A DNA stretch of 64,000 nt. Origin: Acidobacteriota bacterium (GTDB lineage Bacteria; Acidobacteriota; UBA890; WLXD01). How positions within the stretch are numbered: position 1 is the stretch's first letter; every line of letters starts with the position of its first letter. The stretch lies in NCBI GenBank assembly GCA_012103255.1, contig WLXD01000001.1:1315501-1379500 (forward strand), written 5' to 3'. The position numbers and the translations under genes were made by a program. Below, one piece after another: positions 1-64,000 of this stretch. The notes under the pieces are model-generated. The model saw only the letters and a program-made list of their open reading frames with translations. It was not told the DNA's origin and did no database searches.

Positions 1-1078
1 GAACTGGGGCCTGCACAAGTCGCAGGTGTGGATGTACCTGGTGAACCTCGCCTACGGCGTGACCACCACGCGCGATCCGCAGACTGCGACCACCGATGTG
101 CTCACGTACTCGGACAAGGTCGAGACAGGCGAACTCATCGGCCCGCGGGTGTACTCCACCGGCCCGGGTGTGTTCTCCGGCGAGCGCTGGCGTGATGCAG
201 ACCATGTGCGCGACGTCATGAAGCGGTACAGCGAGTACTACAAGACCAACACGATCAAGATGTACATGGCGGGCAACCGTCAGCAGCGGCAGTGGATCAT
301 CAATGCCGCCCGCGAACAGAGGATCATGCCCACTACCGAGGGCGGTCTCGATCTCGAGTACAACCTGACCATGGCGGTCGACGGGTACCCCGGTCAGGAG
401 CACAACCTGCCGATCTACCCGCTGTACGAGGACGTTGTGCAGCTGTTCGCGCAGCAGCGCCTCGTCTACACGCCGACGCTTCTCGTGACCTACGGCGGTC
501 CGTTCGGTGAGAACTACTACTACGCCAAGGAAAACCCGTACGACGACCCGAAGATGCAGCGATTCTGGCCGTACAACGAACTCGCGGCCAAGGCACGGCG
601 GCGCGGTCAGGGCGGCGGCGGTAGCCCCGGGCCGGGCGGCTGGTTCCGTGACGAGGAATACGCCTTCCAGGGTCACGCCGAGGTGCTCAACCGGATCGTC
701 GAAGCTGGCGGCCGCGGCGGGGTAGGGAGCCACGGCCAACTCGATGGCATTGGCTATCACTGGGAGCTTTGGCAGATCGCCTCTGGCGGGATGTCGCCGA
801 TGAACGCGCTACGGGTCGCGACGATCCACGGCGCCGAGGGTATCGGCATGGGCAACGACCTCGGTTCGATCGAGGTCGGCAAGATGGCCGATCTGGTGAT
901 CCTGAGCGCCAACCCGCTCGATGACATCCGCAACACCAGCGCGATCAGCCACGTGATGAAGAACGGTCGCCTGTACAACGGTGACACGCTCACCGAGGAG
1001 TGGCCGCGCCAGCGCGAGCTCGGTTCGATGTACTGGGACGGCAGCTACGATCCGGACGCCGGCGCGGGCCTCCGCTAG
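1..1078 (+). CDS. Secreted-type amidohydrolase, C-terminal part (cut by window edge)
   Basis: The frame is open from the first bases of the window, so the 5' part lies outside. About 358 residues remain. They form the second half of an amidohydrolase TIM barrel of the imidazolonepropionase-like type: a G-V-G-S-H-G-Q segment, a T-I-H-G-A-E-G helix near the end of the barrel, and the closing G-x-I-E-V-G-K-M-A-D-L-V-I-L strand that carries the family's terminal beta-sandwich. A glycine-rich loop (R-G-Q-G-G-G-G-S) lies around residue 200. In relatives such C-termini often follow an N-terminal propeller, but that part cannot be seen here. Substrate unknown. A good intrinsic terminator follows the stop codon. 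Confidence 0.85.
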   Translation, partial: NWGLHKSQVWMYLVNLAYGVTTTRDPQTATTDVLTYSDKVETGELIGPRVYSTGPGVFSGERWRDADHVRDVMKRYSEYYKTNTIKMYMAGNRQQRQWIINAAREQRIMPTTEGGLDLEYNLTMAVDGYPGQEHNLPIYPLYEDVVQLFAQQRLVYTPTLLVTYGGPFGENYYYAKENPYDDPKMQRFWPYNELAAKARRRGQGGGGSPGPGGWFRDEEYAFQGHAEVLNRIVEAGGRGGVGSHGQLDGIGYHWELWQIASGGMSPMNALRVATIHGAEGIGMGNDLGSIEVGKMADLVILSANPLDDIRNTSAISHVMKNGRLYNGDTLTEEWPRQRELGSMYWDGSYDPDAGAGLR

Positions 1079-1097
1079 CGCTCACCTCCACCTTCTG

Positions 1098-1132
1098 AAG
1101 GGTCGTCGCCTCACCGGGCGGCGGCCCTTTTT
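1098..1132 (+). terminator. Intrinsic terminator
   Basis: An 11-bp stem (1100-1110 with 1117-1127, two G-T wobbles), extended by two A-T pairs at its base, with a 6-base loop and a run of five T. It sits 20 bases after the amidohydrolase stop codon. Confidence 0.85.
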
Positions 1133-1251
1133 GTGTGCTTCGGCCACAACGGCAGAGGTCTTGTCGGCGTCCAATGAGCATGGAAACCGGGTTGCCCACA
1201 GTGGACACATGCGGTCATGGCTGGTTAACTTTGTGCATAAGTGACATATTT

Positions 1252-1281
1252 TTGACTTTAGATGAGTTTGAGTAGTCAATT
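1252..1281 (+). promoter_or_regulatory. Possible promoter for the repeat protein
   Basis: TTGACT at 1252-1257 resembles a -35 box and lies in an unusually AT-rich patch (about 1220-1300). The matching -10 (TCAATT, 1276-1281, spacer 18) is poor. If real, transcription would start near 1288. That would rule out an ATG at 1262 and favour the GTG at 1328 as the start of the next gene. Confidence 0.3.
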
Positions 1282-1327
1282 ATCGTTACGAAGATTCCTG
1301 GACGTGCAAGAGGAGCCTTGTAGGCCC

Positions 1328-2359
1328 GTGAGACAGCAAAACCACAATCCGGTCGACGGTCTCGACGATGTCGGGCTGTCGCACGCCTTCATCACGTCGC
1401 TGCACGCGTCGTACGGCGGCATGTGGGCCTTCGAGCGTTCGCTACGCGCGCTCGAGCCTGCGGCGGATCGGGAAGATGAGCTGTCCCGTGCCGAACAGGT
1501 CTTGATGAGGCTTCAGGGCTGGCACCGTCGTGTCGATCACGGCAGCTCGCTCTTCCGTCAGGGCGACCGGCCAGTGCTGGACGATGATTCGTCCCGCGCC
1601 TGGCGACTTCTGCACGTTGCGGAGGGGCGTCTGCGATCGCTCATCGAGGAACTCATGAGTTCCAGTGACATCGCCGTGCTGCGCGACGACGACTTCGCAC
1701 GGCACGTCCGAGTTGCAGCGATGGTTGAGTGCGCAAGGGCCGATGAACTTCATGTTCGCGGCATGGTCGATTGCATGACCGCGATGGGCGATGAGCAGGG
1801 CGCCGAGTCATGGCGCCAACGGCTTCTCGCCTGCACCGTGCAGGTGGAGGAAGCCGATCGCTGGTTGGCGGCATTCCGCGAGCAACGCGGAGAGCCAAGC
1901 CTCGACTTGCTTGAGCAGTTTCTCGATGACACGTTGCTCCTGGCCGCGCAGGTAGCGGAGCGCGTCGTCGAGATTTGCCACACGTTCAGTCTCTATACGG
2001 GCGTATTCGATTTCGCCGATGTTGGCATCGACGCCGAGGACATCCAGACCTGGCTCGACTCCGGGTTCGGTCCGCACGATGCGGGGCGTTGGTTCGCGGC
2101 CGGGCACTCCCCCGCGACCGCTGCGGAATGGATGGCTGTTGGCGCAGCCGATCCGATGCTGGCGGCGGGCTTCATGTGGCGTGGCTTCACGCCTGTGGAA
2201 GCTGCCCCATGGTTGTCGCGGCACATAAGTGGCCGCCGAGCCGCGGTGTGGGCAGGTTGTGGCCACGATGCGGAAGACGCCCGCGAGTGGATCGCATTGG
2301 GACTGCCCGAACCACACATTCTCGCGTCGGTGCCCGCGCTCGAAAGCCGATTGATGTAG
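1328..2359 (+). CDS. Uncharacterised protein with C-terminal W/G/P helical repeats
   Basis: About 343 residues, no signal peptide and no membrane segment, so probably cytoplasmic. The N-terminal two thirds is alpha-helical and matches no family I recognise. The last third (bases about 2030-2320) holds about seven imperfect repeats of 13-15 residues with the pattern x-x-A-x-x-W-x-x-x-G-x-x-P, as in D-A-G-R-W-F-A-A-G-H-S-P. GTG 1328 is chosen because AGGAG lies upstream (1311-1315, spacer 12) and a promoter may lie inside the longer frame. The alternative is ATG 1262, which has no ribosome binding site. It stands alone behind a terminator. Function unknown. Confidence 0.7.
   Translation: MRQQNHNPVDGLDDVGLSHAFITSLHASYGGMWAFERSLRALEPAADREDELSRAEQVLMRLQGWHRRVDHGSSLFRQGDRPVLDDDSSRAWRLLHVAEGRLRSLIEELMSSSDIAVLRDDDFARHVRVAAMVECARADELHVRGMVDCMTAMGDEQGAESWRQRLLACTVQVEEADRWLAAFREQRGEPSLDLLEQFLDDTLLLAAQVAERVVEICHTFSLYTGVFDFADVGIDAEDIQTWLDSGFGPHDAGRWFAAGHSPATAAEWMAVGAADPMLAAGFMWRGFTPVEAAPWLSRHISGRRAAVWAGCGHDAEDAREWIALGLPEPHILASVPALESRLM
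2030..2320 (+). repeat. Protein-level tandem helical repeats (about 7 units)
   Basis: Successive 13-15-residue units each place an aromatic residue (mostly Trp) four residues before a Gly, which is usually followed by x-x-P or x-x-D. Examples are T-W-L-D-S-G-F-G-P, R-W-F-A-A-G-H-S-P, E-W-M-A-V-G-A-A-D-P and E-W-I-A-L-G-L-P. The DNA itself is not repeated, so the array is old. Confidence 0.6.
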
Positions 2360-2382
2360 TCCGCCTGGCGCATGCCTTGCGC

Positions 2383-2408
2383 TAGAATCGTGCCTCCCCC
2401 AGAGGAGG
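2383..2408 (+). promoter_or_regulatory. -10 box and Shine-Dalgarno hairpin before the GFA gene
   Basis: TAGAAT at 2383-2388 is a plausible -10 box, with no clear -35. CCTCC (2393-2397) can pair with GGAGG (2404-2408) across a six-base loop, hiding the ribosome binding site of the ATG at 2414. The stem is only 5 bp and may be chance. Confidence 0.35.
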
Positions 2409-2413
2409 TTCGA

Positions 2414-2827
2414 ATGGCACTTGAGGGCGGTTGCTTCTGCGGCAAGGTTCGCTATCGGGCGGACGATCACACGGAGTCGGTGGCGCATTGCCACTGCAAG
2501 CACTGCCGTGCGTCGAGCGGCGCGACTTTGATGACCTGGGTCGAGGTGCCGCGCGCTTCGTTTGCCTGGACAGCCGAACCCCCGGCGGCGCATCAGCATG
2601 ACTCGGACTGGCCGACGGAGATCACGCGCGCGTTTTGCGGAGAGTGTGGGACCTCGCTCACCTACGAGAGAGCGGACTCCGAGTTCCTCGATGTCAGTGT
2701 GGGCAGTCTCGACGATCCCGCTTCTGTCTCGCCGGCGCATCACGTTTACATCGACAGCAAGATCCCGTGGCTCGAGATGGGCGATGATCTGCCCCGCCAC
2801 GCGCGCGGTCGCCCGGAGTCGCGTTGA
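2414..2827 (+). CDS. GFA/CENP-V domain zinc protein
   Basis: A 137-residue single-domain protein of the GFA family (named after the glutathione-dependent formaldehyde-activating enzyme; Mss4-like fold). All zinc-binding cysteine clusters are present: G-G-C-F-C-G near residue 5, C-H-C-K-H-C-R near residue 30 and F-C-G-E-C-G near residue 75. Most family members have no proven reaction, so formaldehyde chemistry should not be assumed. The start is ATG 2414, eight-base AGAGGAGG at 2401-2408, rather than an upstream in-frame ATG at 2372. The stop codon overlaps the TTG start of the next gene (TTGA), so the two are probably translationally coupled. Confidence 0.85.
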   Translation: MALEGGCFCGKVRYRADDHTESVAHCHCKHCRASSGATLMTWVEVPRASFAWTAEPPAAHQHDSDWPTEITRAFCGECGTSLTYERADSEFLDVSVGSLDDPASVSPAHHVYIDSKIPWLEMGDDLPRHARGRPESR

Positions 2828-3480
2828 CCCGCATCAAGATCTGCTGCATCAGCACCGCCCAGGAAGCAGAGATCGCCGTGGCAGCGGGGGCGTCTGCGCT
2901 GGGATTGGTCTCGGCGATGCCCAGCGGCCCTGGTGTGATCAGCGAGGAGGACATCGCGGCCATCGCCAGCAAGGTGCCTCCGGTCGTCGCGAGTTTCCTG
3001 TTGACCAGCGAACTCGAGGCGGAGCCGATCTTGAAGCAGCACACCCGATGTCGAACGAGCACGCTGCAGCTCGTCGACGCGGTGCGACCCGGGGTCCACG
3101 CCATTCTGCGGCGGGTGCTTCCAGGCATCCGAATTGTCCAGGTGATCCATGTCACCGGCCCCGAGTCGGTCGACGAAGCGATCGCCCTGGCACCGGATGT
3201 CGATGCGATCTTGCTCGACTCCGGCAATCCGGGTCTTGCGACCAAGGAGCTCGGGGGTACCGGAAGGACTCACGACTGGACCGTGAGCCGTGCAATTCGC
3301 GATGCCATCGACCCGCCGCTGTTTCTGGCCGGCGGGCTCGATGCCTCCAACGTCGAGGAAGCGATCAACGCGGTGAGGCCCTTCGGAGTGGATATCTGCA
3401 GTGGCGTGCGCACCGACGGCAGCCTGGACCCCAGCAAGCTCGACGATTTCATTGCTGCCGTCGGCCGAGCTGACCGCTAG
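2824..3480 (+). CDS. Phosphoribosylanthranilate isomerase-like (TrpF-like) barrel
   Basis: A 218-residue (beta/alpha)8 barrel clearly related to TrpF. It keeps the N-terminal K-I-C with the catalytic Cys7, the L-L-D aspartate, the G-G-T-G-R-T-H-D-W phosphate-loop region, A-G-G-L and V-D-I-C-S-G-V. It departs from true TrpF at several places: K-I-C-C in place of K-I-C-G, no Q-L-H-G strand, and Arg where Glu usually follows S-G-V. No other trp gene is nearby. It is therefore a TrpF-fold paralogue that may or may not make tryptophan. The start is TTG 2824, overlapping the GFA stop by four bases. Confidence 0.8.
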   Translation: MTRIKICCISTAQEAEIAVAAGASALGLVSAMPSGPGVISEEDIAAIASKVPPVVASFLLTSELEAEPILKQHTRCRTSTLQLVDAVRPGVHAILRRVLPGIRIVQVIHVTGPESVDEAIALAPDVDAILLDSGNPGLATKELGGTGRTHDWTVSRAIRDAIDPPLFLAGGLDASNVEEAINAVRPFGVDICSGVRTDGSLDPSKLDDFIAAVGRADR

Positions 3481-3496
3481 CGGGACGGGCGTCCCG
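3481..3496 (+). terminator. Small GC hairpin after the TrpF-like gene
   Basis: CGGGAC and GTCCCG around a four-base loop, directly after the stop codon. There is no T tract, so it is at best a weak or Rho-assisted terminator. Confidence 0.3.
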
Positions 3497-3604
3497 GAAT
3501 CGACCGGCTGCAGGCGGGGGCGACGGCGCTCGCATAGCCTCGAACAACTGGCATGATCGTTGCTCTCTTGCAGGGGCATAAGACCCGTCATTGCCGGAGC
3601 ACGC

Positions 3605-4582
3605 ATGAGCCAGCCGCAGATGGACCGCCCGCGTAAACGCCGCGGCACGCCGTTCAGTCGCGAGCTCCTGCGGCTCGCGAAACTGGGTGCAGTGATCGCC
3701 ACCGTCGTCATCGTGGTCGGCTCGTTGCCGGTTCTCGGAGTCTGGTGGTTCTATGAAGAGCCCGAGGACGGTGGGCAGTTCGGCTTTCGCGACGAAGAAG
3801 TGATGTTCCGCGGTGCTGATGGCACGAGTCTCTTCGGGCGGCTGCGGCTGCCGATAGGGGACGGCCCCTTCCCGTTGTTGGTTGTCGCGCACGGCTCCGG
3901 GCGCGCAAGGGTCGACGGGTACGCCGGGATCTCTGAGACCTTCGCGCTCAATGGGTTCGCGTTCATGTCCTACGACAAGCGCGGCGTGGGCGCGTCCGAG
4001 GGCGTGTACTCGGGGGTCGGGCCGGAGAACAGTGTGGCGCAGCTGTCGTTGCTGGCCGCCGACGTCGTGGCCGCGGCGCAAGCGGCGGCACGTCGCGACG
4101 ACATCGACACCAACCACGTGGGGGTCTATGGCGTCTCGCAGGGCGGCTGGATTGCACCGATCGCGCTCAGCCAGTCGGATTTGCTGAACTTCATGGTGAT
4201 CGTCTCGGGCCCCACAGTCAGCGTTGGCGAAGAGATCTTCTACAGCAACCTCACTGGCGAAGCAGAGGGCGCATCAGCGCAGGGCGAACCACGGCAACTC
4301 TCGGCGCGATTGGCGCAATTCGAAGGTCCCCATGGGTTCGATCCCATGCGCACATTGGAGCGCCTCGACAGCCCTTCGTTGTGGGTTCTGGGGGCGGCCG
4401 ATCGAAGTATTCCGATTCCGGAGACCGTCCGACGGCTCGAGGCTCTGGCGCGGAGAGGGCACGCCGTCGAGATCGAACTGGTTCGCGAGGTCGGGCACGG
4501 CATGCGTAACGTCTTCACCGGCGCGCCACACGACCCGTTTCCACGGATCTTCCGCTGGCTTGTGGAGAATCTCGGGCGCTAG
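3605..4582 (+). CDS. Membrane-anchored alpha/beta hydrolase
   Basis: 325 residues. A basic N-terminus is followed by one membrane helix (about residues 22-45, L-G-A-V-I-A-T-V-V-I-V-V) that anchors the enzyme outside the cytoplasm. The hydrolase core has an H-G-S-G oxyanion strand, S-Y-D-K-R-G-V-G-A-S, the nucleophile elbow G-V-S-Q-G around residue 180, a late aspartate (G-A-A-D-R) and the histidine G-H-G-M near the end. The triad Ser-Asp-His is complete. This pattern is common in esterases and peptidase-like hydrolases, and the substrate cannot be read from the sequence. The start is ATG 3605 with GGAG at 3596-3599. Confidence 0.8.
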   Translation: MSQPQMDRPRKRRGTPFSRELLRLAKLGAVIATVVIVVGSLPVLGVWWFYEEPEDGGQFGFRDEEVMFRGADGTSLFGRLRLPIGDGPFPLLVVAHGSGRARVDGYAGISETFALNGFAFMSYDKRGVGASEGVYSGVGPENSVAQLSLLAADVVAAAQAAARRDDIDTNHVGVYGVSQGGWIAPIALSQSDLLNFMVIVSGPTVSVGEEIFYSNLTGEAEGASAQGEPRQLSARLAQFEGPHGFDPMRTLERLDSPSLWVLGAADRSIPIPETVRRLEALARRGHAVEIELVREVGHGMRNVFTGAPHDPFPRIFRWLVENLGR

Positions 4583-4683
4583 GGGCCTGTCGGGCTGACG
4601 CACTCCGAGGATTGCCGATTGACCGTGATCGGGTAGCGCGCGGATACTTGCGGTTCCGAGCTCCACATATCCGAGGTCTCCTG

Positions 4684-6297
4684 ATGACTCGACGTACCAC
4701 TCCTCCGCGCTGGCTCTGGGCCTTCTGGACCGTTGCCCTCGTTCTGATCGTCCTGATGCGCCGTGTGCTCGACATGCCGGACGTCGGACTGATGAACATC
4801 GCCACCTACGCCCTCGTGATTCTCTCAACCATCGTCGGACTGGGTTGGTTTCTGGTGCGATCCGCCCATCCGGTGCGCACGCGCCTGATCACGCTTGGCT
4901 CAATTCTGGTGGTCATGCTGTTGGCGAATTTCACGCTGGAGCTACGAGGCTGGTCGGGTGCGATGGTGCCGATCGTTGGTCTGCGTGGCGGGGGAGCGCC
5001 GGCGATCGATATGGCGGGCGGAGGGACGGGGGGTGTTGATCTGCTCACCACGACGCCCTACGACTTTGCCGGTTATCTCGGTTCGGATCGCAGTTTGACG
5101 ATCGCCAACGTGCAGCTCGCTCGCGACTGGAGCGCAGCCGAGCCGGAGATGCTCTGGAAGCAGCCGATCGGTTCAGGCTGGGGCGGATTCGCGGTGGTCA
5201 ACGGACACGCTGCCACGCTCGAGCAGCGGGCGGGCGTCGAGATTGTGACGCTCTACGATGTCGAGACTGGTGATCTGAAGTGGGCCACCGAGATTGGTGA
5301 GGCGTTCGCGCACCCTCTTGGCGGACAGGGGCCGCGCAGCACCCCGTTGATTCATGAGGGCACCGTGTACGCGATGGGTGTACGCGGCCATCTCGTTGCG
5401 CTCGACGGAGCCAACGGTGCACTTGTCTGGGAACGCGACGTCCTGCGCGACTACGGCATCAGCCTCGCCGAGGAAGACGCGAACGTCGCCTATGGGCGGC
5501 CCACCTCGCCGCTCGTCGTGGGTGACAGTCTGGTTGTCGGAGTCGGCGGGTCTGCCGAGCGCCGTGTTTCTGTGGTCGCCTATCAACGCGGGCATGGCGA
5601 AGTGGCCTGGGAGGGTGGCAACCGCAACGTGAGCATGGCTTCTCCCGGCTACGGCGTTCTCGCCGGCGTGCCGCAGATCCTGATGGTGAACGAGAATTTT
5701 GTAACCGGCCACGACGCCGCAACTGGGGCGGTGCTCTGGGAGTTCGACTGGCCGGGTATCACGGCCGCGGATTCCAATGTTTCGCAGGCCGTACCCGTGG
5801 CTCCCGACAAGGTGTTCGTATCGAAGGGCTACGGCTCCGGGGCCGCGCTCTACCGGCTCGTCGCCAACGGTGACGGCACGTTCACGCCCCAGCAGGAGTG
5901 GCACTCGGCCCGGGTTCTCCGCACCAAGCTCACGAACGTGGCGATTCACGACGGGTACGTCTACGGCCTTTCAGAGGGCGTGCTGGAGTGTGTCGACCTC
6001 GCCACGGGCGAGCGCGTCTGGAAGGCCGGCCGCTACGGTCACGGGCAGATCCTGATGGTCGGTGATCTGCTGCTGGTACTGAGCGAAGATGGCGAGCTCT
6101 TCCTGGTCGAAGGTACGCCACAGAGCCGCAACAACGTGCTCGGCCAGATCCAGGCGATCGATGGGCACACCTGGAACACCTTCGCGCTCTACGGCGACGT
6201 CGTGGTCGTACGCAACGCTCAGGAAGCGGCAGCCTATCGGCTGCCGCTCGAGATGCCACTGGCTCGCCCTGCGCAAGCCGAACCGCTGCTGCAGTAG
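4684..6297 (+). CDS. Membrane-anchored PQQ-type beta-propeller protein
   Basis: 537 residues. Three hydrophobic helices in the first 85 residues are followed by a periplasmic propeller of PQQ/BamB-like repeats. Typical blades read G-D-L-K-W, V-V-A-L-D-G-A-N-G-A-L-V-W-E and A-T-G-A-V-L-W-E-F, each with the docking Trp. I see no cytochrome motif and no clear calcium/PQQ-binding set, so a scaffold or substrate-binding role is as likely as a dehydrogenase. The start is ATG 4684, with GAGG seven bases upstream; an in-frame ATG at 4612 would add residues without a binding site. It lies about 100 bases after the hydrolase gene and could share its transcript. Confidence 0.75.
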   Translation: MTRRTTPPRWLWAFWTVALVLIVLMRRVLDMPDVGLMNIATYALVILSTIVGLGWFLVRSAHPVRTRLITLGSILVVMLLANFTLELRGWSGAMVPIVGLRGGGAPAIDMAGGGTGGVDLLTTTPYDFAGYLGSDRSLTIANVQLARDWSAAEPEMLWKQPIGSGWGGFAVVNGHAATLEQRAGVEIVTLYDVETGDLKWATEIGEAFAHPLGGQGPRSTPLIHEGTVYAMGVRGHLVALDGANGALVWERDVLRDYGISLAEEDANVAYGRPTSPLVVGDSLVVGVGGSAERRVSVVAYQRGHGEVAWEGGNRNVSMASPGYGVLAGVPQILMVNENFVTGHDAATGAVLWEFDWPGITAADSNVSQAVPVAPDKVFVSKGYGSGAALYRLVANGDGTFTPQQEWHSARVLRTKLTNVAIHDGYVYGLSEGVLECVDLATGERVWKAGRYGHGQILMVGDLLLVLSEDGELFLVEGTPQSRNNVLGQIQAIDGHTWNTFALYGDVVVVRNAQEAAAYRLPLEMPLARPAQAEPLLQ

Positions 6298-6305
6298 GTT
6301 CTGCC

Positions 6306-8295
6306 TCAGTCGTTGAGGCGCTCGCGTAGCGCCTCAACGCGTGAGGTCAGTTCTCCGACAGCCTCCGAGTACACGCCTTCCCAGAACTCCAGTTGTTCGG
6401 GGTTGTCGGTCTCGATCTCGTAGCGCAGGCCCGGAAGCATCCAGGACGCGTAGCCGCTGAACGGATCGGGGGAGGCGTAGAGCGAGCGGAACCAGGGTCG
6501 GCCCTGCAGACCTTCCTCGTGGATGAAGGCCCTTTCCAGCGCCACGAGCAGCTGGTTGATAGCGCGCAGTTCGGCATCCGGGAAGTCCTCGCCGCGGACC
6601 CCGGCGTCACGCGCGGTCTCGTAGGCGTCGGCCGCGTCGGCCAGCACTTCGATCGCCCCGTGCAGGTCGCTGAGCTCCATGGCCATACCGGCATCAGCCG
6701 CCAGGCGCTCGATGGTCTCGGTGTGGGTCTTCAGATCTTGGGCGTAGCGCGCCACGTCGTAGGGGAGAACGTCCGCGTTGGCGAGACGCAGGGCGAGCAC
6801 GCCATTCACCTTGGCCAGCGTCGGGCCGTAGATGAACTCGTGGTCCCCGAACCGCTCATACCAGGCGAAGTTGTCGTAGTTGGAGTGGTATACGCCGCCG
6901 CTGCCACCGAACCCGAGCGAGCCGGAGGGCACGCCGATGTGGGAGTAGAAGCCGACGTGATCCGAGCCGCCGCCACCGAGGTTCCCCATGGGCGCGTCTT
7001 CACGCTCGTTGGCCTGTAGCCACTGCTCGTAAACGGACATCCCGGAACCCGGGTACTCGACGGTCTTGGTGGCCTCGATGATCGGTCCCTTGAGCGACGG
7101 TGACGCGGACGAGCCGAAGCGCGGGCCGGAAACCGCCGAGTCGGCGTTGATATAGGCCACGCCATTGGCGTTGAGTTCGTCGCGGAGCTCCTCGACCCAT
7201 TCGGCCGAGCCGATGATGCCGTACTCCTCAGCGTCCCAGTGGCCGATCAGAATCGAACGCCGCGGAGCGCAGCCGTTGGCCGCGAGCTCACCGAGCGCTT
7301 CCGCCATGGTGAGCAGCATCGCCGTGCCGCCGTTCGGGTCGATCGCCCCGAAGCCCCATGGATCGTAGTGGGCACCGAAGATCACCCACTCGTCGGGCAG
7401 TTCGGTGCCGCGCACCGTGCCGACGACGTTAACCGCGAGGGTCAGCGCCTTGGGCTGGTTCACGCGCACGCGCACGGTCAACTCGTCGCCGCCCTCGATG
7501 CGATGGGTCGTCGGGATGCCGCTGTGCCAGTTCTCGGGCGCGGTCTCGCCGGTCATGCGGTCGATGATCTCGCGCGCTGCGCCGTAGCCCATAGGCAGCA
7601 CGGGGATCTTGTGGAGATCGACGTCACTCGGATCGAGGCGCTCTACGGGCTTGCCGGAGTCCCTGGTGTAGGCCGGTTCGAATGGGGTGAGGGGGTCGCC
7701 GGTGTAGTCGAGAGTCAGCACCGAACCACGCTGGATCGTGGTGGAGTTCATGTTCGGGCCGTCGGGGTATCTCACGGAGCTGCTCGAAGTCTTCCTTGCG
7801 TCCCTGGTTCGCGTAGACCACGTGCCCCGTGACATCGCCGGAGCCGGAGTAGGCGTTCCATCCGTTGAGCAGCTCGGGGTGACCGGAGAAGCGGTCCTCA
7901 GGGAGCTCGCCCTCCTGCGTCAAAAGCGTCATGCGTTCCGGCGTGATGATCTCTGCCGTCACGTCATCGGTGAGCTGCGGCAGGTAGACGTCGTACGGGT
8001 AGCGGTCCACGTCGAGGCCCGCGCCTTCCATCACCTCGACCAGGTACTGCTCCACGCGTCGCTGCGCCTCCGAGCCCGCCGGATGCGGTTCCTGCGTGAT
8101 GATTCGAAGATGCTCTCGGAACTGTTCCGGCTGCGGGATCTCTTTGAGCTGCGCCTCGCAGCTGAGCTGGCCGGCCACGCGTTCGGGCCGGAATCCGGTG
8201 GGTGCTTCTTCCTGGGCCGGCGCAGGTGCGGGCAGCACGAGGACGGCAACACCACAGATGAGGAACAGCATCGGGAGGGCGCGAAGGATCTTCAT
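6306..8295 (-). pseudogene. M28 family peptidase (carboxypeptidase II type), internal deletion with frame change
   Basis: The gene begins at 8295 with a clear signal peptide (M-K-I-L-R-A-L-P...A-P-A-Q) and reads well to F-E-Q-L-R-E near 7775. The matching continuation, Y-P-D-G-P-N-M-N, is in another frame and runs to 6306. In the family about 50 residues of the PA domain (G-K-I...R-Y-G...Y-S-D-P) lie between these two points. Here they are missing. The peptidase part looks intact: H-Y-D-P-W-G, D-P-N-G-G-T-A, D-A-E-E-Y-G and H-S-N-Y-D, followed by a transferrin-receptor-like dimerisation domain. So this is a deletion of roughly 150 bases that also shifts the frame. It is either a real pseudogene or an assembly fault. 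Confidence 0.75.
6311..6339. other. 11-bp perfect inverted repeat between convergent genes
   Basis: CGTTGAGGCGC and its exact complement around a seven-base loop lie inside the last codons of the M28 gene, just past the propeller gene's stop. There is no T tract in either direction. It could act as a two-way hairpin stop or 3' stabiliser. Confidence 0.4.
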
Positions 8296-8375
8296 GAAGG
8301 CAGTCCGGCGGAGGTCGAAGGGTTGTTGGGCACGCCGCCTACGGGCGTCGGCGCCGACGAATGGCTAGCGGGAGG

Positions 8376-9437
8376 CTATTCGATCTCGCCGCGGGCTTCG
8401 AGCCAGGCGCGTTCGATCGCCTCCGGCAAGACCTGGTCGAAGAAGTTGCCGGACATCGCGTCGGACGCCAGCGCTGCCCGGGCGGGGCTCAGGTCGATCG
8501 ACGCAATCGTGGTTTCGAGGTCGTCGCCGCGTTCGGCGGCGGCGCCAGCCTGTTGAACCAGCGAGTCCAGGAAGTCCGCGATGGCTTCAAGCTTCGTCTG
8601 ATCGCGGAATACCGTGCCATGTCCTGGCACGATGGCCGCGGCGCCAAGATCCGCGATGCGTTCGAGCGCAGCTACCCACCCCTTGGGGTAGCTGTGGCCC
8701 GCGTACGGCATGTCGTCGACGAGATCGCCGGTTGCCACAACTTCTGCTTCGGGCAGCCAAACGACCGTGTCTCCGCGGGTGTGCCCGCCGAAGTGGATTA
8801 ACTCGATGGTCTGCCCGGCACGCCGCAGTCGCTGTCGTAGCCCGTAAGGTCGATTGGGAAGTATCCACTGCAGGTCGCGGTTCTCTTGCAGCCATGCTTC
8901 CGCCTGGATGATCGTGGCCCGCTGTTCGCCGCGATCTTCGTCCGACATCTCGGAGCCGTCGCGAAACACGCCGCGCTCCAGGCGTTCGCGTGCGCCGGGA
9001 AGTTCGGTGTCGAAGTACTCGACCCGCTCCTGCACGGAGGCCGCCGCGCGCTCCACGATGTCCTCGCCAAGGCTGGTGTGCCCCATGAACTCCACGTCCT
9101 CGCCGAACGCGGAGCGATACAGAACGTTGTTCTGCGTGTGGTCGCTGTGCCAGTGCGTGTTGATCACCGTCCGGACGGGCGCATCGGTGTGCTCACGAAT
9201 CCAATCGATGATCGCTCCAGTCGCGCGTCGGTCCGATTGTGAGTCCACCACGACAACATCGCTCGGCCCGATGACCACGAGGGTGTTGGAGTCGTCGAAC
9301 CGTCGTTCCTGAGGTTGCAGAAACGCGAAGACACCCGCGGCCACTTCTTCGACTTGCCACGGATACTCGGTCGTCTGTGCGGACGCACTCAGGCAGAGGG
9401 CCATCGAGGCGGCCACCGCTGATCGGCGAAGCTGCAT
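8376..9437 (-). CDS. Secreted metallo-beta-lactamase-fold hydrolase
   Basis: 353 residues with a signal peptide ending at S-A-S-A-Q. The MBL fold is clear: the zinc motif N-T-H-W-H-S-D-H-T, a second histidine in G-G-H-T-R-G-D, the aspartate in A-T-G-D-L-V-D-D and a late P-G-H-G. A helical C-terminal stretch follows. Substrate unknown; related periplasmic enzymes include lactonases and beta-lactamase-like proteins. ATG 9437 is preferred over ATG 9443 because AAGGG then has a six-base spacer instead of none. The gene is divergent from PadR and the two share 137 bases of upstream DNA. Confidence 0.85.
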   Translation of the reverse strand: MQLRRSAVAASMALCLSASAQTTEYPWQVEEVAAGVFAFLQPQERRFDDSNTLVVIGPSDVVVVDSQSDRRATGAIIDWIREHTDAPVRTVINTHWHSDHTQNNVLYRSAFGEDVEFMGHTSLGEDIVERAAASVQERVEYFDTELPGARERLERGVFRDGSEMSDEDRGEQRATIIQAEAWLQENRDLQWILPNRPYGLRQRLRRAGQTIELIHFGGHTRGDTVVWLPEAEVVATGDLVDDMPYAGHSYPKGWVAALERIADLGAAAIVPGHGTVFRDQTKLEAIADFLDSLVQQAGAAAERGDDLETTIASIDLSPARAALASDAMSGNFFDQVLPEAIERAWLEARGEIE

Positions 9438-9539
9438 GTTCATCCCTTGGTTCTCGCCCCTGGCGGAGAGTAATCCGTTGAGGCTACTTATCCGCGGGCC
9501 AGGTTTCCATGACCGAGGCGACTGGACGACGGATCTTCT

Positions 9540-9579
9540 TCCATGTAATGTCACATTATGTTGTATCGAGTTACATGGA
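9540..9579 (+). promoter_or_regulatory. PadR operator candidate overlapping its own start codon
   Basis: Two nested inverted repeats. The outer one has 9-bp perfect arms, TCCATGTAA (9540-9548) and TTACATGGA (9571-9579), and the second arm contains the ATG at 9575. The inner one is TAATGT-C-ACATTA (9547-9559). The 11-mer CACATTATGTT at 9552-9562 recurs exactly before the second PadR gene at 23.4 kb. TATGTT inside it may be a -10 box. PadR proteins are known to bind ATGT/ACAT palindromes, so autoregulation is likely. Confidence 0.6.
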
Positions 9580-9907
9580 TGAATCGTTGAATCTACCTGA
9601 CATCACGCATCTTCAGTTTCTTGTTCTCAGCGGCCTACGCGACGGCACCCGAGCCGGGCGCGACTTGCGGGCCCTTCTCGCCGATCACGGTGTCCGCCGC
9701 AGTGCGCCGGCCTTCTACCAGATGATGGCTCGACTCGAGGATGCAACGCTCGTTGCAGGTAGCTACGAGACGCGGGTGGATAACGGCCAGGCGATCAAAG
9801 AACGCCGCTACGAGGTCACGCCGGCCGGCGAACGCGCCTGGGAGGCGACGCGCGAGTTCTACCAGGGCCAGTTCGCGACACAACCGCAAGGGGGCGACGG
9901 TGTCTGA
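9575..9907 (+). CDS. PadR family transcriptional regulator
   Basis: 110 residues, mostly one winged helix: L-P-D-I-T-H-L-Q-F-L-V-L-S-G-L at the start, the recognition region P-A-F-Y-Q-M-M-A-R-L-E, then the wing K-E-R-R-Y-E-V-T-P-A-G. The C-terminal dimerisation helix is short, as in subfamily 2. It overlaps the permease gene by eight bases (GTGTCTGA), an arrangement typical of PadR genes paired with ADOP permeases. It probably represses that permease and perhaps the divergent hydrolase. The start is ATG 9575, inside the inverted repeat at 9540-9579. Confidence 0.85.
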   Translation: MDESLNLPDITHLQFLVLSGLRDGTRAGRDLRALLADHGVRRSAPAFYQMMARLEDATLVAGSYETRVDNGQAIKERRYEVTPAGERAWEATREFYQGQFATQPQGGDGV

Positions 9908-12629
9908 ACACATTGCCGTGCCACTCGCCATTCGTTGGGGTCGCAGGCTGCAACCTACCTGGAGCCGTGAGCGAGTCTTCGAGCCTGCGCTCCACGACGT
10001 ATTGAGCCAAACGCGCGGCGGCGGAGCTCCTCGCTCAGCGAAGGTGCTACTGCTCCTGTTGCAGTGCTGGCAGATTGCGATCGTGGAGGTCTGGCGGTTG
10101 TGGCGGGGACGCACCACGCTAGCCCATCGACGTCTGGAGTTCGGCGGCGGGAGTAGCGGCGCTGGCGGGCAGCGCAGCGATCTGCCGCCCGCGCGTCCGC
10201 CGCATCCGCTCGAATCCTGGATACAGGACGCGCGTTTCGCGTGGCGCGCACTGATGTCGCGTCGCGGATTCACGCTGGCCGTGGTTCTGGTGTTGGCGCT
10301 CGGTATTGGAGCCAACACGACGGTGTTCACGATCCTCGACAAGGTCGTGCTTCGGCCGCTCGATTTTCCAGAGCCCGATCGGTTGATCTTCCTCACGGAA
10401 ACGGCGCGGGTTGACGGCGTCGAGACGCCGGCAAACGTAACGGCCGGTGGTTTTCGGACCTGGCGCGAGCGGAGCGAGTTGATCGGCGAGATGGCCGCTC
10501 TTCACGCCGCCACATTGAACCTGACGACGGACGATCGTACGCACCAGCTAGACGGTCTGTGGGTGTCGGGGACGTTCTTCGATGTGCTTGGACAACCGCC
10601 CGCGCTGGGGCCGGGATTCTCGCCTGTTGTGGATCGTACCGAGCGCGAGATCGTCGTCAGCCACGGGATCTGGCAGGACCGTTTCGCCGGTGGCGATCAG
10701 GTGATCGGGTCGGAACTGTATTTCGACGAGGAGCCCTATCGAATCGTCGGGGTTGCCGTCGAGGGTTTCACGTTCGGGTCCGACGTGGATGTCTGGCTGG
10801 CCGCCGAGCGCGATATCCCGCGTCCGCCGATCTCTGATGGTGGCGACTACACCGCGTCCTTTGGCCTGGGCTACCTGGGAGTGGTCGGTCGGATTGCGCC
10901 CGAGGCAACGTACTCGCAGGTGGTTGAGGAAATGGACGCGATTTCTGCGGCCATCAGCGAAGAACAACCCGTGGACCAGAGCGATCGCGGCGTTCTCGTG
11001 CGTCCGCTGCACGAGTACGCGGTGGGCGACGTGCGCGCTCCGCTCGGAGGGCTGGTGGGGGCGGTGGCGCTGGTCTTGCTCATTGCATGCGCCAACATCG
11101 CGAGTCTCCTGCTCGTGCGCGCTAGCGCCCGACGACGCGAGCTCGGTATTCGAGAGGCCATGGGCGCGTCGCGCGGAAGATTGTTCCGACTGCTGCTGGT
11201 GGAGAGCCTGGTGCTGTCGATTCTCGGCGGCGTTGTCGGAATCGTTCTGGCCGCAGTGAGCGCCGAGTTCGTGGTGGCGCTCCTCCCGGAGTTGCCCCGC
11301 ACGATCGACCTGACGCCCGACTTCCGAATCCTGGCGTTCAGTCTCGGCGTGACGGCTGTCTGCGGCCTTCTGTTTGGCACTGCGCCAGCCTGGCAGGCCG
11401 CCCGCGCGGACGTACGGGGAGTGCTCGGCTCGACACGGACGACCGAAGGAGTCGGCGCGCGACGTACGCGGAGTCTCCTGGTGGTCGCAGAGATCGGACT
11501 CGCGCTCGTTCTGGTGGTCGGCGCTGGCCTCATGCTCAAGAGCTTTTCGCGCTTGATCGCGGCCGAACCTGGCTTCGATCCCACCAATCTCGTGGCGGTC
11601 AGCCTTGCCCTGCCTGAGGCTCGGTACGACAACAGCCCTGAGATCGGCCAGTTCTTCGCCACTTCGCTCGAGGCGATTCAGTCGCATCCAGAGGTGGAAT
11701 CCGCCGGCGTCGTTCTGGCCACTCCTTTCTCCGGGAGTGCGGCGCGTATGGATGTCTTCGTAGCCGATGAACAGCCCGATGACACGCTCGATCAGCGCGC
11801 TGTGTTCCAGGTTTCAACGCCGGGTTACTTCCAGACGATGCGCATTCCGCTGAACCGAGGGCGCGACTTTACCGAGGCGGACAACTCGGATGGTGCGCCG
11901 GCCGTGATCGTCAACGAGGAGTTCGTCCGCCGTAGGTTGCCGCCGAACGTGGATCCCCTCGAGGTGAGCCTCCATTTTGGAGACTTCGATCCTGTCCCCA
12001 TCGTGGGTGTGGTGGGGTCGGTGCTGCATCTTGGCTACGGTGGCGATGTGCCCTCCGAGGTGTACATCCCGCAGCAGCAGATGCCGTGGCGCTTCGGAAC
12101 TTTCATGGTTCGGGGGCACGAGAGCGACACCAACCTGGCCGGGATCGTGGAAGACGCCGTGGCCGATGTGGATTCGCTGCAGCCGACCGGCGGAGGCCGA
12201 TCGATGGAGGATGTGATCTACGGTTCCGTGCAGCAGCCTCGGTTTGTGACGACCTTGCTGGGCGTGTTCGCCGGCAGCGCCTTGCTGCTTGCCGCGATCG
12301 GGCTGTTTGGCTTGATCAGTTTCTCGGTCGGCCAGCGCAATCAGGAGATTGGCGTGCGGATGGCCTTGGGCGCGGGAGGCGCGGCCGTGCTCCGCATGAT
12401 CCTTCGGCAGGCGCTATCGTTGGTTGGCTTCGGAGTTGCGCTCGGAGTGGCGGCGGGCGCCGCTCTGAGTCAGCTCCTTGCGAGCCAACTTTACGACGTG
12501 AATCCCACGGACCCGGTGGTCTATCTCACCGCCGTGGTGGTGCTCTCCTCCGCGGCGATATTGGCGGCGTGGCTGCCTGCGCGCAGAGCAACCCGGATCG
12601 ATCCTGTGCGCGCCCTGCGCCAGGACTGA
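9900..12629 (+). CDS. ADOP-type ABC transporter permease (MacB/FtsX family)
   Basis: 909 residues. A 95-residue prefix domain with R-E-R-V-F-E-P-A near residue 24 precedes the first membrane helix (about 124-146, L-A-L-G-I-G-A-N-T). The rest is a duplicated permease: a MacB-type periplasmic domain, an FtsX block (A-C-A-N-I-A-S-L-L-L-V-R), a second signal-anchor and periplasmic domain, and a final FtsX block ending R-R-A-T-R-I-D-P-V-R-A-L. No ATP-binding subunit is adjacent, as is usual for this 'orphan' family. GTG 9900 is the start: AAGGGGG lies five bases upstream and the prefix domain is then complete. Substrate unknown; export or lipoprotein/antibiotic handling is typical of MacB relatives. 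Confidence 0.88.
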   Translation: MSEHIAVPLAIRWGRRLQPTWSRERVFEPALHDVLSQTRGGGAPRSAKVLLLLLQCWQIAIVEVWRLWRGRTTLAHRRLEFGGGSSGAGGQRSDLPPARPPHPLESWIQDARFAWRALMSRRGFTLAVVLVLALGIGANTTVFTILDKVVLRPLDFPEPDRLIFLTETARVDGVETPANVTAGGFRTWRERSELIGEMAALHAATLNLTTDDRTHQLDGLWVSGTFFDVLGQPPALGPGFSPVVDRTEREIVVSHGIWQDRFAGGDQVIGSELYFDEEPYRIVGVAVEGFTFGSDVDVWLAAERDIPRPPISDGGDYTASFGLGYLGVVGRIAPEATYSQVVEEMDAISAAISEEQPVDQSDRGVLVRPLHEYAVGDVRAPLGGLVGAVALVLLIACANIASLLLVRASARRRELGIREAMGASRGRLFRLLLVESLVLSILGGVVGIVLAAVSAEFVVALLPELPRTIDLTPDFRILAFSLGVTAVCGLLFGTAPAWQAARADVRGVLGSTRTTEGVGARRTRSLLVVAEIGLALVLVVGAGLMLKSFSRLIAAEPGFDPTNLVAVSLALPEARYDNSPEIGQFFATSLEAIQSHPEVESAGVVLATPFSGSAARMDVFVADEQPDDTLDQRAVFQVSTPGYFQTMRIPLNRGRDFTEADNSDGAPAVIVNEEFVRRRLPPNVDPLEVSLHFGDFDPVPIVGVVGSVLHLGYGGDVPSEVYIPQQQMPWRFGTFMVRGHESDTNLAGIVEDAVADVDSLQPTGGGRSMEDVIYGSVQQPRFVTTLLGVFAGSALLLAAIGLFGLISFSVGQRNQEIGVRMALGAGGAAVLRMILRQALSLVGFGVALGVAAGAALSQLLASQLYDVNPTDPVVYLTAVVVLSSAAILAAWLPARRATRIDPVRALRQD

Positions 12630-12642
12630 GTTGAACCGCTAG

Positions 12643-12704
12643 ACTCGGACCTCCGCCGCACGGGTTCCCGGCATTGGGCCGGCGTTCTCAGAGGAGGTCC
12701 GAGT
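12643..12704 (+). promoter_or_regulatory. 12-bp inverted repeat covering the SD and start codon
   Basis: ACTCGGACCTCC (12643-12654) is the exact complement of GGAGGTCCGAGT (12693-12704), 38 bases apart. The second arm holds the Shine-Dalgarno GGAGG and the first two bases of the GTG start at 12703. In a transcript reading through from the permease, this would hide the ribosome binding site. TAGACT (12640-12645) may be a -10 box. If transcription starts from it, the first arm is lost and the site is freely available. Confidence 0.6.
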
Positions 12705-14475
12705 GGAGCCAGAGGAGTCCGATCGCGCGTCACACCCGCTGATGCTGTTCGATGGCGTCTGCAATCTCTGCAACGCGGCTGTGCAGTGGGTTCTGGCGCG
12801 TGACCGCGCGGGCAAGATTCACTTCGCCTCCCTGCAGTCGCAGGCTGGCCGCGATGCGATCGAGACCGCGGGGGTCGACCCGGACTCGCTCCCGGACAGT
12901 TTCGTACTCATCGACGAACACGGCGTGCGTACGCGCGCCGAGGCCGCTCTCGGAGTTGCTACCCATCTGGGTTTGCCGTACTCGCTCCTGGGCGCCGCCC
13001 GAGTAGTCCCGGCTGCAATCCGCGACGCGATCTACAGTCTCGTGGCGCGCAACCGCTATCGCTGGTTCGGGCGCGAGAGCACGTGCATGCTGCCGACGGC
13101 CGAGGTAGCGGGCAGGTTCCTGGATGCCGACGAGCCGCGTCCGGTGATCGCGGAGATCGCCTCGGTACCCGCGCCCCCCGGCTGGCTGGCGACATGGTTG
13201 CCGCGGTTGGCCATCACCTACCTGTTGGTCTACATCGCTCCGTTCCCGCTCACATTGTTGAGTTGGTTGCTCCAGATTCCGGGCGTGGCGGCCATTCCGG
13301 GGCTCACGGCGGTCGTGGGGTTCATCACGGGCCTGCACTCGATGATCATGAATCCGATCGCCAGTCAGGTCGGAGTGACGGTCTTCGGCGTCGACGCGTC
13401 GCCGCAGTTCACCGGAAGCGGCGATACGACGTTCAACCACCTGGACCTCCTCGTCGACGCTGTGCTGGCGGTGGTGATCTCGGCGATCTGGGCGTTTCAG
13501 AAACGCGGCATAGCGGTCAGCGCTACGACCTGGGACGTCTCGCGCACCGTGGCGCGGTACTACCTCGGAACGTTCCTGCTCACCTATGGCTGGGTGAAGG
13601 CGTTCCCGCTGCAGTTTCCGCTTCCGAGCCCCGATCGGATGATCCAGCCGTATGGCGACTCCTCGCCGATGGGACTGGCGTGGACCTTTCTTGGTGCCAG
13701 CGTCGGCTATCAGATATTCGCGGGGCTCGCGGAGTTGCTCGGAGGCTACCTGCTGCTCTGGCGCAGGACGACACTGCTCGGCGCCCTGGTGAGCTTTGCC
13801 GTGATGAGCAATGTCTTCGCCATCAACCTGTTCTTCGACGTGCCGGTGAAGCTCTTCTCCGGTCACCTCGCGCTGGTCGCGGTGTTCTTGATTGTGAGCG
13901 ATCTGCCACGCTTGGGGGCGGCGCTTCTCACCGACCTGCCGGCGATGCCGCGTCCGCGAACTCCCTTCTGGATGGCTCGCGGCTGGCGCCGAGGGCGAGT
14001 GATGGCGGTGCACATGTTGTGCATCGCCGCGCTGACGACGGCGCACGTGAACGGCGGTATCGCCGCCAGCCGCTCGCGCGGGGTTCTCACGGAGCCCAAC
14101 CCCCTGCACGGGATTTACCGCGTCGAGCGTTTCGAGCAGGAAGGCCTGACGGACCGCGAGAACGAGGACGCAGACCGCTGGGTCCGGTTCGGCCTGAGTG
14201 CGTTCGCGGCTACGGTGCAGCGGGCCTCCGGCGACGCGGTGCGGATGCGCGTGGTGCTCGACGAGGAAGCAGCGACGCTGTCGGTCTACGACCGCGGCGC
14301 TCAGCCTCCCGGACGGCCCATGTTCGAATTCATCACACCCGAGTCTGGACTTCTCCAGCTGGTGGGCGAGTTCGAAGGCAAGGCGACAACGATCGTCCTG
14401 CGGAAGGATGACGCGGGCGCGCTCCTGACGGAACGCGGTTTCCGCTGGGTCAACGAGTACCCGTTCAACCGATAG
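12703..14475 (+). CDS. DCC thiol-disulfide domain fused to a DoxX/HTTM-like membrane protein
   Basis: 590 residues in three parts. Residues 12-130 are a DCC domain (YuxK type) with D17-G-V-C20-N-L-C23 and a conserved R-Y-R-W-F-G-R. Residues about 165-430 hold several membrane helices resembling DoxX-like proteins, with Y-G-W-V-K-A-F-P-L-Q-F-P and Q-P-Y-G-D-S-S-P-M-G. The last 140 residues are a soluble domain that I do not recognise. The C-x-x-C and the membrane part suggest redox chemistry linked to quinones, which is an inference. The start GTG 12703 has GAGGAGG five bases upstream, held inside an inverted repeat. Confidence 0.8.
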   Translation: MEPEESDRASHPLMLFDGVCNLCNAAVQWVLARDRAGKIHFASLQSQAGRDAIETAGVDPDSLPDSFVLIDEHGVRTRAEAALGVATHLGLPYSLLGAARVVPAAIRDAIYSLVARNRYRWFGRESTCMLPTAEVAGRFLDADEPRPVIAEIASVPAPPGWLATWLPRLAITYLLVYIAPFPLTLLSWLLQIPGVAAIPGLTAVVGFITGLHSMIMNPIASQVGVTVFGVDASPQFTGSGDTTFNHLDLLVDAVLAVVISAIWAFQKRGIAVSATTWDVSRTVARYYLGTFLLTYGWVKAFPLQFPLPSPDRMIQPYGDSSPMGLAWTFLGASVGYQIFAGLAELLGGYLLLWRRTTLLGALVSFAVMSNVFAINLFFDVPVKLFSGHLALVAVFLIVSDLPRLGAALLTDLPAMPRPRTPFWMARGWRRGRVMAVHMLCIAALTTAHVNGGIAASRSRGVLTEPNPLHGIYRVERFEQEGLTDRENEDADRWVRFGLSAFAATVQRASGDAVRMRVVLDEEAATLSVYDRGAQPPGRPMFEFITPESGLLQLVGEFEGKATTIVLRKDDAGALLTERGFRWVNEYPFNR

Positions 14476-14490
14476 CGCGCGCCCGATCGC

Positions 14491-15177
14491 CTATCGCGGT
14501 CCGCGGCCGCGACGGCCGCAGCCGTAGAACACTTCGCCCTCGTATTGCACCTGGACCGTGTAACCGAACCAGGCATCCGCCATCGTGTCGCGGCATGCCG
14601 TGGCGGCGAAGGACGCCTCTAGCTGGCCGTCGACGTTCTCGGCCCTCAGGAGCAGACCGTCGCCAACCAGCTCGCGCATTGCGAGGGTGAATTCGACCCC
14701 ATCGATTTGCTCGGGGGTGCGCCACGTGACGGTCTCCGCCTCGACTGTCACGCTCCAGAATGGCTCGTTGCCCTGAGCTCGATACTCCTCGGCGAGCGCG
14801 TCAGCGCCGCAGCCCGCGGTGTCGCGCGCGGCGTAGTGCAAGCGCGTCATCGTCATGGCGGGTACGCGGCCACCAACGCGTCCGTTGAACTCCACGTAGA
14901 GTTCGCCTCCGCCAGCGCTGAGCTCGTCGAGCACGTTGCGCACCACGATGTCCGCCGCGTGCAGTGGCAGCTCAATGTCGCGATCGCATGCCCGGAATTG
15001 CCAGGTCTCGCCGGTGACCATCGTGCCGCGCACGAAGTTGGCGGTGTCCGGCGCGTCAGCGGTGTTACCACCGGCCGGCGAACCGGCTTGTCCGCAGGCG
15101 ACTGAAAGCACGAGGGCGCCGACCGCGACGAAACGCGCAGCCGACGCCCTCAGGCTCGATCGATGGACCGAGATCAC
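14491..15177 (-). CDS. Lipoprotein of the COG3650 type
   Basis: 228 residues with a lipoprotein signal (V-A-L...L-S-V-A-C) near residue 28. The C-terminal half carries A-Q-G-N-E-P-F-W and C-R-D-T-M-A-D-A-W-F-G-Y, closing with F-Y-G-C-G; these mark a small family of bacterial envelope proteins of unknown role, sometimes annotated as lysozyme-inhibitor-like. The GTG start overlaps the stop of the upstream amidohydrolase (GTGA), so it is the third gene of that operon. It converges on the DCC-DoxX gene 15 bases away. Confidence 0.7.
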   Translation of the reverse strand: MISVHRSSLRASAARFVAVGALVLSVACGQAGSPAGGNTADAPDTANFVRGTMVTGETWQFRACDRDIELPLHAADIVVRNVLDELSAGGGELYVEFNGRVGGRVPAMTMTRLHYAARDTAGCGADALAEEYRAQGNEPFWSVTVEAETVTWRTPEQIDGVEFTLAMRELVGDGLLLRAENVDGQLEASFAATACRDTMADAWFGYTVQVQYEGEVFYGCGRRGRGPR

Positions 15178-16478
15178 CGCTGCGGGCGACCTCGGTACTT
15201 CTCGTAGGAGTTGTCGTGCTTGTTGTCGTAGGGGTCGATGAGGCGGCCCTGGATGACAACGTGGGTCACCTGGGTCGCGATGTCTAGCGGATCGCCATCT
15301 GCGATCAGCAGGTTGGCCACCATGCCGCGCGAGAGCGTGCCGATCTGGTCACCCACTCCCAGAATTTCTGCCGGGTAGCGTGTGATCGCTTTCAGCGCTT
15401 CGTCGTATGGCAGACCGTAGGGCACGGCGGTGCCTGCCTCGTAAGGCAAGGTTCGCGCCGAGGAGGCGTTGTACGTCGAGATGGCGAACTTCACGCCAGC
15501 AGCGTGGAGCTTCGCTGGGGCTGCGTACGGCGCGTCGTACGGATCGTCCTCGCGTGACGGCAACGACTGGGTGGCACCTATGATGAGGGGTACGCCGGAG
15601 GCGGCCACCTCGTCGGCGATGCGCCACGCTTCGCGGCCGCCCGCGATCACCACGGAGACTTCGTTGCGTTCGCCAAATGCAATGACGTCGCGGATCGCAC
15701 GCTCCGCGTTCGCGGTGATCAGCATGGGCTGCTCACCGGCCAGCACGGGGCCTAGCGCCTCGAGCTTGAAGTTGCGCTGGGTCGGGTCGGAGTTCGCGTC
15801 GCTTGCTCTGTAGCGTCGAGCATCATCGAGCAGCGACTCGAGGTTGGCGATGGCGGTGTCGTACTCCTCTTTCGCTTCGGCGAAGGACCGGTTGAATGCC
15901 GTGAAGGTCGATCGGTCGAATCCGCGCGTTTGCAGGTTCGGCCATTGCACGACCATGTAGAGGTTGGAAACGAACATCTCCTCCACGGTCCAGCCGTCCA
16001 GATGGATCAGCGATCCCTGGCCCGCGATTCCTGCACCCTGCGGCGCGGCGACCGCATGGGTAACGCCGTTCGCGCGGGTCACCGGAATGATCTCGCTGGC
16101 CGGGTGCACGGCGGTTGCGGCTTCCAGATGCGGGTTGCTATCGCCGAGTTCACGGAAGTCCGACGTGACCGGCACCTGTCCGATTTCCGTCAGGCCGATC
16201 CGTGTGACCGAGTCGAAGAACCCCGGATACAGATGCTGCCCGGAGACGTCGATCACCTCCGCACCACGTGGAATCTCCGTGTCGGGGCCTCCGACGATCG
16301 CGATCCGATTGCCCCGCAGGACGATGACGCCGTTCTCGATCGGGCCTTCGCCGTCGACGAGCGTGTGAATCATCGCGCCGCGCAGCGCCAGCATGGAGTC
16401 CTGGGCCGCGGCGGGGCCAAAGGCTCCCGCGAACATCACCAGCGCGAGCACCGCGAATGTCTGACTGAAGCGCTTCAT
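15174..16478 (-). CDS. Secreted amidohydrolase family protein
   Basis: 434 residues with a signal peptide (A-F-G-P-A-A-A-Q). The amidohydrolase frame is visible: I-V-L-R-G-N-R-I-A-I-V-G, H-L-Y-P-G-F-F-D, and the terminal G-T-L-S-R-G-M-V-A-N-L-L-I-A-D-G-D-P. The usual H-x-H after the first strand is not present (F-F-D-S replaces it) and other metal-binding histidines are sparse. It may therefore be a non-catalytic partner of the double-domain protein upstream. ATG 16478 overlaps that gene by four bases (ATGA). Confidence 0.8.
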   Translation of the reverse strand: MKRFSQTFAVLALVMFAGAFGPAAAQDSMLALRGAMIHTLVDGEGPIENGVIVLRGNRIAIVGGPDTEIPRGAEVIDVSGQHLYPGFFDSVTRIGLTEIGQVPVTSDFRELGDSNPHLEAATAVHPASEIIPVTRANGVTHAVAAPQGAGIAGQGSLIHLDGWTVEEMFVSNLYMVVQWPNLQTRGFDRSTFTAFNRSFAEAKEEYDTAIANLESLLDDARRYRASDANSDPTQRNFKLEALGPVLAGEQPMLITANAERAIRDVIAFGERNEVSVVIAGGREAWRIADEVAASGVPLIIGATQSLPSREDDPYDAPYAAPAKLHAAGVKFAISTYNASSARTLPYEAGTAVPYGLPYDEALKAITRYPAEILGVGDQIGTLSRGMVANLLIADGDPLDIATQVTHVVIQGRLIDPYDNKHDNSYEKYRGRPQR

Positions 16479-19192
16479 CGGTTGATCTCCTGGTCGCTCG
16501 CGTTGTCGGAGGTGGGCCGGCGTCTACCGCCTCCCGTTTCTCCGGACGCGGCGTCGAGTTCCATGAGCCGCGCCTTCTCGGCAGCGCGTTCCGTGCGAAT
16601 TCGGGCGTCGTGCTCGCGTTCAAACCACAGCACACCGTCGATCATGGTCGCGTCAACGCGGCCGTAGACGGAGAGTGGGTCGTTGGTCCACAACACGAGG
16701 TCGGCATCCTTGCCCACTTCGATGGAACCCGTGCGGTCACCGATGCCAAGTTGGATCGCAGGATTGATCGTGACCATCGCGAGCGCGGCATCGCGATCGG
16801 CGCCACCCCATTTGATGGTCTTGGCGGCCTCTTGGTTCAAGTGGCGCATCTCCTCGCCGGAGTCGGAGTTGATCGATACGCGAACTCCGCGTTCGGTCAT
16901 CAGGGCAGCGTTGTGCGGAATGGCCTCATAGGCCTCCACCTTGTACGCCCACCAATCCGAGAAGGTCGACGCGCCGGCCCCGTGCGCGGCGATCTCATCG
17001 GCCACGCGGTAGCCCTCGAGCACATGCTGCAGCGTGGCGATCTGGAAGCCGAACTCCTCCGCGGTACGGAGTAGCTGCAGAATCTCGTCGGCGCGATACG
17101 AGTGCGAATGCACCAGTCGCGTGCCCTCGAGTATCTCCGCCAGCGCCTCGAGCTTGAGATCACGCCGCGGCGGGATCACGCCTTCGACGCCGTCAGCGAG
17201 CGCCTGCTCGTATCGGCGGCCTTCTGCCTGGTATGCCTGAGCCTCAAGGAAGGCCTGGCGGATCACGTCTTCGACGCCCATGCGCGAGTTCGGATAGCGA
17301 TCCGGGTTGCGGTCGCGTTTGGTGTTCTCACCCAGCGCGAACTTGATGCCCGCAGGCGCTCCTTGCAGTAGAAGGCCGGCGGCGTCCTGACCCCAACGAA
17401 GCTTGATCACGGCGTTCTTGCCGCCGATCGGGTTTGCCGAACCGTGCAGTACGTTCGCCGTCGTCACCCCGCCAGCCAGACCGCGATAGATCGCGATGTC
17501 GTAGGGATCGATCACGTCCTCGATGCCCACCATCGAGGAGACCGAAACGGAGCCTTCGTTGATCGACTCCGCGGCGATATGCGAGTGAGCATCGATGATG
17601 CCCGGCGTGACGAAGCGCCCTTCGGCGTCGATGACATGCGCCCCCGCGGGGACGTCTACGTCCGTGCCGATCGCAGCGATGCGTCCGTCACGCACCAGCA
17701 CCGAGCCGTTCTCGATCGTGCCGGCGTCGCTGGCGGTGATGATCGTAGCGTTTCGGATCACAGTCGCGGCGTCGCTGCGTGCTGGCCCGAGAGGCGCTGC
17801 CATGGTTACGGCTTCGAATGTCGCGGCCGCCGGTGCCTCGCGGTCCTCGTCGGGGGCTTCGTGCGCGAAGCGGTACCCGTCGACGATCGTCGTGCGGATC
17901 GTGGTGCCTGGCGCGAAGAGGTCGCCGTCGGCGAGCACGATGTTCGCGATCTTGCCCTCTTCGAGGCTTCCGAGGCGATCGTCGACGCCGAAGATCTCGG
18001 CCGGTCCGAGCGTGAAACCACGCAGAGCGTCGTCAGGGTCGAGCCCGGCGGCGATCGCCTTGCGCGCCCCGCGAATGGCATCACCGGCGTTGCCGGACCC
18101 GGAGTAGAACGCGAAAGTTGCGCCCGCTTCGGCGAGCGCAGCGGGAGAACTCGGCGCCCAATGGCGGAAGCGCAGTGTGGCGAGCGCCTCCTCGGCTTCG
18201 GGATCACCGTCGCTCTGTTTCGCGGGCCAGTCGAGGTTGACGAGCACCGGAACCCCGGTGCTGGCCAGCTCCTCGGCCATGCCGGGCGCGTACGCCTCGC
18301 GCGCACCATAAATGATCGGACGAATTCCGACCTCGCGCGCCAGGCGCATCGTGCGGCGCATTTCCTTCGCCATGTCGCCCGGCATCAGCACCGGCCAGTC
18401 GTCGCGGACCGCCGCGCGCATCGGCTCGAGCGCGCGGTCGTAGTCCGGTCGTTCACGGCCGCTGGGCGAGGTGTCGTAAACGCTCCAGGCGGCGTCGTAG
18501 TGCTGAGCATCCAGGAACAGTTGCTTCACGTAGGCGATCACGCCCATCGACGAGTTCGGGAAGCCCGGGAACTGCCGGCCCTTCGTGAAGGTCACGTTCA
18601 GAGCCACCGGCGTGGCGACGACCATGTCGTTCGGACGATCACCCGCCAGGTTCACTACGGCTGCCTGCCCTGGGAATAGCCCCAGAGTTGGTGCCGAGAT
18701 CGCCGTCGTGAACCCTGCCTGGCGCGCACGCTCCAGACGGGAGTCCTCCGGGTCCAACTCGTCGGCCGCGGAAACCCAGGTGAAGGTCGCGGGTCGATCT
18801 TGGGGGCCCCAGGAATGGTCGGCCTGTTCACCGCCGCCACCGCCTGGCCCGCCGCCGCCGCGGCGGCCACCGCCGCCCTGAGCAGCGCGGCGATTCGAGG
18901 GAACACCGAGCGAACTCCAGGCTTCGATCAAGCCCGGGTAGGCCGTCATGCCTGCGCCGTCGAGCTCCCACGCGCCGTCGGGAACACTGCCGCCCGCGGA
19001 GATGGACTCGATGATGCCGTCGCGGACGACGATCGTGCCGTTGTCGATAGTGTCGCCGGCGCCGGTAACGATCCGGGCTCCGGTGATGGCGAAGTAGGGC
19101 GGGGGAGCCTGCCCGGCAGCGCTCGTGGCGTTGCCAAGGAGTAGGGCCACCGCCAGCGTAGCTACAGCTACGCCGCGACTGGTGAGACGCAT
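16475..19192 (-). CDS. Secreted double amidohydrolase (two tandem domains)
   Basis: 905 residues with a signal peptide ending T-S-A-A-G-Q. Two amidohydrolase modules follow one another: the first (about 25-445) ends G-S-L-E-E-G-K-I-A-N-I-V-L-A-D-G-D and lacks the H-x-H; the second (about 470-880) has V-T-P-G-I-I-D-A-H-S-H with the metal-binding H-x-H, a V-H-S-H-S-Y histidine, and G-S-I-E-V-G-K-D-A-D-L-V-L-W. So one domain looks catalytic and one degenerate. A Gly-rich linker (G-G-G-R-R-G-G-G-G-P) lies near residue 110. ATG 19192 is chosen since the signal peptide begins there and GGAG precedes it. Confidence 0.85.
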   Translation of the reverse strand: MRLTSRGVAVATLAVALLLGNATSAAGQAPPPYFAITGARIVTGAGDTIDNGTIVVRDGIIESISAGGSVPDGAWELDGAGMTAYPGLIEAWSSLGVPSNRRAAQGGGGRRGGGGPGGGGGEQADHSWGPQDRPATFTWVSAADELDPEDSRLERARQAGFTTAISAPTLGLFPGQAAVVNLAGDRPNDMVVATPVALNVTFTKGRQFPGFPNSSMGVIAYVKQLFLDAQHYDAAWSVYDTSPSGRERPDYDRALEPMRAAVRDDWPVLMPGDMAKEMRRTMRLAREVGIRPIIYGAREAYAPGMAEELASTGVPVLVNLDWPAKQSDGDPEAEEALATLRFRHWAPSSPAALAEAGATFAFYSGSGNAGDAIRGARKAIAAGLDPDDALRGFTLGPAEIFGVDDRLGSLEEGKIANIVLADGDLFAPGTTIRTTIVDGYRFAHEAPDEDREAPAAATFEAVTMAAPLGPARSDAATVIRNATIITASDAGTIENGSVLVRDGRIAAIGTDVDVPAGAHVIDAEGRFVTPGIIDAHSHIAAESINEGSVSVSSMVGIEDVIDPYDIAIYRGLAGGVTTANVLHGSANPIGGKNAVIKLRWGQDAAGLLLQGAPAGIKFALGENTKRDRNPDRYPNSRMGVEDVIRQAFLEAQAYQAEGRRYEQALADGVEGVIPPRRDLKLEALAEILEGTRLVHSHSYRADEILQLLRTAEEFGFQIATLQHVLEGYRVADEIAAHGAGASTFSDWWAYKVEAYEAIPHNAALMTERGVRVSINSDSGEEMRHLNQEAAKTIKWGGADRDAALAMVTINPAIQLGIGDRTGSIEVGKDADLVLWTNDPLSVYGRVDATMIDGVLWFEREHDARIRTERAAEKARLMELDAASGETGGGRRRPTSDNASDQEINR

Positions 19193-19294
19193 GAGGATTG
19201 CTCCTGTGGTGCGAGCGAGCATGGGGCGGTACCAAAAGACATCTGCGAAGGCAGGAGTCTATCGGGAACGAGGCGGCGCCTCCACGTGGACCGC

Positions 19295-19330
19295 TTGACA
19301 GGCAACGATGGGGCGCGGGAGGCTCCCGCG
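19295..19330 (+). promoter_or_regulatory. Consensus -35 box followed by an 8-1-8 palindrome
   Basis: TTGACA at 19295-19300 is a perfect -35 hexamer. Where its -10 should be (19318-19323) lies instead the palindrome CGCGGGAG-G-CTCCCGCG (19314-19330). The 193-base intergenic space separates two divergent secreted hydrolase genes, so an operator here could control either. Confidence 0.35.
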
Positions 19331-19385
19331 AGTTCGACGCGGCCTGGTAGCCGCCAGGATTGGTCCTCGATGCCCGGAGTCCCCG

Positions 19386-21041
19386 ATGCGACGTTCGCTG
19401 CGCTCTCTCCTCTTAGCTCCCGTTACCGGCCTACTGCTGCTCGCCGTGGCGAGTCCCGCCCCTGCCGCGCCGCAGGAGGCCGATCCTGAGCAGCTCAAGC
19501 ACGAGGCTTTTGAACAGGTCGCCTCGATGCAGAAGCTGTCCCAGGTGATGGTCGACAGCATCTTCTCGTTCGGGGAGTTGGGGTTCGAGGAGTTCGAGAC
19601 AGCCGAGTACATCACCGACATCCTCCGCGAGGAGGGATTCGAGATCGAGATGGGCTGCGCTGGCATGCCGACCTGCTACGTCGCCACCTGGGGCTCCGGG
19701 AATCCCGTGATCGGCTTCATGGGCGACATCGACGGCCTGCCCGAAACGTCTCAGAAGCCGGGCATCCCGTGGCAGGAGCCCTTGATCGCCGGCGGTCCGG
19801 GACATGGCGAAGGCCACAACAGTGCCGCCGCGGTCGACGTGATCGGCGCGATCGCGGCCAAGCGGGTGATGGAGGAGCACGGTCTCCAGGGAACGCTGAA
19901 GGTCATCCCGGGTGTGGCCGAGGAACTCGTGGCGTCGCGCACGTACATGGTCAACGCGGGTCTCTTCGAGGGCATGGACGTGATGCTCTCGACCCACATT
20001 AGCGGAGCGCTCGGAACACGTTGGGGCATCTCGGGATCGGGCCTGGTCTCGACGCAGTTCACCTTCCACGGGAAGTCAGCCCACGGGGCCGGCTCGCCCT
20101 GGGATGGTCGTTCTGCGCTGGACGCTGTCGAACTCATGAATATCGGATGGAACTTCCGTCGCGAGCACCTGCGGCTGCACCAGCGTTCGCACTACATGAT
20201 CCCGAACGGCGGTAACCAGCCCAACGTCGTACCGTCCGAGGCGAGTGTCTGGTACTACTTCCGCGAGCTCGACTATGAGCGGATCAAGGGCCTCCACGAC
20301 CTCGGGCGCACGATGGCCGAGGCGGCAGCGATGATGACCGGCACCACCATGACCGAGCGCGTGTTGGGCGCGGCGTGGCCCTCGAACATGAACAAGACCC
20401 TCGCCGAGGTCATGCATGCCAACATCCTCGAGGTGGGCATGCCCGAGTGGACCGAGGAGGATCAGGCCTTTGCCCGCGCGGTGCAGGACATGATGGGCAC
20501 ACGGGGACAGACCGGTTGGTTCGGTGAGCCGGTTGACGGCTTGCCCGAGGCGCTCCTGAGCGAGGAATTGGTCGAGTCTGATCAGGGTATGGGCGGCGGC
20601 TCCGACGACATTGCCGAGGTGTCCTGGAACCTGCCCACGATCCGGCTCTACTACCCGGGGCAGATCGCCGGGGTGACCGGTCACCACTGGTCGGCTGGCA
20701 TCTCGATGGCCACTCCGATCGCCCACAAGGGCGCCAACTACGGGGCCCGCGTGATCGCGATGACTGCGATTGACCTGGTGGCCAACCCCGAGAAGGTCGA
20801 AGAAGCGTGGACGTACCACCGCGAGGTCACCACGGCCGAGCAACAGTGGCAGTCGCTCATCCCGCTCGACGAGGTGCCGCCGATCGACATCAACGCCGAG
20901 AAGATGTCGCGCTTCCGCCCGCTGCTCGAAGAGTTCCGCTACGACCCCGAGCGCTTCGAGACGTATCTGGAGCAGCTAGGAATCGAGTGGCCCACACTGG
21001 AGAAGATGGCGCCCACAGAGCCCGAAGGAACGCGGGACTGA
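19386..21041 (+). CDS. AbgB-like M20 amidohydrolase, secreted
   Basis: 551 residues. A signal peptide (L-L-L-L-A-V-A-S-P-A-P-A-A) is followed by an M20-type dinuclear metallo-hydrolase most like p-aminobenzoyl-glutamate hydrolase subunit B: G-D-I-D-G-L-P-E-T-S-Q-K-P-G, G-H-G-E-G-H-N-S-A-A-A, G-V-A-E-E, and a H-G-K-S-A-H-G-A dimerisation domain. Cytoplasmic AbgB has no signal peptide, so an exported scavenger of acylated amino acids fits better than folate breakdown. The start is ATG 19386, with GGAG upstream and the signal peptide starting at once. Confidence 0.85.
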   Translation: MRRSLRSLLLAPVTGLLLLAVASPAPAAPQEADPEQLKHEAFEQVASMQKLSQVMVDSIFSFGELGFEEFETAEYITDILREEGFEIEMGCAGMPTCYVATWGSGNPVIGFMGDIDGLPETSQKPGIPWQEPLIAGGPGHGEGHNSAAAVDVIGAIAAKRVMEEHGLQGTLKVIPGVAEELVASRTYMVNAGLFEGMDVMLSTHISGALGTRWGISGSGLVSTQFTFHGKSAHGAGSPWDGRSALDAVELMNIGWNFRREHLRLHQRSHYMIPNGGNQPNVVPSEASVWYYFRELDYERIKGLHDLGRTMAEAAAMMTGTTMTERVLGAAWPSNMNKTLAEVMHANILEVGMPEWTEEDQAFARAVQDMMGTRGQTGWFGEPVDGLPEALLSEELVESDQGMGGGSDDIAEVSWNLPTIRLYYPGQIAGVTGHHWSAGISMATPIAHKGANYGARVIAMTAIDLVANPEKVEEAWTYHREVTTAEQQWQSLIPLDEVPPIDINAEKMSRFRPLLEEFRYDPERFETYLEQLGIEWPTLEKMAPTEPEGTRD

Positions 21042-21134
21042 GTTCGCGCGGGCCCGTTGGGACTTTTCTTCAGGGAGTGCGGTGATCCGTTAACATCCGC
21101 GGATACGAACTCGGACGCTGATCAGTGAAGGGGT

Positions 21135-22136
21135 ATGGCAGTGGACTTGCGTGGGCGCAGCTTTGTAAAGCTTCTTGATTTCAGTCCGGACGAGATCCGG
21201 CATCTGCTGCAGCTGTCGCGCGACCTGAAGGCGGCGAAAGCCGCGGGGTCGGAAGCGAAGCAACTGGTGGGCAAGAACGTCGCGCTGATTTTCGAGAAGA
21301 CGTCTACGCGGACGCGCTGCTCGTTCGAGGTCGCGGCCTACGACCAGGGGGCCCACGTGACCTACTTGGGCCCCAGCGGTTCGCAGATCGGGCACAAGGA
21401 GTCGATGAAAGACACCGCCCGTGTGCTCGGCCGGCTCTATGACGGCATCGAGTATCGCGGCTTCAAGCAGTCCACCTGCGAGGAGCTCGCCGAGTTCGCG
21501 GGCGTTCCGGTGTGGAACGGGCTGACTGATGAGTTTCATCCGACACAGATCCTCGCCGATGTGCTCACCATGGAGGAGCACACGGACAAGTCGCTGGGGG
21601 AGATCGCCTACTGCTACCTGGGCGACGCCCGCAACAACATGGGCAACTCATTGCTCGTCGGCGCCGCGAAGCTCGGCATGGACTTCCGCGTCGTTGCGCC
21701 GGAGAGCCTGTGGCCGGAGGACGAACTGCGCGCCACGTGCGAAGCGATCGCCGCCGAAACTGGCGCACGGCTAACGTTCACGGACGATGTTGCCTCGGGG
21801 GTCGCCGGCGTTGACTTCATCCACACCGACGTCTGGGTGTCGATGGGTGAGCCCGACGACGTCTGGGCGCAGCGCATCGAACTCCTGAAGCCCTTTCAGG
21901 TGAACGGTGCCGTGCTCGCTGCGACTGCAAATCCTGCAGTGAAGTTCATGCACTGCCTGCCGGCGTTCCACAACAGGGACACCAAGGTTGGCGCCGAGGT
22001 GTACGAGAAGTTCGGCCTCGACGGCATCGAAGTGACTGAAGAGGTTTTCGAATCGCCGCACGCAATCGCGTTCGAACAGGCCGAGAACCGCATGCACACC
22101 ATCAAGGCGGTGATGGTCGCCACTATGGCAGACTGA
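21135..22136 (+). CDS. argF: Ornithine carbamoyltransferase
   Basis: 333 residues, the usual length. It transfers the carbamoyl group to ornithine to give citrulline. The carbamoyl phosphate loop S-T-R-T-R, the H-P-T-Q loop, and the ornithine-site motif H-C-L-P-A-F-H near residue 273 are all present. D-E-F-H-P-T-Q and D-V-W-V-S-M-G also match the family. The start ATG 21135 has AAGGGG upstream. No other arginine gene is adjacent, so it could serve either biosynthesis or the arginine deiminase route; the sequence alone does not decide. Confidence 0.95.
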
Positions 22137-22196
22137 GTCTGTCGCGCCGGCAACAGTGGCGCGGCAGCTGGCAACCTCCCCTGGTTGGACGGATCA

Positions 22197-22742
22197 ATGC
22201 GCGGATTGAAGATGGCGGGCTTTCTCGCTGCCTCGGCGACGATCACCTTCGTGGCAGGTGGTCTCGTATTCATCGAGAACGCGAACGCTCGACTCCAGCC
22301 CGCCGCGCCCGCCATTCAGCAGGGCCCTTGTGCGACCCCGGATCATCGCGCCTTCGACTTCTGGGTGGGCCAATGGGTCGTCTATGACCCGCAGGGCGAC
22401 GTTGTGGGTCGCAACACGCTCGAGCTCAAGCTCTACGGTTGCACGCTGCACGAGAGTTGGGAGTCGGCTAGTGGCCCTACCGGCAACGGCCACAGCTATT
22501 CGTTTTTTGACGCTCAGGCGGGCAAGTGGCATCAAACCTGGATCGACGCCAGCGGCACGGCCCTCTACCTGGAGGGCGGCTGGAACGGCGAGGCGATGGT
22601 CATGAGCGATGGGCCGAATCGCGTGACCTGGACTCCGCACGACGACGGAAGCGTGCAGCAGGTCTGGCAAACGAGTACGGACGACGGCACCACATGGAGC
22701 ACTGTCTTTGACGGCCAGTACGTGCGAGCTCGCCAGGAGTAG
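22197..22742 (+). CDS. Secreted DUF1579-like protein
   Basis: 181 residues with an N-terminal signal or anchor (A-A-S-A-T-I-T-F-V-A-G-G). The mature part shows the F-D-F-W-V-G-Q-W-V-V start, C-T-L-H-E-S-W-E-S and a W-H-Q-T-W-I-D strand typical of a widespread lipocalin-like family of unknown function. The start is ATG 22197; an in-frame ATG at 22185 is four codons upstream, and neither has a strong binding site. It stands 60 bases after argF, with a GC hairpin between. Confidence 0.65.
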   Translation: MRGLKMAGFLAASATITFVAGGLVFIENANARLQPAAPAIQQGPCATPDHRAFDFWVGQWVVYDPQGDVVGRNTLELKLYGCTLHESWESASGPTGNGHSYSFFDAQAGKWHQTWIDASGTALYLEGGWNGEAMVMSDGPNRVTWTPHDDGSVQQVWQTSTDDGTTWSTVFDGQYVRARQE

Positions 22743-22746
22743 CGGA

Positions 22747-23045
22747 CTAGTACGCGTAGGCGTAGCCGAGCATCAGGACCAGCCAGAGGCCGCCAACGAT
22801 TACGCCGGTGATGAGCATTAGTCGCCCCAGTCCGCTCAGCGCCCACCCGTCGACCATACGCGCGGCAGGTTGCGGGCCGCCGTACTCATGAAGGCGCTCA
22901 CTGCGTAGAATCCTACGTCGCCGGCGCGACCTGCCTCGAGTTGATTCCGGAGATGCTCGTAGCACGCCGGTTCGTACACGCGCTCGCGGACTTCCCGTGG
23001 GAGGAGGCGGCCGAGGGCGGCCCACCACGGGCGCCGTTCAGGCAC
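22747..23045 (-). pseudogene. Permease-prefix-like small membrane protein, frame broken
   Basis: The first frame starts at GTG 23045 and overlaps the PadR stop by eight bases (GTGCCTGA). It reads a prefix resembling that of ADOP permeases (R-L-L-P-R-E-V-R-E-R-V-Y-E-P-A) and stops at 22836. The second frame (to 22747) carries on with a single membrane helix, L-I-T-G-V-I-V-G-G-L-W-L-V-L-M. A one-base shift near 22857 would join them into one protein of about 98 residues. No homopolymer marks the place. Alternatively, these are two overlapping small genes, the second starting at ATG 22857. Confidence 0.5.
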
Positions 23046-23361
23046 CGGAGCCCTCTGCGGCGCCGAACCGCCGGATCACTTCCAGATGGAAGTCGCGGTT
23101 CTGGTCCCAGGCCTCGCGACCGCCCGGGAGCAGTTCGTAGCGACGCTCGCGGATGATCTGGCTCGCCACGATTTCCTGCTGGTAGTCGCCGGAAACCAGT
23201 TCGGAGGCTTCCAGCCTCGACATGAGCTGGTAGAAGGCAGGCCCGTTCTTGCGCACATCGAAACTCTCGAGCTCTTCGCGTATCGCGCGACCCGTTCGGG
23301 GCCCAGAACGGAGCGTGCCGAGCACGAGGAACTGCAGATTGGACAATCGTGGTGTTGGCAT
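23038..23361 (-). CDS. PadR family transcriptional regulator (second copy)
   Basis: 107 residues, clearly a paralogue of the 9.6-kb PadR: L-S-N-L-Q-F-L-V-L-G-T-L, G-P-A-F-Y-Q-L-M-S-R-L-E and R-E-R-R-Y-E-L-L match position by position. ATG 23361 is chosen over an upstream in-frame start because the winged helix begins there. The long inverted repeat at 23378-23404 lies 17 bases upstream. It is divergent from two DoxX genes, which are its likely targets along with its own small operon. Confidence 0.85.
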   Translation of the reverse strand: MPTPRLSNLQFLVLGTLRSGPRTGRAIREELESFDVRKNGPAFYQLMSRLEASELVSGDYQQEIVASQIIRERRYELLPGGREAWDQNRDFHLEVIRRFGAAEGSGA

Positions 23362-23377
23362 CGGGTTCAGGTTCCGT

Positions 23378-23410
23378 AGTAACATAATGTGCAGTTATGT
23401 TACTTATAGT
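23378..23410. promoter_or_regulatory. PadR operator: 10-bp perfect inverted repeat between PadR and DoxX
   Basis: AGTAACATAA (23378-23387) and TTATGTTACT (23395-23404) are exact complements with a seven-base spacer. TATAGT (23405-23410), right next to it, is a good -10 box for the DoxX genes, so a bound repressor would cover the -35 region. On the PadR strand the site contains CACATTATGTT, identical to the first PadR's operator. Confidence 0.65.
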
Positions 23411-23433
23411 GATCTAAGCTGAAAGGATATCCG

Positions 23434-23835
23434 ATGAATCGCGTTCGATCGATCCTGACGTGGCTCCTGCAGATCCTCTTGGGGGCCGTCTTTGTATTGG
23501 CTGGGACGAACAAGTTTCAGATGTGGGACGGATGGGCGGATCGCTTCGACCCATGGGGCCTTGCGGCTTGGTTCCTTGCGATAGTCGCCGTCTCCGAGGC
23601 GCTCGGTGGTTTGCTAATTCTCGTACCGAGAACAGCCGTCTTCGGCGCCGGTCTCACGACCGTGATCATGCTCGGCGCGGCGTTCACACACATTCGAACA
23701 GGTGACGGTTCTCCGTGGGGAGTGATCATCCTGGCTGGCCTCAGCATGACCGTAGTCGCGCTGCGGTGGCGCGATCGCTGGCGGAGCACGTCGCCGTCCG
23801 GAGCGCGGTCCGATGGTGACCGAGCGGATGGTTGA
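23434..23835 (+). CDS. DoxX-like integral membrane protein (copy 1)
   Basis: 133 residues with four predicted helices, the first with L-L-G-A-V-F-V-L-A-G-T-N-K-F typical of DoxX/DoxD proteins. The family is found in quinone-linked oxidoreductases and in thiosulfate or redox modules, but most members are uncharacterised. AAAGGAT precedes ATG 23434. It sits first in a two-gene unit divergent from PadR and is about half identical to the next gene by eye, so the pair looks like a tandem duplication. Confidence 0.8.
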   Translation: MNRVRSILTWLLQILLGAVFVLAGTNKFQMWDGWADRFDPWGLAAWFLAIVAVSEALGGLLILVPRTAVFGAGLTTVIMLGAAFTHIRTGDGSPWGVIILAGLSMTVVALRWRDRWRSTSPSGARSDGDRADG

Positions 23836-23872
23836 ATCGCCCTCCACCGTGTCAACTCCGAGGAATCGAACG

Positions 23873-24241
23873 ATGAAACGTGTCCGTGTGATCGTCACCT
23901 GGCTTCTGCAGATCCTGCTCGGGCCTCTTTTTGTGCTGGTCGGGGTCGGCAAGTTCGCCCAGTGGGACGGCTGGGTGAGCCGCTTCGAGATGTGGGGCTA
24001 CGCGCCCTGGTTTCTGGGCGTTATCGCCGTTCTGGAGGCGCTGGGTGGCGTCATGGTTCTCGTGCCGCGTTTCGCAGCCTACGGCGCCGGCCTGATCGGA
24101 GCGATCATGCTTGGCGGCGCCTACACGCACTTGTCGACCGGCATCGGGAGCCCGATGCAGGTGGCGCCCCAGATCGTGGTGGCCGCGGCCGTCCTGGCGC
24201 TGCGCTGGCCAGATCGATGGCGGGGTTCGCCCAAGCCCTAG
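23873..24241 (+). CDS. DoxX-like integral membrane protein (copy 2)
   Basis: 122 residues and four helices, with L-L-G-P-L-F-V-L-V-G-V-G-K-F and W-D-G-W-V-S-R-F matching its upstream neighbour. ATG 23873 with AGGAA at 23861-23865 is preferred to an ATG at 23813, which would overlap copy 1 and add 20 polar residues. Both copies keep the conserved L-E-A-L-G-G / S-E-A-L-G-G segment in the second helix. Probably co-transcribed and under PadR control. Confidence 0.8.
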   Translation: MKRVRVIVTWLLQILLGPLFVLVGVGKFAQWDGWVSRFEMWGYAPWFLGVIAVLEALGGVMVLVPRFAAYGAGLIGAIMLGGAYTHLSTGIGSPMQVAPQIVVAAAVLALRWPDRWRGSPKP

Positions 24242-24278
24242 GGAGAGGGCGGAAGCGTGCACCGGACGGCAGGGGGCA

Positions 24279-24339
24279 ATGCTTCGTAAACTGGGGCTCT
24301 TGTAGGTTCTAATCCCAACGCCCCTGGGGTACGAAGCAT
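24279..24339 (+). promoter_or_regulatory. 10-bp inverted repeat ending on the start codon
   Basis: ATGCTTCGTA (24279-24288) is the exact complement of TACGAAGCAT (24330-24339), whose last two bases are the AT of the ATG at 24338. A 5-bp GGGGC/GCCCC stem sits inside. No Shine-Dalgarno is visible. TCTAAT (24308-24313) inside the loop may be a -10 box. It could be either an RNA hairpin or an operator around the promoter. Confidence 0.5.
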
Positions 24340-26314
24340 GGACCGATCTCGGCATTTCGCAGTATTCGTGCTGGCGGCCACCTGTCTGGTTGCACGCGAA
24401 GGCTCACCCCAGCAGGCGGACTTCGCTACTTCGGTGGAGCGCGTGCGGATCCAGGTCGCGGTGCGCGACGACGCAGGGGACTTCGTCAAGGGGCTGGGCG
24501 CTGGAGACTTCGAGTTGCTGGTCGACGGGAACCGGCGTCCGGTTCGCGATGCGTTCGAGGTGGATTTGCGGCGCGCGCCCGGAGCGGCGACCGCGTCTGA
24601 TTCTGGGGCGACCGTGCCCGTCGGAATCCCCGCGGCCGCACGGCGTCGATTTCTCATCTTCTTCGACTTCGCTTTCAACGGCCGCGTGTCGAATGGAGAA
24701 GGACTACCGGACTTGGGGCGGCGCGCGTTCAACGAGGCGCTCCGCGGCGCCCGCGATTTCGTAGCTGAGACCGTCAGGGACGGCGACTTGATCGCCGTTG
24801 CGTTCGCGAATCGCTTCGGGTTCGAGCAACGCCTGCCGTTTACCGCTGATCATGCGCGTGCACGCGCGGTGCTGGATGAAATCGGGATGAGCGATGCAAC
24901 GGACGCACAGCCGTTCGATGCGGACGACTTCTCGGCGTACGTCGCGTTCGTCGCCAACTACCTCGCGCAACTCGAGGAGTACGGGCGCATCTTGGGTGCA
25001 GTAGAGGGCACGAAACACGTGATCCTGTTTTCAACCGGCTTCTCGGATCAGGTGCTGGTGGGAGGCGGGCTCGATCAACTATCGAGCGCTGCCGAGGATC
25101 GCGCCGGGGGCGGCCTGAGCGGCATCGCGGTGGGCGGCGATCCGGAAGCCGACTCCGGGTCTGCTGAGGTCCGGGATGGCATCAAGCGGGTGGCGGAGTC
25201 GTTCCGCGCTGCCGACGCCCGAGTGCACGCGGTTGACGCGCGTCGGCTCGGGAGCTTCCGGCGGAGTGGCCGGCAGTCGCTGTCCTATCTTGCCGACGGC
25301 ACCGGCGGCAGCGCCCACTGGAACAACAACCGCGTGGGGCCGGCGCTGCAGACCATCGAAGAGGCGACGGCTCACTACTACGTCCTCGCCTACGATAAAT
25401 CCGCGGACGACCCGGAGGCAGTTCGACTGGACATCGCGGTTCCCGAGCAGGAGGACTTCCGCGTCCAGGCACCAGGCGAGTTCAGCCCCCCGCCTCCGTA
25501 TCGGCAGATGAGCGAGCTGCAGCGCAACTTGGTAGTGACCGACGCTCTGGCGCACGATGACGATGTGCTCGGCGTGCTCGCAGACGCCGATCTGGTCGCT
25601 TTGCCGGGGGCGCCGGTTGGGCAATCACGCCTCCTGAGCTTCATCGAGATTCCCGCTCATGAGATCGATCGCCTGAGGCGCATGCGCGGCGAAGGGGTGG
25701 TTGAACTCGACTTCGCCGCGTTTGTGACTGCCGAAGACGGTGGGCTCGAACAGGTATTCAGCGAGCAGGTCGTACACACCTCCGGTCGCAACGCCGAGGC
25801 GTTGCCGCTGCGCTGGCGCCGCAACCTGGTCGTTTCGGCAGAGGCCAAACGCCTGCGCTGGATGGTCAGGGAGTCGGCCGTTGGTGAGGTGTCCGCGCGG
25901 ACACGACCGTTGCCCCACGTGAGCCGGAGCGGCAGCGGAGAGTTCTCCAGGCCGGTGATTCTCGTCGAGGCCCCGGCGCCTCGGGCCAGGTTGTCGATCG
26001 GGCCCGGATCACCAGCGCGCGGCCAGCTGTTGCCGGTCGCGCGGCCGCGTTTGGCGCGCGGCGGCGAAGTCATCATCTGGTTCGCCGCCACGGGACTGGC
26101 TGAGCAAGATCCCGCATTGCTCCTCTACACCAGCGACGCCGAAGTCGCCTTGAGGGTGCAGTCGCTCGAGCGCCGCGGGGAGGGCGAGGTCGTACAGTTC
26201 TTCGCGCGGGTCCAAGTTCCGGCCAGCGTTCCTGCCGGGGAAGCTGAAATCGTTGTGGTGATGCCCGATGATCGGTTGTCGTCCGGAACTACCGTCGAGG
26301 TGACAAATGAGTAA
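24338..26314 (+). CDS. VWFA-related secreted protein
   Basis: 658 residues with a short signal peptide. Residues 25-75 match the start of the VWFA-related domain described mainly from Acidobacteria: V-R-I-Q-V-A-V-R-D-D-A-G-D-F-V-K-G-L then D-F-E-L-L-V-D-G. A von Willebrand A-like domain follows (R-F-L-I-F-F-D-F-A-F-N; K-H-V-I-L-F-S-T-G-F; Y-Y-V-L-A-Y), with the metal-site D-x-S-x-S altered to D-F-A-F-N. The last 250 residues are beta-rich and unassigned. Secreted surface or adhesion proteins are the usual context; function unknown. It overlaps the next gene by eight bases (ATGAGTAA). Confidence 0.75.
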   Translation: MDRSRHFAVFVLAATCLVAREGSPQQADFATSVERVRIQVAVRDDAGDFVKGLGAGDFELLVDGNRRPVRDAFEVDLRRAPGAATASDSGATVPVGIPAAARRRFLIFFDFAFNGRVSNGEGLPDLGRRAFNEALRGARDFVAETVRDGDLIAVAFANRFGFEQRLPFTADHARARAVLDEIGMSDATDAQPFDADDFSAYVAFVANYLAQLEEYGRILGAVEGTKHVILFSTGFSDQVLVGGGLDQLSSAAEDRAGGGLSGIAVGGDPEADSGSAEVRDGIKRVAESFRAADARVHAVDARRLGSFRRSGRQSLSYLADGTGGSAHWNNNRVGPALQTIEEATAHYYVLAYDKSADDPEAVRLDIAVPEQEDFRVQAPGEFSPPPPYRQMSELQRNLVVTDALAHDDDVLGVLADADLVALPGAPVGQSRLLSFIEIPAHEIDRLRRMRGEGVVELDFAAFVTAEDGGLEQVFSEQVVHTSGRNAEALPLRWRRNLVVSAEAKRLRWMVRESAVGEVSARTRPLPHVSRSGSGEFSRPVILVEAPAPRARLSIGPGSPARGQLLPVARPRLARGGEVIIWFAATGLAEQDPALLLYTSDAEVALRVQSLERRGEGEVVQFFARVQVPASVPAGEAEIVVVMPDDRLSSGTTVEVTNE

Positions 26315-26810
26315 GGGACCGCGCATGGTTTTCCGACCATCAGTCACCCTTCTCGCCATTGCGTTGTTGGGCGCAGCTCAGCGGCAGGTACCGCAACCGC
26401 CCGAGAACTACTTCGGGCTCGATGCGTGGTTCGGCGGTGAGATCGTTGAGCTGGCTGACTCCAACGGCGCGATGCGGTTGCGATACTCAGACTCTCTGGG
26501 CATCGCGGGACCGGGCCTTGGGGGGCTGAGAGCCAACGCACGAGGGCTCTCCGTCGGGGAGAGCGAGTCGTGGGTTGAGCTGCGCTACGCCAAGGGTTGG
26601 ATCTACTTCGACGATCCGGAATCGGATGGCCAGCGGCGGTTCAATTTGCGCGACGGTCGGCGCCGACTGCGCCCCGGCCATCTGGTCGAGATCGGTCGCT
26701 ACCAGGAACTCGGCGGTGGCCACGAAGTGCACGGCGGACGCGTTCGGCTCGAGGGCTGGGTTCTGGTGCGCGTCAGCCCCGGCCCCAACATGCAGGAGCG
26801 GCAGTTCTAG
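26307..26810 (+). CDS. Secreted protein of unknown function
   Basis: 167 residues. A hydrophobic leader (L-L-A-I-A-L-L-G-A-A) suggests export. The mature part is beta-rich and charged, with W-F-G-G-E-I-V-E-L and R-P-G-H-L-V-E-I-G-R-Y; I recognise no family. ATG 26307 overlaps the VWFA-related gene by eight bases, so the two are probably made together; an internal ATG at 26325 is possible. Its TAG shares a CTAG with the stop of ileS, which converges on it. Confidence 0.55.
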   Translation: MSKGPRMVFRPSVTLLAIALLGAAQRQVPQPPENYFGLDAWFGGEIVELADSNGAMRLRYSDSLGIAGPGLGGLRANARGLSVGESESWVELRYAKGWIYFDDPESDGQRRFNLRDGRRRLRPGHLVEIGRYQELGGGHEVHGGRVRLEGWVLVRVSPGPNMQERQF

Positions 26811-29800
26811 CCGTCGTCGTCCGACTCGGACTCTTCCTTCGCCTTGAGCGCCGCCTCGATGTCCTTCAGGTTGATCTCGACGGTCACCGTCTTGCCGTCG
26901 ATATCGTCTTCCTTGCGGAGCTCTGAGACGTCGAGCGTCGCCGTCGAGACGTTGCTGAGGGTCTCGCCTTCGACGATCTCGCGGTTCTTCTCTACGGCCT
27001 CGACGATCCCGGCGTCGGCATCCGTCAGGGCTACGTCGATCCGTGCTTCCACTGGGTAGTCCATTTCCTTGCGCATGCGCTGTATCCGGTTGACCACGTC
27101 GCGAGCGATTCCCTCGTCCTTGAGGTCGTCGTTCAGGTGCGGGTCGAGTGCCACTACCAGGTTGCCCTGGGCCGCAACGAGTGCCCCCTCGTCTGCCGGC
27201 TCCATGTTCACGTAGACGTCGTCAGCCGTCAGTTCGATTCCAGCGACCTCGACGTTTTCGCCGAACGCAAGTTTCCGCGCGCTGTCGGCATCGAGCTTGG
27301 CGAGGCCAGCAGCCACGTGGCGGGCCTCGGCGCCGAGCCGCGGGCCGAGTTTGCTCATGTTGGGCTTGATGCTGGCGGTTGCCACCTGGGTCGGATCCTC
27401 GATTACCTCGAGGTCCTTGATGTTGAGCTCTTCCAGAATCACGTCGCGGCTGGTCAGCAGCCACTCGGCCTCCTGGTGGCTGGTCGTGCCCACGCGGATC
27501 GCCCGTAGAGGCTGGCGGTTGCGGATCTTGGCCTGCGCACGGAGGCTGCGGCCGAGTTCGCAGACGACGCGCGACAGATCGATTCGAGACTCGAGCTCGC
27601 GTTCGGCGTCGGTGATATCCCGCCGGGCCGGCACATCCCGCAGGTGCACACTGTCGACTGCGGCGGTATCAGGCGTGACGCGCAGGAACTCGTAGATGTA
27701 GTCAGATGTGAAGGGTGTGAGCGGCGCCATCAACTCGGTGAACTCGAGCATCACCCCGTAGAGGGTGGTGTAGGCGGACCTTTTGTCGTCGTCCGACTCT
27801 GACTTCCAGAAGCGTCGCCTGGATCGGCGGATGTACCAGTTGGTGAGGTCGTCGAGGAAAGCGAGTAGCGGGTCGACGACACGATAGAGCCGATATTCGG
27901 CCATCTCGCGCTCGATTTGCTCCTTCAACTCTTCGAGTTTTGCGCGGATCCAGACGTCCAGCTCGTGAGTTGGCGGGCCTTCCCACGCATCGGTTTCGGG
28001 GTCCCAGCCATCCACGGAGGCATACGTCATGAGGAATGAAACGCTGTTCCACCAGGGGAGAAGAACGCGGCGCACCATGTCGCGCACGCCGGTCTCCGAG
28101 AAGCGCAATTCCTCGCCGCGCAGCAGCGGCGAGTCGAGCAGGTAGATGCGGATGGCGTCGGCGCCCAGTTCGTCGACCAGCTTCGTCGGCTCCGGGTAGT
28201 TCTTCAGGCTCTTGGACATCTTGCGGCCATCTTCGGCGAGCACGAGTCCTGAGCAGATGACGTTCTTGTAGGCCGGCTTGTCGAACAACGCCGTCGACAA
28301 CACGAGCAGCGTGTAGAACCAGCCACGGGTTTGATCGAGGGCCTCGGTGATGAAATCGGCCGGGTAGCCGTTTTCGAACGCGTCGGCGTCTTCGAACGGG
28401 TAATGCGCCTGGCCGTAGGGCATCGAGCCTGACTCGAACCAGCAGTCGAGAACCTCCGGGATGCGTCGGAGTTCGCCGCGTCCGGTGGGTGAAGGGATCA
28501 CGACATCGTCGACTATGTGCTTGTGGAGGTCGTCGACCTTCACGCCCGAGAGCTCTTCGAGTTCGTCGCGCGAACCCACACAGATCGTCTCGCCGGTTTC
28601 CTCGTTGCGCCAAATCGGCAGAGGGTTGCCCCAGTAACGGTTACGCGAGATGTTCCAGTCGCGCGCGCCCTCGAGCCACTTACCGAAGCGTCCATCCTTC
28701 AGATGGTCCGGCACCCAGTGGATCTTCTGGTTGTTGGCGATCAGCTGCTCTTTGAACGTTTCGACATTCACGTACCAGGCGCTGATCGACTTGTAGATCA
28801 GCGGCGTGTCCGATCGATAGCAGAAGGGGTAGCTATGCACGATGGTGTCGTGGCGCAGCATGCTGCCAGCGGCCTTCAAGTCAGCGATGATCTTCTTGTC
28901 GGCGTCCTTTACGACGAGTCCCTGGTAATCGGGCACGGCCTCGGTGAACTTGCCGTCGCCATCGACCGGGTCGACCGGTTCGATGCCGTGCTCGCGGCCG
29001 AGCATGAAGTCGTCCTCGCCAAAAGCCGGCGCGGTATGGACGATGCCGGTGCCGCTCTCGGCGGTGACGAACGCGCCAGGCAGGACACGGAACGCGCCCT
29101 CTTCGGCGCGTTCCGCGAAGTACGGGAATAGTGGCGCGTAGCGCAGACCTGCGAGTTCGGTCCCGCTGATGGTCCCGACTCGGCGGATCCCCTTGTCGTC
29201 CGGCCAGTACGCTGCCACGCGTTCGGCATGAAGTACGAGTTGCTCTCCGGTCGTCGGGTCGCCGTTGTCGTCGACCTCTTCGACGATTGCATAGTCCGCT
29301 TCCGGATTGACGGCGAGGCCCAAGTTGGAAGGCAGGGTCCAGGGAGTCGTGGTCCAGGCGAGCAGAGTGAGTCCGTTGTCCGCCTTGAATTTGACGGTGA
29401 CTGACGGGTCCTGCACGTCCTGATAGTTGAGGTTCGCCTCGAAGTTCGAGAGCGGTGCTCCGATGCGCCAGGAGTAGGGGACCACGCGATATCCCTCGTA
29501 GATGAGGTCGCGTTCCCAGAGGGTCTTGAAGACGCTCCAGACGCTCTCCATGAAGGAGACGTCCATCGTCTTGTAGTCGTTGTCGAAGTCGACCCAGCGG
29601 CCGAAACGCGTGACGACTTCGCGCCACTCATCCGAGTAGCGCAGCACGATCGAACGACACGTCTCGTTGAACCGGTCGACACCGTAGTCTTCGATGTCCT
29701 GGCGACCGCTGAGTTCGAGCTGTTTCTCGACTTCGAACTCAACCGGGAGTCCGTGGCAATCCCACCCGAATCGGCGTTCTACACGACACCCCTGCATCGT

Positions 29801-30019
29801 GTGATAGCGGGCCACCACGTCCTTGATCGTGCCGACGAGCAGGTGTCCGTAGTGCGGCAGGCCGGTGGCGAATGGCGGGCCGTCGTAGAACGAGAAGGAG
29901 CGCTCCGGGGAACGCTGTTCGATCGAACGCTCAAACGCCCTGCGCTCTTTCCATCGCGCGAGGACTTCTTCCTCGATACGCGGGAAAATGACGTCGGACG
30001 GCGGGTTCGTGAACTTCAT
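26807..30019 (-). CDS. ileS: Isoleucyl-tRNA synthetase, type 2 (eukaryote-like)
   Basis: 1070 residues. Class I synthetase motifs: H-Y-G-H (HIGH) near residue 57, in the context G-L-P-H-Y-G-H-L-L-V-G-T-I-K-D, and K-M-S-K-S near residue 600. The editing domain (CP1) and G-W-D-C-H-G-L-P-V-E-F-E-V-E-K are present. Length and motif context match the eukaryote-like IleS2 group rather than the shorter bacterial type 1. No C-terminal zinc-binding cysteine cluster is seen, as expected for this group, which is known for low mupirocin sensitivity. It is downstream of rpmG with 15 bases between. It is the last gene of the operon and ends in a shared CTAG with no terminator. Confidence 0.93.
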   Translation of the reverse strand: MKFTNPPSDVIFPRIEEEVLARWKERRAFERSIEQRSPERSFSFYDGPPFATGLPHYGHLLVGTIKDVVARYHTMQGCRVERRFGWDCHGLPVEFEVEKQLELSGRQDIEDYGVDRFNETCRSIVLRYSDEWREVVTRFGRWVDFDNDYKTMDVSFMESVWSVFKTLWERDLIYEGYRVVPYSWRIGAPLSNFEANLNYQDVQDPSVTVKFKADNGLTLLAWTTTPWTLPSNLGLAVNPEADYAIVEEVDDNGDPTTGEQLVLHAERVAAYWPDDKGIRRVGTISGTELAGLRYAPLFPYFAERAEEGAFRVLPGAFVTAESGTGIVHTAPAFGEDDFMLGREHGIEPVDPVDGDGKFTEAVPDYQGLVVKDADKKIIADLKAAGSMLRHDTIVHSYPFCYRSDTPLIYKSISAWYVNVETFKEQLIANNQKIHWVPDHLKDGRFGKWLEGARDWNISRNRYWGNPLPIWRNEETGETICVGSRDELEELSGVKVDDLHKHIVDDVVIPSPTGRGELRRIPEVLDCWFESGSMPYGQAHYPFEDADAFENGYPADFITEALDQTRGWFYTLLVLSTALFDKPAYKNVICSGLVLAEDGRKMSKSLKNYPEPTKLVDELGADAIRIYLLDSPLLRGEELRFSETGVRDMVRRVLLPWWNSVSFLMTYASVDGWDPETDAWEGPPTHELDVWIRAKLEELKEQIEREMAEYRLYRVVDPLLAFLDDLTNWYIRRSRRRFWKSESDDDKRSAYTTLYGVMLEFTELMAPLTPFTSDYIYEFLRVTPDTAAVDSVHLRDVPARRDITDAERELESRIDLSRVVCELGRSLRAQAKIRNRQPLRAIRVGTTSHQEAEWLLTSRDVILEELNIKDLEVIEDPTQVATASIKPNMSKLGPRLGAEARHVAAGLAKLDADSARKLAFGENVEVAGIELTADDVYVNMEPADEGALVAAQGNLVVALDPHLNDDLKDEGIARDVVNRIQRMRKEMDYPVEARIDVALTDADAGIVEAVEKNREIVEGETLSNVSTATLDVSELRKEDDIDGKTVTVEINLKDIEAALKAKEESESDDDG

Positions 30020-30034
30020 CTAGGCGAAACGCGC

Positions 30035-30196
30035 CTACTTCTCTTCCTTGTACAGGACGTGCTTGCGCACTACCGGGTCGTACTTCTTGAGTTCGATCCG
30101 GTCGGGAGTATTCCGCTTGTTCTTGACCGTGTAATAACGGTGCGGGCTTTCCGTGCTGCGCAGCTTCACCTGAATGCGGTTGCCTGCCTTGGCCAT
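30035..30196 (-). CDS. rpmG: 50S ribosomal protein L33
   Basis: 53 residues: it begins M-A-K-A-G-N-R-I and contains [14 protein letters not shown] and [10 protein letters not shown]. This is the full-length L33 family. The zinc-binding C-x-x-C pairs are absent, so it is the cysteine-free (C-) type. It sits just upstream of ileS on the same strand. A 162-base stretch (30197-30358) upstream holds nothing I can identify apart from possible leader sequence, and no tRNA. Confidence 0.93.
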
Positions 30197-30358
30197 GGTG
30201 TCCTCGCGGTGCGTCCTGAGCTCCGATTCGTGAACGGTCCGCAGTGCGCGGACACGACTCGGGCGCTGTAGTTCAAGATCTGGAGCCGCGCTGCCCCAAT
30301 ATGAGCGCGCAGCAAGGGAGCATTCTACACGGAAAACGGCTGGGGAAGCGGCCTCTTT

Positions 30359-30649
30359 TTAGTCGGCTGCCGGGGCCGGGGTCGTTTCAGCCGCGGCGGG
30401 CTCTCCCGCTGCTTCCTCTTCTTCCGGCTCCGGCTCCGGCTCGCGGCTCATATCGCAGTCGCGGCAGCGCCAACCTTTGGCGCCTTCCTCGTCGCTGACG
30501 TGAGGACAGGCTTCCTGAATCGCCGCGACTTCGGCTTCCAACGCTTCTTTTTCGGGCCCGTCTTCGAGTTTCCCGATGCGCTGCTGAAGGCGGAATCGGT
30601 GCTCGCGGATCTCAAGGCGGTGCATGTTCGAAACGTCAGTCGCCAGCAT
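30359..30649 (-). CDS. Small coiled-coil protein with C-x-H/C-x-x-C motif
   Basis: 96 residues in three parts: a helical coiled-coil start (L-E-I-R-E-H-R-F-R-L-Q-Q), a possible zinc site (A-C-P-H then W-R-C-R-D-C) and a low-complexity tail of Glu, Pro and Ala. I do not recognise the family. It is three bases after the Trm112-like gene, so the two form an operon. It is one of the few genes here that ends in TAA. Function unknown. Confidence 0.6.
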   Translation of the reverse strand: MLATDVSNMHRLEIREHRFRLQQRIGKLEDGPEKEALEAEVAAIQEACPHVSDEEGAKGWRCRDCDMSREPEPEPEEEEAAGEPAAAETTPAPAAD

Positions 30650-30652
30650 CCG

Positions 30653-30916
30653 CTACTCCTCGGGGCTTGCGGTGAGGGGAATGGCCTCGTCGATGAGCAT
30701 CACCGGGATCTCATCGCGGATCGCGTACAAATAGGCGCCGTCTTCCCTGATAAGTCCCCCGTCGACAGGGTCCTTCACGGGACTGCCGCCGCGGTTGGTC
30801 ACGCCACCGGCGGAAATCCGCCCGTTGAGGCTCTCGATCTCCGCCGCGTCGGCGAGTCGCACCGGAGTCTTGTTCTCGGGGCACGCCAGGATTTCCAGCA
30901 ACTCTGTATCGATCAC
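30653..30916 (-). CDS. Trm112/YcaR family (UPF0434) protein
   Basis: 87 residues. The family signature is clear: L-L-E-I-L-A-C-P-E-N-K-T-P-V at the start and Y-A-I-R-D-E-I-P-V-M-L near the end. The second half of the canonical zinc pair is not seen, as is common in bacteria. Eukaryotic Trm112 activates methyltransferases; the bacterial role is less clear. GTG 30916 with GGAG upstream replaces a much longer in-frame start that has no homology. Confidence 0.85.
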   Translation of the reverse strand: MIDTELLEILACPENKTPVRLADAAEIESLNGRISAGGVTNRGGSPVKDPVDGGLIREDGAYLYAIRDEIPVMLIDEAIPLTASPEE

Positions 30917-30965
30917 GTCCGGCTCCTCTAGCGGTGGGCGGCTAGAAATTACCACGGCCGCCAGC

Positions 30966-30994
30966 CTGACGCGCCAGCCTCGAGTGGCTATGCT
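30966..30994 (+). promoter_or_regulatory. Promoter of a probably leaderless DoxX mRNA
   Basis: CTGACG (30966-30971), a 17-base spacer and TATGCT (30989-30994) form a fair sigma-70 promoter. The ATG at 31001 begins seven bases after the -10 box, exactly where transcription should start, so the message would have no leader and no Shine-Dalgarno. Confidence 0.5.
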
Positions 30995-31000
30995 TGCGCC

Positions 31001-31465
31001 ATGAAGAATCGACTGACCGGCACCGACTACGCGCTCCTGTTCCTCCGCATGGCGGGCCTCTATCTTGCCTTCGGCCATGGCTGGGGCAAGGTCTCAGGTC
31101 TCGCCTCGGGTAACGAGGGAGTGATCAACATGGTCGCGCGGCTGGGCTTCCCTATGCCGGTACTGTTCGCCTGGGCAGCGGCGCTGTCCGAGTTCGCGGG
31201 AGGCATCCTCGTGGGCCTGGGACTCTTTACGCGCTGGGCGGCATTGTTTGCCGCGTTTACTCTCAGCGTCGCCGTCTTCTGGCGGCACCAGGCGCTCATG
31301 GTCTTCGGAGCCTGGCTGGGGATTATCTCGCCCGACGAGGAGACGCTCCGTGCTGCGGGGAACCCGGAGCTCGCGCTGATGTTCGTTCTGGTGATGGTTG
31401 CGCTTGTGATTCTGGGCGGCGGCCAGCTGTCCGCCGACCACCGCCTCCTGAATCGCCGCCGCTAG
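31001..31465 (+). CDS. DoxX family membrane protein
   Basis: 154 residues with four membrane helices: L-L-F-L-R-M-A-G-L-Y-L-A-F-G-H-G-W-G-K and A-A-L-S-E-F-A-G-G-I-L-V-G-L-G-L-F-T are typical DoxX. It differs from the tandem copies at 23.4 kb and is not a recent duplicate. It stands alone: upstream genes are divergent, downstream genes converge four bases away. Function is not established for most members; a link to quinone or redox homeostasis has been proposed. Confidence 0.85.
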   Translation: MKNRLTGTDYALLFLRMAGLYLAFGHGWGKVSGLASGNEGVINMVARLGFPMPVLFAWAAALSEFAGGILVGLGLFTRWAALFAAFTLSVAVFWRHQALMVFGAWLGIISPDEETLRAAGNPELALMFVLVMVALVILGGGQLSADHRLLNRRR

Positions 31466-31469
31466 TCGA

Positions 31470-31979
31470 TCACGGCTTCCCATCGAAGGCGTGGTCCAGC
31501 ATCGCGTCATCATCGAAGATGAAACGGCCTGTGAACCGCGTGCCCGCGAACATCATCGGAAACCAGAGTTCGTCGTCAGCCCACATTTCCGCGTAGGGAA
31601 TGGCGTCGAGGTCGAACCATAGCGGGATGGCCTCGTTTGTTTCGGTGGGCGCGCCCTCAAAGTGGGCCGCGGCGAAGACGCGTACGTGAATGGAGTAGCC
31701 GTCCACGAACTGGAAGCGGAGCTCGCCGCATTCTCGAACGTCTGTGGGTGTGACGAGGATTTCTTCTTCGACCTCGCGTATCGCGGCCTCTTCCCACGTC
31801 TCACCAGGGTCGAGCTTGCCGCCCGGGCCGTTGATCTTGCCGGCACCCAGGCCGCGCTTCTTGCGGATGAGGAGGATCTTCCCGTCTTTGATGATGAAGA
31901 GCAGCGTGGCTCGATCAACGCCTGCCCACGCAGACCAGTTGATTTCGTCCAGCGAGCGCTTCTGTGCGTGCTCTTTCAT
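31470..31979 (-). CDS. NUDIX hydrolase of the MTH1 (NUDT1) type
   Basis: 169 residues. The NUDIX box G-G-K-L-D-P-G-E-T...R-E-V-E-E-E is complete. The C-terminal half matches human MTH1 unusually well: [15 protein letters not shown] then R-F-T-G-R-F-I-F, containing the counterparts of MTH1 Trp117, Asp119 and Asp120 that read oxidised purines. It probably clears 8-oxo-dGTP or 2-oxo-dATP. ATG 31979 overlaps apaH by four bases (ATGA), so the two nucleotide-cleaning enzymes form an operon. Confidence 0.85.
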
Positions 31980-32758
31980 GCGAAGTCCAGATACTGATCG
32001 CGCGCCGGGACGCTGACGAATCGATCCTCTTCCGCGATCCACGCCGTGAGTTCGCCGCCCCAGACGCAGCCGGTATCGAGGCCGCGCACAAACTGGCGAT
32101 TCACGAGTCCACGGCGCGCCCAGTGACCGAACACGACAGTGCGCGGCCCTGGCCAGAAGTCGTCCCACGGTCGGTAGGGCGCGTGGATCGGTGTGCCGGG
32201 CCCTTTGGCGCCCGGTGGTTTCGCGACGGCAGCAACGTCTCGAGGTGGGCGCTCGCCTCGACTGTCGCAGTAGCGAGCCGTGGTCGCGAAGAGGATCTCG
32301 ACGTCCGCGAGCGGCGCCTCCATGCGCAGGTTCGAGCGCATCCGATCGTTCGCTTCCGAAAGGCTGGACCAGCGCGGATGGAGCGCTGCGTGCACCAGGA
32401 GCAGATCCGGCCATTCCATGATGAACGGCCGCGCTCGCAGCCAGTCGAGCAATTCATCTGCGTCGGGTGCCTCGATGATCTCTTCCATCGTGTCGCGAGG
32501 CTTGGGCTCGCGGCCTCCGACGGCGAAGGCGAGGAGATGAAGATCGTGGTTGCCGAGCACCATTTCTGCGTCGAGGTCGCGGACCATGCGGAGTGCGTCC
32601 AGTGAGCGGGGACCGCGATTCGCCACATCACCGCAGAAGTAGAGCGCGTGGTGCTGAGCGCTGTAGTCGATTGCGGTGAGCAGATCTTCTAGCTCTGACG
32701 CGCACCCGTGCACGTCGCCCACGAAGACGCGCAGTCGGCCGTCGTTTGGCGTTGGCAA
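31976..32758 (-). CDS. apaH: Bis(5'-nucleosyl)-tetraphosphatase, symmetrical (ApaH-like)
   Basis: 260 residues. Metallophosphatase motifs in order: G-D-V-H-G-C, G-D-V-A-N-R-G-P, G-N-H-D, a histidine in L-V-H-A, and G-H-W-A near the end; L-D-T-G-C-V-W-G-G-E-L-T-A is the ApaH ending. It splits Ap4A into two ADP. No rsmA or apaG is adjacent; the partner here is the MTH1-like NUDIX gene. In E. coli, ApaH also removes Np4 caps from RNA. Confidence 0.88.
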   Translation of the reverse strand: MPTPNDGRLRVFVGDVHGCASELEDLLTAIDYSAQHHALYFCGDVANRGPRSLDALRMVRDLDAEMVLGNHDLHLLAFAVGGREPKPRDTMEEIIEAPDADELLDWLRARPFIMEWPDLLLVHAALHPRWSSLSEANDRMRSNLRMEAPLADVEILFATTARYCDSRGERPPRDVAAVAKPPGAKGPGTPIHAPYRPWDDFWPGPRTVVFGHWARRGLVNRQFVRGLDTGCVWGGELTAWIAEEDRFVSVPARDQYLDFA

Positions 32759-32816
32759 TCGGATCTCCGCTCGAGAGTTGCTATCCTGCGCGGGTCTCTA
32801 CCCGTTAGCAGCTTGG

Positions 32817-34283
32817 ATGGACGCAGTGAAGAACGATTCTGACTCGACGGCAACTCGTAACAATCCAGGCGCGCACGTAACACGGCGCGACGCCATGAAA
32901 CTCGGCCTGGCCGGTGTCGGCGCCACGGTCGTGGGGAGCACCATGTTCCCGCGCAATGCTTCAGGGCAGATCACCACGCAGCCAGGGCAGATACCGACCT
33001 GGCGCGGCGTCGAGGTACTGGACCGAGGCATGGAACTCGGGCCCGCTCCGGCGGTTCGATTCGCTGCGCCCGCCATCGAAGAAGTACGGATCGGCTTCGT
33101 CGGTACCGGCGGCATGGGCACAGCGCACGTGCGCAATCTCTCGCGCATCGAAGGCTGCCGGATTACGGCCGTGTGCGACGTGGATGAGGCCAACGCCGAA
33201 CGTGCGGCGTCCGTAATCGAGGAGGCAGGTCACCCGCGACCGACGCTCTACACCCGCGGGGAGACCGACTACCTGCGGCTGTGCGAGGACGAGGATCTCG
33301 ATCTCGTCTACACCGCAACGCCGTGGCGCTGGCATGTTCCCGTGTGCCTGGCCGCGATGGAGAACGGCAAGCACGCGGCCAGCGAGGTGCCGATCGCCGT
33401 GACTCTCGAGGAGTGCTGGCAACTCGTCGAGGCAGCTGAGAAGTACAACCGGCACTGCATCATGATGGAGAACGTCTGCTACGGCGCCATGGAGATGATG
33501 GTGCTGAATCTCGTGCGGCAGGGCCTGCTGGGCGAGTTGCTGCACGCGGAATGCGGCTATCTCCACGATCTTCGCGGCATCAAGTTCGCCGACGAGGGCG
33601 AAGGGATGTGGCGACGTGCCCACTCGATGCTACGCGACGGCAACCTGTATCCCACGCACGGCTTGGGCCCGGTGGCGCAGTGCATGAACATCAATCGCGG
33701 CGACCAGTTCGACTACCTCGTGTCGATGAGCTCGCCGTCGCGGGGACTACAGGAGTTCGCCGAGGCCAACTACCCGGAAGGGGACGCGAAGCGACGCGAG
33801 ACCTTTGCCCTGGGCGACGTCAACACAAGTCTGCTCAAGACGATGCACGGCCGCTCGATCAAGGTGGTGCACGACACCAACCTGCCGCGGCCCTACAGCC
33901 GGATCAACATGCTTCAGGGCACACGCGGGATCTTCCAGGGCTATCCCGATCGTGTTCAAGTCGAGGGTCGCAGTGAGGGGCATGGCTGGGAGGACGCGCA
34001 GGAGTACATGGCGGAGTTTGAGCATCCGCTGTGGAAGCAACTGCGAGAGCAGTCGGAAGGTGCGGGACACGGCGGCATGGACTTCGTGGAGGATTGGCGT
34101 CTGATCCACTGCCTCCGTGCCGGCATCCCGTACGACATCGATGTGTATGACTCGGCGGCGTGGAGCGCAGTCTCCGAGCTCTCTGAGCGTTCCGTCGCTG
34201 CCGGAAGCGCGCCAGTGCCGTTCCCCGACTTCACGCGCGGCCGCTGGCGGCAATACGAACCGCTCGGCATCGTCACGGTCTGA
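32817..34283 (+). CDS. Glycosyl hydrolase family 109 (Gfo/Idh/MocA-like), Tat-exported
   Basis: 488 residues. A twin-arginine leader (V-T-R-R-D-A-M-K-L-G-L-A-G) precedes an NAD-binding Rossmann fold (G-F-V-G-T-G-G-M-G). The body matches GH109: S-E-V-P-I-A-V-T-L-E-E-C-W, M-M-E-N-V-C-Y-G-A-M-E-M, L-H-A-E-C-G-Y-L-H-D-L-R, and N-L-Y-P-T-H-G-L-G-P-V-A-Q. GH109 enzymes use NAD as a recycled cofactor; the characterised ones are alpha-N-acetylgalactosaminidases, a few with other linkages. Sugar-nucleotide dehydrogenase is a less likely reading, since E-V-P replaces the E-K-P of that branch. Five bases separate it from the next gene. ATG 32817 is chosen for the Tat leader. Confidence 0.83.
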   Translation: MDAVKNDSDSTATRNNPGAHVTRRDAMKLGLAGVGATVVGSTMFPRNASGQITTQPGQIPTWRGVEVLDRGMELGPAPAVRFAAPAIEEVRIGFVGTGGMGTAHVRNLSRIEGCRITAVCDVDEANAERAASVIEEAGHPRPTLYTRGETDYLRLCEDEDLDLVYTATPWRWHVPVCLAAMENGKHAASEVPIAVTLEECWQLVEAAEKYNRHCIMMENVCYGAMEMMVLNLVRQGLLGELLHAECGYLHDLRGIKFADEGEGMWRRAHSMLRDGNLYPTHGLGPVAQCMNINRGDQFDYLVSMSSPSRGLQEFAEANYPEGDAKRRETFALGDVNTSLLKTMHGRSIKVVHDTNLPRPYSRINMLQGTRGIFQGYPDRVQVEGRSEGHGWEDAQEYMAEFEHPLWKQLREQSEGAGHGGMDFVEDWRLIHCLRAGIPYDIDVYDSAAWSAVSELSERSVAAGSAPVPFPDFTRGRWRQYEPLGIVTV

Positions 34284-34288
34284 GCGAC

Positions 34289-35224
34289 GTGCACGATCCC
34301 AGCTCGCTGGGCAGGGCCGAAGCTGAGGCGGCAGCCGAGCGCATCAAGGGGATGGCGAGACGAACGCCCCTCATACGTTTGTCACATGACGGCAGCACGG
34401 AGATCTGGCTGAAGCTCGAGAATCTCCAGCCGATCCGGTCGTTCAAGATCCGCGGCGCTGCCAACGCCATGCTGGCCGTCGACGCGGCGGACCTTGCCGA
34501 TGGGGTGTGGGCAGCGAGTGCCGGCAACATGGCCCAGGGCGTGGCGTATTGCGCCCGTGAACTCGGGGTGTCGTGCGCGGTCGTGGTCCCGGAGGGAGCG
34601 CCGCAGGCAAAGATCGATGCGATCGAGGCACTCGGGGCCCAGATTTGCTACGCACCGTTCGATGACTGGTTCCGTATCTACGCCTCGCGCGAGTATCCGG
34701 GGATGAAGGGGCGCTTCGTTCACGCCTTCTCCGACCCGCTGGTAATGGCCGGCAACGCAACGATTGGACTCGAGCTCCTCGAGGATCTGGAGGATTTCGA
34801 TGCCGTCGTCATCCCGTACGGCGGTGGAGGTCTGTCATGTGGCATCGCAGCCTTACTACGTCAGGTCGCTCCGGATATCGCTCTCTGGGCGGCCGAAGTA
34901 GACACCGCAGCACCGCTCGCCGCCGCGTTCGATGCGGGTCGCCCGGTCCCAATCGATCACGAGCGCACATTCATCGACGGCATCGGTGGCCCCGTGCTGT
35001 TCGACGAGATGTGGGCGATGGCCCGCCAGGTTCTCGAGGGCGCCATGGTTAGCAGCGTGGCGGAGATCCGGCGTGCGATCCGGTACCTGGTTAAGAACGC
35101 GGCGATCCTCGCCGGGCGTGTCACCACTCGAGCCGGAGATCCCGCCCGACGCATCGTGTGCGTTGTTTCGGGTGGCAACATCGACACGAAGATCCTGAGC
35201 GAGATCCTCAACGGACAGGACTGA
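34289..35224 (+). CDS. Threonine ammonia-lyase-like PLP enzyme
   Basis: 311 residues, fold type II. The Schiff-base lysine is in R-S-F-K-I-R-G-A, the phosphate loop is G-G-G-G-L, and A-S-A-G-N-M-A-Q-G-V-A matches threonine or serine dehydratase and serine racemase. No ACT or regulatory domain follows, so it resembles the catabolic form. Its GTG start (34289) lies five bases after the GH109 gene, and the two probably share a transcript. Deamination of threonine or serine to a 2-oxoacid is most likely. Confidence 0.8.
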   Translation: MHDPSSLGRAEAEAAAERIKGMARRTPLIRLSHDGSTEIWLKLENLQPIRSFKIRGAANAMLAVDAADLADGVWAASAGNMAQGVAYCARELGVSCAVVVPEGAPQAKIDAIEALGAQICYAPFDDWFRIYASREYPGMKGRFVHAFSDPLVMAGNATIGLELLEDLEDFDAVVIPYGGGGLSCGIAALLRQVAPDIALWAAEVDTAAPLAAAFDAGRPVPIDHERTFIDGIGGPVLFDEMWAMARQVLEGAMVSSVAEIRRAIRYLVKNAAILAGRVTTRAGDPARRIVCVVSGGNIDTKILSEILNGQD

Positions 35225-35272
35225 AGGACTCCAATCGCGGCCGGCCGAGGCACGGCCACTCCGGCGCCCTTG

Positions 35273-35797
35273 CTAGAAGGCGATGGCGACCGTGACGGTG
35301 TCCGTGTAGGCCTGCGCCGGGAGTCCGGCCGGGGGTACTACCTGTCCGTACACCGGAATGCTCTCAAATGAGCCGGTTCCAGTTCCCGAATACGCCGTGC
35401 CGGGGATCGTCGCGAGCGAGCCGCAGCTGGGCCCGCCGCACGTAGCGTCTCCCCACTCCTGCGTGCGCGATGCATCCTTGTAGATTTTGTACGGCAGGTG
35501 GCTCGTTCCGTCGGCACCGAGCATTCTCCGGGTGGTGTTGACGACGGACTGACTCCCCGGTCCGATGCCGATCTGGAACGCGAGCCCAGCCTGGCAGTCG
35601 ACCGTCAGGACCGCAAACGCCTCGTTGGCAGATCCGAAGACCAGGTGGTTGGTCGAGATAGTGCAGCTGCCGGTTTTCTCGAACGTGACGCCCATGATCG
35701 CGGTGGTCTGGGCCTGCGCCTCGTCGACAAACCCGATGACGAGCATTGCAAGTGCAGCTGGACACACAAACTGCATGGGTCGAAGAGTCCTGAACAT
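35273..35797 (-). CDS. Spore coat U (SCPU) pilus subunit, last gene of the operon
   Basis: 174 residues with a signal peptide ending D-E-A-Q-A-Q. The SCPU domain shows the S-C-T-I-S cysteine, a D-C strand and a G-Q-V-V-P-P-A...Y-T-D-T-V-T-V donor-like end. ATG 35797, preceded by GGAG, is preferred; an in-frame ATG at 35848 overlaps the usher stop (TGATG) but gives a 40-residue leader. In Csu systems the last gene encodes the tip adhesin; this one has only one SCPU domain rather than the usual two. Confidence 0.75.
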   Translation of the reverse strand: MFRTLRPMQFVCPAALAMLVIGFVDEAQAQTTAIMGVTFEKTGSCTISTNHLVFGSANEAFAVLTVDCQAGLAFQIGIGPGSQSVVNTTRRMLGADGTSHLPYKIYKDASRTQEWGDATCGGPSCGSLATIPGTAYSGTGTGSFESIPVYGQVVPPAGLPAQAYTDTVTVAIAF

Positions 35798-35847
35798 CGT
35801 TTGCTCCGTGTTGAAGTGGTTCTTACTTGAAGAAACGACTTCTGACA

Positions 35848-38226
35848 TCAGAGCCCTTCATCAACTGAACCGGAAGTCGCGGACGCCGCGCAGACCAAGT
35901 CTCCAAGGTCCACGTAGGGATCGAGCGCGTCCGGGACGACCAACACCAAGGAGCAGCCTGCGCCGCGGAGCGTCACGGTGCCCTCGTACGTGCCAACGCC
36001 GAGCCCCTCCAGATAGATCTCGCCTCCCCGGCCGACGATGGTGACCAGGTCGGCGGAGTTGGGAACACGCACGCGTAGTTCGCCGAGTTCCAGGTTCTCC
36101 GCAGTACTGTCGGCCTCCGGTACGACGCGCGCCCCGATGGCCTGGCGCAACTCAACCTGGAATCCGACGACGCCGCCGCTGCGATACGGCGTCGCGATGC
36201 GTCGGTCGGGCTCGACTACTGACACGTGCACTGGAAGGCCCCGCTGTGACACCGAAATGCTGTTGCCGAGATACGGCACGAGATCCGGAATGAAAAGGCG
36301 CCCGCGCTCATCAGTCGCGCCGAAGTTCTGGTGGCGGAACGAGACGTCGACGCCCTCGAGCCCGGCCACGTCGACCACCGCGAACCCCTGGGTGATCGGC
36401 CGACTCACATAGATGTCGCCCGCGATCGCGGCCACGCTGCCAGACGCGCGCAGGTCGACCTGCTGCTGGCTGCCGCTGGCGCGGATGTCCAGTCCGACGT
36501 CGGCGAACCTCGCGCGATACTGAACGAGGGCGCGGCCAGCATGCTGTGGCGTGCCGGTAGACGCTCCTTGTCGCGCGGCTTCCAACTGATACGACCAGCC
36601 GCGACCGGCCGGCTGCGACTGCTGCAGCGACGCCCGCACCTCTTCGTTGCCCTGGCGCCGGTCGAGGCCAAGTCGAGCAGTTCGCGACCCACCAAGAAAT
36701 GCGCTGAGCGAGACGCTGACGGACGTGTCGGGAGTAGGGAACTGTGCCTTCGACACGCCGACGCTCAAGTTGTAGCTGCGACCGAGCGGACGTGACTATC
36801 GACCGGTGAGCGTCGAGAGCCACTCGGTGCCGTCACGCTTCAGCCAGCCGGCATCGACGCTGAACGATCCGAGAGCCCGGCTCGAATACCCCGCGCCGAC
36901 CGATCCGCGTAGACGATCGCCGGATATCGCCCGCCTGGAGAGGTTCGCGTAGGTGTCCGTGTTGCCGTCGAAAGAGGCGCGCACGCTGAACCCGCCACGC
37001 AGCCACCGATAGTCGAAGAAACCGCCGTAGCCGCTGCGCCCATTTCCACCGGAGTATGCGAATCCGGTTTCGATCTCGCCCAAGCGCCCAAGGGTCGTGG
37101 CGAGCGAAGGCCCGCCACTGACGATCCCGTTCCCGATCTCGAACCGAGCGCCAACGGTGACCGCCGATGACAGCCCGTAGCGGTGGAAGCCACCGGCCAT
37201 GGCCGGGCCGTAGTCGAAGCTGGTTTGTCCCAGATTCTCGCGGCGGAAGCCGGCCGCGTAGCTGTATTCGTGGATTCCTGATCGAAGCAAACGTGAGCTG
37301 AAGTAGAAAACGTCGCGAATGATCTCCTCGCGGCCGGCGTCGTCACGAATCACGATCACGACATCGCTGGTGCCCGACGGCAATTGCAGATTCAGGAACT
37401 GCAGTTGTCCCGGCGGCACTCGCTGGGTGCTGATGAGCGAACCATTGACGTACAACTCGACTTCCGACGCGGTCTCGATGAGCGAGCCTACTTCGAATGT
37501 CGGTACGCGCAGCAGATCCGGCTGGAGCGAAAACTCGCTATTGACGGCGATCCCGCCGAGGCTGGCCGCGCCACCGAGCCGCCCGGTCGCGACCGCAACA
37601 TCACCTGCCCTGGTTCTCCTGATGGCAGAAGGGGAATCCCAGGTAAACGTCGTGAGGTTGCGCACGAATTGGCTCTCAGTGGGTGTGAGCGAATACGTGA
37701 ATGCCGATTCGCCGTGAAGTTCCCCGATATTGGCCCCGACCTCCCATGGCGCGCTAAGCGACCGGAACCCGAAGCTGTCGTCGAGCCCGAGTGTGGCGAA
37801 GTAGTTGAGATACGCATTGTTCGAGCGTACGAGCGGCGCTGGCGACGACTTCGGTCTGAGATTCACCGCGCTCGAACCGAGTAGATCCGGACGTACACGA
37901 ATCGCGAGAACGAAGATCTCTTGGTTGACTTCGAAGGTGACATCAGGTGCCAGGGCACGCAGAGATATCTGGTCGCCGCTGATGCGCCCCGCTCCGGGCG
38001 GCAGGCCGGTGATCTCCAACGTCTGGAAGTCCGTAACGGCGATGAGGACGTCGCCCGTCGGCGAGATTTCCACCACGAGGCGGCCCAAGGGCTCCCCGTT
38101 GAGCGTGGCGTCGAGGATCGCCGCCGTGTTCTCTGGTGCCTGGGCGATGGCCGGGTCCGCGGCGGCCAGTGCGAGTCCCGCGACCAACGCCGCCACACTC
38201 CACGACCATCCCTGACTTCCACTCAC
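35848..38226 (-). pseudogene. Csu-type outer-membrane usher, interrupted by an in-frame TAG
   Basis: Read through, this is about 791 residues: signal peptide (A-D-P-A-I-A-Q), an N-terminal domain, a beta-barrel with its plug, and a C-terminal domain with C-S-L-V-L-V-V-P-D. At 36796-36798 a TAG follows T-L-T-G-R; translation in the same frame then continues S-R-P-L-G-R-S-Y-N-L-S-V-G-V, which fits ushers. No base is gained or lost. The first piece alone (476 residues) lacks the second half of the barrel and could not export subunits. A fresh nonsense mutation, a sequencing error or readthrough are the options. Confidence 0.8.
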
Positions 38227-38234
38227 GGCGCGGT

Positions 38235-38732
38235 TCAGAAATGAACGGTGAGCAGGATCTCGTCGGTGTACTCGCCGGCGGGCAGCCCACTGTCAAAAAT
38301 CGGCACCAGCCCGAAGATCGGCACTGACTGCTGCTGCCCCGTGCCGATGCCATGGATCGGTGATCCGGAAGGGTACGTGCCGGCCAGCTCGCCGTCACCC
38401 ATCTCGACCGACATCGCCTCGTCGATAAAGAGCAGGTACGGCACGGAGCTACCGGACCCGGCACGCAACTGACGCGTGCCGGTTGTGGAGTGCAGGCCGG
38501 AGTTTGCCGAGATGCGCCAGGGTTGCCCCTGGTTGCAGCTGACAGTGGCGGATGCCTGTGAGGCGATGGGCCCCTCTGTGCTCGCACCGAAATCCAGCGT
38601 GGCCCCGGCTATGGTGCAAACCGACGGTACCGTCAGTCCGACACTGAGAGTCCCCGGATTGGCTGGTTGTGGCGCTTTGCCCAACGGCCAGACCAGGAGT
38701 GCCGCCACTGCGATGAGGGGCCGGCGGTTCAT
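38235..38732 (-). CDS. SCPU-domain pilus subunit (between chaperone and usher)
   Basis: 165 residues with signal peptide (A-V-A-A-L-L-V-W-P-L). Domain marks: S-V-C-T-I-A-G-A-T-L-D-F-G and S-C-N-Q-G, ending Y-T-D-E-I-L-L-T-V-H-F. The start codon overlaps the chaperone stop by four bases (ATGA at 38729-38732), and the usher starts nine bases after the stop. Its place between chaperone and usher is not the usual Csu order (A/B, A, B, C, D, E). Confidence 0.8.
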   Translation of the reverse strand: MNRRPLIAVAALLVWPLGKAPQPANPGTLSVGLTVPSVCTIAGATLDFGASTEGPIASQASATVSCNQGQPWRISANSGLHSTTGTRQLRAGSGSSVPYLLFIDEAMSVEMGDGELAGTYPSGSPIHGIGTGQQQSVPIFGLVPIFDSGLPAGEYTDEILLTVHF

Positions 38733-39499
38733 TGTGCTGCCGTCAGCTCGGCGGCACAGCCGCTCGCGGCGATGACCAGGGACTCTTCTATCGTGAAGGT
38801 CTCCTCGTGCGCGGCGATCTCCACCTGGGCCGTGCTGCGACACTGGTGCGCTGTGACGGGCGCCGCGAACGCGCGCGTAGTGCCGGTGAGCAGGTACCAC
38901 CCCGGGATCTCCGCCCGAAAAGTCTCACCGCCCTGAGCATCGACGCCGCGGATCTCGATCTGACCCATGCGCGAGAACGTGTTGCCGGTATTTGCCAGAT
39001 CGACAAGCACGTTACCGCTCTCGAAACGCGCTCCACTCACAGCGACCTGGCGCTGCGCGGGACCGCTGCGGAGGAATAGCGGGACGCTGACCTGCAGTGT
39101 GAACTGCACCGGCGCATTGGCCGCCGCCTGGCTCGGCAGCTCTTCGACGAAGACCCTGTAGGCGGTCTCCGCGTCGGGTTGGCTGCCGCGCAGCGCGATC
39201 CGAATGGAGCGCGACTCGCCTACCGGAATCTCTGTGATCCGGGGAAAGAGCACCAGATCGCCGGCTTCTTCGGTGACGTCGTTGCCCGCTGCGTCTTGCG
39301 TCCAACGCATTGCGCGGGCCTGAACGTTCAGCGGCCGGTCACTCTGGTTCGTCAATGTCAGCTCGGTGTCCCGGACGTGGTCACCGAGGTTGAGGCGGAG
39401 TGGCGAAACGCCGAACTGGCCGGCTTCGGCCTCTGCTGCGAACCACAGAGTCGTGAACGCCAAAGCCAGGAGGAATGGGAAGCGAGATCGGTTGGGCAT
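38729..39499 (-). CDS. Periplasmic pilus chaperone (PapD-like, Csu type)
   Basis: 256 residues. After a signal peptide (A-E-A-E-A-G), the first immunoglobulin-like domain reads F-G-V-S-P-L-R-L-N-L and Y-R-V-F-V-E-E-L-P, with the conserved G1-strand alternating hydrophobic residues (F-T-L-Q-V-S-V-P-L-F-L) used for donor-strand complementation. A short second domain follows. It folds and ferries SCPU subunits to the usher. Confidence 0.88.
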   Translation of the reverse strand: MPNRSRFPFLLALAFTTLWFAAEAEAGQFGVSPLRLNLGDHVRDTELTLTNQSDRPLNVQARAMRWTQDAAGNDVTEEAGDLVLFPRITEIPVGESRSIRIALRGSQPDAETAYRVFVEELPSQAAANAPVQFTLQVSVPLFLRSGPAQRQVAVSGARFESGNVLVDLANTGNTFSRMGQIEIRGVDAQGGETFRAEIPGWYLLTGTTRAFAAPVTAHQCRSTAQVEIAAHEETFTIEESLVIAASGCAAELTAAQ

Positions 39500-39511
39500 G
39501 GTTGCGGTCCC

Positions 39512-40039
39512 CTACATGCAGACGGTGATGGTGACGGTGTCGGCGTAGTTGCCGGTGGCCTGATTCGCAGGCACGTTGGCGAGGAGTTCGACGGCGAGGA
39601 TGGCGTCGACTCCGGTGATGGTTCCGGTCAGAGGCGTGCCCGTGGAGCCGCCACAGCCGTTGTCGCCAATGGCGGTGCCCGCACCATCCGTGATGTTGTA
39701 GGTCACGAAATCAGCGCTTTTCTTCATGCGGCGCTGGCCGCTCAGACTGTTGGCGCCCAGTCCGAAGCCGACCTTGAATGCGACGGGGCTGGCTGGAGTC
39801 CGCGAGCAACGGACGGTCACCGAGCTTCCCCATGGTTGGTTCGTCGTGCTGCCAGCGATGATCGTCCCGATGTTTCCATCGGGTGGGATAAGAATCACGG
39901 TTCCGCAGCCGCCAGGAGCAATTGAGGCCGTGACCGTCATCGATGTAGAGGCAGCGACGGTCGATTGAGCATGAACTTCCGCGGAAAATGACCAGCAAAC
40001 GATCGCGATCAGCAACGGTGCGCGCAGGTTTCTCGGCAT
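39512..40039 (-). CDS. SCPU-domain pilus subunit
   Basis: 175 residues with a signal peptide ending E-V-H-A-Q-S. The SCPU pattern includes G-G-C-G-T-V, V-R-C-S, and a terminal G-N-Y-A-D-T-V-T-I-T-V. It lies 12 bases upstream of the chaperone and was probably one of the main shaft subunits. Confidence 0.82.
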   Translation of the reverse strand: MPRNLRAPLLIAIVCWSFSAEVHAQSTVAASTSMTVTASIAPGGCGTVILIPPDGNIGTIIAGSTTNQPWGSSVTVRCSRTPASPVAFKVGFGLGANSLSGQRRMKKSADFVTYNITDGAGTAIGDNGCGGSTGTPLTGTITGVDAILAVELLANVPANQATGNYADTVTITVCM

Positions 40040-40061
40040 AGCGTTCCTCCTTGGCGAGGCT

Positions 40062-40586
40062 TCAGAGTTGCAACGTCACGGTGACGACGTCGTGGTAGGT
40101 GCCGGCAGGAGCGCCGGTGAAATAGAGGCGGGCATGGATCGTGATCGACGCCGCGACACCCGTTCCTACGAAGGCCCGTGCGGTGCCGATCGGGTACGAG
40201 GCTGCGAAGTTCTGGTCGCCCCAGATACGACTCCGGCTGGAGTCCTGGTAGAGCTCGTAGAGAACGGTGTGTGGCCCGTTCGCGACGGCGCGGCGGTTGC
40301 CCGCCTTGTGGGCGGAGAGACCACTGTCGAGGGCGACGAGGTATGGCAGGCGCGCGGGGCATCGCACGGTGATTTCCGCCTGTGGATCGGCGTTTCCGGG
40401 TTGGTCCGCGAACTGGCGCGAGAAGCGCAACGAACCGACGTCGATCGTGCAGGGAGTCGTCACTGATGCCGTGATCGGCCACTTGGCTTCGGCGACGATG
40501 GCGTCTTGCGCATGCGCGGCTCCGGCAGCACAGACGGCGAATATGAGGACACTCCGCGCTCGCGTTGAGAGCCCCGGGGGCCTCAT
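40062..40586 (-). CDS. SCPU-domain pilus subunit
   Basis: 174 residues; signal peptide A-A-G-A-A-H-A-Q. Cysteines occur in T-P-C-T-I-D-V-G and T-V-R-C-P, and the terminal strand is G-T-Y-H-D-V-V-T-V-T-L. It overlaps the upstream gene by four bases (ATGA) and is followed 22 bases later by the next subunit gene. Confidence 0.82.
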   Translation of the reverse strand: MRPPGLSTRARSVLIFAVCAAGAAHAQDAIVAEAKWPITASVTTPCTIDVGSLRFSRQFADQPGNADPQAEITVRCPARLPYLVALDSGLSAHKAGNRRAVANGPHTVLYELYQDSSRSRIWGDQNFAASYPIGTARAFVGTGVAASITIHARLYFTGAPAGTYHDVVTVTLQL

Positions 40587-40927
40587 AGGTGCACCGTTAC
40601 GGCCGCGCCCGGCGCTGGGTCGGGAAGGACGAAGCCGCCGGTGCCACAGGCCACCAAGGTGACCTGCTGGCCGGAGTCGTCTCGGACCGTGATCTGAAAG
40701 CTCGAGCCGGGTTCGCAGTCGAGATCGATACGAGTTTCCGGGTCGTTTTCCGGTGCCTCGATGGAGCCGCTGCCCTCACGGCCGCCAATCTCGACTTCGC
40801 CGCGCGCAGCGACTTCGACCGCGATCGTCAACGATCCAGTCTGGGCTGTCGCTGCCACGGCGCTCAGGCAGGTCGCGGCGACGAGCGCAGGGTGCGTGAA
40901 CGATCGACGGATCTCGGTTGCGGTCAT
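40583..40927 (-). CDS. Short SCPU-like protein, first gene of the pilus operon
   Basis: 114 residues with a signal peptide (A-A-T-A-Q). It has D-C-E-P-G-S and a terminal A-A-V-T-V-H-L strand, but is about 50 residues shorter than its neighbours and lacks the first cysteine segment. It may be an incomplete or specialised subunit. The operon's promoter must lie in the 130 bases shared with the ECF sigma gene. Confidence 0.6.
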   Translation of the reverse strand: MTATEIRRSFTHPALVAATCLSAVAATAQTGSLTIAVEVAARGEVEIGGREGSGSIEAPENDPETRIDLDCEPGSSFQITVRDDSGQQVTLVACGTGGFVLPDPAPGAAVTVHL

Positions 40928-41057
40928 TTGTCACGTGGGAAGCTTGAGGTGAGTCCTATTGAGACAAACGACGATCGCGGCCCGACTCCTTCACGCTCCG
41001 CGCAGGTTTTGGACGCTCGGACCCAACGGTTTGCACACGCGGCACGTATGTAAGGCT

Positions 41058-41621
41058 GTGGAAACAACACTCACGATTCGAAGCTCAGCGGTGAGCGACA
41101 CGGACCAGGGGCCTCGGGCCGAACGGCTCGAAGAACTGTTCGACGCGCACCATGGGCGGCTCTTTGCCCTTGCCACTCGCATGGCCGTAGCGGGCGATGA
41201 CGCCTGTGATCTGGTGCAGGACACGTTTCTGCGGGCGGCCGGCGCGCGACGCATTCCGTCCGGATCCGCGGGTGAACCGTGGCTGGTCCGCATCCTCGTG
41301 AACCTCTGCCGTGACCGCTATCGACGACGGTCCTACCGAGGCGAGCAACGAGCGGCGATGCGGCCGGTGAGCACGTCACCGTCTCCGGAGGCGGCAGTCG
41401 GTGCCCGCGACGTGGTACGTGAAGCATTGACGCAGTTGCCGCCGCGACGACGCGCAGTCGTGGTTCTGCGCGAGCTCGAAGAACTCGCGACCGCCGATGT
41501 CGCCGCGCTGCTCGGGTTGAGCGCGGTCACCGTGCGCTGGCATCTGAGCCAGGGCCGCAAACAACTCCGCGAGCTCCTTGAAGTTGATGCAGCCGTCCCC
41601 GGAGGAAGTCCTCATGACTGA
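41058..41621 (+). CDS. ECF-type RNA polymerase sigma factor
   Basis: About 187 residues. Region 2 reads E-L-F-D-A-H-H-G-R-L-F-A-L-A and D-L-V-Q-D-T-F-L-R-A; region 4 reads L-P-P-R-R-R-A-V-V-V-L-R and T-V-R-W-H-L-S-Q-G-R. The start is uncertain: GTG 41058 has AAGG very close, GTG 41091 has none, and a longer frame from 40959 adds residues unlike the family. It is divergent from the pilus operon and is followed by a likely anti-sigma gene overlapping by eight bases (ATGACTGA). Confidence 0.82.
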   Translation: METTLTIRSSAVSDTDQGPRAERLEELFDAHHGRLFALATRMAVAGDDACDLVQDTFLRAAGARRIPSGSAGEPWLVRILVNLCRDRYRRRSYRGEQRAAMRPVSTSPSPEAAVGARDVVREALTQLPPRRRAVVVLRELEELATADVAALLGLSAVTVRWHLSQGRKQLRELLEVDAAVPGGSPHD

Positions 41622-42129
41622 ACGATCCGACTGGCGCGATGTTCTGCGGGCCAGTGACCCCTATGACGGGGCGGGGCTGGCTGCAGCCGAGACCACCCGG
41701 CTCCGGGCGCGCATCCGCGCCGCCTCTGCTGACCCCGTGGCTCCGGGTCGCTCCTGGGCGGCGGCCGGCGGCATTGCCGCAGGCCTGGCTGTTCTGGCGC
41801 TGACCTTCCTGATCAGCCGCGCGACTCCTGATCTTGCGGTCGAGCCTGACGCGGGCCCGGTGGCGGCTACCGTTGCGCCGACATACGAAGTGCCTGCGCC
41901 ACCCGATTCGCTCCTGCCGTCCGATCGAGTTCGTCTGGACGCAGTTCGCGTTTCTGCACTCAAACCGCCCGTCACGCTGCTGACGGCGGCCGAGCCGGCG
42001 GTACGCAACGTCCGCCTCACCGCGCCGCGTGGCACGCGGATCATCTGGACGCTCGACCCTGCGTTCGGAGACAACTCCCAAACTGCAAATGGCGACCCCA
42101 GTCGCTTCCAAGGAGCTGACCCTCGATGA
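41614..42129 (+). CDS. Probable membrane anti-sigma factor
   Basis: 171 residues. A polar N-terminal region of about 48 residues is followed by one membrane helix (G-I-A-A-G-L-A-V-L-A-L-T-F-L-I) and an exported C-terminal part. The topology and the position right after an ECF sigma gene suggest an anti-sigma factor; no zinc H-x-x-x-C-x-x-C motif is present. GGAGGAA at 41601-41607 is the binding site, and GAGG can pair with CCTC just before the ATG. It overlaps the next gene by four bases. Confidence 0.6.
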   Translation: MTERSDWRDVLRASDPYDGAGLAAAETTRLRARIRAASADPVAPGRSWAAAGGIAAGLAVLALTFLISRATPDLAVEPDAGPVAATVAPTYEVPAPPDSLLPSDRVRLDAVRVSALKPPVTLLTAAEPAVRNVRLTAPRGTRIIWTLDPAFGDNSQTANGDPSRFQGADPR

Positions 42130-42869
42130 AAACGTCCAGTACGCGCACCGTATTCACGCTTTGTCTGTTCGCGACCCTTCTCGTGGTGATTGCCGCACCG
42201 GCCGTGTCTCACGCTCAGGAGGTGAAGCGCGAGGTCCGCGTGTACACCCCTCAGTTCCTCGAAACCACGAATGCCGCGGCGCTCGCCTTTCAGGTGTGTG
42301 GTTCGGGCGATCGTTGCTCGATCGAGTCGATGGGGGATCAGGGGGTGGTTCTTGGAGCCACGGCCGAGATCCATGCCGAGTTCGCGAACCTGCTCTCCGC
42401 GCGTGATGTCCCGCCACCGACACAGGAGTTTCGAGTCATCGTGCTGCGTGCGGATCAGAGCGGTGCGTTGCCGGATGTGCCCGCCGATGCTCAGGACGCA
42501 CTGGCCGACCTGCGGGAAATGCTCACCTACACCGGGTTCGAGATCATGGGGTCCGCCTGGCTACGGACATCGGGATACGGGCGGACGACGCTCGGCGAAG
42601 CGGGTTCGTTCGGCGTTGAACTGCAGTTCTCCGGTGACCCGCGCCAGAACGACACGTTGCTGGTGCGCGAATTCGGCCTGTCCCACAGCATCGTGAACTG
42701 GATGGGCGAAGACGGCAGCGGGGAGCGAGTAGCCATGCTTGGTGAGCCCAAGACCATCCTGGTCTCGCAGTTCGGGATCAGTGTCGGGGAGACCGTTGTC
42801 GTGGGCACGTCGCGACTGAACGGCGGCAGCGAGGCTCTGGTGGTTCTCTTGACGGCACTACCGCGCTAG
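42126..42869 (+). CDS. Secreted protein of unknown function, third gene of the sigma operon
   Basis: 247 residues with a signal peptide ending V-S-H-A-Q. It has R-V-I-V-L-R-A-D-Q-S-G and L-R-E-M-L-T-Y-T-G-F-E-I-M, then a beta-rich second half. I recognise no family; the layout is reminiscent of small secretin-associated or pilus-linked periplasmic domains but that is a guess. Co-transcription with the sigma and anti-sigma genes suggests it senses or supplies the envelope signal. Confidence 0.55.
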   Translation: MKTSSTRTVFTLCLFATLLVVIAAPAVSHAQEVKREVRVYTPQFLETTNAAALAFQVCGSGDRCSIESMGDQGVVLGATAEIHAEFANLLSARDVPPPTQEFRVIVLRADQSGALPDVPADAQDALADLREMLTYTGFEIMGSAWLRTSGYGRTTLGEAGSFGVELQFSGDPRQNDTLLVREFGLSHSIVNWMGEDGSGERVAMLGEPKTILVSQFGISVGETVVVGTSRLNGGSEALVVLLTALPR

Positions 42870-42894
42870 CAGCACTCGGCCTCGAGGAAACAAG

Positions 42895-42931
42895 ACGGGG
42901 ACGCCACGCAGGGGCGCGGCGTCCCCGTTTT
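42895..42931. terminator. Strong terminator between convergent operons
   Basis: ACGGGGACGCC (42895-42905) and its exact complement (42918-42928) form an 11-bp stem with a T run after it. It ends the sigma operon. The hairpin could also serve the opposite TonB-receptor gene, whose stop lies at 42941, though it lacks a good T tract on that side. Confidence 0.9.
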
Positions 42932-42940
42932 CCAAATGCG

Positions 42941-44833
42941 TCAGCGCAGCGCGACTCCGTAGCGGAGGCCCACATACGCGCTGCGCCCGGCGGTGCCGTA
43001 GCCCCAGACGTCCTGGTACTGCACGTCGCCGAGGTTCTCGAGCCTTGCGAGCACGGTGAGTCCTGCGCCGACATCGACCTGTCCGGCCGCATTGAGCAAC
43101 GTGTAGCTCGGCAATTCGACACGTCCCACGGTGCCAAAGTCATCGCGCTGCCCCTTGTATCGCAGTTCGGCGACTAGCCGGACGCTGTGGGCTGGGCGAT
43201 AGCGAACCTGACCGGTGGCAGTGTGTCGCGGACGGCGCAGTAGCTGCTCGTCGGTGGCCACGTCCACGGCATCGGTGAACGTGTAGTTGGCTTCAAATCT
43301 GATCTGTGAGCTCGCGGCCCACCCGATGCCGAACTCCAGGCCCTGCGACCGCGCCTCGCCGACGTTGACGATGCCGATCGGGAACAGGTACTGGATCAGG
43401 TTCTCGACGTCGTTGCGAAACCATGTCGCGTCGATCTCGATGGTGTCGCCCGCAAGATTTGCGCTGAGGCGGACATCCCATCCCTCGGACTCCTCAGGCT
43501 GCAGCGCCGGATTGCTGAAGCCGGGGAAGTACAGGTCATTCAGCGAGGGTGCGCGGAAGCCGGTACCGAAGGATGCCCGGGCTCGGACCTGCGGCGCGAA
43601 CTGCCAGCCGCCGGTGACGCGGTAGGTGAAATGACCACCGAATTCCGAATGGTCCGTGAAGCGGCCTCCTGCGGTGAGGTCGACAGTTGCACGACTCAGT
43701 CGGTGGAGCGCATAGACCTCGGTCGTGTCGACCGACTCGTCGAACCCTCCTGGGCCGAAAGCCGACTGTGTCGCTGACTCAGCTTCTTCGTTACGAAGTT
43801 CGCCACCGACGACCGTCGTGTTCGAAGCGTCCCAGCCGATGTCGTTCTGGAGTTCGATCGCAGTCGTCTGCGTATCGAGTTCGCTCGACGTGTTGAAGCC
43901 GTTGGGGTTCACCGTACCGAGGCGGGCGTCGCTGATCGTCGCGGCCAATCGTCCGGAATACTTGCCGCGCTGGTAGGTGAGCGCCGCACCTCCGATGGTT
44001 TGCCTGCGGCTCTGCAGGTGGTCGAGATCATCCACAGGGCCGGTCGAGAAATCGAAGCCATCGATCAGCGTCTCCCCGTCGAAGTAGTTCAAGAGAGCCT
44101 CCGCGCCCAAGCCCTCGCCGCTTCCGGCCCGCACCCGTGCGTTGATCGCCGTATTGGAGTACGAGTCGTCCTCGGCGTTGCCGGTATTCGCGTCTGCCGC
44201 GGAGAAGCCGTCGGTACGAAAGCGTTCCACTGTGGCGGCGTAGGCGATCTCGTCACCGCCACCTTCGACAGCTGCGATGCCCCGCGCGGTGCCGTAGGCG
44301 CCGCCGTCGAGCGAAGCGGTGAACTGGGGCACGCCGCCGCCGGCTCGGGTCACGACGTGGATGACGCCACCCAAGGCTTCGGACCCGTAGAGCACGCTCT
44401 GGGAACCGCGGACGATCTCGACGCGTTCGATGGCGGACACTGGCAGCCCGCTGAAATCGTAAGCACCGGTCGTGGGAGAGTTCACGCGCACGCCGTCCAT
44501 CAAGACGAGGGTGTGATTCGAGTTGGCACCGCGCAGGAAAACACTGGTGATCGTGCCGGGGCCGCCACTGCGAGCGACGACCACGCCGGGAACAGTGGCA
44601 AGCGCGTCGCTGAGCCAGTGCACCCCGAGCGCGTCAAGATCTTCGGCGGTGAGAACGGTCACAGCCGACCCACTGCGCTCCAGCGGGACCTCGAGTCGCT
44701 CGGCAGTAACCGTCACCGATTCCCGAATCTGGGGCGGTGTGTCCTGCTCGTTACCTGACGTCTGGGCGAGCGTGGGAGAAGAGAAGAGAAAGGTGCAGAG
44801 CACCACGGCAGACACAAAGGCAGAACGCCTCAT
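42941..44833 (-). CDS. btuB: TonB-dependent receptor, BtuB-like (cobalamin)
   Basis: 630 residues: signal peptide (P-T-L-A-Q), a TonB-box-like E-S-V-T-V-T-A near residue 38, a plug (V-L-T-A-E-D-L-D-A-L-G; R-G-A-N-S-N-H-T-L-V-L-M-D-G-V; G-S-E-A-L-G-G-V-I) and a barrel of about 22 strands. The cobalamin riboswitch upstream makes B12 or cobinamide the likely ligand. BtuB-type length fits. No BtuF or BtuCD genes are in the window. ATG 44833 has GGAGGG six bases upstream, held in a small hairpin. Confidence 0.9.
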   Translation of the reverse strand: MRRSAFVSAVVLCTFLFSSPTLAQTSGNEQDTPPQIRESVTVTAERLEVPLERSGSAVTVLTAEDLDALGVHWLSDALATVPGVVVARSGGPGTITSVFLRGANSNHTLVLMDGVRVNSPTTGAYDFSGLPVSAIERVEIVRGSQSVLYGSEALGGVIHVVTRAGGGVPQFTASLDGGAYGTARGIAAVEGGGDEIAYAATVERFRTDGFSAADANTGNAEDDSYSNTAINARVRAGSGEGLGAEALLNYFDGETLIDGFDFSTGPVDDLDHLQSRRQTIGGAALTYQRGKYSGRLAATISDARLGTVNPNGFNTSSELDTQTTAIELQNDIGWDASNTTVVGGELRNEEAESATQSAFGPGGFDESVDTTEVYALHRLSRATVDLTAGGRFTDHSEFGGHFTYRVTGGWQFAPQVRARASFGTGFRAPSLNDLYFPGFSNPALQPEESEGWDVRLSANLAGDTIEIDATWFRNDVENLIQYLFPIGIVNVGEARSQGLEFGIGWAASSQIRFEANYTFTDAVDVATDEQLLRRPRHTATGQVRYRPAHSVRLVAELRYKGQRDDFGTVGRVELPSYTLLNAAGQVDVGAGLTVLARLENLGDVQYQDVWGYGTAGRSAYVGLRYGVALR

Positions 44834-44839
44834 GACAAA

Positions 44840-44854
44840 CCCTCCTTGCGAGGG
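44840..44854 (-). promoter_or_regulatory. SD-hiding hairpin of the riboswitch
   Basis: On the minus strand CCCTC-GCAAG-GAGGG folds a 5-bp stem whose second arm is the btuB ribosome binding site. It is the likely switch that the aptamer opens or closes, so control would be translational. Confidence 0.6.
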
Positions 44855-44865
44855 ACAACGCTGGG

Positions 44866-45086
44866 TTGTGGCGGTCTCCTGACTTACGGATCGCTCTACT
44901 CGCCACCGCCTTCCCAGGAGCGTGCTCCCAGTGGCGTTCCGGTCGTGACCGACTCGAAGGCAACACGCCTTCGCTCCAGCTCCACGACCTCGGGTGGCTT
45001 TCGTCCCCGAATACAGTTGCGCGGCAGCGCGGGATTCTCACCCGCTTCCCGTGCCGACATTCGCCGGCTGACCGCAGCAAACCACC
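44866..45086 (-). ncRNA. Cobalamin (B12) riboswitch
   Basis: On the minus strand the 3' end carries the B12 box G-T-A-A-G-T-C-A-G-G-A-G-A-C-C-G-C-C (complement of 44870-44887). The core G-G-T-G-A-G-A-A-T-C-C-C-G-C then C-G-C-A-A-C-T-G-T-A lies upstream. P1 can form: GCGGTC (complement of 45070-45075) pairs with GACCGC (complement of 44871-44876). It precedes a BtuB-like gene, as expected. High cobalamin should lower receptor synthesis. Confidence 0.92.
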
Positions 45087-45183
45087 TCCGGTGCCGGCGT
45101 GCAACTTGGGCCCGGGCGCAGCGAGAGCCGGGCGCGAACGGCCGTCCACTCGCAGGACGCTCGCCGGCTGGAACTCATGGCGA

Positions 45184-45189
45184 TAGAAT
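45184..45189 (+). promoter_or_regulatory. -10 box for the sulfatase operon
   Basis: TAGAAT at 45184-45189 is a good -10 hexamer about 40 bases before the gene. The matching -35 is weak. The same T-A-G-A-A-T-C-G string precedes the GFA gene. Confidence 0.4.
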
Positions 45190-45229
45190 CGGAGACTGAT
45201 TTCCTCGCCACCTTCATACGGGCCGAAGT

Positions 45230-46567
45230 GTGCCCGGACCAGTGAGAACGATCTTGAAGAAGCGAATTCTGGCTCTCCTCGCCGTTCTGACAGTTGGCGG
45301 CCTCGCCGCTGGCTGTGGGCAGCTCTCCGAGCCGCCGCGGCCCAACGTTCTTTTGATCTCAGCGGACACGTTGCGCTTCGATCATCTCGGGGTGAACGGG
45401 TACGAACGGGATACGACGCCGGCGCTCGATGCCCTGGCCGCGCGTGGGCTGAACTTCACGCACGCCTACTCGCACGCACCGCAGACCGCGATGTCGCACA
45501 CGTCGCTGCTCACGTCGCTATATCCGTCGGTGCACGGTGTCTTCGAGCACGGGCAGGAACCTGACCCGGATCTGGTGACCCTACCCGAGGCTCTGCAGGC
45601 GGCGGGTTACGCCACTGGAGCCTTCACACAACTCAACGGCCGCACGTTCGAACCAGGCTTCGAGACCTGGCACTACCTCGAGAGCGAACTCGAGAGCAAC
45701 AAAGGACTTGCGGACCTGTCGGTGCTCACCGACTGGGTCGGCGCGCGCGAGAAGCCGTGGTTCGCATTCCTGCATTCCTACGACGTGCACCTGCCGTACT
45801 CGCCGGAAGAGGAATACATCGAAATGTGGGCGCCGGACTACGACGGCGTGCTCAAGGGCGAGTTCGTCAGGCGGCGAACGGTTGACGCCGTCAACGACGG
45901 CTCACTCGTGACGACCGAGCGCGACCGGCAATACATTGTCGATCTGTACGACGCCGAGCTGAGGCGCCTCGATGACATCTACACGAAGTTGTTCGCCGAT
46001 CTCGAGGCCATGGGCGAGCTCGATAACACCATCGTGATCCTGTTTTCCGATCACGGAGAGGAGTTCGGCGAACACGGCAACTGGGGTCGCCATTCCTACA
46101 CGCTCCACGAGGAACTCCTGCGTGTACCGCTAATCTTCGCCGGTCCGGGTATTCCGGTGGGGCAGACCGAGGACGCTGCGGTTCGGCTGGTTGATGTCGC
46201 GCCGACGATCTTCGACCTGCTCCAGATCGAGCATCCCGAGCACATTATGGGCGAAGCGCTACAACCCATCTGGGATGGCACAGAGCGCACGCCGCGGCAG
46301 GTTGTCGCCGAGCGCAACAACGAGCGCGCCCTCATCCACGCTGGCTTCAAGTACTACCAGGACAAACTCTACGATCTACGCGCTGATCCCTGGGGAACCG
46401 TCGATGTGGCCGCGGAAAACCCTGACGTCGTCGAGCGACTCAGCGTGGCGTTGACGGACTGGACAGCTCGATTCGCCGAGATGGCGGCCGTCGTCCGAAC
46501 CGACGGCACGATTCGCCTGACTCCCGAAGAAGAACGCCGTCTGCGCGCACTCGGCTACCTGCAGTAG
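45230..46567 (+). CDS. Sulfatase-like lipoprotein
   Basis: 445 residues. A lipoprotein signal ends in G-G-L-A-A-G-C. The alkaline-phosphatase-superfamily fold is clear: the metal aspartate in I-S-A-D-T-L-R, G-L-N-F-T-H-A-Y-S, and S-D-H-G-E-E-F-G-E-H-G. At the nucleophile position the usual C/S-x-P-x-R is replaced by Q-T-A-M-S-H-T-S. So no formylglycine can form and Thr would be the candidate nucleophile, as in LtaS-like phosphotransferases. The start is uncertain (GTG 45230, GTG 45242 or TTG 45254). The dehalogenase gene follows two bases later. Confidence 0.78.
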   Translation: MPGPVRTILKKRILALLAVLTVGGLAAGCGQLSEPPRPNVLLISADTLRFDHLGVNGYERDTTPALDALAARGLNFTHAYSHAPQTAMSHTSLLTSLYPSVHGVFEHGQEPDPDLVTLPEALQAAGYATGAFTQLNGRTFEPGFETWHYLESELESNKGLADLSVLTDWVGAREKPWFAFLHSYDVHLPYSPEEEYIEMWAPDYDGVLKGEFVRRRTVDAVNDGSLVTTERDRQYIVDLYDAELRRLDDIYTKLFADLEAMGELDNTIVILFSDHGEEFGEHGNWGRHSYTLHEELLRVPLIFAGPGIPVGQTEDAAVRLVDVAPTIFDLLQIEHPEHIMGEALQPIWDGTERTPRQVVAERNNERALIHAGFKYYQDKLYDLRADPWGTVDVAAENPDVVERLSVALTDWTARFAEMAAVVRTDGTIRLTPEEERRLRALGYLQ

Positions 46568-46569
46568 CC

Positions 46570-47490
46570 GTGTCGGGTGCAATCCGTACTCCGGAAGAAC
46601 GCTTTATCGCGGTTAGCGACTACGACTGGCCGCCGAACTACACCGAGAACCTGCCCGGCTACGAGGGGCTCCGCATGCACCTCGTCGACGAAGGCCCCGC
46701 TCGTTCTCCGCAGGTGTATCTCTGCCTGCATGGGGAACCCACATGGGGATACCTCTACCGGAAGATGATTCCTGTCTTCCTCGAGGCCGGCGGACGCGTC
46801 GTGGTGCCCGACATGTTCGGCTTCGGGCGATCCGACAAGCCGGTCGATGACGACGCTTACGACTGGGAATTCCATCGCGGCTCGCTGCTCGCGCTGATCG
46901 AACAGCGCAACCTGCGCGGCATCACTTTGGTCTGCCAGGACTGGGGCGGCCTTCTGGGCCTGACTCTGCCGATGGCGATGCCAGATCGCTTCGACCGAAT
47001 CCTGGTGATGAACACTGCCCTCGGAACGGGTGACTACGAACCCACGCCGGGGTTCCTCGCCTGGCGTCAGTTCGTGCGCGACCAGCCGCACTTCGATATC
47101 CCTGACCTGATGCAACGGGCGTGTCCGAGCCTCTCCGATGCCGAGGCTGCGGCCTACGGCGCTCCGTTCCCGGATGCCACGTACCGCGCTGGAGTGCGAC
47201 GCTTCCCGGAGATGGTGCCCACGGACCCGGCGGCCGACGGCGCGGCCTTGTCGCGCGAGGCGCGGGATTGGCTGTCGCGGCAGTGGAGCGGGCAGTCGTT
47301 CGCGGCTGTTGGAGCGCAGGACCCCGTGTTGGGCGTTGCCGTGATGGAGCAGGTCGCGTCGGCAATCCGCGGGTGCCCGGCCCCGGTGGTGTTCGAGGAA
47401 CTCGGCCACTTCGTGCAGGAAGGTGGAGACGCGGTGGCTCGAGCCGCGCTCACGGCCTGGGGCGACCTGGAGCCCGATGCGTCGAGCTAG
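46570..47490 (+). CDS. Haloalkane dehalogenase (HLD-I type)
   Basis: 306 residues, alpha/beta-hydrolase fold. The nucleophile is an Asp rather than Ser: V-C-Q-D-W-G-G, with the halide-binding Trp next to it. H-G-E-P-T-W supplies the oxyanion hole, A-Q-D-P-V-L the catalytic acid, and G-H-F-V-Q-E the histidine. Together these are diagnostic for haloalkane dehalogenase rather than epoxide hydrolase. It would hydrolyse a carbon-halogen bond to an alcohol. GTG 46570; the stop shares a CTAG with the next, convergent gene. Confidence 0.88.
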   Translation: MSGAIRTPEERFIAVSDYDWPPNYTENLPGYEGLRMHLVDEGPARSPQVYLCLHGEPTWGYLYRKMIPVFLEAGGRVVVPDMFGFGRSDKPVDDDAYDWEFHRGSLLALIEQRNLRGITLVCQDWGGLLGLTLPMAMPDRFDRILVMNTALGTGDYEPTPGFLAWRQFVRDQPHFDIPDLMQRACPSLSDAEAAAYGAPFPDATYRAGVRRFPEMVPTDPAADGAALSREARDWLSRQWSGQSFAAVGAQDPVLGVAVMEQVASAIRGCPAPVVFEELGHFVQEGGDAVARAALTAWGDLEPDASS

Positions 47491-49268
47491 TTGGCCCGGC
47501 CCGAGTCGCAGTGGACGTACCAGAACCGGATCCGAGGTGCGCTTGCGATCTCACCGGCGGCGGCGCCGTCGAGTGCGGTGAACATCAGCGCGTTCGATCC
47601 TTCGCGCAACGCGGCACGCGGCACGCGGAACTCGTAGCTGGCGAGCTCGCGCGTCGGCGGTAGCCGAAACCGTCGCGACCAATCCCCGTTGATCGTGAGT
47701 TTCAGTACCTGCGAATGTTGTCGTCGACGTGCGGTGCTGCCGATCTTCATCGTGCAATGCAGCGCTCGGAGATCGGCTACGTAAATCGCGGCCAAGGCTT
47801 CAGATTCCGACATGTGCCGAACGACCTGGTTGCCTTCCTGCTCCGGCGGTTGCCAGCCAGCCCCGAACAGGAAGCCATCGCGCCACGACGCCGCCACTCC
47901 GGAAACACCGGAAGCGGCTTGGCTCCGAGCCTCCACTACGGGTATCCCGAACATCCACACCATGGCTACAAGTACCAGAGAAGATGTGAGGAGTGCTCGA
48001 GGGGCCACGGACCGTACCAGCCATCTATGGCGGTCGGATCGTCCCCGGCGAAACTGACTCCAAGCGCCGATCCATTGCGCGGGCGCGTGAACTGCAGCCA
48101 CGATCAACAAGGGATACACGTGCATCGTGAATCTTGGCTGCGCGTAGATTCCCCAGGTCAGCGCGAACGGTGCCATCGACAGGAACCCAGCCCCCAGCAG
48201 TACCCTTCCTTTCGCGCTCCAGAGCCAGCCGAAGATCCCGGCAAGCGCCGCCACCTGCAGAGCTGTGACACCCGCGACCCCGAGAAAAGGGCGAAGCCCT
48301 ACCCACTTGTGGCTCCATGGGTATGCCGTGAGGCCGAGCAGGATCGAGTCAGCGAACTTCAGTGGTTGGGTGGCAAGTTGGCCGAGCGCCCAGCTGCCCA
48401 CACTGTCCGCTGCCTGAGCCGCGGGCCCGCCGCGTCCTTGGTAGAAGTACGACCAATGCTCGGTTACGGAATACAGCGGATCTCCGAAACGCCACCAGCA
48501 TGCGACAAGAAACGGCACTACGAGCGCAGCGCAGGTTCCGGCTGCCCAGGCCGCGGTGCGACGAGCTTCCGGCCGGTCGCGGACGGTCCACAGCGCGAGC
48601 ATAAGGAGCGGGACGACGAACGAGAGTGCACTCAGCCGAGTCAATGCGGCCGCAGCACCCCACGCTGCCAGGACCAGTCCTCTGCGCCGCGTGGGAGCGT
48701 CGCTCCATCGGAGAAACGCGGCAAGGAAGAGGGCGGTGAACGCGGTGAACGCCTCGGTGCGATAGCCAAGTGGAGCCCACCGGATCAGATCGGTTTCGAG
48801 AGCCAGAATGCCGGCCGCGGCGAGGCCAACCCAGGTGCCTCCCACAGCACTACCCAGTCTCCACGCAGCGACCAAGACGAGTACGGAGAACAGAGTGGAG
48901 ACCAGACTCCCGGCGACGTCGCGGTCACCGGTCAGTCCCAGGGTGACGCGGGTCGCCGCAACGAACAACGGTTCCCGCAGGCGGGCTTCGTAGAAGTGCC
49001 GCATTTCGCGCGCAGAATCGAGGTAGCTCTTCGGGTCGAAGCGGTACGGATAGGTGCCGCGGTCGTACCAGTCGCCGCTAGGGCGGAGATTCCCGCCTAC
49101 GTCGGCGGCCAGTTTTTCGGCCAGCGCCAAGACGCCCCTGGTAACCGGCCCGTAGGCCTGGTGGAGCGACTCAAGACGCAGCAGGCCGCCCCAAAGGAGC
49201 ACCGCAGCTAGCGCGGCTGCAATGCGAAGCTGATCTGCCCCGGGTGCCCACCTAGCACTCGATGACAT
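47487..49268 (-). CDS. Multi-pass glycosyltransferase-like membrane protein
   Basis: 593 residues with about ten to twelve membrane helices, resembling the PMT/ArnT-like group (GT39/GT83). An early loop with [10 protein letters not shown] is where this family keeps its acidic catalytic residue. The last 120 residues form a beta-rich periplasmic domain ([12 protein letters not shown]). It would transfer a sugar from a polyprenyl carrier. ATG 49268 overlaps the serine dehydratase stop by 17 bases. Confidence 0.7.
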
Positions 49269-50643
49269 TGACCGGTACCTCGAGCACGTTGACCGCGAGG
49301 CCACCGCGGGCCGTTTCCTTGTACTTGGTCTTCATGTCGCGCCCGGTGTCGCGCATCGTTTTGATGACCTTGTCGAGCGGGACGAAGTGAGATCCGTCGT
49401 CGCGCAGAGCGATCCGGGCGGCGTTGATGGCCTTCACGGCGCCCATCGCGTTGCGTTCGATGCACGGCACCTGAACGAGACCGCCCACCGGGTCGCAGGT
49501 GAGCCCGAGGTTGTGCTCCATCCCGACCTCAGCGGCGTTCTCTACTTGCTCGGGTGTGCCTCCGAGAACTTCTGCAAGACCAGCAGCGGCCATCGAGCAT
49601 GCGGATCCAACTTCGCCCTGGCAGCCGACTTCCGCCCCCGAGATAGAAGCGTTCTCCTTGTAGAGCAGCCCAATTGCGCCGGCGGCGAGGAGGAATCGGA
49701 CCACGCCGGCGTCATCGGCGTCGGGGACGAACCGCGTGTAGTACTTCAGCACCGCGGGAATGATGCCGGCCGCGCCGTTCGTGGGCGCGGTCACTACCCG
49801 CCCACCGGCGGCGTTCTACTCGTTGACTGCGACAGCCCAGACGCTGACCCAGTCCATGACCTCGAGGGGATCGGGAACCTGCTTCGCCGCCAGGCGATCA
49901 GACCAGTCGGCCGCTCGACGGCGTACCCGAAGACCGCCGGGCAAGATCCCGCGAGTTGTACAGCCGCGTTCGATGCAGGCGTCCATCGCATGCCAGAGTT
50001 CGAGTAGTCCGGACTCGATCGTGGTTCCTTCGCGCCACGCGGTCTCATTCGCACGCATCACATCGCTGATTCCGCCGCCCATCTCGGCGCATCGCGTGAG
50101 CAATTCGGCCCCCGAACGGAAACGATACGGAAGCCTGGTGGAATCCTCGACGATGACGTCGGCTCCGGCCGCCTCTTCGTTGACGACGAATCCGCCGCCC
50201 ACCGAATAGAAGACGCGTTGCTGAAGGGTCTCGCCATCTGAGCCGAACGCTGTGAAGCGCATACCGTTCGGATGGTACGGGAGCGACTGCCGCCGCTCGA
50301 AGAGCAGGTCGGTGGCAGCAGCCCACTGCACCTCGCGGCCGCCGAGGAGACGGATCGTGCCCGATTCATGGATGGCTTCAACCCGATTCGGCGCGGTGTC
50401 GAGTTGGATCTCCTCGGGCGTCTCGCCCTCGAGGCCGAGCAGCACGGCTCGATCGGTGCCGTGGCCAACTCCGGTGAACGCAAGAGAGCCGTAGAGTTCA
50501 GATTGAACCCGGCAGGTCGTTGCGAGAACGTCGGCGTCTTGCAGGCCGAGCACGAACTCACGTGCCGCTCGCATCGGCCCCACGGTATGCGAACTCGAGG
50601 GGCCGATGCCGATGCTGAACAGGTCGAAGACGCTGACAGCCAT
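49252..50643 (-). pseudogene. sdaA: L-serine ammonia-lyase (iron-sulfur), interrupted by an in-frame TAG
   Basis: Read through, 462 residues, the full length of single-chain L-serine dehydratase: M-A-V-S-V-F-D-L-F-S-I-G-I-G-P-S-S-S-H-T at the start, then [17 protein letters not shown] and the cluster cysteines in V-G-C-Q-G-E, L-T-C-D-P and V-P-C-I-E-R. TAG at 49816-49818 falls in A-V-N-E-*-N-A-A-G-G, where relatives have A-V-N-E-E-N-A-A-G-G, so a GAG to TAG change is the simplest explanation. All three cysteines lie after the TAG, so the short product could not hold the cluster. A GTG at 49794 could restart. Confidence 0.85.
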
Positions 50644-50714
50644 GGTTCAGTCCACGTCTCGCGTACCGGGGTTGCCGATCGACTCAGCGATGCTCTCGAG
50701 CGAGGGCACGGGAA

Positions 50715-51215
50715 CTACCAGGCCTCGGGGTGCGGTTCCGCGCGGCAGTAGTTGCCGTCATGAAACAACAGCGCGTCGCCGTCCCGGCGTTCGAACGATT
50801 CGACTTCTCCGACGAAGATCACGTGATCCCCACCGTCGTAGCGATGCACGGTACGGCACTGGAAGCAGGCCACACAGCCCGGCACGAGGGGTGCGCCGCC
50901 GGCGCCGGCCGCGCTGTCGAGTCCGGCGAACTTATCCTCCTCGCGGCTGGCGAAGCGATTCGAGATCGCTACCTGATCGGCTCCGAGCACATTCACGGCG
51001 AAGTGGGTCGCCTTCTCGAAGACGGCAAGCGCGCTGGATGATCGATCCAAGCTCCAGAGCACGAGCGGCGGGTCGAGCGAGACCGAATTGAAGCTGCTCA
51101 CGGTGAGGCCGAGCGGATTGCCATCGTCGTTGACGGTCGTCACCACCGTAACGCCGGTGGCGAAACGGCCTAGCGCACTGCGGAACTCGCGGCTGTCGAA
51201 CGTGGTGTCGGTCAT
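50715..51215 (-). CDS. Flavin reductase family protein
   Basis: 166 residues, split-barrel flavin reductase: F-R-S-A-L-G-R-F-A-T-G-V-T-V-V-T at the start, L-T-V-S-S-F-N-S-V-S-L-D-P-P-L in the FMN-binding region, and F-H-D-G-N-Y-C at the end. It supplies reduced flavin to a partner monooxygenase, or acts alone; no monooxygenase is adjacent. The start ATG 51215 begins the conserved region. Seventy bases separate it from the serine dehydratase gene. Confidence 0.85.
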   Translation of the reverse strand: MTDTTFDSREFRSALGRFATGVTVVTTVNDDGNPLGLTVSSFNSVSLDPPLVLWSLDRSSSALAVFEKATHFAVNVLGADQVAISNRFASREEDKFAGLDSAAGAGGAPLVPGCVACFQCRTVHRYDGGDHVIFVGEVESFERRDGDALLFHDGNYCRAEPHPEAW

Positions 51216-51286
51216 CGGTGCAGATCTCGAACTGTTGGTTGCAGGGTGCCGGTTGGGCCGAGGCTAGTGTACCCGGCATCGCTGTG

Positions 51287-51292
51287 TACTCT
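51287..51292 (+). promoter_or_regulatory. -10 box directly before a probably leaderless start
   Basis: TACTCT ends six bases before the ATG at 51299, the same spacing as at the DoxX gene at 31001. There is no Shine-Dalgarno. No convincing -35 is seen. Confidence 0.4.
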
Positions 51293-51298
51293 TAGCGA

Positions 51299-53317
51299 AT
51301 GAAAACAGACCTGGACTTCCTGCGGCCCTATTTCCTGGGCCCCGCGAGCGAGAACGAGGACGTTCTCGAAGCTCTCCTGCTCGAGTTCCTCCGGGATCAC
51401 GCCTACTGGCGGCGTAACTTTCATCCCGAGGACGGCCAGCGGATCGATCCGGGGGCTCGCCACTCCGCCGAGTTCCAAGACTTCGAAGAACGGACACGTA
51501 GAGAACTCTTCGCGCTGAGCGCCGAACTCAAGCGTGCGGTGCCCTTCTTCCACCCGCGCTATGTCGGGCACATGAGCTCCGACCTCTTGCTCCCCGGACT
51601 GATCGCCAAGCTCGTCACGACGCTGTACAACCCGAACAACGTCAGCGAGGAGGGTGCGCCGGTCACCCTCGACAAGGAGCTACGGGTTGGTATCCAGCTG
51701 GCGCGGTTGTTTGGTTTCGCCACCGAGGACGGCGCGGAGCCTTGCGCTTGGGGGCATCTCACCAGCGGTGGCACCGTAGCGAACTACGAGGCGTTGTGGA
51801 ACTTCCGGTCGGTGAAGTTCTACCCACTGGCCCTGCAGGCGGGCGCTGCTGCCGCCGAGTTCGATCCGGACGGCGTGGGCCCCGATGAGAAGCCGTTGAC
51901 GGCATACTCCGCGTGGGAGCTGACGAATCTCTCGATCGACGAGACCATCGCGCTGCGTCGGCAGGTGGCTCGTGCTGCCCACGATCGCGAAGACGCTCGC
52001 ATGGTCCATCGATTGCGCAGAGCGGTCCGGGAAGCGCGCCTCGAGTCCATGGGGGCTGCGTCGTTCTTCATCGAACATGGCATCAAGCCACCCCGCCTGA
52101 TGGTGCCGGTGTCGGCGCACTATTCATGGGAAAAGGCGATGAAGGTGCTTGGACTCGGCACCGCGAATCTATGCAAGGTCGGTGTGGACGGTGCGATGCG
52201 TCTCGAGACCGACGCACTGCGTCAGTGTCTGGATGAAGCGGCTCGCGATCAGATGCCGGTGCTTGGCGTCATCGGCATGCTCGGAACAACGGAATTCGGC
52301 GCGATTGATCCGGTGCACGAGATCGTGGCCGAGCGCGCGGCCCGCCGCGAATCTGGGCTGGATTTCGGAATCCACGTCGATGCGGCATGGGGCGGCTATC
52401 TGACCTCGGTGTTCCGCGACCCGGACGAGTCTTTCGTGCCACGGCAGACTGTCCGCGAAGGGTTTGAGCACTTCCCATCGGAACACGTCTACCAAGCGTT
52501 CCGCGCCATCGCCGACACGGATTCGGTCACGGTCGATCCGCACAAGCTGGGCTACGTCCCATACGCAGCCGGCGCCTTCGTGGCGCGGAATCGCGAAGTC
52601 GTGGACTTCATCACCCAGCAGGCGGCCTATGTCTTCGATCTCGGTGATGATGAGTCCGAGGTTCCGCGCAGCGAGAAGCTCCACAACCTGGGGCAGTATG
52701 TGCTCGAGGGGTCGAAGTCGGGCGCGGCCGCTGCGGCAGCCTACGTGACGCATCGTGTGTTGCCGTTGGATCGAACCGGATTCGGTCGTCTCCTCGGCGT
52801 CACCGTCAGAGCAGCAGAACGATTCCACGCTGCGGCGCTCACCATGGCCGACCGCCTGGCCGATCGGGTTCATCTGGTGGTGCCGTTCGAGCCAGACACA
52901 AATCTCGTCTGCCTCGGCTTGAATCCGAAGGGCAATACCTCGTTGGCAGCGATGAACCGGTTCGGCAGGAAACTCTTCAGCCATATGCGGGTAGACCCCG
53001 GCCAGCCGATTCAGATCAAGGAGTTCATTGGCTCCTACACCTCTCTGCAACACGGAAGTCTGCCGGAGCACCATGCCGTGCGGATCCTGGCCGACCTCCA
53101 CGTCGACCCCAGCGGCTTCGCCGATCTCACCGGTGATGTGGGGGCCGAGGCGGACCACATCTTTGTGCTGCGGCATACGCTCATGAACCCGTGGCTGATG
53201 ACCGGCCCCGCCGACAAGACCTACATCGATCTGTACTGGGAATACCTGGAGCGCTCGATCGAAGCCGTGCTCGCGGAGCCGGCGATGTGGCGTTCCTCAG
53301 ACGAGTCAATCAAATGA
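51299..53317 (+). CDS. Group II PLP-dependent decarboxylase
   Basis: 672 residues. The Schiff-base lysine is in V-D-P-H-K-L-G-Y, and H-V-D-A-A-W-G-G and T-E-F-G-A are the ring-binding strands of glutamate/tyrosine/aspartate decarboxylases. About 130 extra N-terminal residues (F-H-P-E-D-G-Q-R-I-D) and a 100-residue C-terminal extension mark a longer subgroup. Substrate unassigned; an aromatic or acidic amino acid is likely. The TGA stop overlaps the next gene's ATG (ATGA), so it is coupled to a gamma-glutamyltransferase. Confidence 0.85.
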   Translation: MKTDLDFLRPYFLGPASENEDVLEALLLEFLRDHAYWRRNFHPEDGQRIDPGARHSAEFQDFEERTRRELFALSAELKRAVPFFHPRYVGHMSSDLLLPGLIAKLVTTLYNPNNVSEEGAPVTLDKELRVGIQLARLFGFATEDGAEPCAWGHLTSGGTVANYEALWNFRSVKFYPLALQAGAAAAEFDPDGVGPDEKPLTAYSAWELTNLSIDETIALRRQVARAAHDREDARMVHRLRRAVREARLESMGAASFFIEHGIKPPRLMVPVSAHYSWEKAMKVLGLGTANLCKVGVDGAMRLETDALRQCLDEAARDQMPVLGVIGMLGTTEFGAIDPVHEIVAERAARRESGLDFGIHVDAAWGGYLTSVFRDPDESFVPRQTVREGFEHFPSEHVYQAFRAIADTDSVTVDPHKLGYVPYAAGAFVARNREVVDFITQQAAYVFDLGDDESEVPRSEKLHNLGQYVLEGSKSGAAAAAAYVTHRVLPLDRTGFGRLLGVTVRAAERFHAAALTMADRLADRVHLVVPFEPDTNLVCLGLNPKGNTSLAAMNRFGRKLFSHMRVDPGQPIQIKEFIGSYTSLQHGSLPEHHAVRILADLHVDPSGFADLTGDVGAEADHIFVLRHTLMNPWLMTGPADKTYIDLYWEYLERSIEAVLAEPAMWRSSDESIK

Positions 53318-55098
53318 TGCGAAGAAGACACCTGGCGAGCACGGCAGTCCTGACGTCGTCCCTGTTCCTGGTGTCCGCGTGCGGCGGAGCTGGATCAAGC
53401 CAAGATGTCACCGCTGTCGAGGAGGCCCAAACGGCTGCCGACTGGCGCGCGTCTACGCCGACATCATGGAAGTTCTATGACGAGGCGCAAGCGTCGGAAT
53501 CTGAGGGCGGCATGGTCGCCACGGATGCGCGACTCGCATCGGACGTCGGAGCTGCAGTGTTGGCAGCCGGCGGCAACGCGGTGGATGCCGCCGTGGCTAC
53601 TGGTTTTGCGCTGGCGGTGGTGTATCCGGTGGCCGGAAACATCGGGGGCGGCGGATTTGCCGTCATCCGGTTGGCAGATGGCACGACCGCTTCGCTCGAT
53701 TTCCGCGAGAAGGCGCCCGGCGCGGCTCACCGGGACATGTATCTCGATGAGAGCGGAGAAGTGAGCAGCGATGCAGTAGTCGGGCACCGGGCAGCGGGTG
53801 TTCCGGGCGCCGTGGCCGGGATGTGGGAGCTCCACCAGCGCTTTGGCTCGCTACCGTGGTCGGATGTCGTTGCTCCGGCCATCGAGCTTGCCCGCGAAGG
53901 CTTCGTTGCCGACGCGGACTTCTCCGAGGCTGCGGCGGATGAGCGTCTCGCGCGGTTCGCCGGCTCGGCGGCGCTCTTCCAGCCCGATGGCGTGGCGGTG
54001 GCCGAAGGCTCTACGTGGTCAAACCCTGAGCTCGCCGACGCGCTCGAGCGCATCGTCACCGACGGGCCGGCGGGCTTCTACGAGGGGCCAACCGCGGATC
54101 TGATCGTCGCCGAGATGGAGCGCGGTGATGGCCTGATCACCCACGCGGACCTCGAGGCCTATGAGGCCGTCTGGCGTGATCCGGTGGTGTTCGACTACCG
54201 CGGCTACGAGGTGATCTCCATGCCGCCGCCGTCTTCCGGCGGGCTGACGTTGGCGCTCATGGCCAACATTCTCGAAGGCTACGACCTCGAAGAGATGCCG
54301 TGGCACGCTCCGGAGCATCTGCATGTGCTCGCGGAGACGATGCGACGGGCCTTCGCCGAGCGGAACCACTGGCTCGGAGATCCGGACTTCATTGATATTC
54401 CGCGCGACCGGTTCCTATCGGAAGATTTCGCGGCAGAGCTGCGTGCGAGCATCACACTTGATCGTGCGACGCCGTCATCAGAGATCAACCCTGCCAGCGG
54501 CTCGGATGGCTCCGAGGCGATGCACACCACGCACTACTCGGTGGTGGACGCGCAAGGCAACGCGGTCGGGCTCACGACGACCATCAATCACGGCAATGGC
54601 AACGCCGTCGTCGTCGAGGGGGCAGGCTTCCTGCTCAACAACGAGATGGACGACTTCGCTTCGAAGCCCGGATCGCCAAACGCCTTCGGGCTCGTCCAGG
54701 GCGAAGCCAACGCGATTGCTCCCTTCAAACGAATGCTCTCGGCGATGACGCCCACCGTCGTGGTTCGCGACGGACAAGCGGAGATCGTGAGCGGGGCAAG
54801 CGGTGGCCCAACGATCATCACGGGGACCTATCAAGTCATCTCGAACGTCATCGACTTTGGCATGCCGATTCATGACGCCGTCCGGGCGTCTCGTGTGCAT
54901 CAGCAGCACCTCCCCGACATGCTGATCTACGAAGCAGAAGGCCTTACCGAGGCTCAGATCGAAGGGATGCAGGCGCTGGGGCATCAGCTGATGCCCGGGC
55001 GGTTCAATATCGCCGTGGCGGCGTCGCTGCGACGGGCCGGAGCAGGCTGGACGGGCGCTCACGATCCGCGCGCGCTCGGTTCCGCTCGAGGACATTGA
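53314..55098 (+). CDS. ggt: Gamma-glutamyltransferase, lipoprotein
   Basis: 594 residues with a lipoprotein signal (F-L-V-S-A-C) so it is anchored in the envelope. The self-cleaving nucleophile Thr is in M-H-T-T-H-Y-S-V-V-D. Substrate-site motifs G-G-N-A-V-D-A-A-V, N-N-E-M-D-D-F and S-G-A-S-G-G-P-T follow. It releases glutamate from glutathione and other gamma-glutamyl compounds. ATG 53314 is the start; its TGA overlaps the next gene's TTG (TTGA). Confidence 0.92.
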   Translation: MMRRRHLASTAVLTSSLFLVSACGGAGSSQDVTAVEEAQTAADWRASTPTSWKFYDEAQASESEGGMVATDARLASDVGAAVLAAGGNAVDAAVATGFALAVVYPVAGNIGGGGFAVIRLADGTTASLDFREKAPGAAHRDMYLDESGEVSSDAVVGHRAAGVPGAVAGMWELHQRFGSLPWSDVVAPAIELAREGFVADADFSEAAADERLARFAGSAALFQPDGVAVAEGSTWSNPELADALERIVTDGPAGFYEGPTADLIVAEMERGDGLITHADLEAYEAVWRDPVVFDYRGYEVISMPPPSSGGLTLALMANILEGYDLEEMPWHAPEHLHVLAETMRRAFAERNHWLGDPDFIDIPRDRFLSEDFAAELRASITLDRATPSSEINPASGSDGSEAMHTTHYSVVDAQGNAVGLTTTINHGNGNAVVVEGAGFLLNNEMDDFASKPGSPNAFGLVQGEANAIAPFKRMLSAMTPTVVVRDGQAEIVSGASGGPTIITGTYQVISNVIDFGMPIHDAVRASRVHQQHLPDMLIYEAEGLTEAQIEGMQALGHQLMPGRFNIAVAASLRRAGAGWTGAHDPRALGSARGH

Positions 55099-55589
55099 GC
55101 GATTCCGTCGAAGTCGGACTGATCTCCGACACTCACGGACTGCTGCGGCCTGAGGCCGTCGCGGCGCTCGAGGGCGTCGACCAGATCGTGCACGCCGGAG
55201 ATGTTGGGCCACAGTCGATCCTCGACACGCTCGAGCAGATAGCACCCGTCAGCGTTGTACGCGGCAACACCGACCATGGCACGCATGCGGACGTCTGGCC
55301 TGCCACGGCGGCCGTGCAGGTGGCCGGTCGGGTGCTGTACGTGGTGCACGACATCCTGGATCTGGACATTGACCCAGGGGTCGCCGAGATGGCGGCTGTT
55401 GTCTACGGCCACTCGCACCAGCCCAGCGCGGAGGTCCGTGAGGGCGTGCTGTTCGTGAATCCCGGATCGGCGGGCCCGCGGCGATTCACTCTGCCGATTA
55501 CCGTCGCGAGACTGCGGCTGCGCGGCCAGGATATGAGTCTCGACTTTTGCGACCTCGAGACTGCCGCAACCGAGCGCTGGGACGGCTAG
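55095..55589 (+). CDS. Metallophosphoesterase of the YfcE/MJ0936 type
   Basis: 164 residues: G-L-I-S-D-T-H-G, H-A-G-D-V-G, R-G-N-T-D, a histidine in V-V-H-D, G-H-S-H, and N-P-G-S-A-G-P-R-R. All metal ligands are present. Family members hydrolyse phosphodiesters in vitro; the natural substrate is not known. The TTG start overlaps ggt by four bases; its stop shares CTAG with the convergent peptidase gene. Confidence 0.85.
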   Translation: MSDSVEVGLISDTHGLLRPEAVAALEGVDQIVHAGDVGPQSILDTLEQIAPVSVVRGNTDHGTHADVWPATAAVQVAGRVLYVVHDILDLDIDPGVAEMAAVVYGHSHQPSAEVREGVLFVNPGSAGPRRFTLPITVARLRLRGQDMSLDFCDLETAATERWDG

Positions 55590-56293
55590 AGCAGGAAGCT
55601 CAGGTCGTCCCCCGTATCGATCGCTTGCCGCTCTTCGCCGGCTCGGAACAGCCACCCGCCGCGGGTCCCGTCGACGGACGCGCGCTCGCCCTCGACACGC
55701 AGCATCGCGCCTTCCCTGAGTGCCACAACCGGTTGCGGGTTGAAGCAGTGGAACTCGTTGATGCGCGTCTCTCGCGTCTCGCCCATGTGCTTCGAGTCGG
55801 GATCTGCGTCGATGAAGTGCGGATTGATATTGAACGGAACAAGATTGAGGGCGTCGAACGAAGGGGGCTGCGCGATGGGCATGTCGTTCGTTGTGCCGAG
55901 AGTCATTCCAGCAACGTTCGAACCCGCGCTGCTGCCCATGTAAGGCATTCCCGCCTCGACCCCTCGTCGCACGGCATCGACAAGGCCAAGCCGGTGCAAG
56001 GCTTCGAGGAGCACGAAGGTGTTGCCTCCTCCTATGAACAGCGACTCGGCGGCGGCCACGGCAGCGACAGGATCGGCCGCCGTGTGAATCGACTCCGCCT
56101 GAAAGCCGGCGTTTGCCATCGCTTCAGAGAAGAGACCGGCATAGCGCTCGTGGGTGATTCCGCTCGGTCTGGCATAGGGCACGAACAGGATGGACTTGGT
56201 GCTGCCCAGGAATTGGCGAAGGTAGGGGCCGGCGTATTCCATGTACGCGCCTCCGTGCACGGTGCTCGTCGATAGCAGCAGTACGTTTCTCAT
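55586..56293 (-). CDS. pepE: Peptidase E (S51, alpha-aspartyl dipeptidase)
   Basis: 235 residues. The nucleophile is in M-G-S-S-A-G-S-N-V-A, with I-G-G-G-N-T-F and N-I-N-P-H-F supporting the S51 family. It cleaves Asp-X dipeptides. ATG 56293 with GGAG upstream; the gene is divergent from malic enzyme across 95 bases. Together with ggt and the dehydratase it fits peptide and amino acid recycling. Confidence 0.88.
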   Translation of the reverse strand: MRNVLLLSTSTVHGGAYMEYAGPYLRQFLGSTKSILFVPYARPSGITHERYAGLFSEAMANAGFQAESIHTAADPVAAVAAAESLFIGGGNTFVLLEALHRLGLVDAVRRGVEAGMPYMGSSAGSNVAGMTLGTTNDMPIAQPPSFDALNLVPFNINPHFIDADPDSKHMGETRETRINEFHCFNPQPVVALREGAMLRVEGERASVDGTRGGWLFRAGEERQAIDTGDDLSFLL

Positions 56294-56388
56294 CCGACTC
56301 CTTCGTGGCGCCATGTCCTACAAATTCGACCACGAAAGGGTACGATCCGGCACGAAATACATCGAATCCAACAGAAGAGCAGGCACGC

Positions 56389-58089
56389 GTGCATTCTCGT
56401 TTCTCCAAGAACGCTGACGGTAGCTACGTAGCAAGGGTCACCAAGCGTGGTCGCGACATCGTGCGCGATCCGCTCATCAACAAGGGTTCGGCCTTCACGC
56501 CGCGCGAGCGTGCGGCGCTTCGCCTCGAAGGTCTGTTGCCGCCCGGCGTGACCGACATCGATCAGCAGAAGCTGCGCATCATCGACGCGTTGACGCGACT
56601 GGAGCATCCGCTCAGTCAGTACGTTGAACTGTCGGACCTGCAGGACCGCAACGAGACGCTGTTCTACCGCTATGTTGTGGACAATCTCGAAGCATCGATG
56701 CCGATCATCTACACGCCGACGGTAGGCGAGGCGAGCCTCAACTACAGCTACCTGTTTCGTCGCGGCCGCGGTCGCTGGATCACACCTGAGCACCGCGGTC
56801 GGATCGCCGAGGTGCTAGGTCAGATCAAGGCGGACCTGCGGCTGATCGTGGTGACCGACAACGAGCGCATTCTCGGGCTCGGCGATCAGGGCGCCGGTGG
56901 CATGGCGATTCCGATTGGGAAACTGGCGCTCTACACGGCTGCCGCCGGGATCCATCCGACCCAGACGTTGCCGGTCAGCCTCGACGTGGGTACGGACAAT
57001 CAGACGTTGCTGGATGACCCGATGTACCTGGGTTGGCGCAACAACCGGCTGCGCGGACAGCTATACGACGAGCTGGTCGACGAGTTCGTAGAGGCGGTCC
57101 GCGAGTGTTTCCCGAACGCAATTCTGCAATGGGAAGACTTCAAGAAGGGCAACGCCTTCGATCTCCTCTACCGCTACCAAGACGCCCTGCCTTCCTTCAA
57201 CGATGACATCCAGGGAACGGCCGGCGTGGCGCTCGCAGGCGTGTTGGCGGCCTGCCGCGCCACGGGTGTTGCCCTGAAGGATCAGCGCATAGCGATCCTT
57301 GGTGCGGGTGCTGCCGGCGTGGGCATCGGTCATCAGCTCCGGGACGCCTTCCGACGCGAAGGAGTGGAGGGCGAAGCGCTCACCGAGGCCCTCGCGATTC
57401 TCGATTCGGGCGGACTATTGATGGAGGGGCGGTCGATTTCCGATGAATACAAGCGGGAATTCGCATGGCCGACCGAACTCTGTGAAAAGCACGGCTGGAG
57501 CGCAGACAATCCGCCGGCGCTCGAGCGTGTGGTCGAAGGCATCAAGCCGACGATGTTGATCGGCACCACGGGGCAGCCCGGTGCGTTCACGAGGCCGATC
57601 ATCCGCAAGATGGCGAAGGCGGTGGATCGGCCAGCGATCTTCCCGTTCTCCAACCCCACGAGCAAGAGCGAGGCTGTGCCCGAGGATCTGTTGGAGTGGA
57701 CCGAAGGGCGAGCGCTGGTGGCAACCGGGAGCCCGTTCGATCCCGTCATGGTGGGGGATCGCGAGGTTAAGATCTCGCAGGGCAACAACGTCTATGTGTT
57801 CCCCGGAGTCGGGCTCGGCGCACTCGCTATCGGTGCCCGTCGGGTGACCGACGGGATGTTCACTGCGGCCGCGCAGGCTCTCGCGGAACAAGTCACCGCG
57901 GCAGACCTGGCAAGCGGGGCGCTGTACCCGCCGATCGGCGCGTTGCGTGAAGTGACGGTTACGATCGCCGCCGCTGTTGCCGACGCTGCGATCGCTGAAG
58001 GCGTTGCCGACGAGCCCGACGGTGATATCGAAGACTTCATCGCCGACTGGGTGTGGGATCCGCAATACCCAGCCCTCGAGGCCGACTGA
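56389..58089 (+). CDS. maeA: NAD-dependent malic enzyme
   Basis: 566 residues. Malate to pyruvate plus CO2. Motifs: I-Y-T-P-T-V-G-E-A near residue 105, D-N-E-R-I-L-G-L-G-D-Q-G, F-N-D-D-I-Q-G-T-A, and G-A-G-A-A-G-V-G-I with F-S-N-P-T-S. Length fits the large SfcA class. The start is uncertain: GTG 56389 begins the conserved region; an ATG at 56305 would add 28 residues and reach almost into the divergent gene's start. TACGAT near 56342 may be a -10 box. Confidence 0.92.
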   Translation: MHSRFSKNADGSYVARVTKRGRDIVRDPLINKGSAFTPRERAALRLEGLLPPGVTDIDQQKLRIIDALTRLEHPLSQYVELSDLQDRNETLFYRYVVDNLEASMPIIYTPTVGEASLNYSYLFRRGRGRWITPEHRGRIAEVLGQIKADLRLIVVTDNERILGLGDQGAGGMAIPIGKLALYTAAAGIHPTQTLPVSLDVGTDNQTLLDDPMYLGWRNNRLRGQLYDELVDEFVEAVRECFPNAILQWEDFKKGNAFDLLYRYQDALPSFNDDIQGTAGVALAGVLAACRATGVALKDQRIAILGAGAAGVGIGHQLRDAFRREGVEGEALTEALAILDSGGLLMEGRSISDEYKREFAWPTELCEKHGWSADNPPALERVVEGIKPTMLIGTTGQPGAFTRPIIRKMAKAVDRPAIFPFSNPTSKSEAVPEDLLEWTEGRALVATGSPFDPVMVGDREVKISQGNNVYVFPGVGLGALAIGARRVTDGMFTAAAQALAEQVTAADLASGALYPPIGALREVTVTIAAAVADAAIAEGVADEPDGDIEDFIADWVWDPQYPALEAD

Positions 58090-58136
58090 CCGGTGAGGCG
58101 CACCTCGTTGTTCAGTGCGCTGCGCGTTGTCAACAC

Positions 58137-58781
58137 GTGACCGCTGCCGCCGTCGTCCAGGCGTCCCAGTCGCTCGTCCGTGAGGGACTCACCGTCGGGA
58201 CGTCGGGAAACATCAGCGTTCGCGAGGCCGGCGAGGAGATGGTCTGGATCACCCCCTCCGGGGTGTCCCCCGAGAATCTCGAAGCGTCGGGCGTGGTTGC
58301 AGTCGATCTGGCCTCGGGCGAACCGCGAGATGGCCGGCCGTCCAGTGAGGTTGGGTTCCACCTCGGGATCTACCGAGCACGCGAGGACATCGGGGCGGTG
58401 GTGCACACCCACTCGCCCTGGGCGACAGCGGTGTCGTGCGCACGCCTCACGATTCCGCCGTTTCACTACATGATGGTGGGGACAGGCGACGGTACGTTGG
58501 AGTGCGCTCCATACCATCCGCCAGGAAGCCCTCAACTCGCGGCCGCCACGGTTGTCGCGCTAGGACAACGCTCCGCGTGCCTGCTTGCGAATCATGGTGC
58601 CGTTACCGTCGGACCCAATCTCGACGCGGCGATGGGAATGGCGCGCGAGGTAGAAGCGCTGGCCCAGCAGTTTGCGCTGTCACGCCTGCTCGGGGGCGCA
58701 GTGAACCTGGAATCTGAAGAAGTTGTTCACCTGCGCGAGATCTTCACGGCATACAGAGACGGGATGAATCGGGATGACTGA
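58137..58781 (+). CDS. Class II aldolase/adducin family protein
   Basis: 214 residues. G-T-S-G-N-I-S-V-R binds the phosphate of the sugar substrate; the zinc site uses H-T-H (V-V-H-T-H-S) and the later H (A-N-H-G-A-V). Relatives are fuculose or ribulose phosphate aldolases and methylthioribulose dehydratase. GTG 58137 is the best start, though no strong binding site precedes it. The next gene overlaps by eight bases (ATGACTGA). Confidence 0.85.
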   Translation: MTAAAVVQASQSLVREGLTVGTSGNISVREAGEEMVWITPSGVSPENLEASGVVAVDLASGEPRDGRPSSEVGFHLGIYRAREDIGAVVHTHSPWATAVSCARLTIPPFHYMMVGTGDGTLECAPYHPPGSPQLAAATVVALGQRSACLLANHGAVTVGPNLDAAMGMAREVEALAQQFALSRLLGGAVNLESEEVVHLREIFTAYRDGMNRDD

Positions 58782-60051
58782 AACGAGGTCTTCGGCGTCG
58801 CCCAGGCCTGCTTCCGGCCCCATGGACTCGTTGCGGGCAGAGCGGCACTTTGTTGCCCTGGTAGCGATCGTTGCCGTGATCCGGTTCGTGGTGCCCCCGG
58901 GTCGAGTACCTGGCACGGAAGAGACGTGGCTCACTGTGGCGGTCCTATGGGCACTGGGGATCATCTGGTTCGCGGTTCGTGCGCCCCGCGGGCGCCTGGT
59001 GGGTGAGAGTGTCGGGGACGTCGGCGCGCAGAACCTCGCGATCCAGGCACTCATCACTCTGCCCTCGGTCGCGGTTGGCGTGGTACGACTGGCCGAGGGA
59101 AGTGGAACGCCAGCGTTCTCGGCGAACGCCTTCGTGACCGTGGCTTTTGTCCCGCTGGGGTCGCTAGTGATCTTCACCCTGGGGGCGTTGCCTGTGCTCT
59201 GGCTGTGCCTGCAGCTACGCCGACTGGTCGGCCTGGGAGCGATCTTGTTGTTCGTGGCTCAGCCGGTTTCTGCGCAGGTGTGTCCGAGCACTACGACGTT
59301 GGCGCTCGATCACGTGGTGCTGGCTGTGCCGGATCTTGCGGCGGCCTCTGAATTCTTCGCCAACGACCTCGGCTTTACGCTGAAGCCTGGCCGGCTTCAT
59401 GGAAACTCGATCCTGAACTCTCACGCGAAGTTCGCTGACGGCACCGAGTTGGAACTGCTTACCGCCAGCGAGCCGCTGGACGCGGTTGCCGCGCAGTACC
59501 TGGACTTCCTGGCGGACGGCCCCGGCTTCGCGTACGTGGCATTCCGCGGCCCCGATCTCCGCGCGGCGGCCGAGCGGCTTCCGGACTCTGAGCTGGTGAC
59601 CGGCCGTGCGTTCGATTGGTTGGCGTTTCCGAGTTCTCATCGCTGGCATCACCTCTTCTTGATCAGCGTGCATGCGCTCCCCAACGACCCGGCCGAACTA
59701 TTCGAACACGCCAATTCGGCAAGTGGCTTGATTGGAGTCGATCTGGCGTCTCCTGACGGTGAGGAACACGACTTCTTCGAGGCCTTCGGTGCGCAAGCGT
59801 GCGACGTGGAACCTGCCCGAGCTCGCATTGGCCTCGACGGTGGCGAGGTGGCTTTGCTCGTGGGACCCGGCTCGGCCGGCACACGCCGCGTCGCAGGCGT
59901 TACACTCCGGGTAGCGGACGTGGACGCTGCCGCGGATCTCCTTGCGAGGCACGGCGGCGAACGATTCGATCTTCCCCGAGAACGTGGCGTAATGCTCAGG
60001 CATGAATTGCTGGGCGGAGCGTGGCTCCGCTTCGTCGCCGCTGTCGAATGA
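58774..60051 (+). CDS. Membrane domain fused to a glyoxalase-like (VOC) domain
   Basis: 425 residues. The first 155 contain about four membrane helices (L-V-A-I-V-A-V-I-R-F-V-V; A-V-L-W-A-L-G-I-I-W-F; F-V-P-L-G-S-L-V-I-F-T-L). Residues 170-425 are a Glyoxalase_3-type domain: L-A-L-D-H-V-V-L-A-V-P-D-L and R-W-H-H-L-F-L. The join, L-L-F-V-A-Q-P-V-S-A-Q, looks like a signal-peptide cleavage site, so the VOC part may be released outside. It overlaps both neighbours. Function unknown. Confidence 0.7.
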   Translation: MTETRSSASPRPASGPMDSLRAERHFVALVAIVAVIRFVVPPGRVPGTEETWLTVAVLWALGIIWFAVRAPRGRLVGESVGDVGAQNLAIQALITLPSVAVGVVRLAEGSGTPAFSANAFVTVAFVPLGSLVIFTLGALPVLWLCLQLRRLVGLGAILLFVAQPVSAQVCPSTTTLALDHVVLAVPDLAAASEFFANDLGFTLKPGRLHGNSILNSHAKFADGTELELLTASEPLDAVAAQYLDFLADGPGFAYVAFRGPDLRAAAERLPDSELVTGRAFDWLAFPSSHRWHHLFLISVHALPNDPAELFEHANSASGLIGVDLASPDGEEHDFFEAFGAQACDVEPARARIGLDGGEVALLVGPGSAGTRRVAGVTLRVADVDAAADLLARHGGERFDLPRERGVMLRHELLGGAWLRFVAAVE

Positions 60052-60797
60052 GACGATGCACGGGACCAGCGCTCGCGCTGATGTTGTTGGTTGTCGGCTG
60101 CGCCGATCCTGGCGCCAGCACTGCGGCGCTAGATCCAGAGGCAGTTGCAGCGGGCCGCGATACGTATCTCAGCAACGGTTGCGCCAACTGCCACGGTGAA
60201 GACGGCAGCGGCCGCGGCGCTCTGGGTGCCGGTTTCGATCCGCCGCCGCGTGACTATCGGGACCCTGCCGCGTACCAGGCCGGTTCAGACATCGATGCGA
60301 TCGCACGGACGGTAGCGGAAGGACTGCCGGCTCCCGGCGGAGGGATGCCGGCCTTCCGTCACCTGAGCGAGGAGCGTCGCCGTGACCTCGCCATGTTCAT
60401 TGTCTCCTTGCAGCATCCCGACTCAGCGGTTGTCGAGGTGCGTGACCCCTGGATCGGCGAAGTGATTCCGGGTATGGATTCCACAGGCGGGTGGATGACG
60501 ATCTACAACGCCGGCCCGGCGGACGCGATTGTCGCCGTTGAGGTGTCAGGGGCCCACGAAGCCAAGTTGCATCGCTCCATGGATGTCGATGGCATGATGC
60601 GCATGGAGCAACTTGAGCGTCTCGAGTTGCCAGCCGAGGGGACCGTCGAACTGGCCCCCGGGGGACTTCACTTGATGCTGGAACGCCTGAGCACGCAGTA
60701 CTCCGATGGCGAAGTGGCCACGGTGACGCTATTTCTCGAGAGTCGCACTGCCGTGCGTTTCGAAGCGCCTGTCCGACGCCGGGACGGTGCACGATGA
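60048..60797 (+). CDS. Cytochrome c - PCuAC copper chaperone fusion lipoprotein
   Basis: 249 residues. A lipobox (L-V-V-G-C) leads into a class I cytochrome c with C-A-N-C-H near residue 45 and the axial Met in G-M-P-A-F. Residues about 132-235 form a PCuAC domain (R-D-P-W-I-G; H-R-S-M-D-V-D-G-M-M-R-M; G-G-L-H-L-M), keeping the His/Met copper ligands. PCuAC proteins hand Cu(I) to Sco and the CuA site of cytochrome oxidase. The start overlaps the previous gene by ATGA, and Sco follows with the same overlap. Confidence 0.88.
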   Translation: MRRCTGPALALMLLVVGCADPGASTAALDPEAVAAGRDTYLSNGCANCHGEDGSGRGALGAGFDPPPRDYRDPAAYQAGSDIDAIARTVAEGLPAPGGGMPAFRHLSEERRRDLAMFIVSLQHPDSAVVEVRDPWIGEVIPGMDSTGGWMTIYNAGPADAIVAVEVSGAHEAKLHRSMDVDGMMRMEQLERLELPAEGTVELAPGGLHLMLERLSTQYSDGEVATVTLFLESRTAVRFEAPVRRRDGAR

Positions 60798-61444
60798 GAT
60801 GGGCCGCGATCGCGCTTGCCCTCGCGTTGGCCGGCTGTGGTGCCGGGATCGACGAGCCGGCGGCCAGTTCCGATCCGGCCGAGCCCGTCGATGCAACGGA
60901 TCTCGATGCCGTGAGGACGCCGCCAATCCTCCAGGATTTTTCGATCGGCGGCGACTTTGCCCTGTCGGCGCATGACGGCTCCACGTTCAACCTGGCGGAA
61001 CACCGGGGCGAGGTGTTCTTGCTCTTCTTCGGCTACACGCACTGTCCCGACTTCTGCCCGGCCACACTCTCGCTGCTCGGTCAGGCTTACGACCTCGTCG
61101 GCGAGGAGGCGGAAGATGTGGGCACGCTCTTCGTGACGATCGATCCGGCCCGCGACACTCCACAGGCAATGGCGGAATATCTGAGCTACTTCGGCGTGCC
61201 CGCGCTCGGCCTCACCGGATCAGAGGAAGATGTCGCAGCCGTCTTGGCGAGCTACGCCGGGATGGCCGAAACGCAGGAAGGCGATGACGGCGAACCGATC
61301 TTTGGACACACGACCTATACCTACCTGATCGATCATGAAGGGCGGGTGCGATACCTGTTCCGCGCCGACGACACGCCGATCTTCATCGCCGCGGGTCTTC
61401 GCGAACAGGTCAGAATCGCTGCGGCTGCGGCCGATCCGAACTAG
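60794..61444 (+). CDS. Sco1/SenC copper chaperone lipoprotein
   Basis: 216 residues; lipobox L-A-L-A-G-C. The copper site is C-P-D-F-C-P near residue 83 with the distant histidine in F-G-H-T-T-Y-T-Y. It assembles the CuA centre of cytochrome c oxidase together with the PCuAC protein just upstream. No oxidase genes are in the window. Its stop shares a CTAG with the stop of lpdA. Confidence 0.92.
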   Translation: MRWAAIALALALAGCGAGIDEPAASSDPAEPVDATDLDAVRTPPILQDFSIGGDFALSAHDGSTFNLAEHRGEVFLLFFGYTHCPDFCPATLSLLGQAYDLVGEEAEDVGTLFVTIDPARDTPQAMAEYLSYFGVPALGLTGSEEDVAAVLASYAGMAETQEGDDGEPIFGHTTYTYLIDHEGRVRYLFRADDTPIFIAAGLREQVRIAAAAADPN

Positions 61445-62826
61445 GTGTGGATCGCCCGGCCCGTGATGCCTAGCGCGGCTTCGTGAAGCAGCTCTGACAG
61501 CGTCGGATGTGCGTGCACCACGTGGCCGATGTCCTCGCTGGATGCACCAAACGCCATCGCCGCGCCAGCTTCCGCGATCATGTCGCCCGCCCGGACGCCG
61601 ATGATGTGAACTCCAAGTACGCGATCGGTTTCAGCGTCGGCCAGGACCTTCACCTTGCCGGAGGTGTCCCCAAGGCTTCGCGCCCGGCCGCTCGCGCCGT
61701 AGGGCGCGACGCCTTTGCGGTAATCGATGCCTTCGGCTTTGAGCTGTTCCTCGGTGCGCCCGACCGAGGCGATCTCCGGGTGAGTGAAAACGATAGCTGG
61801 GATCACACCGTAGTCGACGTGTCCGTGCCCGCCCGCGATTACCTGAGCACACGCGACCCCCTCGTCGGAGGCCTTGTGGGCCAGCATGGCGCCGCCGATG
61901 CAGTCGCCAATCGCGTAGACACCCGGCACGTTGGTCTGGAAACCGGCATCCGTTCTGATGAAGCCGCGTTCATCGAGTTCTACGCCGATCTCATCGAGAC
62001 CGAGACCCGCAGTGGCTGGTATCCGGCCGGTTGCGACAAGGACGCGATCCGCCAGGATCGGATCACCGTCGGTCAGCTCCACTGAGCACTTGTCGCCTTC
62101 CACATGGGCGCTCTTCACGAAGGTGCTGAGCCTGAAAGCCATGCCCTGCTTTCTGAACGCGCGCTGGGCCAGCGCTGCCAACTCGTCGTCCATGCCAGGC
62201 AAGACGCGGTCGAGCGCTTCCAGGTAGATGACCTCGCTGCCGAGGCGGTTCCAGACGGAACCGAGTTCGAGTCCGATGTAGCCGGCCCCGATCACCACGA
62301 GGCGTGATGGCACCTCGTCCCAGCTGAGCGCTGCGGTGCTGTTGCCGATCCGGTCGCCATCTTCCTCGACATTCGCGAGCGACGCCGGGCGGCTCCCAGT
62401 GGCAATAATCACGTTGGCTGCTTCGACTACGCGTTCGGCGTCGGCGGTATCGACAACTACCGTTCCGGGTGCGCTCAGCCGTCCGCGAATCGCGGTGACG
62501 TTGTTCTTCTTGAACAGGAAGTCGATGCCGCCGGTGAGCGCGTCGACGATGCCTTCCTTGCGCGCCATCATCTTGTCGAGATCGAGCGAAACGTCGCCTA
62601 CCACGATCCCGTGGTCACCCAACGCTCCGCGGGTTTCAGCATAGCGTTCGCTCGATTCGAGCAGCGCCTTGCTCGGAATACACCCCACTCGGAGGCAGGT
62701 GCCGCCGAGCTTCGCGTTGTCATCGATGCAGGCCACCCGGAGGCCGAGCTGCGAGGCGCGGATCGCGGCCACGTAGCCGCCGGGGCCGCCGCCTACGACT
62801 GCGAGGTCGAACTTCTCGTTAGCCAT
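61441..62826 (-). CDS. lpdA: Dihydrolipoyl dehydrogenase (E3)
   Basis: 461 residues, full length. FAD fold G-G-G-P-G-G-Y, redox disulfide in G-G-T-C-L-R-V-G-C-I-P, NAD fold V-I-G-A-G-Y-I-G-L, and the C-terminal active-site H-A-H-P-T-L-S-E. It reoxidises lipoamide of the 2-oxoglutarate (and possibly pyruvate) dehydrogenase. It follows sucB by 18 bases on the same strand. Confidence 0.95.
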   Translation of the reverse strand: MANEKFDLAVVGGGPGGYVAAIRASQLGLRVACIDDNAKLGGTCLRVGCIPSKALLESSERYAETRGALGDHGIVVGDVSLDLDKMMARKEGIVDALTGGIDFLFKKNNVTAIRGRLSAPGTVVVDTADAERVVEAANVIIATGSRPASLANVEEDGDRIGNSTAALSWDEVPSRLVVIGAGYIGLELGSVWNRLGSEVIYLEALDRVLPGMDDELAALAQRAFRKQGMAFRLSTFVKSAHVEGDKCSVELTDGDPILADRVLVATGRIPATAGLGLDEIGVELDERGFIRTDAGFQTNVPGVYAIGDCIGGAMLAHKASDEGVACAQVIAGGHGHVDYGVIPAIVFTHPEIASVGRTEEQLKAEGIDYRKGVAPYGASGRARSLGDTSGKVKVLADAETDRVLGVHIIGVRAGDMIAEAGAAMAFGASSEDIGHVVHAHPTLSELLHEAALGITGRAIHT

Positions 62827-62844
62827 CGTTGTTTGTCCGGCGTC

Positions 62845-64000
62845 CTAGATCTCGAGCAGCAAGCGCGCCGGATCTTCGAGGACGTCCTTGATCGTGCGGA
62901 GGAAAGTCACGGCCTCGCGACCGTCAATGATGCGATGGTCGTACGTCAGCGCGACGTACATCATCGGGCGGATAACGACATCGCCGTTGATGGCCACCGG
63001 TCGATCCTGGATCGTGTGCATTCCCAGGATGCCGCTTTGCGGCGGGTTCACGATGGGCGTCGAGAGTAGCGACCCGTAGACACCGCCGTTGCTGATCGTG
63101 AAGGTGCCGCCAGCGAGCTCGTCTGGTTCGATCTGATTCGCCTGCGCGCGCGCTCCGAGATCCGCGATTGACGTTTCGATCTCGGCGAAGTTCTTCGACT
63201 CCGCGTTGCGCAGCACAGGCACGACGAGACCCTTGCCTCCGCCGATGGCAATGCCAATATCGTAGTAGTCGCGGTAGACGACTTCCGTGCCTCGGACCTC
63301 TGCGTTCACCGCGGGGAAGCGTCGCAGCGCTTCGACCGATGCCTTGACGAAAAAGGACATGAAGCCAAGCCGGGCCCCGTGTTGCTTTTCGAACTGTTCC
63401 TTGTACTTGGCGCGCAGCTCTTTCACCGGCGCCATGTCGACCTCATTGAACGTCGTGAGCAGCGCCGCATTCTGCTGGGCTTCCACGAGTCGATTGGCGA
63501 TCGTCCGACGGATCATGCTCATCGGCCGAACTTCTTCGCCGCGTTCCGGTGGTGTGGCGGCAGCCGGCGCGTTCGCCGCTTCTGTCGCGGCAGGCTCGGT
63601 AGTAGCTTCGGCGGCAGGTTCAGCGGCAGGAGCCGGCGCCGCGGTCTCTTCCAGGGCTTCGCGCGCCGCGGCCCTCGCGTCACGCGACTGCATGAAGCGT
63701 TCAACGTCTTCTTTCAGGAGTCGGCCGCCCGGCCCGGAGGTTTCGACCTCGGATGCGTCGATGCCGTGTTCCGCCAGCAGTCGCGCCGCAGCCGGCATGA
63801 TCACGGGCTCGTCCAGCGTTGCCGCGGGCGCTTCCTCGCGCGCCTCCATCGGGACGGTGGTCGGAGCCTCTCCCGAACCCTCGCCGAGTTGCGCGATCGC
63901 GTCGCCCACTTCCGCGAACGCTCCTTCGGCCACGAGAATCTTGAGTACTCCGGCCTCAGGGGCAGGCACCACCACCGACGCTTTCTCGGTCTCGATCTCC
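62845..64000 (-). CDS. sucB: Dihydrolipoyl succinyltransferase (E2), cut by window edge
   Basis: About 384 residues are visible; the start lies beyond 64000. The lipoyl domain ends with E-T-E-K-A-S-V (the lysine is the lipoyl site). A peripheral subunit-binding domain follows ([10 protein letters not shown]), then an Ala/Pro/Glu linker and the catalytic domain with [20 protein letters not shown] and D-H-R-I-I-D-G-R. The V-D-M and G-S-L-L-S-T-P motifs fit the succinyl- rather than acetyl-transferase group. Confidence 0.93.

Follow-up and report, generated by a model that had tools for sequence, protein, structure and literature searches.

Does the TAG codon inside the usher gene of this pilus operon inactivate the gene, is it translated, is it one state of a switch, or is it an error in the assembled sequence? 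We examined the operon in a window of 64,000 nucleotides (the window being the whole stretch of DNA analyzed) from the 4.81-Mb assembly of an uncultured Acidobacteriota bacterium, which comprises nine contigs and is 95% complete. The operon starts with a small ORF, followed by two SCPU subunits, the PapD-type chaperone, another SCPU subunit, the usher, and one last SCPU subunit, arranged in window coordinates as follows.

40583..40927, minus strand: first ORF of the operon, for a small subunit-like protein, putatively secreted; no family (Pfam) match
40062..40586, minus strand: SCPU-domain pilus subunit; PF05229, E 1.1e-20
39512..40039, minus strand: SCPU-domain pilus subunit; PF05229, E 4.7e-09
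38729..39499, minus strand: PapD-type periplasmic chaperone; PF00345, E 4.2e-14
38235..38720, minus strand: SCPU-domain pilus subunit; PF05229, E 1.9e-21
36799..38226, minus strand: usher 5′ part, 476 codons, with signal peptide, N-terminal domain, plug, and first barrel strands; PF00577 profile 64-200 and structure model
36796..36798, minus strand: in-frame TAG interrupting the usher gene, frame position 477
35848..36795, minus strand: usher 3′ part, 315 codons plus terminal TGA, with the remaining barrel and C-terminal domains and no signal peptide; PF00577 profile 346-532 and model
35273..35848, minus strand: SCPU-domain pilus subunit, last gene of the operon; PF05229, E 4.5e-22

With four PF05229 subunits, one PF00345 chaperone, and an usher, the operon has the gene content of the archaic (Csu/SCPU) type, and all four SCPU genes of the genome are located in it. 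The initial annotation had described the chaperone and five subunit-like genes as undamaged; the chaperone and the four SCPU genes were indeed intact, whereas the fifth (40583-40927) gave no Pfam hit. The Csu operon of Acinetobacter baumannii, csuA/B-A-B-C-D-E, encodes archaic chaperone-usher pili (PMC10721868, PMC9452303) and likewise unites SCPU-domain subunits, a PapD-type chaperone, and an usher in one operon. By contrast, chaperone and usher are separated by an SCPU gene here, the usher is interrupted, and no long two-domain tip gene of the CsuE type was seen: the subunit ORFs reach about 220 aa at most, with a single SCPU match apiece, although a diverged second domain may be present. 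The likeness to Csu is set by gene content; the nearest homologs found for the usher are 29-34% identical to it.

Re-reading of the minus strand confirmed a single in-frame TAG at 36796-36798 in the usher frame running from 38226 to 35848. The frame is made up of 791 sense codons, the internal TAG at position 477, and a terminal TGA (793 codons), and it is the TAG that keeps it from being uninterrupted. At the local base composition, a random frame of this length would contain ~20 stops on average, and the probability of finding one or none is ~4e-8. Codon-usage scores were 0.253 bits/codon over the 476 codons 5′ of the TAG and 0.252 over the 315 codons 3′ of it, while the remaining two minus-strand frames were non-coding by this score. 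The Pfam Usher family (PF00577) was found above the cut-off in both halves, covering profile positions 64-200 before the TAG and 346-532 after it. Thus, both halves are normal usher sequence, as initially annotated, and the accompanying claim that no base had been lost also held, since no indel was present and the alignment around the TAG was gapless in most homologs. The same alignment rules out a compensated frameshift hidden in the usher. The GC3 of the usher (0.77) was average for the genome (57th percentile); a recent foreign origin judged by composition was therefore unsupported, and usher composition argues neither for nor against transfer.

No stop was present at the TAG column in any of the 85 homologous ushers covering it. 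After collapsing at 80% identity to 69 non-redundant ushers, Tyr accounted for 44% of the residues in this column and Tyr, Phe, Trp, and His together for 68%, and the column was among the 13 of 751 with the highest share of Tyr. Because the column is mostly Tyr or another aromatic residue, one substitution accounts for the usher TAG. The example codons offered in the initial annotation (CAG, AAG, and TGG) did not include Tyr, the residue most often seen in relatives. These comparisons draw on homologs of which the closest found were 29-34% identical, none above about 34%, and the TAG is known from the sequence of one assembly.

A structure was then modelled with AlphaFold from the usher frame read through the TAG (mean pLDDT, 85.9). 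The model showed the usher fold with a plugged beta-barrel, with FimD and PapC as the best PDB matches and FimD (3rfz, E 1.3e-41) as the top match in the structure search. FimD belongs to the classical pathway and shares the fold at only ~16% sequence identity to the usher here. The TAG falls within the modelled barrel strand 470-481. Judging from the strand list, truncation at this position would cost the C-terminal domains and about eight strands, or approximately one-third of the barrel. Translation would stop after 476 residues, and the product would hold the N-terminal domain, the plug, and about two-thirds of the barrel strands. Because the last strands and the C-terminal domains would be missing, no translocation pore would be expected and no pilus would be assembled. 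Lacking an export signal, the 3′ part probably could not be exported alone and could not supply the rest. In addition, this usher is the only one in the genome, so there is no paralog able to compensate.

A full-length usher would still be made if the TAG were translated, whether by a suppressor, by reassignment of TAG, or by programmed readthrough. Such a reading, mentioned as an exotic one in the initial annotation, is favored by the normal coding quality kept in both usher halves and by the presence of SelB and a Sec tRNA, which suggests that TGA can be recoded as Sec in this genome. Readthrough was also proposed for the interrupted stgC usher, since the stg operon continued to confer a phenotype (PMC4494162). 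However, TAG is the commonest stop in this genome, ending 314 of 560 long ORFs (56%), and RF1 is encoded together with RF2. None of the genome's 45 tRNA matches (Rfam, ARAGORN) carried a CUA anticodon, the anticodon loops of two tRNAs missed by ARAGORN reading UCU and GUC, and PylS was not found in the genome. Furthermore, the usher TAG and a second in-frame TAG, described below, align with different residues (Tyr-like and Glu, respectively) without an obvious common context. TAG recoding was therefore rejected on stop usage, RF1, and the missing CUA-anticodon tRNA and PylS, which contradict the readthrough proposal and leave a translated TAG very unlikely. That amber readthrough is tolerated or used at particular in-frame TAGs (usher and sdaA), giving some full-length protein, is a shade less likely again.

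TGA recoding, on the other hand, is likely in this genome and has no bearing on TAG. An in-frame TGA was observed in a thioredoxin/deiodinase-like sequence (GSIT-TGA-PFCG; L154, about 1159-1722; G000:C1:461159), which is a probable selenoprotein given the SelB and Sec tRNA of this genome. Another lies just before VLCHTG in a DUF3179 protein (L163, about 11845-12567; G000:C1:652565, minus strand), in which PF11376 resumes at profile position 67; this TGA possibly encodes selenocysteine. A third, in an FG-GAP/UnbV_ASPIC protein (G000:C1:1155357; L188, about 15357), may reflect a pseudogene, recoding, or a gene boundary.

Phase variation of fimbrial operons is common in other bacteria, and on this precedent the usher TAG might be one state of a reversible switch, as the initial annotation had also considered. 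Yet a point substitution is no fast switch. There was no homopolymer, tandem repeat, or slip tract at the TAG, the operon contained neither close inverted repeats nor a recombining repeat pair, and the genome offers no second usher copy for gene conversion. Repeat-based switching was rejected on the lack of a recombining repeat pair in the operon, and phase variation is the least likely of the readings considered.

A second isolated in-frame TAG, on which the initial annotation was silent, was found at 49816-49818, ~13 kb from the first, in the minus-strand frame 50643-49255 of an sdaA-type L-serine dehydratase gene that is the only copy in the genome. The SDH_alpha profile ended at position 86 before this TAG and resumed at 88 after it. 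Glu occupies the position in the genomes G002 and G007 and is conserved in relatives, and the sdaA genes of G002 and G001 were open over the matched part. Among 158 sister-matched ORFs, representing the part of the genome compared, this was the sole convincing interruption. A codon-model scan for split genes, incomplete and not a census, yielded candidates that were nearly all adjacent genes or antisense noise as judged by eye, and the usher itself went unflagged.

These findings bear on whether the organism carries a sense codon and an intact usher, the TAG being an assembly consensus error or a minority-strain base. The lesion is isolated in an otherwise clean operon, another isolated TAG 13 kb away breaks the sole sdaA at a conserved Glu, and a partial survey across 1.85 Mb yielded no other convincing TAG interruption. 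Two isolated TAGs at this distance raise the chance of a local sequence error. By contrast, the contig is 1.47 Mb long, the neighboring genes that could be compared with sisters were open except for sdaA, and long-read errors are mostly indels, unlike these two lesions, which are substitutions. A literature search for nonsense artefacts in metagenome assemblies found nothing. Taken together, an artefact has a considerable chance, short of even. It is also possible that the usher and sdaA are two real recent pseudogenes.

The reading we favor, by a modest degree of confidence, is that the usher TAG is an ordinary nonsense substitution, recent or polymorphic in the population, with the pilus not assembled. 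Approximately 3% of substitutions in the usher would produce a stop. Under unselected drift, and assuming 0.08 frameshifting indels per substitution, the probability of no further usher lesion is ~0.07 at 1% divergence and ~0.005 at 2%. The TAG, if real, is thus recent and unlikely to be past about 1% neutral divergence, because no further lesion was present. The initial annotation had regarded the loss as recent, reversible, or artefactual; a recent loss or an artefact is best supported, given the intact operon and the lack of other lesions, but the reversible switch is not.

Interrupted ushers have precedents. The stgC usher in the stg fimbrial operon of Salmonella enterica serovar Typhi is interrupted by one internal stop while the rest of its chaperone-usher operon is intact, as here, and its readthrough was suggested but not demonstrated (PMC4494162). 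In that cultured species, several further ushers might stand in, whereas the usher described here is the only one of its genome. Resequencing of a second strain showed the stgC stop again; here the base comes from one assembly, and the operon is of the SCPU type. In Salmonella, the median genome has one disrupted fimbrial coding sequence (PMC9238391). Ushers with single stops are therefore already known, and the usher TAG is a further example of this kind or an artefact, with no pointer to a new mechanism.

Finally, we compared the locus with those of sister genomes, in which the following stretch was missing.

35251..40998, no strand assigned: whole pilus operon, absent from the syntenic site in the sisters G001 and G002; homology break

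Homology to G001 stopped at window position 35250 and restarted at 40999, and the two ends adjoin in G001; in G002, about 560 bases lie between them. The extra DNA relative to the sisters is about 5.75 kb and includes the whole operon. None of the eight remaining genomes of the order, several of them incomplete, yielded an usher, which leaves no sister codon for the comparison proposed in the initial annotation. The usher query matched in 10 of 396 genomes of the phylum, including this one. The simplest reading is that the operon was gained in this lineage, with repeated loss in other lineages as a possible alternative. Its lack in the eight order-mates and at the syntenic site of G001 and G002 fits a dispensable trait. 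If the TAG is real, this is another dispensable, lineage-specific pilus operon disabled by one mutation; if it is an artefact, pseudogene calls in this assembly call for reads.

At window positions 41007-42869, an ECF sigma factor gene and two ORFs after it are oriented divergently to the pilus operon; they are conserved in the two sister genomes from which the operon is absent. In addition, a Cobalamin riboswitch (RF00174, 68.9 bits) was detected at window 44853-45091 on the minus strand, upstream of a BtuB-like TonB-dependent receptor gene (42941-44833).
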